Source of the DNA: an uncultured Pelagibacteraceae bacterium
Lineage (GTDB): Bacteria > Pseudomonadota > Alphaproteobacteria > Pelagibacterales > Pelagibacteraceae
DNA: 64,000 nt
NCBI GenBank assembly: GCA_902576045.1
Contig: CACGTU010000001.1
Location: 1 to 64,000 of the forward strand
Reading direction: 5' to 3'
The position numbers and the translations under genes are program-made. The notes beneath the pieces were generated by a model, which was not told the DNA's origin, made no database searches, and saw only the letters and a list, made by a program, of their open reading frames with translations. Below, one piece after another: positions 1 through 64,000 of this stretch (its first letter is position 1; each line of letters opens with the position of its first letter).

Positions 1-2
1 CA

Positions 3-671
3 ATGATTTATGTGCCAGCAAAATTTGCCTCATCGGCAATTATAGAGGCAATTGATGCATCTATAGAATTAATTGTTTGTGTGACAGAGGGTATACCTGT
101 CCTTGATATGTTAAGAGTAAAACAGCATTTAAATAAATCTAAATCAAGATTAATTGGACCTAACTGCCCAGGCATTATCACGCCAGATGAATGCAAAATA
201 GGAATTATGCCTGGAAATATTCATAAAAAAGGATCAGTTGGTATAGTTTCGCGATCAGGAACATTAACTTATGAAGCTGTTGCTCAAACAACTGAAAATG
301 GGTTAGGGCAAACTACTTGTATAGGTATTGGTGGGGATCCTATTAATGGAACAAATTTTATTGATTGCTTAGATCTTTTTTTGAATGATGAGGATACAAA
401 ATCAATCTTAATGATAGGTGAAATAGGAGGAACAGCAGAAGAAGAGGCTGCTGAGTTTGTAAAAAATCATAATATAAAAAAACCAATTGTTGGATTTGTA
501 GCAGGATTAACAGCACCTCCTGGTAGAAGAATGGGGCATGCTGGTGCAATAATTTCAGGAGGTAAAGGTGGCGCAGAAGATAAAATAAAAAAAATGGAAG
601 AAAGTGGTATTACAATTGCAAAATCCCCTTCTGAGATAGGGAAAACTCTTTTTAATAAATTGTCTAGTTGA
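3..671 (+). CDS. sucD: Succinyl-CoA ligase (ADP-forming) alpha subunit, 5' end truncated by window edge
   Basis: Translation has SucD motifs ([37 protein letters not shown]); open to the window edge; followed by sucA/sucB. Confidence 0.95.
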
Positions 672-784
672 TAATATTTTTTTAGTAATATAGCTTAACG
701 ATATAGACAAATGTCATCTTCAAAAAACTTAGAGTATAAAAAACATCATTCCTGAATAAGACAAATAGTGCATTTATAGAGGAG

Positions 785-3613
785 ATGTATGTAAGATTTT
801 TGAACCAAGATCCAAATCTTGCAGATAGTTGGAAAGATTATTTTGAAGGTATTCAGGACGAAGCAGAAGTTATTTTAAATGATATTAATGGACCATCATG
901 GAAACCTGAAGGGGTAAGAATAAATTCCAATAATATAGAAAAAATAATAGAAAAAAATGGCAATGCATCCAAAGATGTATCTGATAAATTTAATTTTCAA
1001 GTAGTTGCAAATTCCAACAAAGAATCCATAAGTGCTGTAGCACTTATAAGAGCTTATAGGCTAAGAGGACATTTACTTGCAAAGTTAGATCCTCTAGAAA
1101 TGATGACGACAGAATATTTAGATGAGTTACATCCTGAATATTATGGTTTTGATAAGAAAAACTACGATAAAAAAATTGAACTTAATGGTGTAATAAACAG
1201 GGAGAAAGCAAGCGTACGAGAGATACTTCAATTCTTAAAGAAAACTTATTGTGGCCCAGTTGGTTATGAGTACATGCATATCTCCAATCCAACTGAAAGA
1301 AAATGGTTTAGAGATAGAGTTGAAAAAGACGAGAATGCATTAAAATTTACTAACAATGGAAAAGATGCAATTTTAAATAAGCTTATTCAAGCTGAAGGTT
1401 TTGAAAAGTTTTTACATACAAAATACGTTGGAACCAAAAGATTTGGCTTAGATGGTGGGGAAAGTTTGATACCTGCGTTAGAGCAAATCATAAAAATTGG
1501 AGGACAGTTTAAAATTAAAGAAGTTAAAATAGGCATGTCTCATAGAGGACGATTAAACGTATTAGCAAACGTTTTACAAAAATCTTACAAAAGAATTTTT
1601 AATGAGTTTGCTGGAGAAATGAGTGGTAACACTAAAGATAGTGCTGGAGATGTGAAGTATCATTTGGGAGCTTCCTCAAACAGAGAATTTGATGGAAATT
1701 CGGTACATGTCAGTCTTACAGATAATCCATCTCATCTAGAGGCTGTAAATCCAGTTGTTTTAGGACAAACACGAGCAAAGCAATTTTTTCATGGCGATAA
1801 AGAAAGAAATAAAGTTATACCTATTCTTATCCATGGTGATGCTGCGTTTGCTGGCCAAGGAGTTGTATCTGAGTGTTTTGCAATGTCAGGGCTACCTGGT
1901 CACAACACTGGAGGAACAATTCATATAATTGTAAATAACCAAATAGGATTTACTACAAGCCCAAGATTTGCACGTTCATCACCATATCCATCTGATGTTG
2001 GGAAAATGGTAGATGCACCAATAATTCATGTCAATGGAGATAATCCTGAAGCTGTAGTTTACGCGACAAGAGTAGCAACAGAGTTTAGATTAAAATTTAA
2101 CAGAGATGTGGTTATTGATCTAATTTGCTATAGAAGATTTGGTCATAACGAAGGAGATGAGCCATCTTTTACCCAGCCTTTAATGTATAAGAAAATAAGA
2201 TCTCACCCGTCTACGGTAAATATTTATGGAGAAAAACTAGTAAATGAAAATCTTTTCTCTAAAGATCAACTTAATTTAAAAATTCAAGAGTTTAAGAATT
2301 TATTAGACGATCAATTTAAAACTGCGAAAGACTATAAACCGAAAATAGAATGGTTTGAGGGAACATGGTCAAGATACAAACCAGAAAAAGGAAAAGATAG
2401 ACGAGGTGTTACAGGAGCTGACATTAAAATTTTAAAAGAAATTTCAAATAAAATTAATATTGTTCCACAAGAAAAAAATATTCATAAAACAATTATTAAA
2501 ATTCTTGACTCCAGAAGACAAACAGTTGAGCAAGGTGTTGGAATTGACTGGGCTACAGCAGAGGCTTTAGCTTTTGGTTCTTTATTGGAGGAGGGATATC
2601 CAGTTAGATTGGTTGGCCAAGATTCAGGAAGAGGGACTTTTAGTCAAAGACATTCCGTTCTAAGAAATCAAATTGATAATTCCAGATATATTCCTTTGAA
2701 CAATATATCAAAATATCAAAAAAATTTTGAAGTTGTTGATAGTTTTTTATCAGAACTCGCAGTCCTAGGATTTGAATATGGATATAGTTTAGTTGAACCA
2801 AATACTCTTACTTTGTGGGAAGCACAGTTTGGAGATTTTGCTAATGGTGCTCAAGTAATTATTGACCAATTTATTGCATCTGGAGAAAGGAAATGGAATA
2901 GAGCCTCAGGATTAGTAATGCTGCTACCCCATGGATATGAAGGTCAAGGTCCAGAGCATTCTTCCGCAAGATTGGAGAGATATCTACAGTTATGTGCAAA
3001 TGATAATCTTCAAATTATGAATTGCACTACTCCAGCTAACTATTTTCATGCATTGAGAAGACAAATGCACAGAGACTTTAGAAAGCCTTTAATTATGATG
3101 ACACCAAAGTCCTTACTAAGAAATAAATTATGTGTATCAAATATAGAGGATTTTAGTAGAGAAAATACATTTCACAGAGTACTCTGGGATCACGCTTTAG
3201 ATCCTAAAGCTGAGGGTTTTTTAAAATTAAAAGATAAATCAAAGATAAGAAAAGTTATTATGTGTTCTGGTAAAGTTTACTTTGATTTATTGGCAGCAAG
3301 AGAGAAACTAAAAGTTGATGACGTTGCATTGTATAGAATTGAACAATTATACCCATTTCCTGCAAAAGCTCTTGTAAAAGAACTTAGACCATTTGCAAAT
3401 AATTCAAATTTTTTTTGGTGCCAAGAGGAACCAAAAAATATGGGCGCATGGTTCTCAGTAAGAGATTATATACAATGGACATTAGAAACTATTAAGGCTA
3501 AAAATAGTAAAATTTCTTATATAGGAAGAAATCCTGATGCTTCACCTGCAACAGGTTACGCAAAAAGACATCTTTCAGAACAACAAGAAATTATTAATAA
3601 AGTATTTGAATAA
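785..3613 (+). CDS. sucA: 2-oxoglutarate dehydrogenase E1 component; N-terminus apparently frameshifted, likely true start at ATG 711
   Basis: Typical OGDH E1 sequence (MSHRGRLNVLANVL, GQGPEHSSARLERYLQL); upstream codons in the same frame encode KTSFLNKTNSAFIEEM. Confidence 0.95.
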   Translation: MYVRFLNQDPNLADSWKDYFEGIQDEAEVILNDINGPSWKPEGVRINSNNIEKIIEKNGNASKDVSDKFNFQVVANSNKESISAVALIRAYRLRGHLLAKLDPLEMMTTEYLDELHPEYYGFDKKNYDKKIELNGVINREKASVREILQFLKKTYCGPVGYEYMHISNPTERKWFRDRVEKDENALKFTNNGKDAILNKLIQAEGFEKFLHTKYVGTKRFGLDGGESLIPALEQIIKIGGQFKIKEVKIGMSHRGRLNVLANVLQKSYKRIFNEFAGEMSGNTKDSAGDVKYHLGASSNREFDGNSVHVSLTDNPSHLEAVNPVVLGQTRAKQFFHGDKERNKVIPILIHGDAAFAGQGVVSECFAMSGLPGHNTGGTIHIIVNNQIGFTTSPRFARSSPYPSDVGKMVDAPIIHVNGDNPEAVVYATRVATEFRLKFNRDVVIDLICYRRFGHNEGDEPSFTQPLMYKKIRSHPSTVNIYGEKLVNENLFSKDQLNLKIQEFKNLLDDQFKTAKDYKPKIEWFEGTWSRYKPEKGKDRRGVTGADIKILKEISNKINIVPQEKNIHKTIIKILDSRRQTVEQGVGIDWATAEALAFGSLLEEGYPVRLVGQDSGRGTFSQRHSVLRNQIDNSRYIPLNNISKYQKNFEVVDSFLSELAVLGFEYGYSLVEPNTLTLWEAQFGDFANGAQVIIDQFIASGERKWNRASGLVMLLPHGYEGQGPEHSSARLERYLQLCANDNLQIMNCTTPANYFHALRRQMHRDFRKPLIMMTPKSLLRNKLCVSNIEDFSRENTFHRVLWDHALDPKAEGFLKLKDKSKIRKVIMCSGKVYFDLLAAREKLKVDDVALYRIEQLYPFPAKALVKELRPFANNSNFFWCQEEPKNMGAWFSVRDYIQWTLETIKAKNSKISYIGRNPDASPATGYAKRHLSEQQEIINKVFE

Positions 3614-4948
3614 ATGAGTGAAAAAATTCTAGTCCCTGTGCTTGGAGAGAGTATTACTGAGGCAACAGTATCCAAGTGGTTAAAGAAACAGGGCGACAGT
3701 GTCATTGCAGATGAAGCTGTAGTTGAACTTGAAACTGATAAAGTAAATTTAGAAGTACCAGCATCAACACATGGTGTTATTGCAGAGATTAATGCCAACG
3801 AAGGAGATACAGTTGAAGTAGGAGCAGTTTTAGGAGTGATTTCAGAGACTGCAAATAAAACAGAAAATAAACCTTCGAGTCAAGTTATAGAAGATCAAAA
3901 ATACCAAGTAGAGGAGAACCCTAAAATATTTGAGACTAAAGTCGAACCAACATTAAAAACTAAAGAAAAAGACAATGTTATAAGCTTGGATGTAGAAAAA
4001 AAACAAAAAGTATTAGAAACTTCAGATGAAGAACAGCCATTTGTTTTAACAGATGAAGTATTAGAGCCAAATGCAGAAGAAACAAAAATAAATCCAATAT
4101 TATCCCCTGCTGTAAGAAAAATGGTTGCAGAAAAAAAAATTGATTTAGAACAAGTAAAACCTACAGGAAAAGATGGCAGAATATTAAAAGGCGACTTAAT
4201 TAGTATGATGGGCGCCAATCCTCAACCGAACCAAAGAAAAATTCAATTTGGTGAAGAGGAAAGAATTAAGATGTCTAGGTTAAGACAGACTATTGCAAAA
4301 AGATTAAAGGAAGCCCAGGAAAATGCAGCTATGTTAACCACTTTTAATGAGGTTGATATGTCAGGTATAATGTCGATGCGAAAAGAAAATCAAGAAGATT
4401 TTCAGGCAAGATATGGAATTAAACTTGGATTTATGTCCTTTTTTGTAAAAGCTTGCGTGGTTGGTTTAAAATTATTTCCAGCAATAAATGCAGAAATAGA
4501 GGGACAGGAAATAATATATAAAAATTACTATAATATTAGCTTTGCTGTTGGAACTGAAAAAGGTTTAGTAGTACCAGTTTTAAAAAATGCTGACGAAATG
4601 TCTTTTGCTGACATAGAGAAAGAAATTAAAAATCTATCAGAAAAAGCAAAAAATAATTCTTTAGTTATTGAGGATTTACAAGGTGGTACATTTACAATCA
4701 GCAATGGGGGAGTGTATGGTTCAATGTTGTCTACCCCGATTTTAAATCCTCCTCAGTCAGGTGTATTAGGAATGCACAATATTGTTGAAAGACCTGTTGT
4801 TCAAGATAATGAAATTAAAGTAAAACCAATAATGTATCTTGCACTTTCATATGACCATAGGATTATAGATGGAAAAGACTCAGTTTCTTTTTTAAAAACA
4901 GTTAAAGAAAACCTTGAAGATCCAAGGAGATTATTTTTAAATATTTAA
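3614..4948 (+). CDS. sucB: Dihydrolipoamide succinyltransferase (E2 of OGDH complex)
   Basis: Lipoyl domain (ELETDKVNLEVPA), peripheral subunit-binding domain, catalytic DHRIIDG motif. Confidence 0.96.
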   Translation: MSEKILVPVLGESITEATVSKWLKKQGDSVIADEAVVELETDKVNLEVPASTHGVIAEINANEGDTVEVGAVLGVISETANKTENKPSSQVIEDQKYQVEENPKIFETKVEPTLKTKEKDNVISLDVEKKQKVLETSDEEQPFVLTDEVLEPNAEETKINPILSPAVRKMVAEKKIDLEQVKPTGKDGRILKGDLISMMGANPQPNQRKIQFGEEERIKMSRLRQTIAKRLKEAQENAAMLTTFNEVDMSGIMSMRKENQEDFQARYGIKLGFMSFFVKACVVGLKLFPAINAEIEGQEIIYKNYYNISFAVGTEKGLVVPVLKNADEMSFADIEKEIKNLSEKAKNNSLVIEDLQGGTFTISNGGVYGSMLSTPILNPPQSGVLGMHNIVERPVVQDNEIKVKPIMYLALSYDHRIIDGKDSVSFLKTVKENLEDPRRLFLNI

Positions 4949-6346
4949 ATGTCAGAAAAATTTGATGTAACAGTAATTGGTGGTGGCCCTGGTGGGTATG
5001 TCTGTGCAATAAGATTATCACAACTAGGTCTAAAAACTGCATGCATTGAATCCAGAGGATCGCTTGGTGGAACCTGCTTAAATGTAGGGTGTATTCCGTC
5101 AAAAAGCTTATTGAACTTATCTGAAAATTATCACAAGGCAAAAAATTTTGAAAAGATTGGTATCGAAATTGGTGAAATTAAATTGAACCTTGGAAAGATG
5201 ATGAAAAATAAAGAAAAGGCTGTAACCGTTTTAACAAAGGGAATAGAATTTTTGTTCAAAAAAAATAAGGTTTCTTATTTCAAAGGCAAAGGGTCATTTA
5301 AGAGCTCAAATGAAATATTAGTTTCTGGGGATGGAGAAGAAACAGTTATTGAGACTGAAAAAGCAATAATTAGTACTGGTTCAGAGCCTGTATCAATACC
5401 TGGAATGGAATTTGATGAGGAAAAAATAATCTCGTCTACTGGAGCATTATCCTTGGAAAAATTACCAAAAAAAATGGTTGTAGTTGGTGGAGGATATATT
5501 GGTTTGGAAATGGGTTCAGTTTGGTCAAGACTTGGAACAGAAGTAGAAGTTGTTGAATTTCTAGATCATATTACACCTGGTATGGACCGTGAGATATCAA
5601 CTGAATTCATGAAGATACTTAAAAAACAAGGAATAAAATTTAAATTAAATACCAAGGTTGAAAAAATTACAAAAAATGAAAATGGAGTTATCCTAGAGGT
5701 AATTGATAAAGAAAATAAGAAAAATAATATAGAAGCTGATGTTGTCCTTATTTCAGTTGGAAGACGACCATACACGACCGGTTTAAAATTAGAAAATGTA
5801 GGTGTTAAAACTGATGAAAAAGGAAAAGTAAAAGTAGATAAAAATTTTGAAACAAATATTAAAAACATATTTGCTATTGGTGATGTTATTGATGGTCCTA
5901 TGTTAGCTCACAAAGCAGAAGAGGAAGGAATTGCAGTTGCAGAATTTATTGCTGGTCAATCAGGACATGTTAATTACGAGATTATACCTGGTGTAATTTA
6001 TACCTCTCCAGAAGTTGCTTCAGTAGGAAAAACTGAGGAACAATTAAATGAAAAAAAAATTAATTTTAAAGTTGGAAAATTTCCTTTTATGGCAAATTCA
6101 AGAGCAAAAGCAATAGATGAGCCTGAAGGTTTTGTAAAAATACTTGCTGATGCAACTTCTGATAAAGTTTTAGGAGTACATATTATAGGCCCACACGCTG
6201 GAGAAATGATTGCTGAAATGGCTATCGCAATGGAGTTTGGTGCAAGTTCAGAGGACATAGCGAGAACTTGCCATGCGCACCCAACATTTTCAGAGGCAAT
6301 AAAAGAAGCAGCTTTATCTGTAGAAAAAAGACAGATTCACTCTTAA
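4949..6346 (+). CDS. lpdA: Dihydrolipoyl dehydrogenase
   Basis: GGGPGGYVCAIRLSQLG, redox GGTCLNVGCIPSK, C-terminal HAHPTFSEA. Confidence 0.96.
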   Translation: MSEKFDVTVIGGGPGGYVCAIRLSQLGLKTACIESRGSLGGTCLNVGCIPSKSLLNLSENYHKAKNFEKIGIEIGEIKLNLGKMMKNKEKAVTVLTKGIEFLFKKNKVSYFKGKGSFKSSNEILVSGDGEETVIETEKAIISTGSEPVSIPGMEFDEEKIISSTGALSLEKLPKKMVVVGGGYIGLEMGSVWSRLGTEVEVVEFLDHITPGMDREISTEFMKILKKQGIKFKLNTKVEKITKNENGVILEVIDKENKKNNIEADVVLISVGRRPYTTGLKLENVGVKTDEKGKVKVDKNFETNIKNIFAIGDVIDGPMLAHKAEEEGIAVAEFIAGQSGHVNYEIIPGVIYTSPEVASVGKTEEQLNEKKINFKVGKFPFMANSRAKAIDEPEGFVKILADATSDKVLGVHIIGPHAGEMIAEMAIAMEFGASSEDIARTCHAHPTFSEAIKEAALSVEKRQIHS

Positions 6347-6366
6347 TATATTTCATAATATCAATT

Positions 6367-8322
6367 ATGAAATATCCAATTTTATTACCTAATATTTTTG
6401 ATCATCCATTTACTTATGAAAGTGAAAGTAAATTAAATATAGGTGACTATGTAAATGTACCCTTTGGCTCAAAAACAATAACAGGTGTTGTATGGGATAA
6501 ATTTGAGGAGAATAATAATAAAAATTTTAAAATTAAATCAATTAAAGAAAGATTAAATATTTTTTCATTAAAAAAACAAACCATAAATTTTTTAAATTGG
6601 TTTTCAGATTATAACCTTATTCCACTTGGTATGACACTCAAGCTTCACTTTCTAAGTGGAAAAGCTATAGAAATGCAAAAAAAAGAGGAATATCAAAAAT
6701 ATTCTAAAAAGTTTGGTAAACAGCAATTTAATTTATCTAATGAGCAAATAAAAGCCTATAAAGAAATAATAAAAAAAGATGACAAATTTAGAGTACACTT
6801 ACTACAAGGCACAACTGGCTCAGGAAAGACAATTGTTTACTTTAATTCAATAAAAAAAATTCTTGATCAGGGAAAACAATCTTTAATTTTATTACCAGAA
6901 ATTGGCCTCACGGGAGAATTTGAAAAGAAATTTAAGAATTTTTTTGGTTTTGAGGCAGCCATTTGGCACTCAAAAATAACTCCAAAAATGAAAAAAATTA
7001 TTTGGAGTGGATTAGCGTCAGGATTAATAAAAGTAGTTATTGGTGCAAGATCATCATTATTTTTACCTTTTAAAAACTTGGGATTGATTACCGTGGATGA
7101 GGAACATGATCAGTCTTATAAACAAGATGAGGGTGTTATTTATAATGCAAGAGATATGGCGATTGCTCGTGCCAGTAATGAAAATATACCTATTAATCTA
7201 GTAACAGCTGTTCCATCTATAGAAACTTATGCAAATGTTAAAAATGAAAAATATTATCATTCAAGGTTGATAAAAAGATATAAGGATGCAAAATTACCTA
7301 ACCATCACATTATAGATCTTAATCAATACAAACTTGCAAAAAAATCATTTATTTCATCGAAAACTTTAGAAAAAGTAAATGACCATCTTCTAAAAGGTGA
7401 TCAAATACTTTTCTTTATCAATAGAAGAGGTTTTGCTCCGTACGTTTTATGTAAAAAATGTTTGAATGTATTTTCATGCCCAAATTGTTCAATTAATCTT
7501 GTTTATCATAAAAATAATAAAAAACTTCTCTGCCATTATTGTGGCTACACTTCTTACTTGAATAGAAAATGTAAAAAAAAAGATAACTGTGAATTTATTT
7601 TTAGTGGGCCAGGTGTTGAAAAAATTGCTGAGGATGTGGAAATATTATTTCCAAACAAAAAAATAAATATTTTTTCAAGCGATACAATGAATAAAGCTTC
7701 AGGAAAAAAAATTTTAGATAAAATTATTTCTGGAGAAATTAATATACTTATCGGAACCCAATTAATCTCAAAAGGTTTTCATTTTCCTAATTTAAATTGT
7801 ATTGTTGTATTAGATATTGATTTAACTTCACAAGGACACGATCTAAGAAGTGCAGAGAAGAATTTACAATTATATCATCAACTTTCTGGTCGAGCAGGTC
7901 GAGCAGGCAAGCCTGCTAATATTTATTTTCAAACTTTAAATTTAAAAACTCAAGTAATTGATCAATTAACTCATCAAGATCCATTTAAGTTTTTAGATCA
8001 TGAATTAGAACTTCGTAAACAAAACAACCTCCCACCTTTTGAAAGATTTGTCTCATTAATTTTAACCTCAGAAGATGAAAAATTATTATATGATGAAGCT
8101 TCAAAATTTAAAAACAAGCTTACTAGTAAAATTAGCGAAAAAATTCTTGGTCCTGTTAATGCTCCTGTATTTAGAATTAAGAGAAAGTTTAGAAGTAGGC
8201 TTTTAATAAGAGCAAAGAAAAACAGCAATATTCAAAAAAAACTCAAAATGATCTTAAAAGAAATTAAATTTTCCAAAGGAATGAAACTAACAGTTGATGT
8301 TGACCCTGTAAGCTTCAATTAG
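6367..8322 (+). CDS. priA: Primosomal protein N' (replication restart helicase)
   Basis: Walker A TTGSGKT, DEEHD box, paired CxxC zinc motifs; internal ATG 6367 (MKYPILLPN) preferred over the ORF-track start inside lpdA. Confidence 0.92.
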   Translation: MKYPILLPNIFDHPFTYESESKLNIGDYVNVPFGSKTITGVVWDKFEENNNKNFKIKSIKERLNIFSLKKQTINFLNWFSDYNLIPLGMTLKLHFLSGKAIEMQKKEEYQKYSKKFGKQQFNLSNEQIKAYKEIIKKDDKFRVHLLQGTTGSGKTIVYFNSIKKILDQGKQSLILLPEIGLTGEFEKKFKNFFGFEAAIWHSKITPKMKKIIWSGLASGLIKVVIGARSSLFLPFKNLGLITVDEEHDQSYKQDEGVIYNARDMAIARASNENIPINLVTAVPSIETYANVKNEKYYHSRLIKRYKDAKLPNHHIIDLNQYKLAKKSFISSKTLEKVNDHLLKGDQILFFINRRGFAPYVLCKKCLNVFSCPNCSINLVYHKNNKKLLCHYCGYTSYLNRKCKKKDNCEFIFSGPGVEKIAEDVEILFPNKKINIFSSDTMNKASGKKILDKIISGEINILIGTQLISKGFHFPNLNCIVVLDIDLTSQGHDLRSAEKNLQLYHQLSGRAGRAGKPANIYFQTLNLKTQVIDQLTHQDPFKFLDHELELRKQNNLPPFERFVSLILTSEDEKLLYDEASKFKNKLTSKISEKILGPVNAPVFRIKRKFRSRLLIRAKKNSNIQKKLKMILKEIKFSKGMKLTVDVDPVSFN

Positions 8323-8448
8323 TCCACTAAATACAGACATTTTTTAAAATCTGAGTCTTGAAGACTGATAATTGGTGTGTTAATTAAGCGAAATTTTTAT
8401 AAAACATCTTCATATTTGAGAACTAAATTGACTAAAATTAATACTTCA

Positions 8449-8982
8449 GTGACATCAAATAATAGCTACTCTCAAGCTCTGTTTGAGTTAGCCTCTGAAA
8501 ATAATGTTCTTTTAGAATTAGAAGAGCAAACCTCAGCTTTATTGAAATTAATAAAAACAAGTTCAGATTTTAGAGATTTGATTAAAAATCCAACAACAAA
8601 AAGTGATGATCTAATTAAGATAATGGATGAGATTGCAAATCAAAATAAATTTAATGGATTGTTAAAAAGATTTATCAGTTTTTTAATTAAAAAGAGAAGA
8701 TTCTTTTACGTTGAAAAAATATTTAACGATTATTTAGACGTATGCTCCAGATCTAGAGGAGAAATTAAAGCAGAACTTTCAGCAGCCAAAGAGTTAAATA
8801 AAAATGATATAGATAAAGTTAAAAATGAGCTAGCTGAAAATTTTGGCTCAAATATAAAATTAAACTATAAACATGATCCAAGTTTAATTGGTGGGTTGGT
8901 TATTAAAGTAGGTAGTACTATGGTTGATACCTCCATTAAAAATAAATTACATCAAATACAAAAGCAAATGATAGAGGCATAA
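8449..8982 (+). CDS. atpH: F1F0 ATP synthase delta subunit (GTG start proposed at 8449; ORF extends to 8377)
   Basis: SYSQALFELASEN N-terminus and GGLVIKVGSTMVDTSIKNKL C-terminus; first gene of atpHAGDC. Confidence 0.88.
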   Translation: MTSNNSYSQALFELASENNVLLELEEQTSALLKLIKTSSDFRDLIKNPTTKSDDLIKIMDEIANQNKFNGLLKRFISFLIKKRRFFYVEKIFNDYLDVCSRSRGEIKAELSAAKELNKNDIDKVKNELAENFGSNIKLNYKHDPSLIGGLVIKVGSTMVDTSIKNKLHQIQKQMIEA

Positions 8983-10518
8983 ATGGAAATAAATCCTTCA
9001 GAAGTAACTAAGATTTTAAAAGAACAAATTAAACAATTTGGAGACAAAGCTGAAGTTTCTGAAGTTGGGCAAGTATTATCTGTAGGCGATGGTATTGCAA
9101 GAATTTACGGTCTAGATAATGTTCAAGCTGGTGAAATGGTTGAGTTTTCAGATGGATCAAAAGGTATGGCATTAAACCTTGAAAGTGAAAATGTGGGTGT
9201 TGTAATTTTTGGTGACGATAGAGCTGTAAAAGAAGGCGATACAGTCAAAAGAACAGGAGCTATTGTTGATACCCCAGTTGGAAAAGAGCTTCTAGGAAGA
9301 GTCGTTGATGGTTTAGGAAACCCGATAGATGGCAAAGGTGCTCTAGATAAAGGTATTAAGAAAAGTAGGGTTGAGGTAAAAGCGCCTGGAATTATTCCAA
9401 GAAAGTCAGTTAGTGAACCTATGCAAACAGGTTTAAAATCAATCGACAGTTTGGTTCCAATTGGAAGAGGTCAGAGAGAATTAATCATTGGAGACAGACA
9501 AACTGGAAAAACTGCAGTTGCAATTGATGCAATCATCAACCAAAAAAAAATTAATGAGTCTGGCGATGAAAAACAAAAACTTTATTGTATTTACGTTGCC
9601 ATTGGTCAAAAAAGATCAACTGTAAGACAAATTGAAAAGACTTTAGAGGAAGCTGGAGCAATGGAGTATACAACTATTGTTGCTGCAACCGCTTCTGATG
9701 CTGCCCCTCTTCAATTTCTGGCACCATATACAGGATGTGCAATGGGAGAATACTTTAGAGATAATGGAATGCACGCATTAATTATTTATGATGACTTATC
9801 AAAACAAGCAGTTGCATATAGACAAATGTCTCTGTTATTGAGAAGACCTCCAGGAAGAGAAGCTTACCCAGGTGATGTATTTTATTTACATAGTAGATTA
9901 TTAGAGAGAGCCGCAAAACTAGGAGATGATCATGGTGGCGGATCATTGACAGCACTGCCAATAATTGAAACTCAGGGTGGAGACGTATCTGCTTTTATTC
10001 CAACAAATGTAATATCAATTACAGATGGGCAAATTTTTCTTGAAACAGAGCTATTCAATCAAGGAATTAGACCCGCAATCAACGTTGGTCTGTCAGTTTC
10101 AAGAGTAGGGTCTTCTGCTCAAACTAAAGCAATGAAAAAGGTTTCTGGATCAATGAAACTAGAGCTGGCTCAATACAGGGAGATGGCAGCTTTTGCACAG
10201 TTTGGTTCTGATTTAGATGCCGCTACTCAAAAACTTTTGAATAGAGGTTCAAAACTAACCGAACTTTTAAAACAGAAGCAGTATTCACCGATGACAGTTG
10301 CTGAACAGGTTATATCAGTATTTTGTGGTGTAAAAGGACATTTAGATGAAATTGAACAAAAAGATATTGCAACATTTGAGACTAAAATTATTGAAAAATG
10401 TAGATCTGAAAAACCTGAAATAATTGATTCTATTAATTCATCAGGAAAACTTGATGAAGATAATGAAAAAGTATTAACAGAATTAATCTCGGATTTAAAA
10501 AAAACTTTTAACTCATAA
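8983..10518 (+). CDS. atpA: F1F0 ATP synthase alpha subunit
   Basis: [15 protein letters not shown], typical AtpA length and sequence. Confidence 0.98.
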
Positions 10519-10521
10519 AAA

Positions 10522-12817
<2,296 letters not shown>

Positions 12818-12818
<1 letters not shown>

Positions 12819-13216
12819 TGAGTGAAGGTTTCAAGATTGATATTGTTAATCCTGAAAAATCTTTTCTTTCAAAAGAAAATGTTTCAGAAGTAGTTGTTCC
12901 TGCTTATGAGGGTGAAATGGGAATTTTAAAGGACCATATACCAATTATCTCATTTTTAAAGCCTGGTATCATAAAAGTTATTTCTAGCTCTGAGGAACAT
13001 AATTTTTATGTTGAAGACGGTATTGTTGAATTTAAAGATAATACTTTATCTATTTTAACAAGCTCAATTTTTGACATTAAAAATGCGAATAAAAAACATG
13101 TTTCAGATGAAATCCAAGAAGCCGAAAAAGAGTTAAATAAAGATGATTTAAATGATCAAAAAAGATTTTTGTTAAATCATAAAGTCGAAATTTTAAAATC
13201 TATAAGTATTAATTAA
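12818..13216 (+). CDS. atpC: F1F0 ATP synthase epsilon subunit
   Basis: VVVPAYEGEMGILKDHIPIIS; operon position. Confidence 0.93.
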
Positions 13217-13685
13217 TAACCTTTTCAACTTCTTTCTGTATTTCTTGATAAACATGAAGTTTAAAATCTACAACTGTATCAGTAATCTTACTTAATTCTT
13301 CCCATTTCCAATCTAAAAATTCAGGATATTTTGTTTTAATATTTATTTCTTCATCATTTCCAATAAATTTTACAATAAACCATTTTTGTCTTTGACCTTT
13401 ATATTTGCCCTTCCAAATTATTCCGAGCAAATTCTCAGGTAAATAATAGGTTGTAAAACCATCTATTTCTTTAATTAATTTCACAGATTTAATACTTGTC
13501 TCTTCTTCTAGTTCTCTAAAAGCTGCTTTTAGATTATCTTCACCTTTGTCGATACCACCCTGAGGCATTTGCCAAAAATTTTTTGGATTATCAATTCTTT
13601 TTGCTAAAAAAACTTTATTTTCTTTATTTAATACTACTATTCCCACTCCACTTCTAAGTGGCAACTTTTTAAATTTTTCTTGCAT
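13209..13685 (-). CDS. rppH: NUDIX RNA pyrophosphohydrolase
   Basis: Nudix box GGIDKGEDNLKAAFRELEEET; YRSGVGIVVLN-like N-terminus. Confidence 0.9.
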   Translation of the reverse strand: MQEKFKKLPLRSGVGIVVLNKENKVFLAKRIDNPKNFWQMPQGGIDKGEDNLKAAFRELEEETSIKSVKLIKEIDGFTTYYLPENLLGIIWKGKYKGQRQKWFIVKFIGNDEEINIKTKYPEFLDWKWEELSKITDTVVDFKLHVYQEIQKEVEKVIN

Positions 13686-13686
13686 T

Positions 13687-14829
13687 TTAACCGTTAAGTA
13701 ATTTTAACGCGTAATCAAGCTGGTTGTCGGTATCAGTATTTATTCTAAAATCATCTGACCCTTCTGCAATTTCAATATCAGGTGTAACACCTACTTGAGA
13801 AATTGATTTTCCAGACGGTAAATAATATTTTGAAACAGTCAGCCTTATCGCTCCATCATTTTTTAAAGGAATAATTGATTGAACAGATCCCTTGCCATAT
13901 GTGCTTTCGCCCACTAATACTGCTCTTTTATGATCTTGAAGTGCGCCCGCAACTATTTCAGATGCGGATGCAGAGCCATAGTTGATAAGAACAATCATTG
14001 TTTCTCCGTTTAAAACGTCCCCTCTCTTTGCGAACCATTTTCTATTTTCAAATTTTCTTTTACTTTTTGTTGAAACTATTTCCCCATTTTCAAGAAAGAA
14101 ATCAGAAATTTTTATAGCTTGAGAAAGCAACCCGCCAGGATTATTTCTTAGATCTAAAATATAATTTTTAACTTTTCCATTTTTTTTAAATTCTTTTATC
14201 TTATCCTCTATCTGATCACTGCTATTTTCATTGAAAGATGTAAGCCTAATATATCCGGTTCTATCGTCAATGATTTCAGATTTAACAGAAGCTACTTTTA
14301 TAATGTCTCTTGTAATAACAAATGTTAATGCCTTTTTCTCACCAACTCGTCTAACAGTTATTTCAATATCAGTTCCAACAGGACCTCTCATTAAATCAAC
14401 AGCCTCCATTAAAGACTTACCTTGAACTTGTATATCATTAATTTTTACAATGTAATCACCTGCCTTAATTCCAACTTTAGAGGCTGGAGAATTATCTATT
14501 GGTGAAATCACTTTTACTACACCTGCCTCCATACCTACTTCGATACCCAAACCTCCAAATTCTCCACTTGTTTCGGTTTGCATATTTTCAAATGAGTCTG
14601 GAGACATATATGCGGAATAAGGATCTAGAGATTGTAACACACCATTTATAGCCGCATCCATTGCATCACTTTGATTTACATCCTCAACATATTCTTTATT
14701 AATTTTATCTAGTACTTCACTGAATAGATCTATTTTTTTATAAATATCATCTTCATTTGCAGATTTTGAAATCGTTGAAAAATTACAAATTAAAATAATT
14801 ATTAGTAAATTTTTAATTTTAAATCTCAT
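13687..14829 (-). CDS. ctpA: S41 family C-terminal processing peptidase
   Basis: Signal peptide, PDZ domain, peptidase motif GSASASEIVAGALQDHKRAVLVGESTYGKGSVQ; ATG 14829 (MRFKIKNLL) preferred start. Confidence 0.92.
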   Translation of the reverse strand: MRFKIKNLLIIILICNFSTISKSANEDDIYKKIDLFSEVLDKINKEYVEDVNQSDAMDAAINGVLQSLDPYSAYMSPDSFENMQTETSGEFGGLGIEVGMEAGVVKVISPIDNSPASKVGIKAGDYIVKINDIQVQGKSLMEAVDLMRGPVGTDIEITVRRVGEKKALTFVITRDIIKVASVKSEIIDDRTGYIRLTSFNENSSDQIEDKIKEFKKNGKVKNYILDLRNNPGGLLSQAIKISDFFLENGEIVSTKSKRKFENRKWFAKRGDVLNGETMIVLINYGSASASEIVAGALQDHKRAVLVGESTYGKGSVQSIIPLKNDGAIRLTVSKYYLPSGKSISQVGVTPDIEIAEGSDDFRINTDTDNQLDYALKLLNG

Positions 14830-15176
14830 ATAATTAATTTCTCTTTGGGTATTAATTCGGACCACATTTTTTCTAATTCGTAAAATTTTCTTTTTTCAGG
14901 ATTAAAAATATGAACAATTAAATCAATTCCATCAACCAACTTCCAATCATTACTTTCTTTACCTTCGATTTTACAATTTTGAATTCCACTTTTCTTAAAT
15001 TTTTCAAAAACTTGCTCTGATAAAGCTTGGATATGTCTCGATGAAGTTCCACTAGCTATAATCATATAATCAGCCATTGATGATTTACCCTCAAGATCAA
15101 TGGAAACTATATCTGTTGCTTTATTAAAATCTAGTGTATCGATTATTTCTTTTTTTAAACTGGAGATTTTATCCAT
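14826..15176 (-). CDS. rsfS: Ribosome silencing factor (RsfS/Iojap)
   Basis: ADYMIIASGTSSRHIQALSE, next to nadD. Confidence 0.92.
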   Translation of the reverse strand: MDKISSLKKEIIDTLDFNKATDIVSIDLEGKSSMADYMIIASGTSSRHIQALSEQVFEKFKKSGIQNCKIEGKESNDWKLVDGIDLIVHIFNPEKRKFYELEKMWSELIPKEKLII

Positions 15177-15193
15177 TAATTAAATTTAGAGTA

Positions 15194-15724
15194 TCAAATT
15201 TTTCTTAATTGAGAAGATGAAATTTTGACTTTATTAAATTTAATAAATTCAACGCTTTTCCTATTATATTTTTTATAAACAGGGGATTTAATGGCTTTGG
15301 TTTTATAACCATCTCTATCAAAAACTATTACTCTACATATCTTCAAAATTTCTTTGTAACTTTTCCACTTATGAAAATTAATCAGGTTATCTGCACCAAT
15401 AATAAAATATAATTTATTTGATTTTTTTTTTAAAAATTTAATTAAATGAATAGTTTTATTAGATTTTATTTTTTTTTCATAAAACTTAACTTCTATAAAT
15501 TTATTCTTTAAATTTATTTTTCTAGCAAATGCTATTCTTTTATTAATATTAATAAAACTTTCATTTTTGAAAGGATTCTTGTTTGTTATTGCCCATATAA
15601 TTTTATCAAGTTTTAAAATTTTTTTTGCAACTTTACTAATTTTAATATGACCGATGTGCGCGGGATCAAATGTTCCACCAAGAATGCCAATTCTTTTTTT
15701 ATTTTCTAATTTGGCCTGAACCAT
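15194..15724 (-). CDS. nadD: Nicotinate-nucleotide adenylyltransferase
   Basis: GILGGTFDPAHIGHIKIS, SSSQLRK. Confidence 0.92.
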   Translation of the reverse strand: MVQAKLENKKRIGILGGTFDPAHIGHIKISKVAKKILKLDKIIWAITNKNPFKNESFININKRIAFARKINLKNKFIEVKFYEKKIKSNKTIHLIKFLKKKSNKLYFIIGADNLINFHKWKSYKEILKICRVIVFDRDGYKTKAIKSPVYKKYNRKSVEFIKFNKVKISSSQLRKI

Positions 15725-16943
15725 ATATTTCGTATTTGTAACTTACAAGTTGGTTTAGTCCAACAGGCCCTCTTGGAGGCAATTTGTTTGTTGAAATTCC
15801 AACTTCTCCACCAAATCCAAACTCACCCCCGTCTGCAAATTGTGTAGAAGAATTTTGAATTGCTATAGAGCTATTTACATTTCTTATAAAATATTTTGCT
15901 GTCCTGTTATTATTCGTAATAATAGCATCTGTATGCATAGTTCCATATTTGTTTATATGTCCAATAGCTTCTAAAATATTTTGAACAACTTTGACTGATA
16001 TTTTTGATGATAAATGTTCAGTAGACCAAGTTTTATTATTTGCTATTAATGTTTTTCCAGAAAAATTTTTTTTTATAGTTTTATCACCATAAATCTTACA
16101 ACCACTTTTTGTTAACTCTTTTAATATTTCGTTGATATTTTTTAATTTATTTTTGTGTATCAAGAGGGTTTCTGTGGCGCCACAAATACTCGTGTTTCTC
16201 ATTTTTGCATTTTTAACAATTTTTTTTGCCATATTTAAATTTGCATCTTTATCTATGTAAGTATGACAAATACCTTCCAAATGACCTATTACTGCAACAT
16301 TTGATAATTCTTGAACTTTCTTGACTAAATTTTTACCTCCCCTGGGTATTACCACATCGATATATTGCTTCATTTTTGAGAGCATAAAATCCACAAGTTT
16401 CCTATCTTTCTTTTCGATAAATTGAACAAAATTTTTATCTATTTTGTGTTTAGCTAGACAAGTTCGGAAATAGTTAGCTAAAATTTTATTGGTAAAATAA
16501 GCTTCTGATCCACCTCTTAAAATGACACAATTTCCAGATTTGAAACATAAAGTCGATACATCTGCAGTAACATTTGGTCTGCTCTCATAAATCACCCCAA
16601 TAACTCCAATTGGTATGCTTACTTTTTTAATTTTTAACCCATTAGGTCTTGTCCACTTGCTCAATTCGTAATTGACTGGATCTTTTAGTTTTATAACAGT
16701 TTTAATTGCTTCTATTATTGAATTAAGTTTCTCATTGTTAAGCTCTAATCTATTAACTAAATTTTTTTTAAGACCTTTTTTCTTTGCGTATCTTATATCT
16801 TTTAAATTTTCTAGTAGAATTTTATTTTTATTTTTAAAAATTAATTTTACAAAACTTTTAAGGACATTATTTTTAATTTTAGTATCTATAATTTCATGTG
16901 CTTTTTTTGAATTTTGTCCTAGTTTTATCAAATATTTACTCAT
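15699..16943 (-). CDS. proA: Gamma-glutamyl phosphate reductase
   Basis: SKWTRPNGLKIKKVSIPIGVIGVIYESRPNVT; adjacent to proB. Confidence 0.95.
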   Translation of the reverse strand: MSKYLIKLGQNSKKAHEIIDTKIKNNVLKSFVKLIFKNKNKILLENLKDIRYAKKKGLKKNLVNRLELNNEKLNSIIEAIKTVIKLKDPVNYELSKWTRPNGLKIKKVSIPIGVIGVIYESRPNVTADVSTLCFKSGNCVILRGGSEAYFTNKILANYFRTCLAKHKIDKNFVQFIEKKDRKLVDFMLSKMKQYIDVVIPRGGKNLVKKVQELSNVAVIGHLEGICHTYIDKDANLNMAKKIVKNAKMRNTSICGATETLLIHKNKLKNINEILKELTKSGCKIYGDKTIKKNFSGKTLIANNKTWSTEHLSSKISVKVVQNILEAIGHINKYGTMHTDAIITNNNRTAKYFIRNVNSSIAIQNSSTQFADGGEFGFGGEVGISTNKLPPRGPVGLNQLVSYKYEIYGSGQIRK

Positions 16944-18049
16944 TATATCCTTACCATATCATCTTTATGAATAACTTCCGATTTTGAAACATATCCCAAT
17001 AAACTTGAAATTGTGTTTGAATGTTGCCCCTTAATTTTACTTATTTCAGCCGATGTGAAGCTACTTAAGCCGCGAGCAAATTCATTCATGTTTTTATCTA
17101 AAATTTTAATATGATCTCCTTTATTAAAATTTCCTCTAACAGTTTTAATACCAGCAGCCAACAAACTCTTGCCTTTTCTTAGGGCGTTTAAAGCACCGTC
17201 ATCAATTATTACATCTCCTTTTGGAGAAATAGAACTTATAATCCATTTTTTTCTAGCGTCTAATTTTGATATATTTGGTAAAAACCAAGTACAATTATTA
17301 TCTGATAAAATTTTTTGAATAGGTCTATGAACTAAACCATTTGCAATTGCCATATGACATCCTGAAAGTTGGCAAACCTTTGCTGCATCAATCTTAGTCT
17401 TCATGCCACCAGTTCCGTGCTCACTTATACTTTTCGTTGCGATTTTTTCAATCTTATCATCAATAGTGCTTATTTCTTTTATTAATATTGCTTCTTTATT
17501 TATTTTTGGATTTTTTGTGTATAATCCTTCAACATCAGATAATAAGATTAAACAATCAGCACCTGAAATTTGTGCAACTCTTGAAGCTAATCTGTCATTG
17601 TCACCATACTTAATTTCAGATGTTGCGATGCTATCATTCTCATTAACTATTGGGACAAAACCTAAACTAAATAGATTCTCAAATGTTCTTTTAGCATTAA
17701 TTGCTCTTCTTCTTTTCTCAGTATCCTCAAGAGTTAACAATATTTGTGAAAGATTAATTTTTTTTGGACTGAAAAATTCTTTAAACAAATTCATTAATTC
17801 GATTTGTCCAATTGATGCCACGGCCTGACTTTTATCTAATTTTAGATTTTTTTTACTTAATTTAAGTTTTTTACAGCCAAGCGCTATAGCGCCTGAACTA
17901 ACAATAATTATGTTTTTTTTTAACTTTTTTAAATTTTTGATATCTTTTGCAAATTCACTTAACCATTTTACCCTTATTTTTTTATCTTTATCAATAAGAA
18001 GAGAAGAGCCAATTTTTACAACAACAGTCTTTGAGTCTTTAAGATACAT
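16943..18049 (-). CDS. proB: Glutamate 5-kinase with C-terminal PUA domain
   Basis: VVKIGSSLL, SSGAIALG, GTGGMKTKIDAAK. Confidence 0.95.
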   Translation of the reverse strand: MYLKDSKTVVVKIGSSLLIDKDKKIRVKWLSEFAKDIKNLKKLKKNIIIVSSGAIALGCKKLKLSKKNLKLDKSQAVASIGQIELMNLFKEFFSPKKINLSQILLTLEDTEKRRRAINAKRTFENLFSLGFVPIVNENDSIATSEIKYGDNDRLASRVAQISGADCLILLSDVEGLYTKNPKINKEAILIKEISTIDDKIEKIATKSISEHGTGGMKTKIDAAKVCQLSGCHMAIANGLVHRPIQKILSDNNCTWFLPNISKLDARKKWIISSISPKGDVIIDDGALNALRKGKSLLAAGIKTVRGNFNKGDHIKILDKNMNEFARGLSSFTSAEISKIKGQHSNTISSLLGYVSKSEVIHKDDMVRI

Positions 18050-19022
18050 AATTTATTAATTTAGCTTTGACTTTCATTAATGCGTCTTTTCTAAGTGTAG
18101 ATAATAGTAATACATTTTTTTTTGTTTTTTTTTTAAAGTTTTTTACTTTTTCATTTACTTCTATTTCATCCAATAAATCTATCTTGTTTAAAACTATTAA
18201 TTCATCTTTTTTCAAGAGATCATTACTATACTCGCCCAATTCATTTCTTACTTGATTATATGATTCCTCAAGATTGTTTTCTGTAATGTCTATTAAATGT
18301 AATAGAGATTTACATCTTTCTATATGTTTTAAAAACTTAATACCTAAGCCAGTTCCTGTATGTGCTCCTTCTATTAGACCAGGTATATCTGCCAGTGTTA
18401 TTTCTTTATCATCATAAATTGTGACACCTAAGTTTGGATTTAATGTGGTAAATTTGTAATTTGCTATTTTTGGGTTGGCACTTGTTATGGATGCAAGCAG
18501 GCTAGATTTACCAGCATTAGGAAGTCCTATAATTCCTATATCAGCAATAGTTTTGAGTTGAAGCCATATCCAAAATTCCTCTCCTTTAGATCCCTTAGTA
18601 AATTTTTTTGGAGCACGATTAGTTGAAGATTTGAATCTTGTATTCCCAAATCCCCCCTTTCCTCCTATAGCAACAACAAATTCTTCATTTTCATTTTTAA
18701 AATCATAGATTAAAGTTTTGTTATCTTCCTCAAATACTTGTGTACCGACAGGAACTTTTAGAAAAAGAACTTCACCACCTTTCCCTGTTTTGTTTTTTCC
18801 ACTACCATCGCCACCTCTTTGTGCTTTAAAGTGTTGTTGATAACGAAAGTCTATAAGCGTGTTTAAGTTTCTTTCAGATGTAAGTACTACAGAACCGCCT
18901 TTACCACCGTCTCCACCATCAGGACCTCCAAACTCAACGAATTTTTCTCTTCTGAAACTAGGTGATCCCGATCCGCCATCGCCAGCTTTTACGTATATCT
19001 TTACTTGATCTAAAAATTTCAT
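18039..19022 (-). CDS. obgE: Obg family GTPase
   Basis: Glycine-rich Obg fold and GLPNAGKSSLLASIT; adjacent to rpmA/rplU. Confidence 0.96.
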   Translation of the reverse strand: MKFLDQVKIYVKAGDGGSGSPSFRREKFVEFGGPDGGDGGKGGSVVLTSERNLNTLIDFRYQQHFKAQRGGDGSGKNKTGKGGEVLFLKVPVGTQVFEEDNKTLIYDFKNENEEFVVAIGGKGGFGNTRFKSSTNRAPKKFTKGSKGEEFWIWLQLKTIADIGIIGLPNAGKSSLLASITSANPKIANYKFTTLNPNLGVTIYDDKEITLADIPGLIEGAHTGTGLGIKFLKHIERCKSLLHLIDITENNLEESYNQVRNELGEYSNDLLKKDELIVLNKIDLLDEIEVNEKVKNFKKKTKKNVLLLSTLRKDALMKVKAKLINYVS

Positions 19023-19050
19023 GATACAACAATGTTAGGAGTTGTGAGAT

Positions 19051-19305
19051 TTAATTGGGTTTTACAGATACGTAAGTTCTATCTGACTTACTTTTTTTAA
19101 ATTCTACTTTACCTTTAACTACAGAAAAAATTGAGTGATCTTTTCCCATCCCTACATTTTCTCCAGGGAAAATTTTTGTTCCTCTTTGTCTTACTATTAT
19201 ATTTCCAGGAACAACAAACTGGCCACCATATTTTTTTACTCCGAGCCTACGTCCAGCACTATCTCTACCATTCCTTGACGATCCACCAGCTTTTTTTGTT
19301 GCCAT
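19051..19305 (-). CDS. rpmA: 50S ribosomal protein L27
   Basis: [29 protein letters not shown]. Confidence 0.98.
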
Positions 19306-19312
19306 ACTTTAC

Positions 19313-19717
19313 CTATTTATTTGAAACTTCCTTAGTTTGAGTTTTTATTTCTTTTGAAGCTTCCTTTTTTATTTCCGCCTCTGAAATTATCTTTCCATCC
19401 TTAGAAAAAATTTTATTTATTCTAATTAAAGAAAACTGCTGTCTATGTCCATTTTTTCTTCTAGAGTTTTTTCTTCTTCTTTTTTTAAAAATTAATACCG
19501 TTCTATTTTTTCCATTTTTAATTAAGTCAGCTTCAACTTTAGCTCCTGAAATAGTTGGTTCTCCTAATTCAAGTTTTTTATCGTCTCCGTAAGCTAAAAC
19601 TTCGTTAAATTCTAATTTAGTTTCAGGCTTCGAATCTTCTAATCTTTCAATCTTAATTATTTCGCCAGCTTGCACTTTGTACTGTTTTCCACCTGTTTTT
19701 ATTACTGCGAATGACAT
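19313..19717 (-). CDS. rplU: 50S ribosomal protein L21 with charged C-terminal tail
   Basis: FAVIKTGGKQYKVQAGEIIKIERL; KKRRRKNSRRKNGHRQQFSLIRI. Confidence 0.96.
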   Translation of the reverse strand: MSFAVIKTGGKQYKVQAGEIIKIERLEDSKPETKLEFNEVLAYGDDKKLELGEPTISGAKVEADLIKNGKNRTVLIFKKRRRKNSRRKNGHRQQFSLIRINKIFSKDGKIISEAEIKKEASKEIKTQTKEVSNK

Positions 19718-19743
19718 AGTTAGTCCTAATTTTTAATAACTGC

Positions 19744-19771
19744 AATATAGTCAGGGTCAAATCATAGTCAA
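19744..19771 (-). promoter_or_regulatory. Candidate sigma70-type promoter for rplU-rpmA-obgE
   Basis: TTGACT - 16 nt - TATATT on the minus strand upstream of rplU. Confidence 0.5.
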
Positions 19772-19781
19772 GCTGAATAAC

Positions 19782-20498
19782 TTAGAAATTATCCTTTAAA
19801 TCTCTCAATTTTGAAAATGTTTCCAAATCTTCAGATTTTAAAAAAATGTTGCAATCTAGTTCGTCCTCAATTGTGGTTGGAATAGTTGGTAATCCTTTAT
19901 CTAATAAATTTTTTATTTTTTCAAATTTTTTGTTTAACTTCTCATTTTGTTGATCTTGAATTTTACAAAACTCTGCATTTTTCATTGTGTATTCATGTCC
20001 ACAGAATATTTTTGTTTCTTTAGGGAAATTTTTAAATATTTGAAGCGAGGAAAACATTTGTTCATATGTACCTTCAAATATTCTACCACATCCTAAAGAG
20101 AATAATGTATCTCCAGTGAATAATAATTTTTCTTTTTTAAAGTAGAAACATATGTGCCCAGAAGTATGTCCTGGTATATGGAATACTTGAAAACTAAATT
20201 CATCTTTGCTCCAAATCTCTTTGTCCTTCAACTCTATATCGATTCCTGGTATTCTATGTTTATCTTCTACATATCCTATTACTTTGGCATTATATTTCTT
20301 TTTTAAATTTAAATTTCCTCCAATGTGATCAAAATGATGATGTGTGTTTAAAATATACTTTAAATTAGCTTGATTACTTTCTACAGAAGCAATTACTGGT
20401 CCTTCCTCACTTGGGTCTACAACACATGCATTTTTGTTACTGTCTATAATTAAATAGGAATAATTATCTTCTAGACATTTTATAATTTCAACATTCAT
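19782..20498 (-). CDS. gloB: Hydroxyacylglutathione hydrolase (glyoxalase II)
   Basis: THHHFDHIGGN metallo-beta-lactamase motif, GHTSGHICFY, CGHEYT. Confidence 0.92.
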   Translation of the reverse strand: MNVEIIKCLEDNYSYLIIDSNKNACVVDPSEEGPVIASVESNQANLKYILNTHHHFDHIGGNLNLKKKYNAKVIGYVEDKHRIPGIDIELKDKEIWSKDEFSFQVFHIPGHTSGHICFYFKKEKLLFTGDTLFSLGCGRIFEGTYEQMFSSLQIFKNFPKETKIFCGHEYTMKNAEFCKIQDQQNEKLNKKFEKIKNLLDKGLPTIPTTIEDELDCNIFLKSEDLETFSKLRDLKDNF

Positions 20499-21095
20499 TT
20501 ATTTCTCTATTAAAAAAATTCCTAATTGCGATTCTAAATTTCTCCATGCTAAATTTTTAGCACTCAAATTTAGAGTTTTATCATTTTTTAATGCTAAAGA
20601 TTTAAAAATTTTTATTTCTCTTTTTGAACAAAAATTGAAAAAATCCCTTAAAGTGCACATATGCAAATTAGGTGTATTATACCATTCATTAGGAAGGTTT
20701 TCTGTAACTGGCATTGTGCCTTTAATTAATAAATTAAGACGAACTTTCCAGTAACCAAAGTTTGGTATAGTTACAATTGCTTTTTTACCAACTCGCAAAA
20801 GCTCAGAAATAACTTTTTCAGGATCTAAGAAAGCTTGAAGCGTCTGACTTAATATAACAAAATCGAATGAATTATTTGGGAATTGTTGCAAGTCATTTTC
20901 TGCATTTCCTTCTATGACAGTCAAACCTTTTGATAGGCAATTTTGAACCCTATTTTTTGAAATTTCTAAACCACGTATCTTAGAAGTTTTATTATCTTTA
21001 AGAAACTTCATTAATTCTCCATCGCCACATCCAACATCTAAAACTTTGGAATTTTGCAATATTAGCTCAGAAATAACTTTAAATTCTTTTTTCAT
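20499..21095 (-). CDS. metW: Methionine biosynthesis protein MetW
   Basis: VLDVGCGDGELMKFL, WYNTPNLHMCTLRDF; adjacent to metX. Confidence 0.93.
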   Translation of the reverse strand: MKKEFKVISELILQNSKVLDVGCGDGELMKFLKDNKTSKIRGLEISKNRVQNCLSKGLTVIEGNAENDLQQFPNNSFDFVILSQTLQAFLDPEKVISELLRVGKKAIVTIPNFGYWKVRLNLLIKGTMPVTENLPNEWYNTPNLHMCTLRDFFNFCSKREIKIFKSLALKNDKTLNLSAKNLAWRNLESQLGIFLIEK

Positions 21096-22212
21096 TCAAA
21101 GTTTTATAGTTTGTTTTTAAATAATTCCCTAAAGTATCCAAAAAATCTGGTACATCTAAAAGAAATGAATCGTGTCCTTTGTCAGATTCTATTTCTACAA
21201 AACCAACATCTGCACCAATTGCGTTTAGCGCTATAACTATCTCTCTATTTTCAGAAGTTGGATATAACCAATCTGAAGTGAATGAAATTACAAAAAATTT
21301 AGAAGTCGTATTACTGAAAGCAGCTGATAGATTACCATTAAATTGTTTTGATAAATCGAAGTAATCCATCGCTCTAGTTATATACAAGTAACTATTTGCA
21401 TCAAACCTATCTACAAACACTGATCCTTGGTATCTAAGATAACTCTCAATTTGAAAATCTGCATCAAAACTAAATTTTAAATCATCTCTCTCTTGTAACT
21501 TTCTGCCAAATTTTTCCTGGAGACCCTTTTTCGACAAATAAGTAATATGTGCCGCCATTCTAGCAACAGCCAAACCTTTATCAGGACTTGTTTTATTTTC
21601 TTCATACAAGCCATTTTTCCAATTAGTATCAGCAAGTATTGCTTGTCTTCCAAGTTCATTGAATGCAATATTTTGTGCAGAATGACTAGATGTACAGGCA
21701 ATCGGTATTGCAATACGTGATTTATCCGGAAAATTTGAAACAAATTGTAATACCTGCATACCACCCATGGACCCGCCGATAACTGCAAATAATTTATCTA
21801 TTTTAAAATGCTCTAGTAGATTGTATTGAGCATTAACCATATCATTAATTGTTATAACTGGAAAATTTGTCCCTATGGGTTTGCCTGTTTCTTCATCTAT
21901 TGTGCTCGGACCATATGAACCCATACATCCTCCAATTACGTTAGCGCATATGACAAAAAATTTTTCTGTATCTATAGCTTTTCCTGATCCAAGTGCGTAG
22001 CTCCACCAGCCATCTTTATTTGTAATAGGATTTTTTCCAGAAGCAAATTGATCACCTGTTAGTGCATGAAATACTAAAATAGCATTATCTTTTTTTTCGT
22101 TAAGAGTCCCATATGTCTCATATGAAATTGAAAAATTTGAAATTTCTTTCCCACAATCTAATTTTTGTGGTTTTGTTATTATAATATTTTTAAACTGTTT
22201 TAATTTATTCAT
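21079..22212 (-). CDS. metX: Homoserine O-acetyl/succinyltransferase (MetX family)
   Basis: YETYGTLNEKKDNAILVFHALTGD, GGSMGGMQVLQF, SDKGHDSFL. Confidence 0.95.
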   Translation of the reverse strand: MNKLKQFKNIIITKPQKLDCGKEISNFSISYETYGTLNEKKDNAILVFHALTGDQFASGKNPITNKDGWWSYALGSGKAIDTEKFFVICANVIGGCMGSYGPSTIDEETGKPIGTNFPVITINDMVNAQYNLLEHFKIDKLFAVIGGSMGGMQVLQFVSNFPDKSRIAIPIACTSSHSAQNIAFNELGRQAILADTNWKNGLYEENKTSPDKGLAVARMAAHITYLSKKGLQEKFGRKLQERDDLKFSFDADFQIESYLRYQGSVFVDRFDANSYLYITRAMDYFDLSKQFNGNLSAAFSNTTSKFFVISFTSDWLYPTSENREIVIALNAIGADVGFVEIESDKGHDSFLLDVPDFLDTLGNYLKTNYKTLNEKRI

Positions 22213-22244
22213 AATAAATTTAAGATTTAGCGAATTGAGAGGTA

Positions 22245-22301
22245 AAAAAACTTGTTTAGCAGGTTTTTTATAGCGCTCGCAATTCAGTTTAAATCAGCGC
22301 A
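22245..22301 (-). promoter_or_regulatory. SAM-II riboswitch upstream of metX
   Basis: Minus strand TGCGCTGATTTAAACTGAATTGCGAGCGCTATAAAAAACCTGCTAAACAAG keeps P1 (GCGC...GCGC), TGATTTAA, ATTGC and GCTAAA of the SAM-II pseudoknot as I recall it from the marine metX riboswitch; ends about 30 nt before the metX ATG. Confidence 0.9.
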
Positions 22302-22306
22302 GTAAA

Positions 22307-22335
22307 CTTTTACAAGATAGGTATTTACATGTCAA
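22307..22335 (-). promoter_or_regulatory. Candidate promoter driving the SAM-II/metX transcript
   Basis: TTGACA - 17 nt - TAAAAG immediately upstream of the riboswitch. Confidence 0.45.
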
Positions 22336-22399
22336 TTTTTTTGGAATTAATTGCTTCTTTTGTTTAAATATATAAATATTCACTTTAATAATTATCGAT

Positions 22400-23485
22400 A
22401 TGAATGTACCAAATTTTAGAAAAATAGATCTCATCACCTACAAGCCAGGAAGGTCATTATTAAGCTCTAAAAAAAAAGTAATTAAACTGTCAGCAAATGA
22501 GTCGGCTTTCGGTGCAGGGGAAAGAGTAAGAAATATATTAAAGAATAGAAATAACAATATTTCAAAATATCCCGATAGTAAGTTTAAAAGATTAATAGAA
22601 ACTATTTCAAAGAAATTTAATTTAAATAAAGAAAAAATTATATGTGGAGCAGGATCAGATGAAATAATACAAATGATTTGCACACTATTTCTTAATAAGG
22701 GTGATGAAGTAGTTGTCCCACAGTACAGTTTTTTAATGTATAGAATTTATGCAAAAATTGTTGGTGCTAAGATTAAGTTTTCAAAAGAAGTAAATTTTAA
22801 AGTTTCTGTGGATGAAATCTTGAAAAAAGTAGGTAGAAATACAAAAATAGTTTTTATAGCAAATCCAAATAATCCTACGGGCACTTATTTAACAAAAAAA
22901 GAATTATTAAAATTAAGAAAAAAATTAAATAAGAAAATACTATTAGTTGTGGATGATGCGTACTTTGAATATATGATGAACAAAGATTACTCATCAGGAT
23001 TAAATATTTTTAAAAATTTTAGCAATGTTTTTATTTTAAGGACATTCTCAAAAATTCATGGTCTTGCATCATTAAGAGTTGGTTGGGGGTATGGTGACAA
23101 AAAAATAATTAAAGAACTTTATAAAATTAAACCACCATTTAATGTTAATAAATTTGCACAAGATTGTGCTGTGGAGGCTTTATATGACAACAAACATATA
23201 AAAAATTCTATAAAACATAATACCTATTGGTGTAAAAAAATTAAGAGTGAGTTACAAAAATATGACATCACCATGAATGAAGTTACAGCAAATTTCTTTT
23301 TACTAAACTTTAAAAACTGTAAATTCTCATCAAACGTTATCTCAAGAAAACTTGAGAATAGAGGAATCATATTAAGAGAGATGTATGCATATGGAATAAA
23401 AAATTGTTTAAGATTAACAATAGGCAATGTTAAAGAGAATAAATTTTTTTTAAAACAGATGTCACTGATATTTAAAAATGTTTAA
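22400..23485 (+). CDS. hisC: Histidinol-phosphate aminotransferase family
   Basis: KLSANESAFG, ANPNNPTGTYL, RTFSKIHGLASLRVGWG. Confidence 0.9.
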   Translation: MNVPNFRKIDLITYKPGRSLLSSKKKVIKLSANESAFGAGERVRNILKNRNNNISKYPDSKFKRLIETISKKFNLNKEKIICGAGSDEIIQMICTLFLNKGDEVVVPQYSFLMYRIYAKIVGAKIKFSKEVNFKVSVDEILKKVGRNTKIVFIANPNNPTGTYLTKKELLKLRKKLNKKILLVVDDAYFEYMMNKDYSSGLNIFKNFSNVFILRTFSKIHGLASLRVGWGYGDKKIIKELYKIKPPFNVNKFAQDCAVEALYDNKHIKNSIKHNTYWCKKIKSELQKYDITMNEVTANFFLLNFKNCKFSSNVISRKLENRGIILREMYAYGIKNCLRLTIGNVKENKFFLKQMSLIFKNV

Positions 23486-24377
23486 AAAATTATTGATTAT
23501 AGGATGTGGATTAATTGGATCCTCTCTTTTGAGAGCATCTATAAATAAAAAAATTTCAAGGCAAATACTAGTTTTTGAAAAATCAAAAAAATATAAGAAG
23601 CAAATCAAGAGTATTAATTCAAAAATAATCATTCTGGATGGGCTTGATAAAAATATATCTGATGTTGATTTCGCAATATTAAGCACTCCCATGAGTGAAT
23701 ATAAAAAAATAATTCCTATGCTAAATAAGTATATTAAATCAGATTGTATAATTACTGACATAGGATCAACTAAATTGAATGTTTTAAAAATCAAAAATAA
23801 AGAATTAAATAAATCATTGACATGGATTATGAGTCATCCAATTGCAGGTTCAGAGGTTAGTGGACCAACTCATGGTACAAAAAATTTATTTCTTAATAAA
23901 TGGTGTATTGTTTTTGAAGATAAAAATAAAACAAAGCAAAAAAAACTATTAAAATTCTGGAAAATAATTGGCTCAAAAACAATCATAATGAAGGCCGATG
24001 AGCATGATAAAATTTTTTCTATTACCAGTCATTTGCCACACTTAATTTCTTATAATTTAATCACAACAGCATTAGATTTTCAAAAGAAATACAAAAAAAA
24101 TATCATTAAATTTAGCGCTGGAGGATTAAGGGATTTTTCAAGAACGGCGGCATCCAATGAAATTATGTGGAGAGATATATTCTTTAGTAATAAAAAGAAT
24201 ATGTTAGAGGCAATTAATTTATTTATAAAAAATTTAAATCAATTTAAGAAAAATATAATTAATTCTGAAAATACAAAAATATTAAGAAAATTAAAAAACT
24301 CTAAAAATGTTAGAAGTCAAATTATTGAACTTAAACAAGATGTTTCCGAGCCAAATTTTGGAAGAGAAGATAATTAA
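23478..24377 (+). CDS. tyrA: Prephenate/arogenate dehydrogenase
   Basis: IIGCGLIGSSLLRA, SHPIAGSEVSGP, AGGLRDFSRTAASNEIMWRDI. Confidence 0.9.
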   Translation: MFKKLLIIGCGLIGSSLLRASINKKISRQILVFEKSKKYKKQIKSINSKIIILDGLDKNISDVDFAILSTPMSEYKKIIPMLNKYIKSDCIITDIGSTKLNVLKIKNKELNKSLTWIMSHPIAGSEVSGPTHGTKNLFLNKWCIVFEDKNKTKQKKLLKFWKIIGSKTIIMKADEHDKIFSITSHLPHLISYNLITTALDFQKKYKKNIIKFSAGGLRDFSRTAASNEIMWRDIFFSNKKNMLEAINLFIKNLNQFKKNIINSENTKILRKLKNSKNVRSQIIELKQDVSEPNFGREDN

Positions 24378-25126
24378 ATTGAAAAAATTTTTTTAACTTT
24401 TAAACCAGCAGTTTTTTCAATAAGCTTAATCGTTTGATTTATTGACATTATCAAAACTTTTTTTCTTGGTCCATAAGCGTGTATAAATTTTTTTGAATTT
24501 ATACAAATTCCAACATGTCCCTTCCAAAAAATAATGTCACCTTTTTTAAATTTTTTTTTGGATTTAAGTCCCTTTTTAAACTTGATCTGGTCAACAGTAT
24601 CTCTTGGGAAAAATTTGTTATTATAATTGTAAATTATTTGCACTAAACCAGAGCAATCAATGCCTTTAAAAGTTTTACCTCCCCATTTATATTTTACATT
24701 TCTAAAAAGGTTTACAATATACACAAAATTTTTAATCTTATGATTTATTGGTTTAACATCATCCCTTTTAATCCAAAAATTTTTCTTAAACATTAAATAG
24801 GATTTGTATTTGTTTAAAATTTGAATTTTACTTGCAAATGGTAAATTTTTACCTGTGTAAGTAAATTTATTCTCCTTACACAATTTGTATATTTTTGATT
24901 TTAGTACATAAATTTTATGTGAGGTTCGGTATTTATTAAAAAGTTTTAACTTTTTGATAAATCCAACATAGTTATCAGTATCAATTTTAATTTTATAAAA
25001 GTTTCTAGATTTTTTTAAAATACTAAAGTTTTCACCAAATAATATCTGTGTACTAACATTTGAATTAATATTTGGTCTTTCATAAATATTAGAAAATTCG
25101 GAATTGTAGATAAAATTATTTTTCAC
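24374..25126 (-). CDS. NlpC/P60 family cysteine peptidase with SH3-like N-terminus, no obvious signal peptide
   Basis: IDCSGLVQ, GHVGI and HAYG catalytic motifs; SH3-like RPNINSNVSTQILFGE. Confidence 0.85.
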   Translation of the reverse strand: MKNNFIYNSEFSNIYERPNINSNVSTQILFGENFSILKKSRNFYKIKIDTDNYVGFIKKLKLFNKYRTSHKIYVLKSKIYKLCKENKFTYTGKNLPFASKIQILNKYKSYLMFKKNFWIKRDDVKPINHKIKNFVYIVNLFRNVKYKWGGKTFKGIDCSGLVQIIYNYNNKFFPRDTVDQIKFKKGLKSKKKFKKGDIIFWKGHVGICINSKKFIHAYGPRKKVLIMSINQTIKLIEKTAGLKVKKIFSI

Positions 25127-26489
25127 TGAGTTTTAATTTTTTTCTTATAAACCATAAGCAAATTAGTGATGGAATAACCATTAACGCAGTTAGAATGAAA
25201 AAAATTCCCCAATCACCGTTTAACCAATCAACTAATGATCCTGATGATGATGCTAGCAAAGTTCTACCTGCTGTCCCTATAGATGCAAGAAGTGCATATT
25301 GTGTAGCCGTATAAGTTCTATCTACAAGTAAAGATATGAATGCTACAAATGCTACAGTTGCGAATGCAGCTGCAATATCATCTAATATTACAGCTGCAGC
25401 GAATAATAATTCAGATTTTCCACTCCAAGCAAGAAGTGTAAACATTAAATTTGTTATAGCCATCAAACCTCCAGCTATAAACATTGTTTTGACTGTTCCG
25501 GATCTTATTGCGAACAGCCCACCCAACAATGTAAATATAACTGTTGTAATCCATCCAAGTGTTTTTGAATATATCGCAATATCTGATTTTGAAAAACCAA
25601 GCTCTTTATAAAAAACGATAGACATTCTACCTAAAAAAGCTTCCCCAATTTTAAATAAGAAAACAAATCCTAAAATTCCTATTGCTATTGAAAATCCATT
25701 TTTCTTAAAAAAACTTATTACTGGACCTGCTATAGTGCCTGATAACCAAGATAAAATTATTGTTAAAAAATTATTATTTCCAAGTTTATTTTTAATTATT
25801 TCATCTGTCTTTTTTTGAGATAAAACTCTTTCTGTAAAACTATTTTCATGAACAAACATTAGTGCAATATTCATTATAATTACTAAAACACCCATAACTA
25901 TAAAAGTTGCTTGCCAGTAATTATTAACACCAATTTTTTCGAAATATTCTGCAGTGAACAAAGCTACAACGCCACCAAGCTTATAACCAGTCCACCAACC
26001 AACAACAGCCATGGCTGCACCTGCTGCCATAGATTTAGTTTCATGTTCTCCTACTTGCTCAATTCTTAAGGCATCAACAGTTATATCTTGTGTGGATGAG
26101 GCAATAGCTATCACCAGACCAATAGATATTAGCAAAGCTAAGTTTTCAGATGGGTTTATTAAACTCCATAGTATTAATGAAATTAAAATTACCAACTGCA
26201 TTAAAACTATCCAGCCGCGCCTGTGACCAATTTTTTTTGTTAGAAAAGGAATTCGTATCCTGTCAATTAAAGGTGCCCATAAATAGTTGAATGCATACAC
26301 TCCAAATATCAGACCTGCCCATCCTATTGTTGATCTACTTAATCCCTCTTCTTTGAGCCATAAAGATAAACTGCTTCCTATTAAAACCCATGGAAAACCA
26401 CTTATTGCACCAAGTAGCAAAATTCTTAACATTCGGATATCAAAATAATATTTAAATAAATTTGACATTTTTTCTTCTTTTTTAATCAT
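25116..26489 (-). CDS. MFS transporter, AmpG-like muropeptide permease
   Basis: Multi-TM protein (GFPWVLIGSSLSLWLKEEGLSRSTIGW); ATG 26489 overlaps the trkH stop (TGATG). Confidence 0.8.
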   Translation of the reverse strand: MIKKEEKMSNLFKYYFDIRMLRILLLGAISGFPWVLIGSSLSLWLKEEGLSRSTIGWAGLIFGVYAFNYLWAPLIDRIRIPFLTKKIGHRRGWIVLMQLVILISLILWSLINPSENLALLISIGLVIAIASSTQDITVDALRIEQVGEHETKSMAAGAAMAVVGWWTGYKLGGVVALFTAEYFEKIGVNNYWQATFIVMGVLVIIMNIALMFVHENSFTERVLSQKKTDEIIKNKLGNNNFLTIILSWLSGTIAGPVISFFKKNGFSIAIGILGFVFLFKIGEAFLGRMSIVFYKELGFSKSDIAIYSKTLGWITTVIFTLLGGLFAIRSGTVKTMFIAGGLMAITNLMFTLLAWSGKSELLFAAAVILDDIAAAFATVAFVAFISLLVDRTYTATQYALLASIGTAGRTLLASSSGSLVDWLNGDWGIFFILTALMVIPSLICLWFIRKKLKLSEK

Positions 26490-27937
26490 CAGTATTTTCT
26501 CCAAAAGGAAGGAATAAATAATACAAGTACCGCAAATAGTTCCAACCTTCCTAGTATCATTCCTATACTCAAGATCCATTTTGAAAAATTAGATAAGTAA
26601 GAGAAATTTCCATTTGGACCTATTACATCGCCTAATCCAGGTCCAACATTTGAAATAGATGTAGCAGCAGCAGATATAGCTGTTATAAAATCTAAACCAT
26701 CTACAGACAGCAAAGCAGTAATAACAAAGAAAATTAATATATATAAGAATATGAAAGAAATAATTGATGCCATAAATTTTTCATCAACATTATTTTTATC
26801 GTATTTAATATTGAATATTCCTCTTGGATAAATAATTCTCTTTAATTGATTTGATATAAACTGATAAAGTATTTGAACTCTAAATACTTTAATACCACAA
26901 GCAGTAGATCCAGCGCATCCACCTATAAACATTAATATTAAGAAATAAATTAGTGGAAACTGACCCCATTTACTAAAATCATTTGTTACATATCCAGTCC
27001 CAGTTAAAATTGAAACAACATTGAAAGATACTTCTCTGAAGTTTATTTCAAATATGCTTTGATTTTTAAGAGATAGGTAAAGAAAAATTATAAAAATTGA
27101 AAAAATTACGATTTTTATAAAAGTTTTTATTTGGGTATCTGTAATAAAAATTTTTTTATCACCCCCTAAATATTTAATATAAGCAATAAATGGTACACTT
27201 CCAAGAATTATAAAGATAATAGCTGTTAGCTCAATAAATCCACTGTCAAAATAACCGATAGATTCGTTGTAATTGGAAAATCCTCCAGTTGCTATCGTTG
27301 TCATTGAATGGACAATACTATCAAAAAAACTCATTCCAAAAATTTTATAGAAGAAAGCGCAGACTAAAGTTAATGATGAGTATATAGCAATTAATCTGAT
27401 AGAAATTTCTTTAGACTTAGGTAATATTTTTTCTGGTGTATGGGTATTTGAAATAACAAATAATTGCATACCTCCAATATTCATTATTGGCATTAAAGTA
27501 ATTGCCATTACAATAATTCCAATTCCTCCCAACCATTGAAGCATTGCTCTCCATAATAAGATTGCTTTTGGTGTTTCATTGAGATTTGTCAGAATAGTTG
27601 AGCCAGTAGTTGTGATTCCTGACATACTTTCAAAAAATGCATTTGTGAATGAGAGACTTAAATCTGAGAAAACAAATGGTAAAGAGCCAAATATTGCAAT
27701 ACTCAACCATGATAGTGCCGTCAAAAGAAATGCTTGAGGTAAAGTTAATTTTTTTTCGTAATCTAAGTTAGATAAAAAAAATAGAACTCCAAAAATTATC
27801 GAAACTAAGCCAGATCCAATAAAACCAGAGTCTACTTGATTATAATAAAATTGCGCTATAATAGGCACAATCATAGATAATCCTAAAATAATTTGTAAAA
27901 CACCGAGTATAAAAAAAACGGTTTTATAATTGGACAT
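26489..27937 (-). CDS. trkH: TrkH family potassium uptake protein
   Basis: SGITTTGSTIL, TIATGGFSNYNESIGYF, GGCAGSTACGIKVFR pore loops. Confidence 0.9.
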   Translation of the reverse strand: MSNYKTVFFILGVLQIILGLSMIVPIIAQFYYNQVDSGFIGSGLVSIIFGVLFFLSNLDYEKKLTLPQAFLLTALSWLSIAIFGSLPFVFSDLSLSFTNAFFESMSGITTTGSTILTNLNETPKAILLWRAMLQWLGGIGIIVMAITLMPIMNIGGMQLFVISNTHTPEKILPKSKEISIRLIAIYSSLTLVCAFFYKIFGMSFFDSIVHSMTTIATGGFSNYNESIGYFDSGFIELTAIIFIILGSVPFIAYIKYLGGDKKIFITDTQIKTFIKIVIFSIFIIFLYLSLKNQSIFEINFREVSFNVVSILTGTGYVTNDFSKWGQFPLIYFLILMFIGGCAGSTACGIKVFRVQILYQFISNQLKRIIYPRGIFNIKYDKNNVDEKFMASIISFIFLYILIFFVITALLSVDGLDFITAISAAATSISNVGPGLGDVIGPNGNFSYLSNFSKWILSIGMILGRLELFAVLVLFIPSFWRKY

Positions 27938-28022
27938 TTTGATTGGACATTATTTTATGGTAAATAAATTTCAACTCTATAAGAGTTATTAAATACGTTA
28001 TTTTTGAGTATTTTGCATTTAT

Positions 28023-29591
28023 ATGATTGACAAAATAAATATTGATAAAACAAATGCATGGCCATTTGTAGAAGCAAAAAAAATCATAAGAGAGAGAAAG
28101 AAAAATATAGAGAGTAAGGGAAAAATAACTCTACAAACGGGTTATGGCCCAAGCGGTTTACCTCATATTGGAACATTTGGTGAAGTTGCAAGAACATCAA
28201 TGATAGTCAATGCGCTTAATCATTTAACTGACCTTCCTAAAGAGATAATTACTTTTTCAGATGACATGGATGGTTTGAGAAAAGTCCCAGAGAATGTACC
28301 AAACCAAGAAATTTTAAATGCTAACCTACATAAACCCTTAACAGTTGTTCCAGATCCTTTCGGTAAATTTAATAGTTTTGGAGAACATAATAATGAAATG
28401 TTAAAAGATTTTTTAAATAAGTTTGGGTTTAAATATTCTTTTAAAAGTTCAACTGAGCTTTATAAATCTGGAAAGTTTAATGAAACTCTCAAATTAATAT
28501 TAAGTAATTATAAAGGCATAATGAATATTATTTTACCAACCTTAGGTAAAGAGAGGCAGCAAACTTATTCACCCTTTTTGCCTATCTGCCCAATATCAGG
28601 AGCTGTCTTAGAAATACCGATCAAGGAAATCGACGAGAACAATTCCAAGGTTTTGTTTGATAACAATGGAACAGATTTAGAAAAGAGTATTTTAAATGGC
28701 GATTGTAAATTACAATGGAAGGTAGACTGGGCTATGAGATGGTATGCACTTGATGTTGATTTTGAGATGTATGGAAAAGATCTCATTGAGAGTGCAATCT
28801 TATCAACAAAAATTATAAGATTACTTGGTAAACCTAATCCCTCAGGTTTTGCATATGAATTATTTTTAGATGAAAAAGGAGAGAAAATCTCAAAATCAAA
28901 AGGAAATGGAGTAACTATAGACCAATGGCTAGAGTATGCTTCTCCTCAAAGTTTATCACTTTATATGTATCAAAACCCTAAAAGAGCAAAAAAACTTTAT
29001 AGAGAAGTTGTTCCTAAAGCTATGGATGAATATCTAGAGTTTATAGAAAAAGGTAAAAATCAAAGTGATCTTGAAAAATTAATGAATCCAGTTTGGCATG
29101 TTCATAACGGAACAATTCCAAATGAAAAAATTATAATGTCATTTTCTATGTTGCTAAATTTGGTTGAGACAAGCAATGCAGATAACAAAAAACTACTTTG
29201 GAAATTTGTGAAAAAATACAAACAAGATATTAAAGAGGACGAGCATCCAATTTTTGATAACTTAATCAATTATGCAATTAAATATTTTAATGATGTTATA
29301 AAAACTAAAAAAGTTTATAAAACACCTAATGAAAATGAAAAAGGTGCGTTAAATGCTTTAATAAAGTCACTTGACAATTGTAATGATGATATGGCTCCTG
29401 AAGAACTTCAGACAAATATATTTACAGTTGGAAAAGAAAACGGTTACAAAGAAAACCTAAGAGATTGGTTTAAACTTATTTATGAAGTTGTTTTCGGTGA
29501 TGAGAATGGACCTAGAATGGGTTTCTTTATTAGCTTTTTTGGAGTGCAAGAAACTAAACAACTTATCAAAAATAAATTAAATAATGTTTAA
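28023..29591 (+). CDS. lysK: Class I lysyl-tRNA synthetase
   Basis: HIGH-like GPSGLPHIGTFGE and KMSKS-like EKISKSKGNG; archaeal-type class I LysRS length. Confidence 0.9.
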   Translation: MIDKINIDKTNAWPFVEAKKIIRERKKNIESKGKITLQTGYGPSGLPHIGTFGEVARTSMIVNALNHLTDLPKEIITFSDDMDGLRKVPENVPNQEILNANLHKPLTVVPDPFGKFNSFGEHNNEMLKDFLNKFGFKYSFKSSTELYKSGKFNETLKLILSNYKGIMNIILPTLGKERQQTYSPFLPICPISGAVLEIPIKEIDENNSKVLFDNNGTDLEKSILNGDCKLQWKVDWAMRWYALDVDFEMYGKDLIESAILSTKIIRLLGKPNPSGFAYELFLDEKGEKISKSKGNGVTIDQWLEYASPQSLSLYMYQNPKRAKKLYREVVPKAMDEYLEFIEKGKNQSDLEKLMNPVWHVHNGTIPNEKIIMSFSMLLNLVETSNADNKKLLWKFVKKYKQDIKEDEHPIFDNLINYAIKYFNDVIKTKKVYKTPNENEKGALNALIKSLDNCNDDMAPEELQTNIFTVGKENGYKENLRDWFKLIYEVVFGDENGPRMGFFISFFGVQETKQLIKNKLNNV

Positions 29592-30624
29592 TAAAATAAG
29601 ACCTTTAATTTTCAAATTTAGTCCTGAAGTAGCACACTCTCTAGCGATTAAAACTCTTAAGCTAAACGCTTTGCCAAAAAAGAAAATTAAAAATAAAACT
29701 GTTTTAGAAACATCAATATTCAACAAAATTCTTGAAAACCCAATAGGAGTTGCAGCAGGTTTTGATAAAAATGCGGAGGTATATAATCCACTATTTAACC
29801 TGGGTTTTGGTTTTGTTGAGGTTGGTACTATTACACCTGAACCACAGTATGGAAATCCAAAACCGAGAGTATTCAGACTTGAAGAGGATGAGGCTCTAAT
29901 CAATAGACTAGGATTTAATAATTCAGGTTCAGAGGAAATTTATAAAAGAATTGAAAGTAATAAACCATACGGTTTGTTGGGAGTTAATATAGGCCCAAAT
30001 AAAACAAGTGATAATAGAATTCAGGATTATGTAAAATGTTTTAGAAAATTTATTTCGGTTGCAGATTATATCACAATAAATATTTCTTCTCCTAATACAG
30101 AAAATTTAAGAAATTTTCATAATCAAGAGGAAATGAACAATTTATTATCTGAAATTCAAAAAGAAAAAAAGAAATTACAATCCAATTTACCTATAGCTGT
30201 AAAAATTTCACCAGATATAAATTTTAACTCAATTGATGAAATTTGTGAATCATTGGTTAAACATTCTATAGAAATTTTAATCGTATCGAATACCTCCGAA
30301 AAAAATAGAGATAATCTTAAAAATATAAATAAACTAGAAAAGGGTGGGCTTTCAGGAGCCCCAATAGAAAATAAATCGAATGAATTAATTAATTTATTTT
30401 TTAACAAACTAAAAAATAAAATTAAAATTATAGGTGTTGGAGGAGTAAGCACTGGTAAGGGAGCTTACGAAAAAATAATTCGTGGAGCATCTTTAATTCA
30501 ACTTTATACTGGCATGGTATATAGAGGACCAGATATAGCTAATAAAATAAGCCAGGAATTAATCGAAATACTAACAAAAGATGGCATTAAAAATATTTCA
30601 GAGATAGTGGGATCAAAAAATTGA
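29584..30624 (+). CDS. pyrD: Dihydroorotate dehydrogenase (quinone), class 2
   Basis: NPIGVAAGFDKNAEV, VEVGTITPEPQYGNPKPRVFRL, NISSPNTENLR. Confidence 0.95.
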   Translation: MFNKIRPLIFKFSPEVAHSLAIKTLKLNALPKKKIKNKTVLETSIFNKILENPIGVAAGFDKNAEVYNPLFNLGFGFVEVGTITPEPQYGNPKPRVFRLEEDEALINRLGFNNSGSEEIYKRIESNKPYGLLGVNIGPNKTSDNRIQDYVKCFRKFISVADYITINISSPNTENLRNFHNQEEMNNLLSEIQKEKKKLQSNLPIAVKISPDINFNSIDEICESLVKHSIEILIVSNTSEKNRDNLKNINKLEKGGLSGAPIENKSNELINLFFNKLKNKIKIIGVGGVSTGKGAYEKIIRGASLIQLYTGMVYRGPDIANKISQELIEILTKDGIKNISEIVGSKN

Positions 30625-30626
30625 TA

Positions 30627-30655
30627 TTGACGGATTAACTCATTAATCTTATACA
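30627..30655 (+). promoter_or_regulatory. Sigma70-type promoter for rpmB
   Basis: TTGACG - 17 nt - TATACA; -10 box ends 12 nt before the rpmB ATG. Confidence 0.6.
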
Positions 30656-30667
30656 AGCATAATTTTT

Positions 30668-30949
30668 ATGACAAAAAAATGTGAACTCACAGGAAAAATG
30701 CCTCTTAAAGGTCACAACGTTAGCCATGCTAACAACAAAACTAAAAGAAGATTTTTACCTAATTTAAAAAAGGTAAAATTTAAAAGTGAATTGTTAAAAA
30801 AGTCTTTGAAGCTCACTGTCTCTAATGCAGGTGTGAGATCAGTTGATAAGAAAGGTAGCTTTGATAACTTCTTAAAATCAGCAAAAGCAAGAGATTTATC
30901 TCTAAGGCTAAAAAAACTTAAAAAATCATTACTCTCTAAAACTGCTTAA
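30668..30949 (+). CDS. rpmB: 50S ribosomal protein L28
   Basis: [30 protein letters not shown]. Confidence 0.97.
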
Positions 30950-31497
30950 TGAACAAAGTATTTTTAATACTCTCATTATTTATGGGAGTTGTAGTATTAG
31001 CATCCAATTATTTAGTTCAGTTTCCAATCAATTATTATGGACTTCAGGATATTTTAACATACGGTGCCTTTAGTTATCCGATTGCATTTTTAATTACTGA
31101 TTTAGCAAATAGATCTTTTGGAAAAATAATTGCTAGAAAAATTGTTTATATTGGATTTGTAATTGGAATTTTTTTTACACTTATATTCTCAACAAATTTT
31201 GAAGATTTAATATCAATTAGGATAGCAATAGGATCTGGTACTGCTTTTATGGTTGCTCAATTATTAGATGTGCAAATTTTTGATAAATTAAGACAAAAAA
31301 AATGGTTTATTGCACCTTTGGCCTCATCCTTCGTAGGCTCAATAGTAGACACATTCCTATTCTTTTCTATATCTTTTTATGGAACAGGTGTTCCATGGGT
31401 AACTCTCTCTCTAGGAGATTTAGCAGTTAAAATTCTAGTTGCTTTAATAATGTTAGTACCTTTTAGGATGATGTTGGGTATTTTAAAGCCAGCTTAA
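30949..31497 (+). CDS. Queuosine precursor transporter (VUT/COG1738 family)
   Basis: Hydrophobic protein with YPIAFLITDLANRSFG and TAFMVAQLLDVQIFD. Confidence 0.8.
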   Translation: MNKVFLILSLFMGVVVLASNYLVQFPINYYGLQDILTYGAFSYPIAFLITDLANRSFGKIIARKIVYIGFVIGIFFTLIFSTNFEDLISIRIAIGSGTAFMVAQLLDVQIFDKLRQKKWFIAPLASSFVGSIVDTFLFFSISFYGTGVPWVTLSLGDLAVKILVALIMLVPFRMMLGILKPA

Positions 31498-32391
31498 TTA
31501 GAAATGAAATTTATAAGCTAAAATTTTATAAGCCAACTTTGCAACTAAAAAATTATAAGAATTAAATCCTTTAATTGGAGAAAGTTCATTAATATCTGCA
31601 CCCACTATGTTTGAATTTTTAGCCGCAATCTTAATAATTTCTAAAGATTCATTCCAGAATAGTCCGCCTGGTTCTGGAGTACCAGTAGCTGGCATAATAC
31701 TACTATCGAAGCCATCTACATCAAAAGTTAGATAAACCGTTTTATTTTTAATCATTTTTTTAAAAGTATTCAAATTCCATTTTTTTTTATCTTTTGCCCA
31801 AAAAATATTTATTCTTTTTGAATTCTTTTTTAAGAAGGGTATTTCACCCTCTGATATATTTCTAATACCAAAAGATATTAAGGAAACATTTTTGTAATCT
31901 AAGCATCTCCTTATTGCAGAGGCGTGAGAATATTTTTCACCAAGGTAACTTTCTCTTAAGTCTGCATGTGCATCAAAATGTAAAAGACAAATATTCTTGA
32001 ACTTTTTTGTAAATGGAATAATGCAACCTGGAGTTATTGAGTGTTCACCTCCAAGGACAAGAGGAAATTTTTTCTTATTTAAAATATTTTCATTTATTAA
32101 AGAAATTTTTTTTAAAGCCTTATTAATATTTTTATCAATTTTAAATGGTTTTAAAGTTTTGATACCAATTTTCTTATGAGGCTCATAATTTAGCTCTTCA
32201 TCGTATAACTCAACTTGATGAGAAGCTTTTATAATTTCTTTTGGTCCATTTTTTGTTCCACCACCATAACTAACTGTTTTTTCAAGACCAAAAGGTACAA
32301 CAACTACCTTCTCTTTAAATTTTGTTTTATTATCAATGCCAAGGAAACCGTCCTTATTTTTCAAAAATTCTAATTCTTTAATCATTCTCAT
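31498..32391 (-). CDS. Agmatinase/ureohydrolase family protein
   Basis: GGEHSIT, HFDAHADLRESYLGEKYSHA, TFDVDGFDSS metal-binding motifs. Confidence 0.87.
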   Translation of the reverse strand: MRMIKELEFLKNKDGFLGIDNKTKFKEKVVVVPFGLEKTVSYGGGTKNGPKEIIKASHQVELYDEELNYEPHKKIGIKTLKPFKIDKNINKALKKISLINENILNKKKFPLVLGGEHSITPGCIIPFTKKFKNICLLHFDAHADLRESYLGEKYSHASAIRRCLDYKNVSLISFGIRNISEGEIPFLKKNSKRINIFWAKDKKKWNLNTFKKMIKNKTVYLTFDVDGFDSSIMPATGTPEPGGLFWNESLEIIKIAAKNSNIVGADINELSPIKGFNSYNFLVAKLAYKILAYKFHF

Positions 32392-32395
32392 CTAA

Positions 32396-33178
32396 TTAAA
32401 TCTCTATTTTTCCTCTTAAAAAAGTAATCGCATCTCCTCCAATTGTAACCCTATCACCATTATAAGTACAATAAAGTTTACCACCCCTTTTTGAGATTTG
32501 ATGGGCGGTCATTTCTTTTTTTTTTAATCTTTTAAACCAGTAAGGAATGAGTTCGCAATGGGCCGAACCAGTCACTGGATCTTCTGGAATACCTAACTTA
32601 GGTGCAAAAACTCTTGATACGAAATCTACTTCATTTCCTGGTGCTGTTACTATTGTTATTGGATATTCTAGTTTATTCAATTTATCAAAGCTTGGAGAAA
32701 TATTAATTATATCTTCTTCACAATCATAGACAGCAATCGCATCTCTATGTCTATAAAGTTCTTTTGGTTTTTTACCAAGAGCGTTAGAAATATCATCCAT
32801 ATTATTTTCAATACTAGGATTCCTAGAGGGAAAGTCCATAAAGTATAAATTATCTTTATGTGTCACAGTCAATGTATCTTGAATTTTTGTTTTAAATACT
32901 ATTTTTTCTAAATTTATATCTAACTCTTTTAAAATTACATGTGCAGTCGCAAGTGTTGGATGACCAGCTAAGTCTAATTCAGTTAAAGGTGTAAACCAAC
33001 GTATATCAAATTCATTTTTATTTTTTACAAAAAAAGCTGTTTCAGAGAGATTATTTTCTTGAGCAATTTTTTGCATTAAATTATCACTTATCCATTCTTG
33101 CAAAGGACATACTGCTGCCGGATTGCCCCCAAATACTTTAGATGTAAAAGCATCAACTTGATAGATTGGTATAATCAT
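32396..33178 (-). CDS. PhzF family protein
   Basis: YQVDAFTSKVFGGNPAAVCPL, LAGHPTLATAHV, EDPVTGSAHC. Confidence 0.9.
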   Translation of the reverse strand: MIIPIYQVDAFTSKVFGGNPAAVCPLQEWISDNLMQKIAQENNLSETAFFVKNKNEFDIRWFTPLTELDLAGHPTLATAHVILKELDINLEKIVFKTKIQDTLTVTHKDNLYFMDFPSRNPSIENNMDDISNALGKKPKELYRHRDAIAVYDCEEDIINISPSFDKLNKLEYPITIVTAPGNEVDFVSRVFAPKLGIPEDPVTGSAHCELIPYWFKRLKKKEMTAHQISKRGGKLYCTYNGDRVTIGGDAITFLRGKIEI

Positions 33179-33200
33179 CCTTTAATTATATGATATTAAA

Positions 33201-34241
33201 TTAAAATATTTTTGAGAAATTTTTTCTCTCTCTATTTTTCCACTCACCTTTATGGAAAGCATCACTTGCAATTAACGGCAAAACAGTTGTTGCTTCAGCA
33301 AAAACCATTTGTTCTTTTGTTACGTCAACTTTGCCCCATGAACTTGCTTCTTTTAAAGTTGAACTGCTGCAAGCACCATCTCTAGAATCTGCAACTGTAA
33401 TTTGCACAGCATATTTATGCATAGCCACATTTTTTCCAAGCAGTTCAGCACATATGACCGTATCTTGAATAAAATTTTTTGGAACACCTCCACCAATCAT
33501 AAATAAACCCGAACCTTCAGATCTAATTTTTATTTCTGTCAATTCTCTAAACTCTCTTATTGCATCAATGGTTATGTGATTTTTTGGATTTCTTTCTTGA
33601 TGCATTACTAATCCAAAGCCAGCGCTGGAATCTGTAAAAGCAGGGCAAAAAATTGGTACATTATTGTCGTAAGCCATTTCTATTAACGACCCTTTTTTTT
33701 TTGAATTTGTTTTTAGATATTTTCCTATTTCCTGAATAAATTCTCTTGAAGTGTAACTACGAGGCTCTAAAGTATCTGCAATTTCTCCGATAATTCTATC
33801 ACACATTTGAAGTTGATCTTCATCTATGTAGGTATCGTATATTCTATCAATATAATTTTCTCTAAGCTCCATATCATCCTGAAATTGAGAACCTTGATAA
33901 TGTTTAAAGCCCAAAGCCTCAAAAAAATCCATATCAATTATAGAAGCTCCAGTTGCAACTATTGCGTCCACCATATTGTATTTAACCAAATCTCTATACA
34001 CATGCATACATCCTGCTGCAGAGGTAGATCCAGCTAAGGTTAAAAAAATTGTACAATCTTTATCCTTCAGCATTTCATTATAAATATCTGCTGCATTGGC
34101 AGTTTCTCTTGATACAAATGACATTTTTGACATCGAGGATATAATTTCTCTTGCATCGAACTTTGTGATGTCAATGTGCTCAACCTCCTTGCTCAAGAGG
34201 TCTTTTTTTCTATTATGTGATAAGTTTTTGTTTTCTGACAT
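33201..34241 (-). CDS. Deoxyhypusine synthase-like protein (possible homospermidine/spermidine-type synthase)
   Basis: LTLAGSTSAAGCMHVYRDLV, GGGVPKNFIQDT, GACSSSTLKEASSWGKV with the DHS catalytic lysine context. Confidence 0.87.
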   Translation of the reverse strand: MSENKNLSHNRKKDLLSKEVEHIDITKFDAREIISSMSKMSFVSRETANAADIYNEMLKDKDCTIFLTLAGSTSAAGCMHVYRDLVKYNMVDAIVATGASIIDMDFFEALGFKHYQGSQFQDDMELRENYIDRIYDTYIDEDQLQMCDRIIGEIADTLEPRSYTSREFIQEIGKYLKTNSKKKGSLIEMAYDNNVPIFCPAFTDSSAGFGLVMHQERNPKNHITIDAIREFRELTEIKIRSEGSGLFMIGGGVPKNFIQDTVICAELLGKNVAMHKYAVQITVADSRDGACSSSTLKEASSWGKVDVTKEQMVFAEATTVLPLIASDAFHKGEWKNRERKNFSKIF

Positions 34242-35419
34242 TATGCAACAAGAAACTCTTTCATAGTTTCTTTGTTATACATTGTCATAATTGGATCATC
34301 TTCTACTTCAAATATCTGATCAGAATAAAAACCATTAAATTGAGTTCTAAATGTTAAACCATATGCTCCGAGTTGACCTAACTCGATATAATCGTTTTCC
34401 TTAATATTGTTTGGCAATATGAAAGGACCTTTCATATAATCCATACTATCACATGTTGGACCATAAAAATCAAAAGAAGTTAACTTTTTTGATATTACTC
34501 TTCCATTTTTAATTACTCTTGATGGATAAACAATATTAGGTGTTCCTGCATCAAATAAAGTTCCATACGTTCCATCATTGATATACAATTTTTGTTTTTT
34601 TCTTAAGTTTACTCTTACAATTGTAGATCCACTTTCCGCAACAAGCGATCTACCAGGTTCACAAATTATTTCTGGCAGTTTTTGAAGTTTTAAATTTTTT
34701 AAACCTTTCTTTATTTCGTCAAAATAAGATTGCATTGGCTGCGGTACAAGATCTGGATAAATTGTTGGAAATCCACCGCCGACGTTTATTATGTCAGGAA
34801 CAATCTTTGTTCTTTTAATTATATTTCCTATTTCTGAAATTCCTTTTGCATACGAAATTGGATGCATGCATTGAGAGCCTACATGAAAACTTAAACCAAG
34901 TTTGTAAGCATATTGTTTACCAAGCCTTAAAAGACCTGCTGCTTCTGATGTTATAGCTCCAAATTTTTTGGATAAATCAATTTCAGCATGTTCATTTGAA
35001 ACAGAAACTCTTACAAATAATCTTAAGTCTTTCGCGTGATTTGTGCTTTCAATAATTTTTATTAATTCATCTTTTGTATCTAATGCAAAAGTTTTTATAT
35101 TGTACTTAAAATATGCTTCCTTTATATCTTCTCTACTTTTTACGGTATGCATGTAAGAACATTCAACTTCAGGATTTAAATTTTTTATTGTTTCGATCTC
35201 TTTAATTGATGCAACATCGTAGTGCTTTATTCCGCTATCTAATAATGTTTGTAAAACTACTGGATGTGGATTTGTTTTGACAGCGTAAAGGATTTTACCT
35301 GGAAATTTATTTTGAAAGAATTTAGAAGCTAATCTTATAGAATTTCTTCTTATACAATATACCGGTTCTGTTGGTTTCAGTTGGTTTACAAGCTCGTCAA
35401 CTGACTTAAATTTTTGCAT
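34241..35419 (-). CDS. Fold-type III PLP-dependent ornithine/lysine decarboxylase
   Basis: YAVKTNPHPVVLQTL, HVGSQC, EPGRSLVAESG, GPTCDSMD. Confidence 0.9.
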   Translation of the reverse strand: MQKFKSVDELVNQLKPTEPVYCIRRNSIRLASKFFQNKFPGKILYAVKTNPHPVVLQTLLDSGIKHYDVASIKEIETIKNLNPEVECSYMHTVKSREDIKEAYFKYNIKTFALDTKDELIKIIESTNHAKDLRLFVRVSVSNEHAEIDLSKKFGAITSEAAGLLRLGKQYAYKLGLSFHVGSQCMHPISYAKGISEIGNIIKRTKIVPDIINVGGGFPTIYPDLVPQPMQSYFDEIKKGLKNLKLQKLPEIICEPGRSLVAESGSTIVRVNLRKKQKLYINDGTYGTLFDAGTPNIVYPSRVIKNGRVISKKLTSFDFYGPTCDSMDYMKGPFILPNNIKENDYIELGQLGAYGLTFRTQFNGFYSDQIFEVEDDPIMTMYNKETMKEFLVA

Positions 35420-35444
35420 TTAAAGCTCCAAAAAAAAATTTAAC

Positions 35445-35473
35445 AAAAAAAACTCGCATAACTGTTATGCAAG
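35445..35473 (-). terminator. Terminator-like hairpin with U8 in the decarboxylase 5' leader (candidate attenuator)
   Basis: Minus strand CTTGCATAA-CAG-TTATGCGAG then TTTTTTTT; 9-bp stem with one T-G wobble; ends 25 nt upstream of the ATG at 35419. Confidence 0.6.
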
Positions 35474-35565
35474 TTTATATAAAACGAGCATTTATGCTGA
35501 AAATGAGCCAATGTAAAGTAAAAATATATACTTGAAATAATTTAGAATGTTTCCATATAAGGCCC

Positions 35566-36129
35566 ATGGCTGAAGCTGAAATAGTAAAAAAAATAACAGA
35601 ATTTGAGGATAAATCTCTATTAATTGTAGACGATGATAACCCATTCAGAGAAAGACTTGCAAGAGCAATGGAGAAGAAAGGTTTCTCCGTTTCACAAGCT
35701 GAAGGTGTAAAAATTGGAATAGAATCTGTAAAATCCAAAAAGCCAGCCTTTGCAGTTGTAGATTTAAGATTAAATGATGGAAATGGACTTGAGGTTGTTA
35801 AAGAAATTCAAAAAAATAATTCTGAGAGCAGAATAGTAATGCTAACTGGATACGGCAATATTCCAACTGCAGTTGCAGCTATTAAAGAAGGTGCAATTGA
35901 TTATCTTGCAAAACCAGCTGATGCAGATGACGTTGAAAAGGCATTGCTTGCAGATCCTAACAAAAAAGCAGCTCCACCAGAAAATCCAATGTCAGCAGAT
36001 AGAGTAAAATGGGAACATATCCACAGGGTTTTTGAGCTTTGTAATAGAAATGTTTCTGAAACTGCAAGAAGATTGAAAATGCATAGAAGAACTCTGCAAA
36101 GAATTCTCTCTAAAAGATCACCTAGATAA
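35566..36129 (+). CDS. regA: RegA/PrrA/ActR family response regulator
   Basis: Receiver domain (LLIVDDDNPFRERL, VVDLRLNDGNG, MLTGYGNIPTAVAAIKEGAIDYLAKPAD) and Fis-type HTH NVSETARRLKMHRRTLQRIL. Confidence 0.9.
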   Translation: MAEAEIVKKITEFEDKSLLIVDDDNPFRERLARAMEKKGFSVSQAEGVKIGIESVKSKKPAFAVVDLRLNDGNGLEVVKEIQKNNSESRIVMLTGYGNIPTAVAAIKEGAIDYLAKPADADDVEKALLADPNKKAAPPENPMSADRVKWEHIHRVFELCNRNVSETARRLKMHRRTLQRILSKRSPR

Positions 36130-36688
36130 ATCTTCTAAAATTTTTCAACTTATTAACAATCAAAGTAAGCAGAAGAATTTTAAGTATTTCCGCATAAACA
36201 AATGGCAACAAGCCTAATTTAAATATCGGTTTATCCCACCCAATAAGGGTACCAAGCCACAATAAACCAAATAGATAAATAATTGAAATTGAAAATAAAA
36301 TTTTAAAAAAATTAAAAAAATAGTTTTTGTTATATTTCAAATATCCAGCAATAACTGCAGCAAAAATAAATCCAATTAGATAGCCCATTGTTGGACCCAT
36401 AAAATAAGATAGACCAACTCCCTTCTCAGGAGAATTAGAGAATACAGGCAATCCAGAAATTCCCTCAATTAGATACAAACAAACTGCAGCAGCACCAGCT
36501 TTATATCCAAATGTTATCCCTAACAATATTACGACAAAAGTCTGCATTGTCATTGGAACAGGGTAAAAAGGGATTTTAATTTTTGCCGATATAGTTAATA
36601 ATATTGATCCAGCAAAAGCAATTACGATGTATTTAAGTATTTTGTTACTGTAAATATTTTTAGCTATTTCCATGCTTAATTGATACAA
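36122..36688 (-). CDS. bioY: Biotin transporter BioY
   Basis: KIPFYPVPMTMQTFVVILLGITFGYKAGAAAVCLYLIEGISGLPVF. Confidence 0.92.
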   Translation of the reverse strand: MYQLSMEIAKNIYSNKILKYIVIAFAGSILLTISAKIKIPFYPVPMTMQTFVVILLGITFGYKAGAAAVCLYLIEGISGLPVFSNSPEKGVGLSYFMGPTMGYLIGFIFAAVIAGYLKYNKNYFFNFFKILFSISIIYLFGLLWLGTLIGWDKPIFKLGLLPFVYAEILKILLLTLIVNKLKNFRRFI

Positions 36689-36770
36689 TTATAATAACAA
36701 TAAATCTACACTTTTGTTAACAAGTTATTTTAAAATTATTAACTTATATTAATTTAAGCTAAAATATTAA

Positions 36771-39545
36771 ATGTCAAAAATTAAAAAAGACGACAACTTT
36801 TATTTGATTGATGGATCTGGATATATTTTCAGAGCTTATTATGCACTTCCACCGTTAACAAGAAAAAGCGATGGCTTACCTGTCGGAGCTGTTAGTGGAT
36901 TTTGTAACATGCTTTTTAAACTTCTAGAAGATGCTAAATCAAAAGACAATAAAGATAAGCCCAGTCATTTTGCAGTAATTTTTGACTCGGCAAGAAAAAA
37001 TTTCAGAAATGAAATTTACTCTGAATATAAAGGAAACAGATCTGATGCTCCTGATGATTTAATTCCACAATTTGATTATATAAGAAAATCAGTACTCGCG
37101 TTCAATCTTCCTTCTATTGAATTAATAAATTATGAAGCAGACGATTTGATCGCTACTTATGTAGAGCAAATTTTAGAAAAAGGTGCAAAAGCAACAATAG
37201 TTTCCTCTGATAAAGATTTAATGCAGCTTTATAGGAAAAATGTGAGAATATATGACCCTATGAAGAATAAATTTATAAATGAGGAGGATGTTCAAAATAA
37301 ATTTGGAGTTGAAGCTGGAAAGGTAATCGATGTTCAAGCTTTAGCTGGAGATAGTACTGATAATATTCCAGGCGTACCAGGTATTGGGGTTAAAACCGCA
37401 GCTGAATTAATCAAAGAGTATGGAAATTTAGAAAACTTACTAAAAAATGCAAATAAAATTAAACAGAATAAGAGAAGAGCAACATTAATTGAAAATAAAG
37501 ACAAAGCAATAATTAGCAAGAAACTGGTAACATTAAAAAAGGATGTTCCAGTTAAAAATAAAATTGAGGAATTTGAATTAAAGGAAATTGATAAACAAAA
37601 ACTTTATAATTTCTTAAGAGAAATGGAATTTAATAGACTATTAAGTTCTGCGATTTCAACTTACGGTGAAACTGATTTTTCACAGAGCAAAAATAAAAAT
37701 ACTGATAAAAAAAATAATTCAAAAATTAAAAAAGAAAACTATCATTTAATTAAAAATGAGGTCGAGCTACAAAAATGGTTAAAAGATGCAGAGGATAAAG
37801 GGGAATTTGCTATTGATACAGAAACTAACTCATTAGATGCTCATCAAGCAAAACTTGTGGGAATTTCTATATCCCATACAATTGGTAAAGGCTGTTATAT
37901 TCCTACAGGACATAAAAATTTCAAAAATTTAGATGAAACAAAAATTTTAAAAATATTAAAACCTTATTTAGAGGATAAAAGTATTAAAAAGATCGGTCAA
38001 AATATAAAGTTTGATTATATTATTTTTAACAAAAGAGGAATAAATATTAATTCTTTAGAAGATACAATGTTGATGTCTTATGTTTTAGATGCAGGAAAAA
38101 ATAGACATAACATGGATACACTGGCTGAAATTCATCTAGGACATAAAACAATTCAATTTAAAGATTTAGTAGGTACTGGAAAAAAACAAATAAATTTTTC
38201 AGAAGTAGATGTGAATATAGCCAAGGATTATGCAGCTGAGGATGCTGATATTACATATCGATTGTACAAAAACTTTTTAAAGTCTTTAAAAGAAGAAAAC
38301 CTTTTAAATATTTATGAAATTTTTGAAAAACCATTAGTTAAAATTTTAGCTAAAATGGAAATAGAAGGTATTAAATTAGATGAAAAATCACTTAAAAACT
38401 TATCTTCGAAATTTGAAAAAAAAATAAAAAGCCTAGAACAGAAAATATTTAAGCTCTCTAAAAAAGAATTTAATATTGGTTCTACCAAGCAGCTTGGTGA
38501 AATAATGTATAATGACTTAAAAATTGCCTCATTAAAAAAAACAAAAAAAGGAAGTTTTGCAACTAGTGCTTCTGTTTTAGAAGATTTAGCTTTCAAGGGT
38601 TATGATTTTCCAAAATTAGTTCTTGAGTGGAGACAAACTAGCAAACTTAAAAATACTTATTCAGATACTCTTCCTGAACACATAAATAAAAATACAAAAA
38701 GAATTCATACATCTTTCCTTTTAGCTGCTACAACAACTGGAAGACTGGCATCAAGTGATCCAAATTTGCAAAACATCCCAATTAAAACTGTAGAAGGCAA
38801 AGATATAAGAAGAGCATTTATTGCTGAAAAAAACAAAAAACTTATTTCTGCAGATTATAATCAAATAGAAATGAGAATCTTAGCAGATCTAGCAGATGTG
38901 AAAGAGTTAAAAAAAGCATTTAATAATAATGATGATATTCACTCTCTTACAGCAAGCCAAGTATTTGGTACTGAAATTAACAAAGTTGACCCAGATATGA
39001 GAAGAAAAGCTAAAGCTATTAATTTTGGGATAATTTATGGAATATCGCAATATGGTCTTGCAAAACAAATTAACGTTTCAAACGTCGAGGCTGAGGAATT
39101 TCTTAACTCTTATTTTTTAAAATTCCCTGAGATAAAAGAATATATGTCTGAAACAATAAAGTTTTGTAGAAAAAGCGGATTTGTAAACAATATTTTTGGA
39201 AGAAAAACACACATTACCGGTATTAATGATAAAAACTTTAACGTAAGAAATTTTCAAGAAAGAGCAGCAATAAATGCGCCAATTCAGGGGTCAGCATCAG
39301 AAATAATGAGGATGGCAATGATTAGATTAGATGACGAGATTAGCGATAAAAAAAATAATAATCTAAAAATGCTTTTGCAAATTCATGATGAGTTAATATT
39401 TGAAGTAGAGGAAAAAAATATTATTAATAGTTCAAAAATTATAAAAAAAATAATGACAAGTGTAAAAGATAGTAACCTGCACTCATTCTCAATACCTTTA
39501 TTAGTAGACATAAATTCTGGTGATAATTGGGGACAATTACATTAG
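36771..39545 (+). CDS. polA: DNA polymerase I
   Basis: 5' nuclease domain, 3'-5' exonuclease (AIDTETNSLD), polymerase motifs (ADYNQIEMRILADL, RRKAKAINFGIIYGIS, QIHDELIFEV). Confidence 0.97.
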   Translation: MSKIKKDDNFYLIDGSGYIFRAYYALPPLTRKSDGLPVGAVSGFCNMLFKLLEDAKSKDNKDKPSHFAVIFDSARKNFRNEIYSEYKGNRSDAPDDLIPQFDYIRKSVLAFNLPSIELINYEADDLIATYVEQILEKGAKATIVSSDKDLMQLYRKNVRIYDPMKNKFINEEDVQNKFGVEAGKVIDVQALAGDSTDNIPGVPGIGVKTAAELIKEYGNLENLLKNANKIKQNKRRATLIENKDKAIISKKLVTLKKDVPVKNKIEEFELKEIDKQKLYNFLREMEFNRLLSSAISTYGETDFSQSKNKNTDKKNNSKIKKENYHLIKNEVELQKWLKDAEDKGEFAIDTETNSLDAHQAKLVGISISHTIGKGCYIPTGHKNFKNLDETKILKILKPYLEDKSIKKIGQNIKFDYIIFNKRGININSLEDTMLMSYVLDAGKNRHNMDTLAEIHLGHKTIQFKDLVGTGKKQINFSEVDVNIAKDYAAEDADITYRLYKNFLKSLKEENLLNIYEIFEKPLVKILAKMEIEGIKLDEKSLKNLSSKFEKKIKSLEQKIFKLSKKEFNIGSTKQLGEIMYNDLKIASLKKTKKGSFATSASVLEDLAFKGYDFPKLVLEWRQTSKLKNTYSDTLPEHINKNTKRIHTSFLLAATTTGRLASSDPNLQNIPIKTVEGKDIRRAFIAEKNKKLISADYNQIEMRILADLADVKELKKAFNNNDDIHSLTASQVFGTEINKVDPDMRRKAKAINFGIIYGISQYGLAKQINVSNVEAEEFLNSYFLKFPEIKEYMSETIKFCRKSGFVNNIFGRKTHITGINDKNFNVRNFQERAAINAPIQGSASEIMRMAMIRLDDEISDKKNNNLKMLLQIHDELIFEVEEKNIINSSKIIKKIMTSVKDSNLHSFSIPLLVDINSGDNWGQLH

Positions 39546-39596
39546 AAACATTTAATTGCCCAAATTTAAACATTTTAGTATTTTTATAAGTGAATA

Positions 39597-40295
39597 ATGA
39601 AACAAACAATTGCACTAGTCGATGATGATAGAAATATCTTAACTACTTTAAGTATTGCACTTGAGAAAGAAGGATTTCAAATTCAAACATATTTAGATGG
39701 AGAAAGTGCTCTAATAGGTTTGTCAAGAACGCCACCTGATCTTGCAGTTATAGACATTAAAATGCCAAGAATGGATGGAGAAGAATTGTTAAAAAAATTA
39801 AGAAAAAAAACTTCAATGCCTGTAATTTTTTTAACTTCAAAGGATGAAGAAGTTGATGAATTGCTTGGATTAAAACTTGGGGCCGATGATTTCGTAAAAA
39901 AATCTGGTGGATTTTCAACGAAAGTTCTTATTGAGAGAATTAGAGTACAACTTAGAAAAAAAGATAATAAAATTGAAGAAAATAAAAATATTATTTCTCA
40001 CGGTAAATTAAAATTAGACCCCTCACAATTAGAGTGTGAGTGGGATGGAAAAGAACTACCAGATAAATTAACAACGACAGAATTTTTAATAGTTAAAGAA
40101 CTGTCAAAAAGACCTGGTATAATCAAAGAAAGATCTCAATTAATGGATGTTGCATATAGAGAAGATACTGACATTGAAGATAGAACAATAGACAGCCATG
40201 TAAAAAGAATAAGAAAAAAATTTAAGAGGATAGATCCTGACTTTTCAGCGATTGAAACTAGATACGGAAGTGGATATCGTTGGAATGTTAAATAA
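39597..40295 (+). CDS. chvI: ChvI-like OmpR-family response regulator
   Basis: ALVDDDRNILTTL, LGADDFVKK, winged-helix C-terminus RTIDSHVKRIRKKFK; followed by kinase. Confidence 0.87.
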   Translation: MKQTIALVDDDRNILTTLSIALEKEGFQIQTYLDGESALIGLSRTPPDLAVIDIKMPRMDGEELLKKLRKKTSMPVIFLTSKDEEVDELLGLKLGADDFVKKSGGFSTKVLIERIRVQLRKKDNKIEENKNIISHGKLKLDPSQLECEWDGKELPDKLTTTEFLIVKELSKRPGIIKERSQLMDVAYREDTDIEDRTIDSHVKRIRKKFKRIDPDFSAIETRYGSGYRWNVK

Positions 40296-41827
40296 TGTTG
40301 AGTCGTTTTCTTAAAAATTTATCAATACTAAAAAAATTTCTATTTATTAATTTTTTGGTATTTTTGATTATTGGTTTACTCACATTAATTTACCTTAATA
40401 GAATTCAACCTACATTAATAAAAACTAAGACAGTAAATCATATTAATACACTAGACAATACAATTGAAAATTTGAATAGATTACAAGTTCAATTTAATGA
40501 GGAAGAGGTAAAAAGTTTTCTTTTTTCTACTAGGTTTTTGTTTCAAAGTTTAGATAGAGTTCAGTTTTTTGATCTCAATTTTAATCTAATTGGGGATACG
40601 GACACTCTTGATCTGGACCCGCGAGCTTTTTCCCAAAGATTAGATATAGTTGAAATGAATAACCTCAACGAAAACGAACAAAATAATAAACCAGAAAAAA
40701 AAGAGGAAAATTTAAAAAAAAAAGTTAAAATTTTGGAAAATTTGGACATTTATAAAAGTTCAAAAAATTATGGACAACCCTATACATTTACTTCTGATAG
40801 TTACGATCAATTTTTGTTAACAACTTTGAAAAATGTCATAATAGATAATATAGAAGTTGGTTTTATTGCAGTTACAGAAAACGCAAATGATGTAAAAGCT
40901 GTAATTAACGAACGTAAAGTGTTTATAGTTAGAACAGCAATTTTAGTAGGTATAGTAATTATAATTTTTTCATTTGTTATGAATAGATATTTTTTAAAGC
41001 CAATAAAAAATTTGGTTATTTATACAAATTTAATAAAAGAGAAAAGTAGTCAAGAAACAAACATAAAATCAATTCAGAATAGAAATGATGAAATTGGAAC
41101 TTTATCAAAATCATTGGGAGAAATGACTGATGAATTACATCAAAGAATTACAACAGCAGAAAATTATTCAACAGACTTGTTGCATGAAATAAGAAATCCG
41201 CTAGCATCTTTGAAGAGTGCATCAGAAATTATATCTGAGACTGAGGATAAATCACAAAGACATAAGTTAGTAAAAATTGTTTCTCATGATGTTGAAAGAA
41301 TTGAGAGATTAATTACAGATTATTCACAAATGTTGAGAGATGAGGCTGCAATTTCATCCGAAAAGATGAAAAAAATCAACTTAGCTGAGGTAGTAAAATC
41401 AGTCGTTGATGATTTTAATAGCGTTTATGACACTAAAAAATCTATAGCAATTAATTTTAAGACAAATGGCCAAAATAATTATGAAATTCTTGCTATAGAA
41501 AATCGAATTGAACAAATTATAGCAAACTTATTAGAAAATTCGATTTCATTCAGTGAGAAAAATCAAGCAATAGATGTTGAGCTAGCAAAAAAAGAAGAGG
41601 ATAAAATTACATTAATAGTTTCAGACGAAGGGGTTGGTTTTAATGAAAATGATACAAATAAAATTTTTAATAGATTTTATAGCAATAGACCTGAGAAATT
41701 TGGTGAGCATTCAGGTTTAGGACTAAATATAGTAAAAAATTTAGTAGAGATACATGGTGGCGAAATCACCGCATCTAATAATAAGGATAAAGGTGCCAGA
41801 ATTGAAATAAATTTCCCAAAAGCTTAA
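40295..41827 (+). CDS. chvG: ChvG-like sensor histidine kinase
   Basis: Two TM segments, HAMP, H-box LLHEIRNPLASLKSASEI, HATPase DEGVGFNENDTNKIFNRFYSNRP. Confidence 0.87.
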   Translation: MLSRFLKNLSILKKFLFINFLVFLIIGLLTLIYLNRIQPTLIKTKTVNHINTLDNTIENLNRLQVQFNEEEVKSFLFSTRFLFQSLDRVQFFDLNFNLIGDTDTLDLDPRAFSQRLDIVEMNNLNENEQNNKPEKKEENLKKKVKILENLDIYKSSKNYGQPYTFTSDSYDQFLLTTLKNVIIDNIEVGFIAVTENANDVKAVINERKVFIVRTAILVGIVIIIFSFVMNRYFLKPIKNLVIYTNLIKEKSSQETNIKSIQNRNDEIGTLSKSLGEMTDELHQRITTAENYSTDLLHEIRNPLASLKSASEIISETEDKSQRHKLVKIVSHDVERIERLITDYSQMLRDEAAISSEKMKKINLAEVVKSVVDDFNSVYDTKKSIAINFKTNGQNNYEILAIENRIEQIIANLLENSISFSEKNQAIDVELAKKEEDKITLIVSDEGVGFNENDTNKIFNRFYSNRPEKFGEHSGLGLNIVKNLVEIHGGEITASNNKDKGARIEINFPKA

Positions 41828-41871
41828 ATCTTTGTTGATTAATTTTGTTAAATTGTTAAAAGCCTCTTCTT

Positions 41872-43158
41872 ATGGAAGATTATAAAGTAAAAGATATATC
41901 TGAAGCAGAATTTGGTAGAAAAGAAATTTCATTAGCAGAAACAGAAATGCCAGGCTTAATGGCATTAAGAGCAGAGTATAAAGGTAAAGAACCTTTAAAA
42001 GGTGCAAAAATTGTTGGCTGTTTACATATGACAATCCAAACAGCAGTATTAATTGAAACACTAGTTGAGCTTGGAGCTGAAGTAAGATGGTCTTCGTGTA
42101 ATATTTTTTCTACCCAAGATCACGCAGCTGCTGCAATTGCAAAAGCTGGAATACCTGTTTTTGCATGGAAAGGTGAAACAGAGGAAGAATATTGGTGGTG
42201 TGTAAAACAAACTATTGAAGGAAAAGAAGGTTGGAAACCAAATATGATACTTGATGATGGTGGAGATTTAACAGCCTTGATGCACAAAGATTATAAAGAT
42301 TTATTAAAAGATATAAAAGGTTTGTCAGAAGAAACTACAACTGGAGTTTTAGCTTTGAAAAAAATGGAAAGCGAGGGAACTTTACTTGTACCTGCGATAA
42401 ACGTAAACGACTCTGTTACAAAATCAAAATTTGATAACCTTTATGGTTGTAGAGAAAGTTTAGTTGATGGAATAAAAAGAGCAACTGACGTAATGATGTC
42501 AGGAAAAGTTGCTATCGTAGCAGGTTTTGGTGACGTTGGAAAAGGAAGTGCTGCATCGCTCCGTCAAAGTGGTGCAAGAGTTATGGTTACCGAAACTGAT
42601 CCTATATGCGCACTTCAAGCTGCAATGGAAGGTTATGAAGTAGTATTAATGGATGATATGATCAAAGAAGCAGACATTGTTGTAACAGCTACTGGAAACA
42701 AAGATGTAGTTACAGCTGATCACATGAGAGATATGAAAGATAGAGCTATACTTTGCAATATTGGACACTTTGATAATGAAATTCAAGTTGAAGCACTAAA
42801 AAATTATAAGTGGGATGAAATCAAACCACAAGTTCATGAAATTACTTTGCCTAGCAATAAAAGAATAATTTTACTTGCTGAAGGTAGACTGGTAAATCTT
42901 GGTTGTGCAACAGGGCACCCTAGTTTTGTAATGAGTGCATCATTTACAAATCAAGTAACTGCTCAAATTGAACTTTGGAATAATTCAGATAAGTATGAAA
43001 AGAAAGTATATGTTTTACCAAAACATTTAGATGAAAAAGTTGCAAGACTTCACTTAGAAAAAGTTGGGGCTAAATTAACTAAGTTATCTGAAGATCAAGC
43101 TCAATATATTAGCGTAACTACAGAAGGACCATACAAGCCTGATGCGTATCGCTACTAA
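41872..43158 (+). CDS. ahcY: Adenosylhomocysteinase
   Basis: [31 protein letters not shown]-terminal [10 protein letters not shown]. Confidence 0.97.
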
Positions 43159-43630
43159 AAGTAGCAAGTTAAATATTTCTAAATTAGAAAATACCAAAAA
43201 AATCGCAGATATTTTTGCAAAGAATATTTTCAAGGGTAATGTTATTTTATTTTATGGAGAGATTGGGGTAGGCAAAACAACCTTTATAAAATTCTTGGTA
43301 AATAGTCTTGAGAAAATAGACAAAAAAAATATTTCAGAAATAACAAGCCCCACTTTTAGTTTGATGAATCAATACAAATTAAACAAATTTGATATACATC
43401 ATTACGACCTTTATAGACTGAAGAGTGAAAAGGATATTTTGAGTTTGAATATTTTTGAAGATATTTCTGATAAAATTGTATTAATTGAATGGCCAGAAAT
43501 ATTAGGTGAACATAAACCAAAAAACACAATTGATATAAATTTTGAGTATGGAGAAAATTTTAACTCAAGGTATTTAACAATATCAGCTTATGAAAAATTA
43601 AAAATATTTGATGAATTTAAATCATTATAA
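43142..43630 (+). CDS. tsaE: tRNA threonylcarbamoyladenosine biosynthesis ATPase TsaE
   Basis: [38 protein letters not shown]. Confidence 0.93.
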
Positions 43631-44546
43631 AAAATTATCAGGAGACGCATCCTTTAGATCCTTTTATCGCTCAAACAAATCAGTCATTGTTTATAGTAAA
43701 AAGGATCCAAAAATAAATCTATTAATATATGATGCAATCAATAAACTTCTTTTAAAAAATAAAATTAACGCTCCTAAATTACTAAAAGAAAATTATGATA
43801 AAAATTATATAGAGATAGAGGATTTAGGAGATGAAACAATTTTAAGTACATTAAAAAGAAAAAAAGCTAAAATTGAAATATATAAAAAAATTTTTTTATT
43901 ACTTATTAGAATTCAAAAAATTAACAAAGAAAAAACTTTAACTTTTAAAAAAAGTTATTACCATTTACCAAAATATTCTGAGAAAAAATTAATTGATGAA
44001 GCAAACTTATTTACTCAGTGGTATCTACCAACAAAACTAACAAAAAATGAGATAAAAAAAGTAAAAAATAAACTAAATAAAATTTTTAAAAAATTGTTAT
44101 CAAAGTTAAAAATTAAAAAAAAAGTTTTAGTACACAGAGATTTTCATATTTCAAATATTATGTTTCATAAAAATAAGCTATTTTTAATTGACAGTCAGGA
44201 TGCGGTATATGGAAATCCTGCTTATGATTTAGCATCTTTAATAGATGACGTAAGGTTTAAAACAACTCGGAATTTTAAAAGTCACTTACTTCAAACATAT
44301 TTTAAACTTGAAAAAAAAATTAAAATTGAAAAATTGAAAAATGATTTTGAAATATTATCTGTTTTAAGAAACTTGAAAATAATTGGTATTTTCACAAGAT
44401 TATCATTAAGAGACAAAAAACATAAATACCTAAAATTAATCCCCTATGCATGGAAATTAATTCAAGATAGATCAGAGGATATAAAATTTAAAGAACTTAA
44501 CGTTTTATTAAATAATTATATCCCAGAAAAGAAAAGACTAAAATGA
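43608..44546 (+). CDS. amgK: APH-family phosphotransferase, AmgK-like sugar kinase
   Basis: LVHRDFHISNIMFHKNKLFLIDSQDAVYGNPAYDLASL; between tsaE and a murU-like gene. Confidence 0.8.
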   Translation: MMNLNHYKKLSGDASFRSFYRSNKSVIVYSKKDPKINLLIYDAINKLLLKNKINAPKLLKENYDKNYIEIEDLGDETILSTLKRKKAKIEIYKKIFLLLIRIQKINKEKTLTFKKSYYHLPKYSEKKLIDEANLFTQWYLPTKLTKNEIKKVKNKLNKIFKKLLSKLKIKKKVLVHRDFHISNIMFHKNKLFLIDSQDAVYGNPAYDLASLIDDVRFKTTRNFKSHLLQTYFKLEKKIKIEKLKNDFEILSVLRNLKIIGIFTRLSLRDKKHKYLKLIPYAWKLIQDRSEDIKFKELNVLLNNYIPEKKRLK

Positions 44547-45226
44547 GGATATCAACAGGGTTAATTTTGTGTGCAGGTTTTGGTAAAAGAGTTGCTCCTT
44601 TAACTAATACTACTCCGAAACCTCTTCTCCAAATTAAAAATGGTACATTATTAGAAAACTCTATAAATTTTTTAAAGAAATGTGGAATTAAAAAAATTAA
44701 AATTAATACTCATTATCTATCAGATGAAATAGAAAATTTTATTAAAAAAAAAAATTATAAAAATGAAGTAGAATTATTTTTTGAAAAAGAAATTTTGGAT
44801 ACAGGAGGAGGTATCAAAAATTTAGCAAATAATGATACTGATGAAAATTTTTTGATTATAAATCCAGATACAATTTGGAAGGATAATTATTTAATTGTAG
44901 TAGAAAAAATGAAAAAATTTTATTTTGATAACAATTTAAGCAATATTTTGATGCTTGTTAATAAATCTAAAAGCTTTGATAAACGGTTTAAAGGTGATTT
45001 TACTCTAAAAGATAATTTAGTATCTAAAAAAAATATAAATAACTACATTTTTACTGGGTGCCAAATTTTAAATAAAAGTATTTTTAGAAGTATTAATAAG
45101 GATAAGTTTTCAATATCTGAAGTTTGGGACAAAGAAATTAATAATAAGCAGCTATACGGCATCGAAAGTGTTAACGAATTTTTGCATGTTACAGATCTTG
45201 ATATTTATAAAAAATTAAGTTCTTAA
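44543..45226 (+). CDS. murU: Nucleotidyltransferase, MurU-like
   Basis: LCAGFGKRVAPLTNTTPKPLLQI; LDTGGGIKN; tsaE-amgK-murU context. Confidence 0.8.
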   Translation: MRISTGLILCAGFGKRVAPLTNTTPKPLLQIKNGTLLENSINFLKKCGIKKIKINTHYLSDEIENFIKKKNYKNEVELFFEKEILDTGGGIKNLANNDTDENFLIINPDTIWKDNYLIVVEKMKKFYFDNNLSNILMLVNKSKSFDKRFKGDFTLKDNLVSKKNINNYIFTGCQILNKSIFRSINKDKFSISEVWDKEINNKQLYGIESVNEFLHVTDLDIYKKLSS

Positions 45227-45933
45227 AATTTGATCAGGTTTTTCGCTCTACTTTTGTCTAGATAAATTGCATCAGTTAATTTTTTTTCATTATTAAATGT
45301 GATTTTCAATGGATTGCCAGTTGGTATTTCTAATTTAGTTACTTCATCATTATCTAGTTCAAATAAAAATTTGCACATTGATCTTATTGAATTTCCATGG
45401 GCTGAAACAACAATATTATTATCCAATTTATTTTCGATTTGAGACTTATAATAAGGAATTACTCTTTCGTAGGTGTCTTTTAAAGACTCAGTATCAGGCA
45501 CTTTTTCTCTTGGAATATCTTTATAAGTTTCAATATTTAAAGGATGATAAGGACTATTTTTACTTAAAGGTTGAGGTGGAGTATCCCATGATCGTCTAAA
45601 AATGTGAACTTGTTCTTCTCCTAATTTTTTTTTCATTTCATCTTTATTTAAACCAGTTAAGGCTCCATAATGTCTCTCATTTAACTCCCATGCTTTTATA
45701 ATTTGATCATCTTTTTCTCTGATAGTGTTTAATATAAGCTTAAGAGTATCTATAGATCTCTTTTGATAGGAGCTAAAAAAGTAATCAATTTTAAAATTTA
45801 ATTCTTTTATAAGTTCACCTGCTTTACATGCCTCAAGTTTGCCTTGCGGAGAGAGTTCAACGTCAACCCATCCTGTAAACTTATTTTGTAAATTCCATTC
45901 ACTTTGTCCATGTCTTATTAAAATTAAATGTCT
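45223..45933 (-). CDS. gpmA: 2,3-bisphosphoglycerate-dependent phosphoglycerate mutase
   Basis: LIRHGQSEWNLQNKFTGWVDVELSPQG, ELNERHYGALTGLNK, VSAHGNSIR; ATG 45933 preferred. Confidence 0.95.
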   Translation of the reverse strand, partial: RHLILIRHGQSEWNLQNKFTGWVDVELSPQGKLEACKAGELIKELNFKIDYFFSSYQKRSIDTLKLILNTIREKDDQIIKAWELNERHYGALTGLNKDEMKKKLGEEQVHIFRRSWDTPPQPLSKNSPYHPLNIETYKDIPREKVPDTESLKDTYERVIPYYKSQIENKLDNNIVVSAHGNSIRSMCKFLFELDNDEVTKLEIPTGNPLKITFNNEKKLTDAIYLDKSRAKNLIKF

Positions 45934-46040
45934 CATTTTATAATATTTAATATAAAATATATACATACTAAAGATATTTAAAATATTAATATAATAATAT
46001 CTTAAAGATGTATTAAATTTTAAAATTTGGAGGATAAGTA

Positions 46041-46349
46041 ATGGACTCTTTTGAAGATAGAAAAAAAGGTTTTGAAAAAAAGTTTGCTCATGACGAAGAA
46101 AAAGAATTTAAAATAAGTGCAAGAAGAAATAAATATCTAGGAGAGTGGGGATCAAAGATTATGGGATATAGCGAGGAGCAAACTAAGGAGTATATTCAAT
46201 CAGTTATAAAAGCAGATTTTGCAGAAGCTGGTGATGAAGATGTATTTAGAAAAATTAAAAGCGATTTAGAAAGTTTTAATATTTCTGACGACGAAATTCG
46301 TAGTAAAATGAATGAGATGAATGAAAAGGCTAAAGCAGACTTTAATTAA
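46041..46349 (+). CDS. DUF1476 family protein (homologous family to alphaproteobacterial F1-ATPase zeta inhibitor)
   Basis: FEDRKKGFEKKFAHDEEKEFKISARRNKYLGEWGSKIMG. Confidence 0.87.
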   Translation: MDSFEDRKKGFEKKFAHDEEKEFKISARRNKYLGEWGSKIMGYSEEQTKEYIQSVIKADFAEAGDEDVFRKIKSDLESFNISDDEIRSKMNEMNEKAKADFN

Positions 46350-46830
46350 ATTATTCATTACCTTTTTATTTTGTAGTAATTCTTTCTCAGATACAGAACA
46401 AATATCCTCGAAGAATGTTTTAGTAATAGATGGTGACACAATTATTTTAAATAAAAAAAAAATCAGATTTTCAGGAATTGATGCTCCAGAAAGTTTTTTT
46501 AGAGGTAAGAAACAAACCTGTAAGCTTGAAAATCAAAAAATTTTTTGTGGCGAAATTTCAAAAAAAAAACTAACTCAAAAAATCGATAATCAAATTGTAA
46601 AATGTTTTATTGAGAAAAATAATGATAGATATAATAGAATTCTAGCAGAATGTTTTGTTAATAATGAAAGTTTATCGGTTTATATGGTGAAAAATGGTTA
46701 CGCATTTGATTATGCTAAATACTCAAAAAAAAAGTACCAAGAATATGAAAATTTTGCAAAAAAAAATAAACTTGGATTATGGAAAACTAAATTTGAATAT
46801 CCATGGGTATGGAGAAAAAAAAATAGATAA
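46321..46830 (+). CDS. Thermonuclease (SNase-like) family protein, likely secreted
   Basis: VIDGDTIILNKKKIRFSGIDAPE; ENFAKKNKLGLW; N-terminal signal peptide. Confidence 0.85.
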   Translation: MKRLKQTLIKLFITFLFCSNSFSDTEQISSKNVLVIDGDTIILNKKKIRFSGIDAPESFFRGKKQTCKLENQKIFCGEISKKKLTQKIDNQIVKCFIEKNNDRYNRILAECFVNNESLSVYMVKNGYAFDYAKYSKKKYQEYENFAKKNKLGLWKTKFEYPWVWRKKNR

Positions 46831-46845
46831 TTTATAAATTAATTT

Positions 46846-47445
46846 GTGATTCGATCAAAAAAATTAATAGTTTTAATTTCATTTTTATTTATATCTGCGT
46901 GTTCATCTGTACCAAAGAATACAGCAAATAGTTGTTCAATTTTTTCTGAAAAATATTTTTGGTATAAACATGCAAAAAAAACAGAAAAGAAATGGGGTAC
47001 CCCTGTTTATTTACAACTAGCTATCATTAAAATGGAGTCAGATTTTAATTGGTTGGCAAAGCCACAAAGACAAAAAATTTTTAAGGTTATACCTTACAAA
47101 CGTCCTTCAAGTTCTTTTGGATACTCACAAGCTGTCAAAGGAACGTGGAAAGAATATAAAAAGGAGACTGGAAATAAATTTGCATCAAGGGCAAGATTTA
47201 AAGATAGTGTTGATTTTATTGGGTGGTACACAAACAAAACAAAATCTATACTTAAAATACCGTTAGATGATAGTTTCAGACAATATCTTGCTTATCACGA
47301 GGGATGGGGTGGATACAAAAATTACAAAAAAAATCAAAAGGTTATCCTTTTAGCAAAGAAGGTAGAGAACAATTCAAATAAATACAAAAAACAACTTAAT
47401 GAATGTAAAAATTCCTTATCAAATAAAAGGTATATTATTTTTTAG
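46846..47445 (+). CDS. Lipoprotein with lysozyme/transglycosylase-like domain (GTG start)
   Basis: Lipobox FISACSS; YLQLAIIKMESDFNWLA; YHEGWGGY. Confidence 0.75.
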   Translation: MIRSKKLIVLISFLFISACSSVPKNTANSCSIFSEKYFWYKHAKKTEKKWGTPVYLQLAIIKMESDFNWLAKPQRQKIFKVIPYKRPSSSFGYSQAVKGTWKEYKKETGNKFASRARFKDSVDFIGWYTNKTKSILKIPLDDSFRQYLAYHEGWGGYKNYKKNQKVILLAKKVENNSNKYKKQLNECKNSLSNKRYIIF

Positions 47446-50400
47446 TTTAATTGTTTTTTTAGCTCTAAATCTACGGCATCTATTCTTTTTGTATTTTTTG
47501 CAAGAGCCAAATACATTGTTGGAGTTATGTACAATGTAAAAAATGTTGAAATTATCATTCCACCTAAAATTGTTGATCCAACAGCTAATCTTGATCCTTC
47601 ACCCGCTCCAGGTCCAATATTTCCAATAACCAAAGGCAACATTGCAATCATAGTACTTAAAGAAGTCATAATGATAGGTCTTATTCTAAGTTTACAAGCA
47701 TCTTTAATTGCTGTCTCTATTTTTGTACCTGTTCTTCTTATTTGGTTAGCGTAGTCAACAATTAAAATGCTGTTTTTTGTAGATATGCCAATTAAAATTA
47801 CTAGAGCGATTTGTGAAAAAATATTTATTGAACTATTTAAGAATAAAATAAATATCAATCCTCCAAACACAGCAAGTGGAACTGTTAAAATTATGATGAA
47901 TGGATGAACAAATGAATTGAATGTAGCAGCCATCACTAAATATGCAGTAATTAATGCTAAAGCAAAAATAATAAAGATTTCATTGCTAGTTTCCTTCAAT
48001 TCCTCTGACTTGCCTTTCCAAGTGATTTGATTTTGTGGCGCTAAATTATTCATTGTATTTTCTAAGTACTTCATTGCCTCAGCTAGACTATAATTTTCGT
48101 CAATTGCTGCAGATATGGTGACAGCTCTTTGTCGATTATACCTTGGTAAAGTCTCTGCTGTACCTTTCTCCTCAAATTCTACTAAACTTGCTAGAGATAC
48201 GAGTTTACCACTTGTTTCTGATCTAACATGTATTTTTGAAATTCCATCTTTATTTCTTCTGTCTGCAAGATATTGTTGTAAAATAATAGGATATTCTCTT
48301 CCCATCCTATTAAATGATGTAACTCTTTTTCCACCGTAAAAAGTCTCCAAAGTTCTCCCTATTGTCTCTGTAGAAACACCTAAATCTTTAGCTCTATTTT
48401 TATTTGTAATTAACTTAACTTCAGGTTTATTTTTTGTGTAATCACTCTCAATTCTCGAAAGATTTCTATTTTTTCTAAGAGTTTGAATTACTTCATTTTG
48501 AATTTTCTCTAGCTCCTCATAACTTGTACCATAAATAACCATTTGAACTGGTTTGTTGTAATTAGATACTCTTATAGATTGTGGTGAAATTGGAAAAGCA
48601 AAAGCTTGTGGAACTGTAACTATCTTTCCAATAGCTTCTCTTAAAACTGTCTGACTACCTTTTTTCCTATTTTTCCATTCATCTAGTAATGCTATTATAA
48701 TAAAACTGTTGTATGTGGTTGCTGATTTACCAAATCCTGGAACACGCATAATTAATCTTTCATAAGGACTATCTTCAGCTTCAAGAAGTTTTAATAATCT
48801 ACTTTCAATAATTTGTGCCTTATCTTGAGTATATTCAAAAGAACTTCCCTCATCTGTGGAACCAATTATTAAATATGCACCTCGATCCTCAATAGGGATT
48901 AATTCCTTTTTGGTGAAATTGAAAAGAAAAATAGACCCTAAGACCACAAATATTATAAATCCTGATATTATTTTTTTTTTATTTAACCAATATCCTAAGG
49001 TTTCGATGTAACCTTCAGAGAAGGATTTAAATAAATTATTAAACTTTTTAACAAATAAACCTTTTTTTTCTTTTTTACTTAAAAATTTGCTTCCCAACAT
49101 AGGGGACAGAGTAAGAGCAACAAATGAGGAAACAACAATTGAAAAAGATAAAGCTATAGCAGTTTCTCTAAAAAGTGTACCAGAGATACCCTTTATAAAA
49201 ATTAGAGGTAAAAATACCGCCACTAAAATTAATGTTGTTGCAATAATTGCAAATGTAATTTGTTTTGATCCCTTATATGCAGCAACTAAAGACGTTTCTC
49301 CTTTTTCAATACGAGTATAAATTGCATCAGTCATTATAACAGAGTCATCTGTTATAATTCCAATCGCCAGTATAAAACTTAGCAAAACGAAAATATTTAT
49401 TGATAAATCAAAAATATATAAGCCCAAAAAAGATCCAATTAAACTTACTGGGAGTGCAATTGCAGGCACAATGACAGCTTTTAAATTTCCTAAAAATAAA
49501 TAAATGATTAATACAACTAATACAAAAGCAATTATTAAACTTTTATAAACTTCTTGAATAGCAGTTCCAACATAAGTTGCTCTATTAAATGCAATCTCAA
49601 GATTTAAACCATCTGGCAATAAGGGTTTTATTTCATTAATTTTTTTTTTAATTTGATTAGATAGTTCAACTGTAGAAGCACCGCTTCTAGCATAAATACC
49701 AATTCCTACAGTTTTTAAATTTTTTGCATTTTTTCTCTGAGCTTTAAACAGAGTTTTTTCTGAGACAGGTCCAAATTCTATATTTGCGACATCAGATAAT
49801 AATATTGCTTTATCTTTAACTTTTTTAATTGGTAGTGATTTTATTTTTTCTATATTTGTATAAGATTTATCAATGTTTAAAGTTAAGTCTCTATTATCTG
49901 CTTCTAAAGTACCAGCAGGAAGATCAACATTCTCATTTCTTAAAGCTCTTTCAACTTCTTGAATAGTTAAATCGTTTGCAGCTAATTTAATTGGATCAAT
50001 CCATACTCTAACACTTAATTCTCTTAGACCCCCGACTAAAATTCTACCAACATTTGGTACACTTGAAAATGCATCCACAAGGTATCTTTCAGCGTAATCC
50101 CCAAGATCTAAATCGTTCCATGTAGGAGATGAAAGACTTAGCCACATAGTTGTAGTAAATCCTGCTGCTCTTTTTAAAATTTGAGGAGGACTAGACTCAC
50201 TTGGTAAATTATCAACTACTCTTGATACTCTCTCTCTAATGTCGTTAGCGGCATTGTCTAAGTCTATATCGGTATTAAACTCAATATTAATTCTACTTCT
50301 GCCATTTAAAGAAGTGGAATCTATGTTCTTAATCCCTTCAGCACCCCCTATTACATCCTCAATTTTTTGTGTAATTTCCTCATCAATAATTTCAGTAGAA

Positions 50401-50564
50401 GCTGATTTATAATCTGTTTGAACTTGGACTACAGGTGGTTGAATTCCCTCAGGTAGTTCTCTTACTGGAAGTTCTGAGAAAACAAACATCCCAAAAATAA
50501 CCAATACTAAGGACATCACCCATGCTACTACCGGTCTTTTAATACTTATTTCTGTAAGATTCAT
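47442..50564 (-). CDS. RND (HAE1/AcrB-type) efflux transporter
   Basis: ISIKRPVVAWVMSLVLVIFG, GIITDDSVIMTDAIYTRIE, large 1040-aa multi-TM protein. Confidence 0.92.
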   Translation of the reverse strand: MNLTEISIKRPVVAWVMSLVLVIFGMFVFSELPVRELPEGIQPPVVQVQTDYKSASTEIIDEEITQKIEDVIGGAEGIKNIDSTSLNGRSRINIEFNTDIDLDNAANDIRERVSRVVDNLPSESSPPQILKRAAGFTTTMWLSLSSPTWNDLDLGDYAERYLVDAFSSVPNVGRILVGGLRELSVRVWIDPIKLAANDLTIQEVERALRNENVDLPAGTLEADNRDLTLNIDKSYTNIEKIKSLPIKKVKDKAILLSDVANIEFGPVSEKTLFKAQRKNAKNLKTVGIGIYARSGASTVELSNQIKKKINEIKPLLPDGLNLEIAFNRATYVGTAIQEVYKSLIIAFVLVVLIIYLFLGNLKAVIVPAIALPVSLIGSFLGLYIFDLSINIFVLLSFILAIGIITDDSVIMTDAIYTRIEKGETSLVAAYKGSKQITFAIIATTLILVAVFLPLIFIKGISGTLFRETAIALSFSIVVSSFVALTLSPMLGSKFLSKKEKKGLFVKKFNNLFKSFSEGYIETLGYWLNKKKIISGFIIFVVLGSIFLFNFTKKELIPIEDRGAYLIIGSTDEGSSFEYTQDKAQIIESRLLKLLEAEDSPYERLIMRVPGFGKSATTYNSFIIIALLDEWKNRKKGSQTVLREAIGKIVTVPQAFAFPISPQSIRVSNYNKPVQMVIYGTSYEELEKIQNEVIQTLRKNRNLSRIESDYTKNKPEVKLITNKNRAKDLGVSTETIGRTLETFYGGKRVTSFNRMGREYPIILQQYLADRRNKDGISKIHVRSETSGKLVSLASLVEFEEKGTAETLPRYNRQRAVTISAAIDENYSLAEAMKYLENTMNNLAPQNQITWKGKSEELKETSNEIFIIFALALITAYLVMAATFNSFVHPFIIILTVPLAVFGGLIFILFLNSSINIFSQIALVILIGISTKNSILIVDYANQIRRTGTKIETAIKDACKLRIRPIIMTSLSTMIAMLPLVIGNIGPGAGEGSRLAVGSTILGGMIISTFFTLYITPTMYLALAKNTKRIDAVDLELKKQLN

Positions 50565-50578
50565 TATAAATGTTTATC

Positions 50579-51577
50579 TTAGCTTTTTTTCTCAGCTTCA
50601 GATTTTTTAAAAATATTTAACTTTTTAAGCCAGTCAAATTTTCCTTTTGTCGCTTCACTTTTAGTAGTTTTCTCTTTTTTCCCCCATGTCGATGCTTTCT
50701 GTTTTTCACCTTTTTCAATTGGCTTTATTTCTAAATTTGGTCTGACTTTTTTTAATCCCTCAGCTACAATCTTGTCTCCAGAATTTATGCCGTCTTTAAT
50801 TTCAATAAATCCTTTATAACGATCACCTATATTAACTTTAGTTTTAATTGCTTTATTTTCATTGTTTACTTTGTAAATAAATACATTGTCTCCCTCTACA
50901 ATTGTGCTTGTATCAGGCGCACCCAAATTATTTCTTACATTGTATCTAATTGAGACTTCAAGAAAAGATCCAGGTAAAATTTCACCTTTTTGATTATCTA
51001 TTTTAATTCTAATTGGTAATGATCTTGTGTCCTCTGTAATTCTACTTGATATGGAATCTACTACTCCATCAAAATATTTTTTTGCAGAGCCGGAGTATTC
51101 AATTTTAACTGGCAATCCAACTTCAATAAAAGGAAAATAAATCTCTGGGATTTGAACGTCACAATATATTGTTGATGAGTCATCTAAATTAATTAAAAGT
51201 GATGATTTTGAAACTTCAACGTCCTCGGAGAATTCTTTTTTACCAATAATCCCATCAAATGGAGCAAAAATTTTCCTATTTTTTAATTCGACTATTACAT
51301 CATCTTTTTTAACTTTTCGGTTAAATTCTATTGGTTTAATTATTTCAAATTTTTCTATTTTATATGCTTGAGTTTGAATAGGTACTGCTGTACCAAAAGT
51401 ACTTATATTATTTTCAAAAATCCTTTCTTTAGCGTATGTTACTATTACTCCGGGAGGAGGCATTTTACTAAATTTTTTTTTGAAATGATTTCCAATCATT
51501 GTTCTTGCAATGATTACTCCTGCAATAATAAAAAAAAATATAAATATAACTGTTGTAATTTTAGATGATCTTTTCAT
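50579..51577 (-). CDS. RND efflux membrane fusion protein (short, lysine-rich C-terminus)
   Basis: APFDGIIGKKEFSEDVEVSKSSLLINLDDSS, PGSFLEVSI, GINSGDKIVAEGLKKVRP; adjacent to RND pump. Confidence 0.87.
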   Translation of the reverse strand: MKRSSKITTVIFIFFFIIAGVIIARTMIGNHFKKKFSKMPPPGVIVTYAKERIFENNISTFGTAVPIQTQAYKIEKFEIIKPIEFNRKVKKDDVIVELKNRKIFAPFDGIIGKKEFSEDVEVSKSSLLINLDDSSTIYCDVQIPEIYFPFIEVGLPVKIEYSGSAKKYFDGVVDSISSRITEDTRSLPIRIKIDNQKGEILPGSFLEVSIRYNVRNNLGAPDTSTIVEGDNVFIYKVNNENKAIKTKVNIGDRYKGFIEIKDGINSGDKIVAEGLKKVRPNLEIKPIEKGEKQKASTWGKKEKTTKSEATKGKFDWLKKLNIFKKSEAEKKS

Positions 51578-51584
51578 TTATTTT

Positions 51585-52400
51585 TTATTCTATTTTTCCG
51601 TACTCTGCCCATGAACCATCGTAAATGGTAGGCACATATTTATTATCAACCAAAGAATATGCAAGTGCTAATATACAAGCTGAAACTCCTGAGCCACAAG
51701 AAAAAACTAACAATTTATTATTATCAGGATTTATTTGATTAAATATTTGTTTAATTTCTTCAATATTTTTAAATGTTTTGTCTGATCGTATAATATTGCT
51801 GAATGGCAAACAGTGCGAGTTTGGTATCGATCCACTTCTAACATTTTTTCTAGGATCAGATACTTTTCCAAAAAATCTTTCTTCACTTCTCGCATCTAAA
51901 ACTAAAAATTCATTTGTTCTAATATTTAAATCAATCTCAGATTTATTTCTTACCATATTTCTATTTTCAACAGCTTCATATTTTGTTTCTTTAAAGTTAA
52001 CTTTTTCTTTTGATGTTGGTTTTTTCTCTTTTTTCCACTTACCCAGTCCTCCATCGAGAACACTTACATATTTGGGGTTATGACCGTAATAAATAAAATT
52101 GTACCAACATCTGCATGCACTTAACACATCAGAGTTATCGTAGATTATTATTTTATCTTCGTTTTCTATACCAAGCTTTGAGATATTTTTTGCCCAAGTT
52201 TTAGCATCTGATAGCATATGAGGAAGATCAGTATTTTTTTCTGAAAACTCATCTAAATCAAAAAAAATTGAATTCTTAATGTGTTCAATTTTATATTCTT
52301 CAAATCCGTCTCTATTTGTCGAGGGCAGATGCCATGAGGCATCTATTATTTTTACATGACTTAAATTTCCTATTAACCAGTCTGTGGAAACTAAATACAT
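51585..52400 (-). CDS. sseA: Sulfurtransferase, rhodanese/3-mercaptopyruvate type
   Basis: IKIIDASWHLP, LDARSEERFFG, FSCGSGVSACILALA. Confidence 0.9.
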   Translation of the reverse strand: MYLVSTDWLIGNLSHVKIIDASWHLPSTNRDGFEEYKIEHIKNSIFFDLDEFSEKNTDLPHMLSDAKTWAKNISKLGIENEDKIIIYDNSDVLSACRCWYNFIYYGHNPKYVSVLDGGLGKWKKEKKPTSKEKVNFKETKYEAVENRNMVRNKSEIDLNIRTNEFLVLDARSEERFFGKVSDPRKNVRSGSIPNSHCLPFSNIIRSDKTFKNIEEIKQIFNQINPDNNKLLVFSCGSGVSACILALAYSLVDNKYVPTIYDGSWAEYGKIE

Positions 52401-52846
52401 TAGAATTTTTTATCTAAATATTTCTGATGATATTCTTCTGCTGTACAGTAATTTTTTAAAAGTGATAGTTGTGTCACAACTTTTCCATTTAACTTTTTAT
52501 TTTCAGCTTCAATCATTTTTTCAGCAGACATTTTTTGTTTTTCATTTAAATAAAAAATTTCACTTCTATATTGTGTACCAAAATCATAACCTTGAGAGTT
52601 AAGTGTAGTAGGATCATGAAATTTAAAAAAATATTTTAATATATCCTCGTAAGTGACAGTTTTTTCATCGTATTCAAGTTTAACAACTTCAGCATGGTTA
52701 GTTGTTCCGGTACAAACATCCTTATAAGTTGTGTTTTCAGTATTACCTCCACAATAACCAACTTCAGTTCTAATTATTCCATCTATCTTACTAAATTTTT
52801 GTTCAGGACCCCAAAAACATCCAAGTGCTAAAATTGCTATTTCCAT
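52400..52846 (-). CDS. msrA: Peptide-methionine (S)-S-oxide reductase
   Basis: ALGCFWGPEQKFSKIDGIIRTEVGYCGG, NHAEVVKLEYD, AEEYHQKYL. Confidence 0.96.
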   Translation of the reverse strand: MEIAILALGCFWGPEQKFSKIDGIIRTEVGYCGGNTENTTYKDVCTGTTNHAEVVKLEYDEKTVTYEDILKYFFKFHDPTTLNSQGYDFGTQYRSEIFYLNEKQKMSAEKMIEAENKKLNGKVVTQLSLLKNYCTAEEYHQKYLDKKF

Positions 52847-52880
52847 TGATAATTAGTGTATTTAATTTAAAGATAATAAC

Positions 52881-53762
52881 ATGCTCTCTAAAAATCAATT
52901 GGGATTTTTGTACATGTTTCTATCTGTGTGTGCATTTTCAGTAATGGATATAATTGTAAAATGGTCTCAACATTACCCTTTGGGTGAAGTTTTATTTTTT
53001 AGGGGATTTTTTGGCGTCATTTTTTATTTGTTTATTATACCATCAGATAGACGAAAAAATTTTTATTACACTAAGAGGGCAGGGTTACATTTTTTAAGAT
53101 GTGCTTTTGGATTAATTGCTTTAGTTGCAATATTTATTGCTTTAAGAAATTTGCCATTAGCTACAGTAGTAAGTATTTCATTTGCTGCACCTATATTCAC
53201 AACTATATTTTCAATTTTTTTGTTGAGAGAAAAAGTTGGCATATTTAGATGGGTAGCAGTCATTATAGGTTTTGTCGGAATAATTATTATTACTGAGCCG
53301 GGTTTAAGTTCAGTGAACATATATTACATATACCCAATCATTTTTTGTTTGGGATTATCTTATGTAGCAATTGCTATTAGACAGTTGTCAAAAACAGAGC
53401 CAGTTTGGTTAATTTCTCTATATTTTTCAGTTGCGATCACTTTATTAAGCTTATTTACAATTCCTTATGGGTGGATTATGCCAAGTCTATATGACCTTCC
53501 ATTTTTATCTTTTATAGGTTTTTTTGGAGGCGTTGCAAATTTATGGTTAAGTCAGTCATATAAATATTCTGAGGTATCATTAGTTACTCCTCTTAAGTAT
53601 TTAGCTTTAGTTTTTGCTATATTTTTTGGATATCTAATTTGGGGAGAGGTACCAACAATAAAAACTTTGATGGGGGCAGGTTTGGTAATAATTTCATCAT
53701 TAATTATTTTTAGAAGAGAGATATATCTCAAAAAACAGTTAACAGTTGGAAGACATGAGTAA
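52881..53762 (+). CDS. DMT family (EamA) transporter
   Basis: About ten predicted TM segments, LRNLPLATVVSISFAAPIFTTIFSIFLLREKVG. Confidence 0.87.
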   Translation: MLSKNQLGFLYMFLSVCAFSVMDIIVKWSQHYPLGEVLFFRGFFGVIFYLFIIPSDRRKNFYYTKRAGLHFLRCAFGLIALVAIFIALRNLPLATVVSISFAAPIFTTIFSIFLLREKVGIFRWVAVIIGFVGIIIITEPGLSSVNIYYIYPIIFCLGLSYVAIAIRQLSKTEPVWLISLYFSVAITLLSLFTIPYGWIMPSLYDLPFLSFIGFFGGVANLWLSQSYKYSEVSLVTPLKYLALVFAIFFGYLIWGEVPTIKTLMGAGLVIISSLIIFRREIYLKKQLTVGRHE

Positions 53763-54381
53763 ACCGCCATCATATTGGAATAAAGCTAGGAGATATTTAT
53801 CATCAAAGGATAGAGTAATGAAAACTTTAATTGAAAAATATTCTGATGCCTCACTTACAACTAGAAAAAATATATTTCTTTCACTTTGTAAAAGTATTAT
53901 TGGTCAGCAGATTAGTGTAGCGGCTGCTAATTCCGTATTTTTAAAGTTTAAAAAAAAATGTAAGAATAAAATTTCTCCTAAAACAATTAAAAAATTAACT
54001 TTCACACAATTAAAAAGCTGTGGATTAAGCAGGCAAAAAGTAAAAGGAATTAAGTCGTTAGCTGAAAAAATGCTTAATAAAGAATTTAAACCTAATTTAA
54101 TAAAAAATATGTCAGACGAGCAAGCGATTGAATATTTATCAGAATTGAGGCAGATAGGCAGATGGTCTGCTGAGATGATACTTTTATTTACTTATAACAG
54201 GTCAAATATTTGGCCTGTTCAAGATATTGGTTTATTGAGAGCTATATCAAATAATTATAAAAAAAAATATTTGCCACCAAATAATTTTGTAGAAAAATTA
54301 AAAATTAGATTTTCCCCATATTGTTCAGTTGCAACATGGTATTTATGGAGATCTATAGATGATGAACCTATTCAGTACTAA
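53746..54381 (+). CDS. DNA-3-methyladenine glycosylase (AlkA-type HhH-GPD)
   Basis: SIIGQQISVAAANSVFLKFK, LRQIGRWSAEMILLFTYNRSNIWPVQDIGL. Confidence 0.88.
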   Translation: MEDMSKPPSYWNKARRYLSSKDRVMKTLIEKYSDASLTTRKNIFLSLCKSIIGQQISVAAANSVFLKFKKKCKNKISPKTIKKLTFTQLKSCGLSRQKVKGIKSLAEKMLNKEFKPNLIKNMSDEQAIEYLSELRQIGRWSAEMILLFTYNRSNIWPVQDIGLLRAISNNYKKKYLPPNNFVEKLKIRFSPYCSVATWYLWRSIDDEPIQY

Positions 54382-54664
54382 ATCCTTCTACAACTTGCAT
54401 GTGTCGAACAGTTGTATTTTTAGCTAACGCCCAACCTTTTTGATATTCTTTTGAGTCGTGACATTCAATTGCCTTTTGAAAATTTGGGAATTCCCAAACA
54501 ACTGTTCTTAAAAAATTATCTCCCTCAAAAGATTGACTCCTTCCTCCTCTTACTAGAGGCACACCTCCATAACTTTTAATAATTGGTGTTGCTGCTTCAG
54601 CATATTTTTTTAAGTTTTCTTGGTTTTCAATTTTTGTATATAAACTTATCCAATATCCTTTCAT
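54368..54664 (-). CDS. DUF1330 family protein
   Basis: KGYWISLYTKIENQENLKKYAEAATPII, GGRSQSFEGDNFLRTVVWEFPNFQKAIECHDSKEYQ. Confidence 0.85.
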   Translation of the reverse strand: MKGYWISLYTKIENQENLKKYAEAATPIIKSYGGVPLVRGGRSQSFEGDNFLRTVVWEFPNFQKAIECHDSKEYQKGWALAKNTTVRHMQVVEGFSTE

Positions 54665-54694
54665 TATATTTCTCCTTTTTAAATTTTAAAATTT

Positions 54695-55243
54695 ATGATA
54701 CCAGATTTTATGTCAGAAAAATTAATAATCAGTTTTGAAGAATACCTGGACACAGTAGAAAAACTTGCATTAGAAATAAATAATAACTTTAAACCAACTG
54801 TATTAGTTGGAATTATGAGAGGTGCTGCGCCTATAATTGATATTTTATCAAGAATTTTAAAGTTACCTACAGCTTATATAGTAATCCAAAGTTACTCTGG
54901 CGAAGGCATGGAAGATAAGCAAGGAGAATTAGTTTTTGCTAGAGATATAAGCTCTATAGCTAAAGAGGAAGACTTTAAAAAAGTTTTATTGGTTGATGAC
55001 TTATCTGATACGGGTCTTACACTAAATAAAAGCATAGAATGGTTGAAAAATTACCAACCAATTAAAAAGCAAATTCAAGAAATTAAAACTGCTTGTTTAT
55101 GGAAGAAAAAATCATCTAAATTTACACCAGATTTTTGTCCAATTAAGCTCGATAACGATCCGTGGATAGTCCAACCTACAGAGCATTATGAGGAAATGTC
55201 TATTGATGAGGTAATTGAAAAACAAGGTAGGGCTAGAGATTAA
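54695..55243 (+). CDS. Phosphoribosyltransferase (xanthine/hypoxanthine type)
   Basis: VGIMRGAAPIIDILSRIL, VLLVDDLSDTGLTL PRPP motif; convergent with purine permease; start may be ATG 54710. Confidence 0.82.
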   Translation: MIPDFMSEKLIISFEEYLDTVEKLALEINNNFKPTVLVGIMRGAAPIIDILSRILKLPTAYIVIQSYSGEGMEDKQGELVFARDISSIAKEEDFKKVLLVDDLSDTGLTLNKSIEWLKNYQPIKKQIQEIKTACLWKKKSSKFTPDFCPIKLDNDPWIVQPTEHYEEMSIDEVIEKQGRARD

Positions 55244-55252
55244 CTCTAGCCC
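55230..55252. terminator. Perfect 9-bp hairpin shared by convergent phosphoribosyltransferase and purine permease genes
   Basis: GGGCTAGAG-ATTAA-CTCTAGCCC; the + strand stop TAA lies in loop/stem at 55241-55243. Confidence 0.6.
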
Positions 55253-55266
55253 ATTTAGATAATTAT

Positions 55267-56577
55267 TTAAGCTACCACGAAACTAATTAAACTTAAAACC
55301 GCAATAACCCATATTGCAGGAGAAGTATCAGAAGCTTTTCCTGTAAATAATCTTATTAATGCATAAGATACAAATGCCAAGGCAATACCATTGCTGATAC
55401 TGTAAGTTAATGGCATCGTTATCATTGCAAGTATTGCTGGGGCTGATTCACCTATATCATTCCACTCAATATCTGTAATGTTTCTTACAAAAAGAACTGA
55501 AACAAATAATAGAGCAGCACCATCAATTTGTTTTGGTAAACTAGTTGCTAATGGTGCAAAAAATATGCAAGAAAGAAATAGAAGCCCAATAACCAAAGAA
55601 GTCATTCCAGTTTTCCCACCTGCTTTTACACCAGCACCAGACTCCACATAACTTGTTACAGTAGTGGTTCCCATCATTGCACCTGCAACAGTACTTACGC
55701 TATCTGATAGCATTGCTTTATTTATATCTTGAACTTTACCTTTTTTATCAACTTTGCCAGCAACATTAGCAACCGAAGTTAATGTTCCTGCAGTATCGAA
55801 AAAATCGATAAAAAGTAACGTAAAGATTACCGTCGACATTCCTGCTGTCATAGCCGCAGATAAGTCAAATTCAAAAAGGTAAGTCATAGGAGGTGGAGCA
55901 CTTGCAATACCATTAAATTTTGCAAGACCAGTTGCCCATGAAATTATACTGAAAGCTAAAATACCAATAATAATATTTCCTTTTACATTCATTTTTTCAA
56001 GCACTACAATTACAATAAAAGTTGCACAACCTAATAAAACTAATGGATTACTTAAGTCTCCAAGTTTTACTAAAGTTACTGGATCGTCAACAACAACTTC
56101 CATAATTTGTAATCCAATGATTGCTAAAAATAATCCTATACCTGCTCCAATTCCTAACTTTAAGCTTCTTGGAATTGAGTTAATTAACCAAGCTCGAATT
56201 GGTGTGAGAGATATAATTAAAAACAATACACCTGCAACAAGTACAGCACCTAAAGCCTCTTGTGGCGTGTATCCCATTCCTGCACAAACTCCAAATGCAA
56301 CAAAAGCATTAATTCCCATTCCTGGAGCTAATCCGATAGGCCATGTCTTTCCGTAAAATGCCATTATAAAACATGCAAGCGCAGTTGCTAAAATTGTTGC
56401 CGTGTAAACTGCCCCAAAATCAAAAAATCCTTTTTCAGGTCCAGCAAACTCACCTGAAAGTATAAATGGATTTAAAAACATAATGTAAGCCATAGTTAAA
56501 AATGTTGTTACACCGGCTATGACTTCAGTACGAAAGTCTGTTTTATGTTTTTTATAATTAAAATAATTATCTAACAT
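55267..56577 (-). CDS. NCS2/AzgA-type purine permease
   Basis: TEVIAGVTTFLTMAYIMFLNPFILS, FDTAGTLTSVANVAG, ESGAGVKAGGKTGMTSLVIGLLF. Confidence 0.9.
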   Translation of the reverse strand: MLDNYFNYKKHKTDFRTEVIAGVTTFLTMAYIMFLNPFILSGEFAGPEKGFFDFGAVYTATILATALACFIMAFYGKTWPIGLAPGMGINAFVAFGVCAGMGYTPQEALGAVLVAGVLFLIISLTPIRAWLINSIPRSLKLGIGAGIGLFLAIIGLQIMEVVVDDPVTLVKLGDLSNPLVLLGCATFIVIVVLEKMNVKGNIIIGILAFSIISWATGLAKFNGIASAPPPMTYLFEFDLSAAMTAGMSTVIFTLLFIDFFDTAGTLTSVANVAGKVDKKGKVQDINKAMLSDSVSTVAGAMMGTTTVTSYVESGAGVKAGGKTGMTSLVIGLLFLSCIFFAPLATSLPKQIDGAALLFVSVLFVRNITDIEWNDIGESAPAILAMITMPLTYSISNGIALAFVSYALIRLFTGKASDTSPAIWVIAVLSLISFVVA

Positions 56578-56579
56578 TC

Positions 56580-56595
56580 GTTCCTCCTTAGGAAC
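56580..56595 (-). promoter_or_regulatory. Hairpin containing the Shine-Dalgarno of the purine permease
   Basis: Minus strand GTTCCT-AAGG-AGGAAC, 6-bp perfect stem, includes AAGGAGG and ends 3 nt before the ATG region. Confidence 0.45.
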
Positions 56596-56712
56596 TATCT
56601 TTATTATATTCTTAATTGAAATTCCCGATTTTAGATTGAATTATTAACATTTTTCAACTGTGGGGTTTAAATTTGCCTTATTTTGGTGGTTATAATTTAT
56701 CATAAAATGTAC

Positions 56713-57015
56713 ATGAAAATAAAATTTATTTTAATCTCTGTGTTATCTCTAATTCTCCTATCTGGTTGTCAAACAATCAAAAATAAATCTGATGAAGTTG
56801 CAGAAAAAGAGAATGAGAAATATGGACAATTCGTAGGCAAACAAGTTAGTGAATTAAAAATGGAACTTGGAGCACCTACAGAGGATTTTGTTAATGAACT
56901 TGGGAATGAAACTTTAGTTTATAAAACTAAAAAATATGGTTTACCTTGTGACAGAAAATTCGAGATTAATTCTTCAGGTACAATTATAGGATTTAATTCA
57001 AGCGGTTGTTTTTAA
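56713..57015 (+). CDS. Small putative lipoprotein
   Basis: Signal peptide with lipobox LLSGCQ; no family recognised. Confidence 0.65.
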   Translation: MKIKFILISVLSLILLSGCQTIKNKSDEVAEKENEKYGQFVGKQVSELKMELGAPTEDFVNELGNETLVYKTKKYGLPCDRKFEINSSGTIIGFNSSGCF

Positions 57016-57048
57016 ACCTGTGGGGCTTAACCCCACAAGCAAGGTTTA
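57013..57048. terminator. Bulged hairpin between convergent lipoprotein and hsp20 genes
   Basis: TAAACC/GGTTTA outer stem and TGTGGGG-CTTAA-CCCCACA inner stem; begins at the + strand stop codon; no strong U-tract. Confidence 0.45.
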
Positions 57049-57049
57049 C

Positions 57050-57496
57050 TTATTTGATTTCAATAAGTTTTCTTTTTTTATGCTCTGGTATTATTCTTTC
57101 ACAAGCAATAGTTAAAAGACCATCTTTTAGTTGAGCGCCATTTACTTTTACATCATCAGCAATTGTAAAAGATCTTGCAAAATGTCTTTGGGATATGCCT
57201 TTGTGAATTATTTCACCATCATCGTTTTTATTTTCTGACTTATCAACTTGTTTTGTTCTAACAGTTAATAAATTATCTTCAAATTCAACTTCAACATCAT
57301 TTTTACTGAAGCCAGCAAGCGCAACCTCTATAGAGTATTTGTCTTGTCCAGTTCTTCTGATGTTGTATGGCGGATAGTTTGATTGCATGCTCAAACCTCC
57401 ATTTCCAAGCATATTTTCGAATTGGTCAAACATATCGTCGAAACCAATAGAAAACGGCCTTAATGAATTGAAGATAGATAGATCCTTACTTGTCAT
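57050..57496 (-). CDS. Hsp20/alpha-crystallin small heat shock protein
   Basis: IEVALAGFSKNDVEVEFEDNLLTV, HKGISQRHFARSFTIADDVKVNGAQLKDGLLTI; ATG 57496 preferred (SD AAGGAGG). Confidence 0.93.
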   Translation of the reverse strand: MTSKDLSIFNSLRPFSIGFDDMFDQFENMLGNGGLSMQSNYPPYNIRRTGQDKYSIEVALAGFSKNDVEVEFEDNLLTVRTKQVDKSENKNDDGEIIHKGISQRHFARSFTIADDVKVNGAQLKDGLLTIACERIIPEHKKRKLIEIK

Positions 57497-57560
57497 AATT
57501 TCCTCCTTTGTTAAGCAAGTATATTTTTGCAAGCCCCATTAGGCGACTTACAAATTATAT
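57497..57560 (-). promoter_or_regulatory. Candidate ROSE-like RNA thermometer in hsp20 leader
   Basis: Leader ...GGGGCTTGCAAAAATATACTTGCTTAACAAAGGAGGAAATTATG has a UUGCU element facing AGGA of the SD, as in alphaproteobacterial ROSE elements. Confidence 0.4.
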
Positions 57561-57591
57561 ATAGGAATGAAGTTTATTTTTTCAAGATTGA

Positions 57592-59667
57592 TTAAATTTT
57601 ATCAGTAATTTTTAATATAAAAGAATAATCTAGTGCAATTTCTTCAATAGCACCATCTCTTCCAGACTTACCACCGTGCCCAGCATTCATTTCAGTTTTT
57701 AATAGTAGTAAATTATTGTCTGTTTTGTGTTCTCTAAGTTTTGCAGTAAATTTTGCAGGTTCATCGAACAGAACTCTGTTATCACTTAAACTTGTAGTAA
57801 TTAATATATCCGGATAATCCATTTTTTTTATATTGTTATAAGGTGCATAAGAATAAATATAATCGAAATGTTCCTTGTTTTCTTTAGCATTTCCAAATTC
57901 ATCAAATTCTCCTACAGTAAGAGGAAGTGAATGATCTAAATTAGTTGTTAATGAGTCTACAAATGGAACAGCCATAATTATACCTTTAAATAATTCTGGA
58001 TTTTTATTAACAACTGCCCCCATTAATAAACCACCTGCAGAACCACCCATTCCAATTATTTTTCCCTTAGATGTATATTTTTTTTCAATAAGAAATTTTG
58101 CAACTGCAATATAATCCTCAAAAGTATTTTTTTTATTAAGAAGTTTTCCCTCCTTCCACCATTTCATTCCTTTTTCCATTCCCCCTCTTATATGTGCAGT
58201 GACCCATATTATATCTCGATTAATTAAGCTTAATCGCGTTGAAGAAAAGTTGGGTGTCATTGAACTTCCATAGGACCCATAGCCATACAATAGTAAATTA
58301 GCTGAGCCATCGACTGGTGTATTTTTATGCCTAGTTATTGTTAATGGAATTAATCTATTGTCATGTGAAGAACACTCAAGTCGTTCCACTATGTAATCAT
58401 CTGAATTGTGACCAGAGGGAATTTCCTGTTCTTTTAATAATTTTCTCTCTTTAGTCTTAAGATTATACAGATAAGTTCTTCCGGGTGTCTTTGGTGACGA
58501 ATATGATAAGTGAACCTCGTCAGTATTCTTATCTTTTTGGGCTAAAGAGATACCAGGTACAATAACTTTTTCGTCAGAAAAAACAATCTCCTCTTCTTCG
58601 TTAGTTTTGGGGTCTCTAAGAATAAGTTTACTCAATGCATTTGAGGTTTCAGAACGTATAATCCAATTTTTCAAAAATACTAAACCACCAATTAAAACTT
58701 CATCTCTTGCTGGTATAAATACTTCCCAATTTTGATTTTCCAAGCTTCTTGCTCTCTCAATTTTAAAATCTTCAGCATCTTTATTGGTGTGTTTATAAAA
58801 ATTCTCATCCCAAGAATTTACGGAATAGATTATTCCTCTTTCCCTTTTTTGAATAAGTTTTGGTTTTGGTTCCTGCTCGTCCACTGCAAAATAATATTGT
58901 TCTGATGTATTATGATCAGAAGAGGTAATAAAAAAAAATTTTTCATCTGAACTAATACCTAACCCAACCGTGAATGCTTCACTTTTTTCCTCAAAAATAA
59001 GCTCATCATCTAAAACACTGCTACCCAATTTATGTCTGAATATTTTTCTTGGTCTATGATGTTCATCAAGTTTTGAATAAAAAATGTACTTATCATCTAA
59101 ACTGAAAGTGATGCTTCCACTTGTTTCCTGTATTTTTTCGGTGATTAATTTATTTGTTTCTATATCTCGTACATGAATTGTGTAATATTCAGATCCCTTC
59201 AAATCTAGAGAGTAAGCAAGATATTTATCATTAAAACTAACTTCCAAATCTCCTAAACCAAAATATTCAGTATTTAATTTTTCTTTTTCCTTATCGCCAT
59301 TCCAAATTTCCTCTACTTCATTGGTATTAATTTTTTTTCTTAATTTAATTGAATAATTCCCTTTTTCTGTTGTTTTGGTCCAATACTCATAACGAACATC
59401 TTTATAAGGCAACGATTGATCCTCTAATTTTATTCTTCCTTTGATTTCATCAAATATTTTTTTTTGACTATCTTTAGTATTTTTCATTTGATATTCAAAA
59501 TATGCATTTTCTTCCTCTAGATATTTTCTAACCTCAGGTAAAAGCTTTGAACTATCCTTGAGGACTTCTAAAATATTTTTTTGATGTATCCAGCTATAAT
59601 TATCTTCCCAAGAGACATCGTGACAAGATTTTACTTCTAGTTTTTTTCGTAATTGTGGTATTTTCAT
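57592..59667 (-). CDS. ptrB: S9 family peptidase, oligopeptidase B
   Basis: GMGGSAGGLLMGAVVN nucleophile elbow, YGYGSYG, NAGHGGKSGR. Confidence 0.92.
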   Translation of the reverse strand: MKIPQLRKKLEVKSCHDVSWEDNYSWIHQKNILEVLKDSSKLLPEVRKYLEEENAYFEYQMKNTKDSQKKIFDEIKGRIKLEDQSLPYKDVRYEYWTKTTEKGNYSIKLRKKINTNEVEEIWNGDKEKEKLNTEYFGLGDLEVSFNDKYLAYSLDLKGSEYYTIHVRDIETNKLITEKIQETSGSITFSLDDKYIFYSKLDEHHRPRKIFRHKLGSSVLDDELIFEEKSEAFTVGLGISSDEKFFFITSSDHNTSEQYYFAVDEQEPKPKLIQKRERGIIYSVNSWDENFYKHTNKDAEDFKIERARSLENQNWEVFIPARDEVLIGGLVFLKNWIIRSETSNALSKLILRDPKTNEEEEIVFSDEKVIVPGISLAQKDKNTDEVHLSYSSPKTPGRTYLYNLKTKERKLLKEQEIPSGHNSDDYIVERLECSSHDNRLIPLTITRHKNTPVDGSANLLLYGYGSYGSSMTPNFSSTRLSLINRDIIWVTAHIRGGMEKGMKWWKEGKLLNKKNTFEDYIAVAKFLIEKKYTSKGKIIGMGGSAGGLLMGAVVNKNPELFKGIIMAVPFVDSLTTNLDHSLPLTVGEFDEFGNAKENKEHFDYIYSYAPYNNIKKMDYPDILITTSLSDNRVLFDEPAKFTAKLREHKTDNNLLLLKTEMNAGHGGKSGRDGAIEEIALDYSFILKITDKI

Positions 59668-59682
59668 TATGAAATTTATTAC

Positions 59683-60195
59683 ATGAATTATTTTATTTTA
59701 ATACTTATTATTTTTATTGTTTTATATCTGTTCCTAAACTGGTTTGCCAAAACATCTTCAAAAAAAATTTCAAAGTATATTAGATTATTTATAATTTTTT
59801 TTTCAGTTCTTTTAGCATTTCTCATGTTTTATGCAGGAAGGTATATTTTCTCATTACCGTTTTTGTTGGCAATACTTCCTTTAATTAAAACAAAAGCTGG
59901 TATTACTTTGCTTCAATTAATTAGGATCTGGGGACTTTTGCGTGTTTTAAAAAGCTCTGGAAGATTTAATTTTAATAATTTTAATCAAGCCAACAATACT
60001 CAAAATATGAAAATTGATGAGGCATTTAAAATTTTAAATCTTGATATGAATAAAAAATATTCAAAAGAAGAAGTAATGAAATCTTACAAGAGTATTATGA
60101 AAAAAATTCATCCAGATGTAAGTCCTGAACTTTCAAGATTGGCATCTATTGTAAACGAAGCCAAGGATGTTGTGATAAAAAGTATAGATATTTAA
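59683..60195 (+). CDS. Membrane-anchored DnaJ-domain protein
   Basis: N-terminal TM segments; C-terminal J-domain with KIHPDVSPE. Confidence 0.8.
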   Translation: MNYFILILIIFIVLYLFLNWFAKTSSKKISKYIRLFIIFFSVLLAFLMFYAGRYIFSLPFLLAILPLIKTKAGITLLQLIRIWGLLRVLKSSGRFNFNNFNQANNTQNMKIDEAFKILNLDMNKKYSKEEVMKSYKSIMKKIHPDVSPELSRLASIVNEAKDVVIKSIDI

Positions 60196-60232
60196 TCTTT
60201 ACTAAAAAAATATTATCTATTAATTTATTATA

Positions 60233-61117
60233 ATGAGCAAGGTAAATGGCATATATGCTGCTACATTATCAGTATTAAATGATGACTTGTCCCTAAACAT
60301 TAAAAAAACCATTAATCATGCAGAGAATGTAATGGAATTAGGGTGTCACGGTGTAGTTTTTTTTGGCAGTACAGGCCAGTCACAACTAATTTCTTTATCC
60401 GATAAGATACAAATGATCAATAATTTACCTGGCAGTCAAGATAAAGAAAAATTTATAATCGGCACTGGCTTGAATTCGCTAGGTGACACAATCAATTTGA
60501 TGAGTATTTCACTATCGAATAAATTAAACAAATTTTTAATAATGCCACCTGCTTATTACAAGTATCAGGACGATGATGTTATAAATTTTTACTCAAAGAT
60601 TATCGAAGCTTTACCTGAAAGTGAAATAATACTTTATAATTTTGAAAAATTATCTGGTTATGTTTTTAGTTTAGAATGTATTGAAAAATTAGTCTCTAAA
60701 TTTCCAAAACAAATTATTGGTGTAAAAGATAGCTCATATAACCTGTATAAAAAACTAAAAATAGATAATTTTTCCATCATGCCTGGCTCTGAATTAAAGC
60801 TGCTGGAGGGACTATCTATTGGTTGTTCTGGAATTATTACTGCAACTGCAAATGTTACAGCTTCACTTGCAAGAAATGTTTATAATGATTTTGTAAACAA
60901 AAGAGATCAGACACAAAATCAAAAATTATGTGATGTAAGAAGTACGTTTGACAAATTTAATTTAATTTCAGGATTACATACCTTTTTAAAAAGTAAAGAC
61001 AATAATTTTAAAAATTTATTACCACCTCTTCACTTACTACCCAAAGATCAAGAGCATGAATTAAAAACTTTATTAAAAAATTTAAATTTTGATATTGAAA
61101 TACCAAGAGCTGCATAA
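60233..61117 (+). CDS. DapA/NanA family aldolase/lyase
   Basis: GVVFFGSTGQSQLIS, ILYNF, IIGVKDSS Schiff-base lysine. Confidence 0.82.
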   Translation: MSKVNGIYAATLSVLNDDLSLNIKKTINHAENVMELGCHGVVFFGSTGQSQLISLSDKIQMINNLPGSQDKEKFIIGTGLNSLGDTINLMSISLSNKLNKFLIMPPAYYKYQDDDVINFYSKIIEALPESEIILYNFEKLSGYVFSLECIEKLVSKFPKQIIGVKDSSYNLYKKLKIDNFSIMPGSELKLLEGLSIGCSGIITATANVTASLARNVYNDFVNKRDQTQNQKLCDVRSTFDKFNLISGLHTFLKSKDNNFKNLLPPLHLLPKDQEHELKTLLKNLNFDIEIPRAA

Positions 61118-62304
61118 TGAATTTAGCTAATTTTTTAAATAAAATATTTACTCAGGATGGATTTATACTAATTGATTATAATTCAAAAAAATATCAAATA
61201 GGCAAACCAGTTAAAGAAAAACCTATAAACTTAAGAATATTAGATAAATCTTTACATTACAAATTAATGTTTTATCCAGATTTATATTTAGGAGAGGCTT
61301 ATACAGACGGATCTTTGATAATAGAGAATGGAACACTTACTGAGTTTTTAGAAATAGCATTTAAAAATATAGGGAGAAGTGAAATAAGTACATATAGCAA
61401 GATACTAAAAAAAATTAGAGGAACCTATAGATACCTTACTAATTATAATCAAATTACAAAATCAAAAAAAAATGTCAGTCACCATTATGATATATCTGAA
61501 AAACTCTATGATCTTTTTTTAGATGAAAAAAGACAATATTCATGTGCTTACTTCAAAGATGACAATAATACCTTAGAGGAAGCTCAAAATAATAAAATTG
61601 ATCATATAATAAAAAAATTAAATATAAAACCAAATCAAAAAGTATTGGATATAGGATCAGGCTGGGGCTCTCTTGCAATCGACATTGCAATGAAAACAAG
61701 TGCTCATGTGGTTGGAATAACACTTTCAGAAAATCAGTTAGAATATAGTAAAAAAAAAGTTAAGGAATTAAATTTAGGCAATCAAGTAGATTTTAAACTT
61801 ATTGATTATAGAGAAATAAACGAAAAGTTTGATCGAATTGTAAGTGTTGGAATGTTCGAGCACGTAGGAAGGAAATATTATCAAAAGTTCTTTAATCAAG
61901 TTGCAAAATTACTTAATGAAGATGGAGCAGCTTTAATCCACACAATTGGTTCTGTAAACAGCCCAAGAGACCCACAGCCGTGGATAAATAAGTATATATT
62001 TCCAGGCGGTTATACTCCAAGTTTGAGTGAGGTTGCCAGCCCGATTGAAAATTCCGGTTTAATTATAACAGATTTAGAGGTTCTAAGAATGCATTACACC
62101 CACACCCTCAGACATTGGAAAGAGAGATTTTTATTGAAAAAAGATCAAGTTTTAGAAATGTTTGATGAAAGGTTCATGAGGATGTGGGAATTTTATCTTG
62201 CAAGTTGTGAAATGGCTTTCAAATGGGGAGATCAGGTTGTATTTCAGTTACAATTAACAAAAAAATTAACTTCGGTTCCTAATACTAGAGACTATATTTA
62301 TTAA
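61117..62304 (+). CDS. cfa: Cyclopropane-fatty-acyl-phospholipid synthase family methyltransferase
   Basis: HHYDISEKLYDLFLDEKRQYSCAYF, VLDIGSGWGSLAIDIA, IFPGGYTPS. Confidence 0.92.
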   Translation: MNLANFLNKIFTQDGFILIDYNSKKYQIGKPVKEKPINLRILDKSLHYKLMFYPDLYLGEAYTDGSLIIENGTLTEFLEIAFKNIGRSEISTYSKILKKIRGTYRYLTNYNQITKSKKNVSHHYDISEKLYDLFLDEKRQYSCAYFKDDNNTLEEAQNNKIDHIIKKLNIKPNQKVLDIGSGWGSLAIDIAMKTSAHVVGITLSENQLEYSKKKVKELNLGNQVDFKLIDYREINEKFDRIVSVGMFEHVGRKYYQKFFNQVAKLLNEDGAALIHTIGSVNSPRDPQPWINKYIFPGGYTPSLSEVASPIENSGLIITDLEVLRMHYTHTLRHWKERFLLKKDQVLEMFDERFMRMWEFYLASCEMAFKWGDQVVFQLQLTKKLTSVPNTRDYIY

Positions 62305-62333
62305 ATTATTACTGATAGATCTTAAAATTCACT

Positions 62334-63533
62334 TTGATGAAGAAAAAAAAAAATAAAAAAAAAAAATCAAAAAAAAATAAAGTCATTAAATCAAAAAAAA
62401 AAATTAAATCATTTAAAAATAATAAAAAAATAAAAAAAAAATCAAACAAAACTAAAACTAAAAAAATTAAAAAAAGAAAAAGAAGAAAAATTAAATACGC
62501 GAAAAATATAATTTCTAAACCAAAAAAAAGTGAGAGTTTAATTCTTAAAACGATAAGAGTCCAAGAAGCCTTAAAATCAAAATTTACATTTAAGTTTAAT
62601 ATTAATCTTTTAGCTATTGACAAAGCAATTGCTAAATTTTTTCAAAAAATTGATCAAAAAATAGTTGAGTACAGAGAAATTAAAGCAGAGGAGAAAAGAA
62701 GAATTAAATTAGAAAAATTAGAAATAGCTCAAAAACAAAAGATACTTTTACAAAAGCAAAAAAAGGAAGACGACGAAAATAAATTAAAGCTTAAACAAAA
62801 AGAATTAAGAGAAGAAGAAAGATTAGAAAAAGAGAGAGCAAAAGATATAAAAATCTTTTTAAGAAAAGAGCAAGCATTAATAAGAAAAGAACAAGCAGAA
62901 AGACAGAAAAAATTCTTACAAGAAATTAAATTAGAACAACAAATAGAAAAGTTCAGAATTAGGGAAATTAAAGAACTTGAAAAATTAGAAAAAATTGCAC
63001 TTAAGGAAAAGAGAGATGATTATTCAGGTTTACAAGAAAGAATAGAAAAACTTAAAAATAAATATCAACAACTAAGGGATCAAAAAATCAGAGAAAGAGT
63101 TGAGGCTCTAGGCGTTGAAATCCAAGAAGGAGATGATAGAGAAACACTTTTAAAAAAAGAAAGAGAATACAATATCGCCAGACAAAAAATTGAACTGGCT
63201 CTTGAAAGCTTTTATAGAAGTGCAAATAGTTTAGTTTTTCAACTTAACAAAAGATATATTACAAAACATATGTCCATACTTAGATGTATAGATAGAAGAT
63301 TTGAAACAGGAGAAATATTTATTAAATGGGATGAAACAATTGATGATGACTGGTTAATTCTAATTTATATTAAAGATAATGCCCCAGATAAAGGAATTAT
63401 AATTGAAGATAAATCGAATGAAGAAAAAAATCTTTCTTATGAATACAAACCTAGTGAAATTTTTAAAGCATCAGACACGATGGTGGACTCTTTAACACAA
63501 CTAATCGCCAGAAAAAGATCTAAGAAAAACTAA
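62334..63533 (+). CDS. Hypothetical protein: poly-lysine N-terminus, charged coiled-coil, C-terminal domain
   Basis: 399-aa ORF; MMKKKKNKKKKSKKNK start, E/K/R-rich helix, less biased C-terminal ~100 aa. Confidence 0.75.
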   Translation: MMKKKKNKKKKSKKNKVIKSKKKIKSFKNNKKIKKKSNKTKTKKIKKRKRRKIKYAKNIISKPKKSESLILKTIRVQEALKSKFTFKFNINLLAIDKAIAKFFQKIDQKIVEYREIKAEEKRRIKLEKLEIAQKQKILLQKQKKEDDENKLKLKQKELREEERLEKERAKDIKIFLRKEQALIRKEQAERQKKFLQEIKLEQQIEKFRIREIKELEKLEKIALKEKRDDYSGLQERIEKLKNKYQQLRDQKIRERVEALGVEIQEGDDRETLLKKEREYNIARQKIELALESFYRSANSLVFQLNKRYITKHMSILRCIDRRFETGEIFIKWDETIDDDWLILIYIKDNAPDKGIIIEDKSNEEKNLSYEYKPSEIFKASDTMVDSLTQLIARKRSKKN

Positions 63534-64000
63534 ACTTGTAATTCTTTTATCAATTTTTTTATTAATTCAATGCTTTCGCCACTTTTAATCAATGGGTAAA
63601 TTGTTTTTGCCTTTTCTAAGTCAGTTATAGCTTTTTCATACTCCTTTAATGATAAATAAATCTGAGCTCTACCTGATAGTGCTCCAAAATGTCTTGGCTC
63701 TAGAATTAAAACCTGTTCAATATCTTTTAAAGAAGCGTCATAATTTCCCATTAAAAATAGCAAAGTCGCTCTTTTATTCCAAGCTTCAGCCCAGCTGGGA
63801 TCTTCACTAATTACATCACTAAACAACTTAAGTGCCAGACGATATTGATTGTTATTCATTGAAAATGTGCCATTTTCAAGCTTATCAGTTAAATATTTAC
63901 TTTTTGGGTGAGTAACCCAATTTCTCCAAATATTTTTTTCAATATACTCTGCAGCATAAATACTTTCAGCTTTTTGCAATTCATCGAAAAGACTATTTAA
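63530..64000 (-). CDS. TPR-repeat protein, N-terminus beyond window edge
   Basis: Repeats of ~34 aa (WAEAWNKRATLLFLMGNYDASLKDIEQVLILEPRH); frame is open to position 64000 (LNSLFDELQKAES), so the listed TTG start at 63979 is probably artificial. Confidence 0.8.
   Translation of the reverse strand, partial: LNSLFDELQKAESIYAAEYIEKNIWRNWVTHPKSKYLTDKLENGTFSMNNNQYRLALKLFSDVISEDPSWAEAWNKRATLLFLMGNYDASLKDIEQVLILEPRHFGALSGRAQIYLSLKEYEKAITDLEKAKTIYPLIKSGESIELIKKLIKELQV

Follow-up and report, generated by a model that had tools for sequence, protein, structure and literature searches.

The leader of a decarboxylase gene in Pelagibacter contains an RNA hairpin that is almost certainly conserved under selection, and that bears the SAR11 terminator signature at a place where a terminator is unexpected, between promoter and gene. 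It was found in the window, i.e., the whole stretch of 64,000 nucleotides of Pelagibacteraceae DNA that was analyzed. A covarying hairpin is present in the decarboxylase-sense RNA, it has the form of a terminator with a T8 tract flush with the stem, and it is placed between a conserved promoter and the gene. The sequence comparisons put at about an even chance the reading that the leader, with a length of about 60 nt, is a promoter-proximal intrinsic attenuator that works without a leader peptide. The terminator-shaped hairpin would then probably throttle the decarboxylase gene. SAR11 bacteria are among the most abundant on Earth and are thought to have very little gene regulation. If the reading is true, these streamlined genomes would have, in a conserved RNA that controls polyamine synthesis, one of their rare regulated nodes. 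The element is found in nearly every checked Pelagibacter genome that has the decarboxylase, and it is absent from Rfam. The initial annotation had proposed a candidate attenuator at this site; the conserved, terminator-shaped RNA hairpin in the decarboxylase leader stands, while the ribosome-stalling mechanism that went with it does not.

The decarboxylase is a PLP-dependent enzyme whose closest solved structures are lysine/ornithine decarboxylases (Table 1); it has the LysA-family fold, with a score under the LysA cut-off. It was found in 13 of the 14 sampled genera of the family. The model NF002699 matched by the next gene (33201-34241, minus strand) is that of 1,9-bis(guanidino)-5-aza-nonane synthase, a guanidino-polyamine enzyme, and downstream of this gene a PhzF-family gene and an agmatinase-family gene are found. 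The upstream neighbour, earlier noted to be divergent, is a response regulator of the RegA/ActR/PrrA type (35566-36129, plus strand, NF033791), and the same divergence is present at every Pelagibacter locus of the set with sufficient upstream sequence. The 146-bp spacer between the two genes reads as two putative back-to-back promoters plus one leader, because the RegA-type gene has a promoter-like TTGAAA...CATATA of its own. In nearly all relatives this pattern (35530-35566 on the plus strand in the window) lies only a few bases upstream of the ATG, as if the mRNA were leaderless or nearly so.

Table 1. Features of the decarboxylase leader and its surroundings, in positions of the window.
Feature	Position	Strand	Evidence
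Divergent promoter predicted for the RegA-type gene, TTGAAA (35532-35537) ... CATATA (35554-35559), a few bases upstream of its ATG	35532..35559	+	Pattern kept in relatives
TTTACA, -35 box of the promoter predicted for the decarboxylase	35512..35517	-	TTTAC identical in 157 anchored leaders; the other 6 read ATTTACATT
-10-like box TAAATG, 17-nt spacer, includes the ATG of the proposed uORF	35489..35494	-	First three positions T 78%, A 86%, A 84%
Predicted transcription start, 6-8 nt past the -10 box	35481..35483	-	Promoter position
Proposed uORF MLVLYKLA*, judged not functional	35465..35491	-	19/163 leaders; start within -10 box
Hairpin H1, terminator stem of 12 bp, AAACTTGCATAA-CAG-TTATGCGAGTTT	35450..35476	-	dG -11.7; covariation; G-U bias to the minus strand
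T8 directly at the stem, first of the two T tracts	35445..35452	-	T7-T9 in 160/163 leaders; length as in bona fide SAR11 terminator tails
Linker GTTAAA	35439..35444	-	GTTAAA, ATTAAA or GTAAA in 159/163 leaders
Second T tract, T9	35430..35438	-	T7-T9 in 163/163 leaders; ordinary SAR11 terminators lack it
Shine-Dalgarno GGAG	35426..35429	-	Sequence; in the leaders a purine-rich box follows T tract 2
AAAAATTTAA in decarboxylase codons 2-5, complementary to leader TTAAATTTTT, possible RBS-occluding hairpin	35406..35415	-	9-11 bp helix in 179/181 leaders
392-aa enzyme of the lysine/ornithine decarboxylase type, gene putatively controlled	34241..35419	-	phmmer, 2plj, E 1.7e-38
Deoxyhypusine-synthase-like enzyme, next gene after the decarboxylase, 1-base overlap	33201..34241	-	NF002699, 575 bits, cut-off 500

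The core of the hairpin consists of the 9-bp arms CTTGCATAA (35473-35465) and TTATGCGAG (35461-35453) around a CAG loop, and flanking A-U pairs extend the stem to 12 bp. The 9-bp hairpin and the T8 had been described on the minus strand, 25 nt ahead of the decarboxylase ATG (35419), and are present exactly so. To that account are added a second tract, GTTAAA-T9 (35444-35430), which is conserved as strongly as the first, and a conserved predicted promoter with which the start of the uORF overlaps. A set of 163 distinct leaders was assembled from genome searches and fetched stretches, and in every one of them two T tracts flank a linker, nearly always 9-15 nt ahead of the start codon. The linker reads GTTAAA in 77, GTAAA in 45 and ATTAAA in 37, with four variants. 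Further upstream, a -10-like consensus TA(A/T)(A/T)TG follows TTTAC at a spacing of 17 nt across the leaders, and the sister genera and several further Alphaproteobacteria (L242, L244, L246, L251) likewise have CTTTACA at this position ahead of the decarboxylase. TAAATT within T8-RTTAAA-T8 was considered as a second, downstream promoter and is left as no more than a possibility; it has no -35 element, and the transcribed hairpin would be left unexplained.

Of the 163 leaders, 162 are predicted to form a hairpin that directly abuts the first T tract, with a mean z of -3.1 against dinucleotide shuffles; the sole exception is L165 (its leader is the same as that of L276), which carries another genus code, g288. 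There are two main stem types, GCATA..TATGC as in the window and AAAGTTTT..AAAACTTT, and further variants exist. The stem sequence is fully remodelled between clades with the pairing kept. In 64 leaders aligned by MAFFT, with no fitting to the structure, 93.6% of the cells are paired, against 72.5% when shuffled and 38-66% when the partner is slid. Both sides have changed in nine of 11 stem pairs of this alignment, the covariation score is 0.586 against 0.230, and RNAalifold recovers the same stem unaided. The compensatory stem changes that the initial annotation had suggested looking for in relatives are thus there to be seen. It was further found that the stem arms of a leader pair with each other at 9.03 of 10 positions, as compared to 7.43 +/- 0.13 when the 3' arms are swapped between leaders, and 0 of 500 shuffles reached the observed 9.03. 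On a tree of the RegA gene each variable stem column has undergone about 14-31 inferred changes, and the covariation therefore does not reflect one old difference between two clades; a strict independent-pairs test on this tree had few supported pairs to draw on. When read on the decarboxylase-sense strand, the stems contain 69 G-U pairs and five A-C pairs, showing that the selected molecule is the decarboxylase-sense RNA and neither a DNA palindrome nor the opposite transcript.

A scan of 462 kb of the window's genome, the window included, was used for comparison with terminators. Five hairpins with a strength of at least -11.3 kcal/mol are flush with T7-T8; four of these are at 3' ends, 40-60 nt behind genes for an outer-membrane porin, an amino-acid binding protein, a PotD-type binding protein and GroEL (names read from the sequences), while the fifth is the decarboxylase leader. 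The latter ranks fourth among the hairpins flush with a run of at least six T, where the first three are 3'-end terminators, and no other strong hairpin lies in the leader of a gene whose neighbour is divergent. Strong hairpins with T8 are likewise mostly found at 3' ends in the complete genome G012. The aligned true terminators have T7 or T8, nearly always T8, and in none of them is there a second T tract. The SAR11 intrinsic terminators that were identified (L198:14402, L186:10079, L189:12731 and L184:11751, and in G012 L212, L220, L218, L206, L222 and L223) are rare, about one per 100 kb; they are located behind porin, binding-protein and groEL genes and sometimes between a binding protein and its permease. 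The decarboxylase leader shares with the terminators at the 3' ends of porin, potD and groEL genes a stable RNA hairpin followed immediately by a U tract, in this case T8. It differs from them in its position between promoter and gene, in an often weaker stem and in the RTTAAA-T8 that follows.

The proposed attenuation would start with transcription that begins a few nt ahead of the hairpin, from the predicted TTTACA-17-TAAATG promoter, and would give the decarboxylase operon of Pelagibacter a 5' leader RNA of about 60 nt. The hairpin would fold as soon as it is made and could, together with the U8 tract, act as a promoter-proximal intrinsic terminator, with only a fraction of the polymerases reaching the decarboxylase gene. 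Since almost no RNA would lie upstream of the hairpin, there would be no room for a classical antiterminator or a leader peptide. Control, if there is any, would thus act directly on the hairpin or on the polymerase, and candidate inputs are an effect of polyamines or of temperature on the A-U-rich stem, an RNA-binding factor or an elongation factor.

Several observations argue against an attenuator. The stability of the stem has a median of -7.0 kcal/mol at 37 C and -11.4 at 16 C across the leaders, and about half of the clades have an A-U-rich, weak stem, down to about -4 kcal/mol or weaker at 37 C. This is far weaker than the 3'-end terminators; those of G012 range from -12 to -22, while its decarboxylase leader has about -6. 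A weaker stem in many clades does, however, suit a partial or conditional terminator. The second T8 with its RTTAAA is as conserved as the first, and it is not needed for termination. Genus g288 (L165, L276) does not have the hairpin. Finally, most leaders of the sister genera have a counterpart of the hairpin that is almost devoid of a U tail, which suggests that the older function of the hairpin was not termination.

An alternative that we regard as unlikely, albeit one carrying real weight, is that the leader stabilizes the mRNA and enhances its translation. The hairpin would then guard the 5' end, the two U tracts would serve as a landing site for the ribosome and S1 (or an Hfq-type protein), and no termination would take place. 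Such a role agrees with the predicted position of the hairpin at the extreme 5' end, with the U-rich stretch found directly before the Shine-Dalgarno sequence in all leaders, with the weak stems of many clades, and with the retention of a tail-less hairpin in the sister genera. It does not explain the position of the first T tract directly at the stem, nor its length of 8+/-1, both as in true terminators.

The second T tract would be accounted for by control at the level of translation. Here RTTAAA-T8 would pair with codons 2-5 of the decarboxylase (AAAAATTTAA) and enclose both the Shine-Dalgarno sequence and the AUG, thereby replacing the UGUGU/ACACA hairpin found around the Shine-Dalgarno sequence in sister genera. 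The complementarity of 9-11 bp is nearly universal (Table 1), the minimum free energy fold of the window leader contains the helix, and of the codons involved, codon 3 is AAA and codon 4 TTT in 181 of 181 leaders, with codon 5 split between AAA and AAG. However, both sides are invariant in the window's genus, the two sides do not covary in the sister genera, where AAA TTT is also kept, and the mean predicted pairing is only about 31%. We consider this pairing improbable as the explanation of the leader, and it is kept as a rival to attenuation or as an additional layer. It is very improbable that the inverted repeat serves as a DNA operator, of the RegA-type regulator for example; the GCATAA-TTATGC of the window is palindromic and the regulator gene adjoins divergently, but the complete change of sequence between clades with pairing kept, the covariation and the strand-specific G-U pairs lead to its rejection.

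The mechanism first suggested, in which the terminator is melted by a ribosome that stalls on reaching the end of MLVLYKLA, has next to no probability left. The reading frame is present in the window, from an ATG at 35491 to a stop at 35465, and it overlaps the 5' arm of the hairpin. This peptide is, however, encoded in only 19 of the 163 distinct leaders, 41 have no ATG whatsoever in that stretch, and the rest have unrelated frames; the uORF is thus not conserved in relatives, while the hairpin is. No Shine-Dalgarno sequence was found ahead of the MLVLYKLA ATG in the window. Because this ATG coincides with the final three bases of the conserved -10-like box, which follows TTTAC at a spacing of 17 nt, the uORF probably lies upstream of the transcript and would not be transcribed. 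The tiny peptide gene is a coincidence inside the promoter. A second copy of GCATAA does occur upstream (in CAGCATAAATGC), as had been pointed out, but its use as an alternative pairing partner is rejected as not conserved: the copy accompanies only 31 of the 95 ATGC-type stems and is situated in the promoter region, upstream of the predicted start, and no mutually exclusive upstream antiterminator was found. The frequencies of the uORF, of leaders without an ATG and of the GCATA copy together therefore rule against the stalling model.

When the 4227 families of Rfam were searched at their gathering scores, no match was found in the leader. The one gathering match of the window is elsewhere, at 13839-14151 on the plus strand, where Rp_sR47 (Rickettsia sRNA47) scores 64.2 against a gathering score of 60; it is antisense within a CtpA-type protease gene (13687-14865, minus strand) and probably reflects coding conservation rather than an sRNA. 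Weak matches of the leader to trpB and tsr26 are at chance level. The speF element of Alphaproteobacteria (Rfam RF00518) resembles the present case in being the leader of an alphaproteobacterial ornithine decarboxylase. The leader described here differs, as this covariance model has no match at gathering and speF is absent from the weak matches of the leader up to an E of 10. In Enterobacteria, the speFL (orf34-speF) leader of 516 nt contains a translated 34-codon ORF and depends on Rho, with no intrinsic terminator (PMC6386406). The likeness is premature termination, here putative, ahead of an ornithine decarboxylase; the leader is predicted to be only about 60 nt, has a hairpin of the intrinsic type and no conserved uORF, and the 146-bp intergenic region contains no 34-codon leader ORF. 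For the spermidine riboswitch, a variant of the SAM riboswitch (PMC10853860), no SAM-family Rfam match was found in the leader, whose predicted length is about 60 nt. A conserved single hairpin that in about half of the cases is followed by a U6-9 tract has been reported for rhtB and livK in SAR11 (Meyer et al., 2009, PMC2704228). It belongs to other genes and is bulged, with a well-conserved sequence, and that survey of SAR11 structured RNAs does not mention the decarboxylase, though it discusses this other hairpin with U tracts.

The closest parallel is the odc1 motif (uORF-25-1) of other Alphaproteobacteria, which has tandem starts two bases apart, an upstream frame of 11 codons and the ribosome binding site in a stem (PMC8632094). 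As in SAR11, it is found in the leader of the orthologous decarboxylase. The leaders of the SAR11 sister genera have in common with it the spacing of two bases between the starts, an 11-codon ORF that runs out of frame from the first of them, and a Shine-Dalgarno sequence in a stem by the start codons. The length of the 11-codon frame is largely imposed by the decarboxylase coding sequence. Genera g281 and g283 have the hairpin followed by UGUGU...SD...ACACA, which apart from isolated bases is invariant in 27 leaders. A second start codon five bases before the main one is present in 28 of 29 leaders of g283, seven of seven of g32, 13 of 16 of g282, four of four of g285 and five of 16 of g281, and L240, L242 and L250 read TTG-AA-TTG with 11-codon frames. 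That the 11-codon frame at this site encodes a conserved peptide was rejected; the stop is kept even where the start is lost, and coding constraint explains the frame. The SAR11 leaders look like relatives or analogues of odc1, homology across such AT-rich leaders being a putative step. In the window's genus, g1, only 26 of 181 leaders have the tandem start. The window itself reads TTT-AA-ATG and has no two starts two nt apart, and its hairpin is upstream of the ribosome binding site, which is not in the right shoulder of a P1 stem as in odc1, where there is also a pseudoknot between the loop and the 5' end. The window and most of g1 have no Shine-Dalgarno stem and instead have the hairpin with its U8 tail, RTTAAA and the second U8. 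The leader is accordingly a new form of the leader-terminator type and not a member of odc1, speF or speFL.

The Shine-Dalgarno hairpin and tandem starts of the sister genera, as opposed to the U8 tail of Pelagibacter, suggest that the expression platform may have changed. In Pelagibacter proper the Shine-Dalgarno stem appears to have been replaced by the U tracts, with g289 and g292 in between. These genera would form a natural series of intermediates, along which the leader seems to shift from translational to transcriptional control. It may be speculated, as a rather unlikely extension of this, that an odc1-like translational leader in the sister genera was rebuilt: in Pelagibacter the hairpin would have gained U8, lost the Shine-Dalgarno stem and become a minimal sensor-terminator of about 60 nt, the stem itself sensing polyamine or temperature without aptamer, antiterminator or peptide, and g289 and g292 would be the intermediate-looking forms.

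Two further interactions were considered in the sister genera. Pairing of the H1 loop with the start of the coding region shows no covariation (own 12.29, swapped 12.37). A triple helix between the U tracts and an A tract was considered for g32 and g283, but in g283 the order of the strands speaks against it. The leaders of g32 (L226, L227, L253-L257) read U8-AGGGGA-U7-CATG-A8 flanked by GTTG/CGAC, so that two competing U:A pairings are possible, and they have upstream frames of 18 codons from the tandem ATG. In genus g284 (L270-L272, L279) the decarboxylase differs from the rest of the family in that it apparently starts with TTG, within a conserved ACATAACAAGAATTG context, while another member of the genus, L280, has ATG-AA-ATG and a different hairpin.
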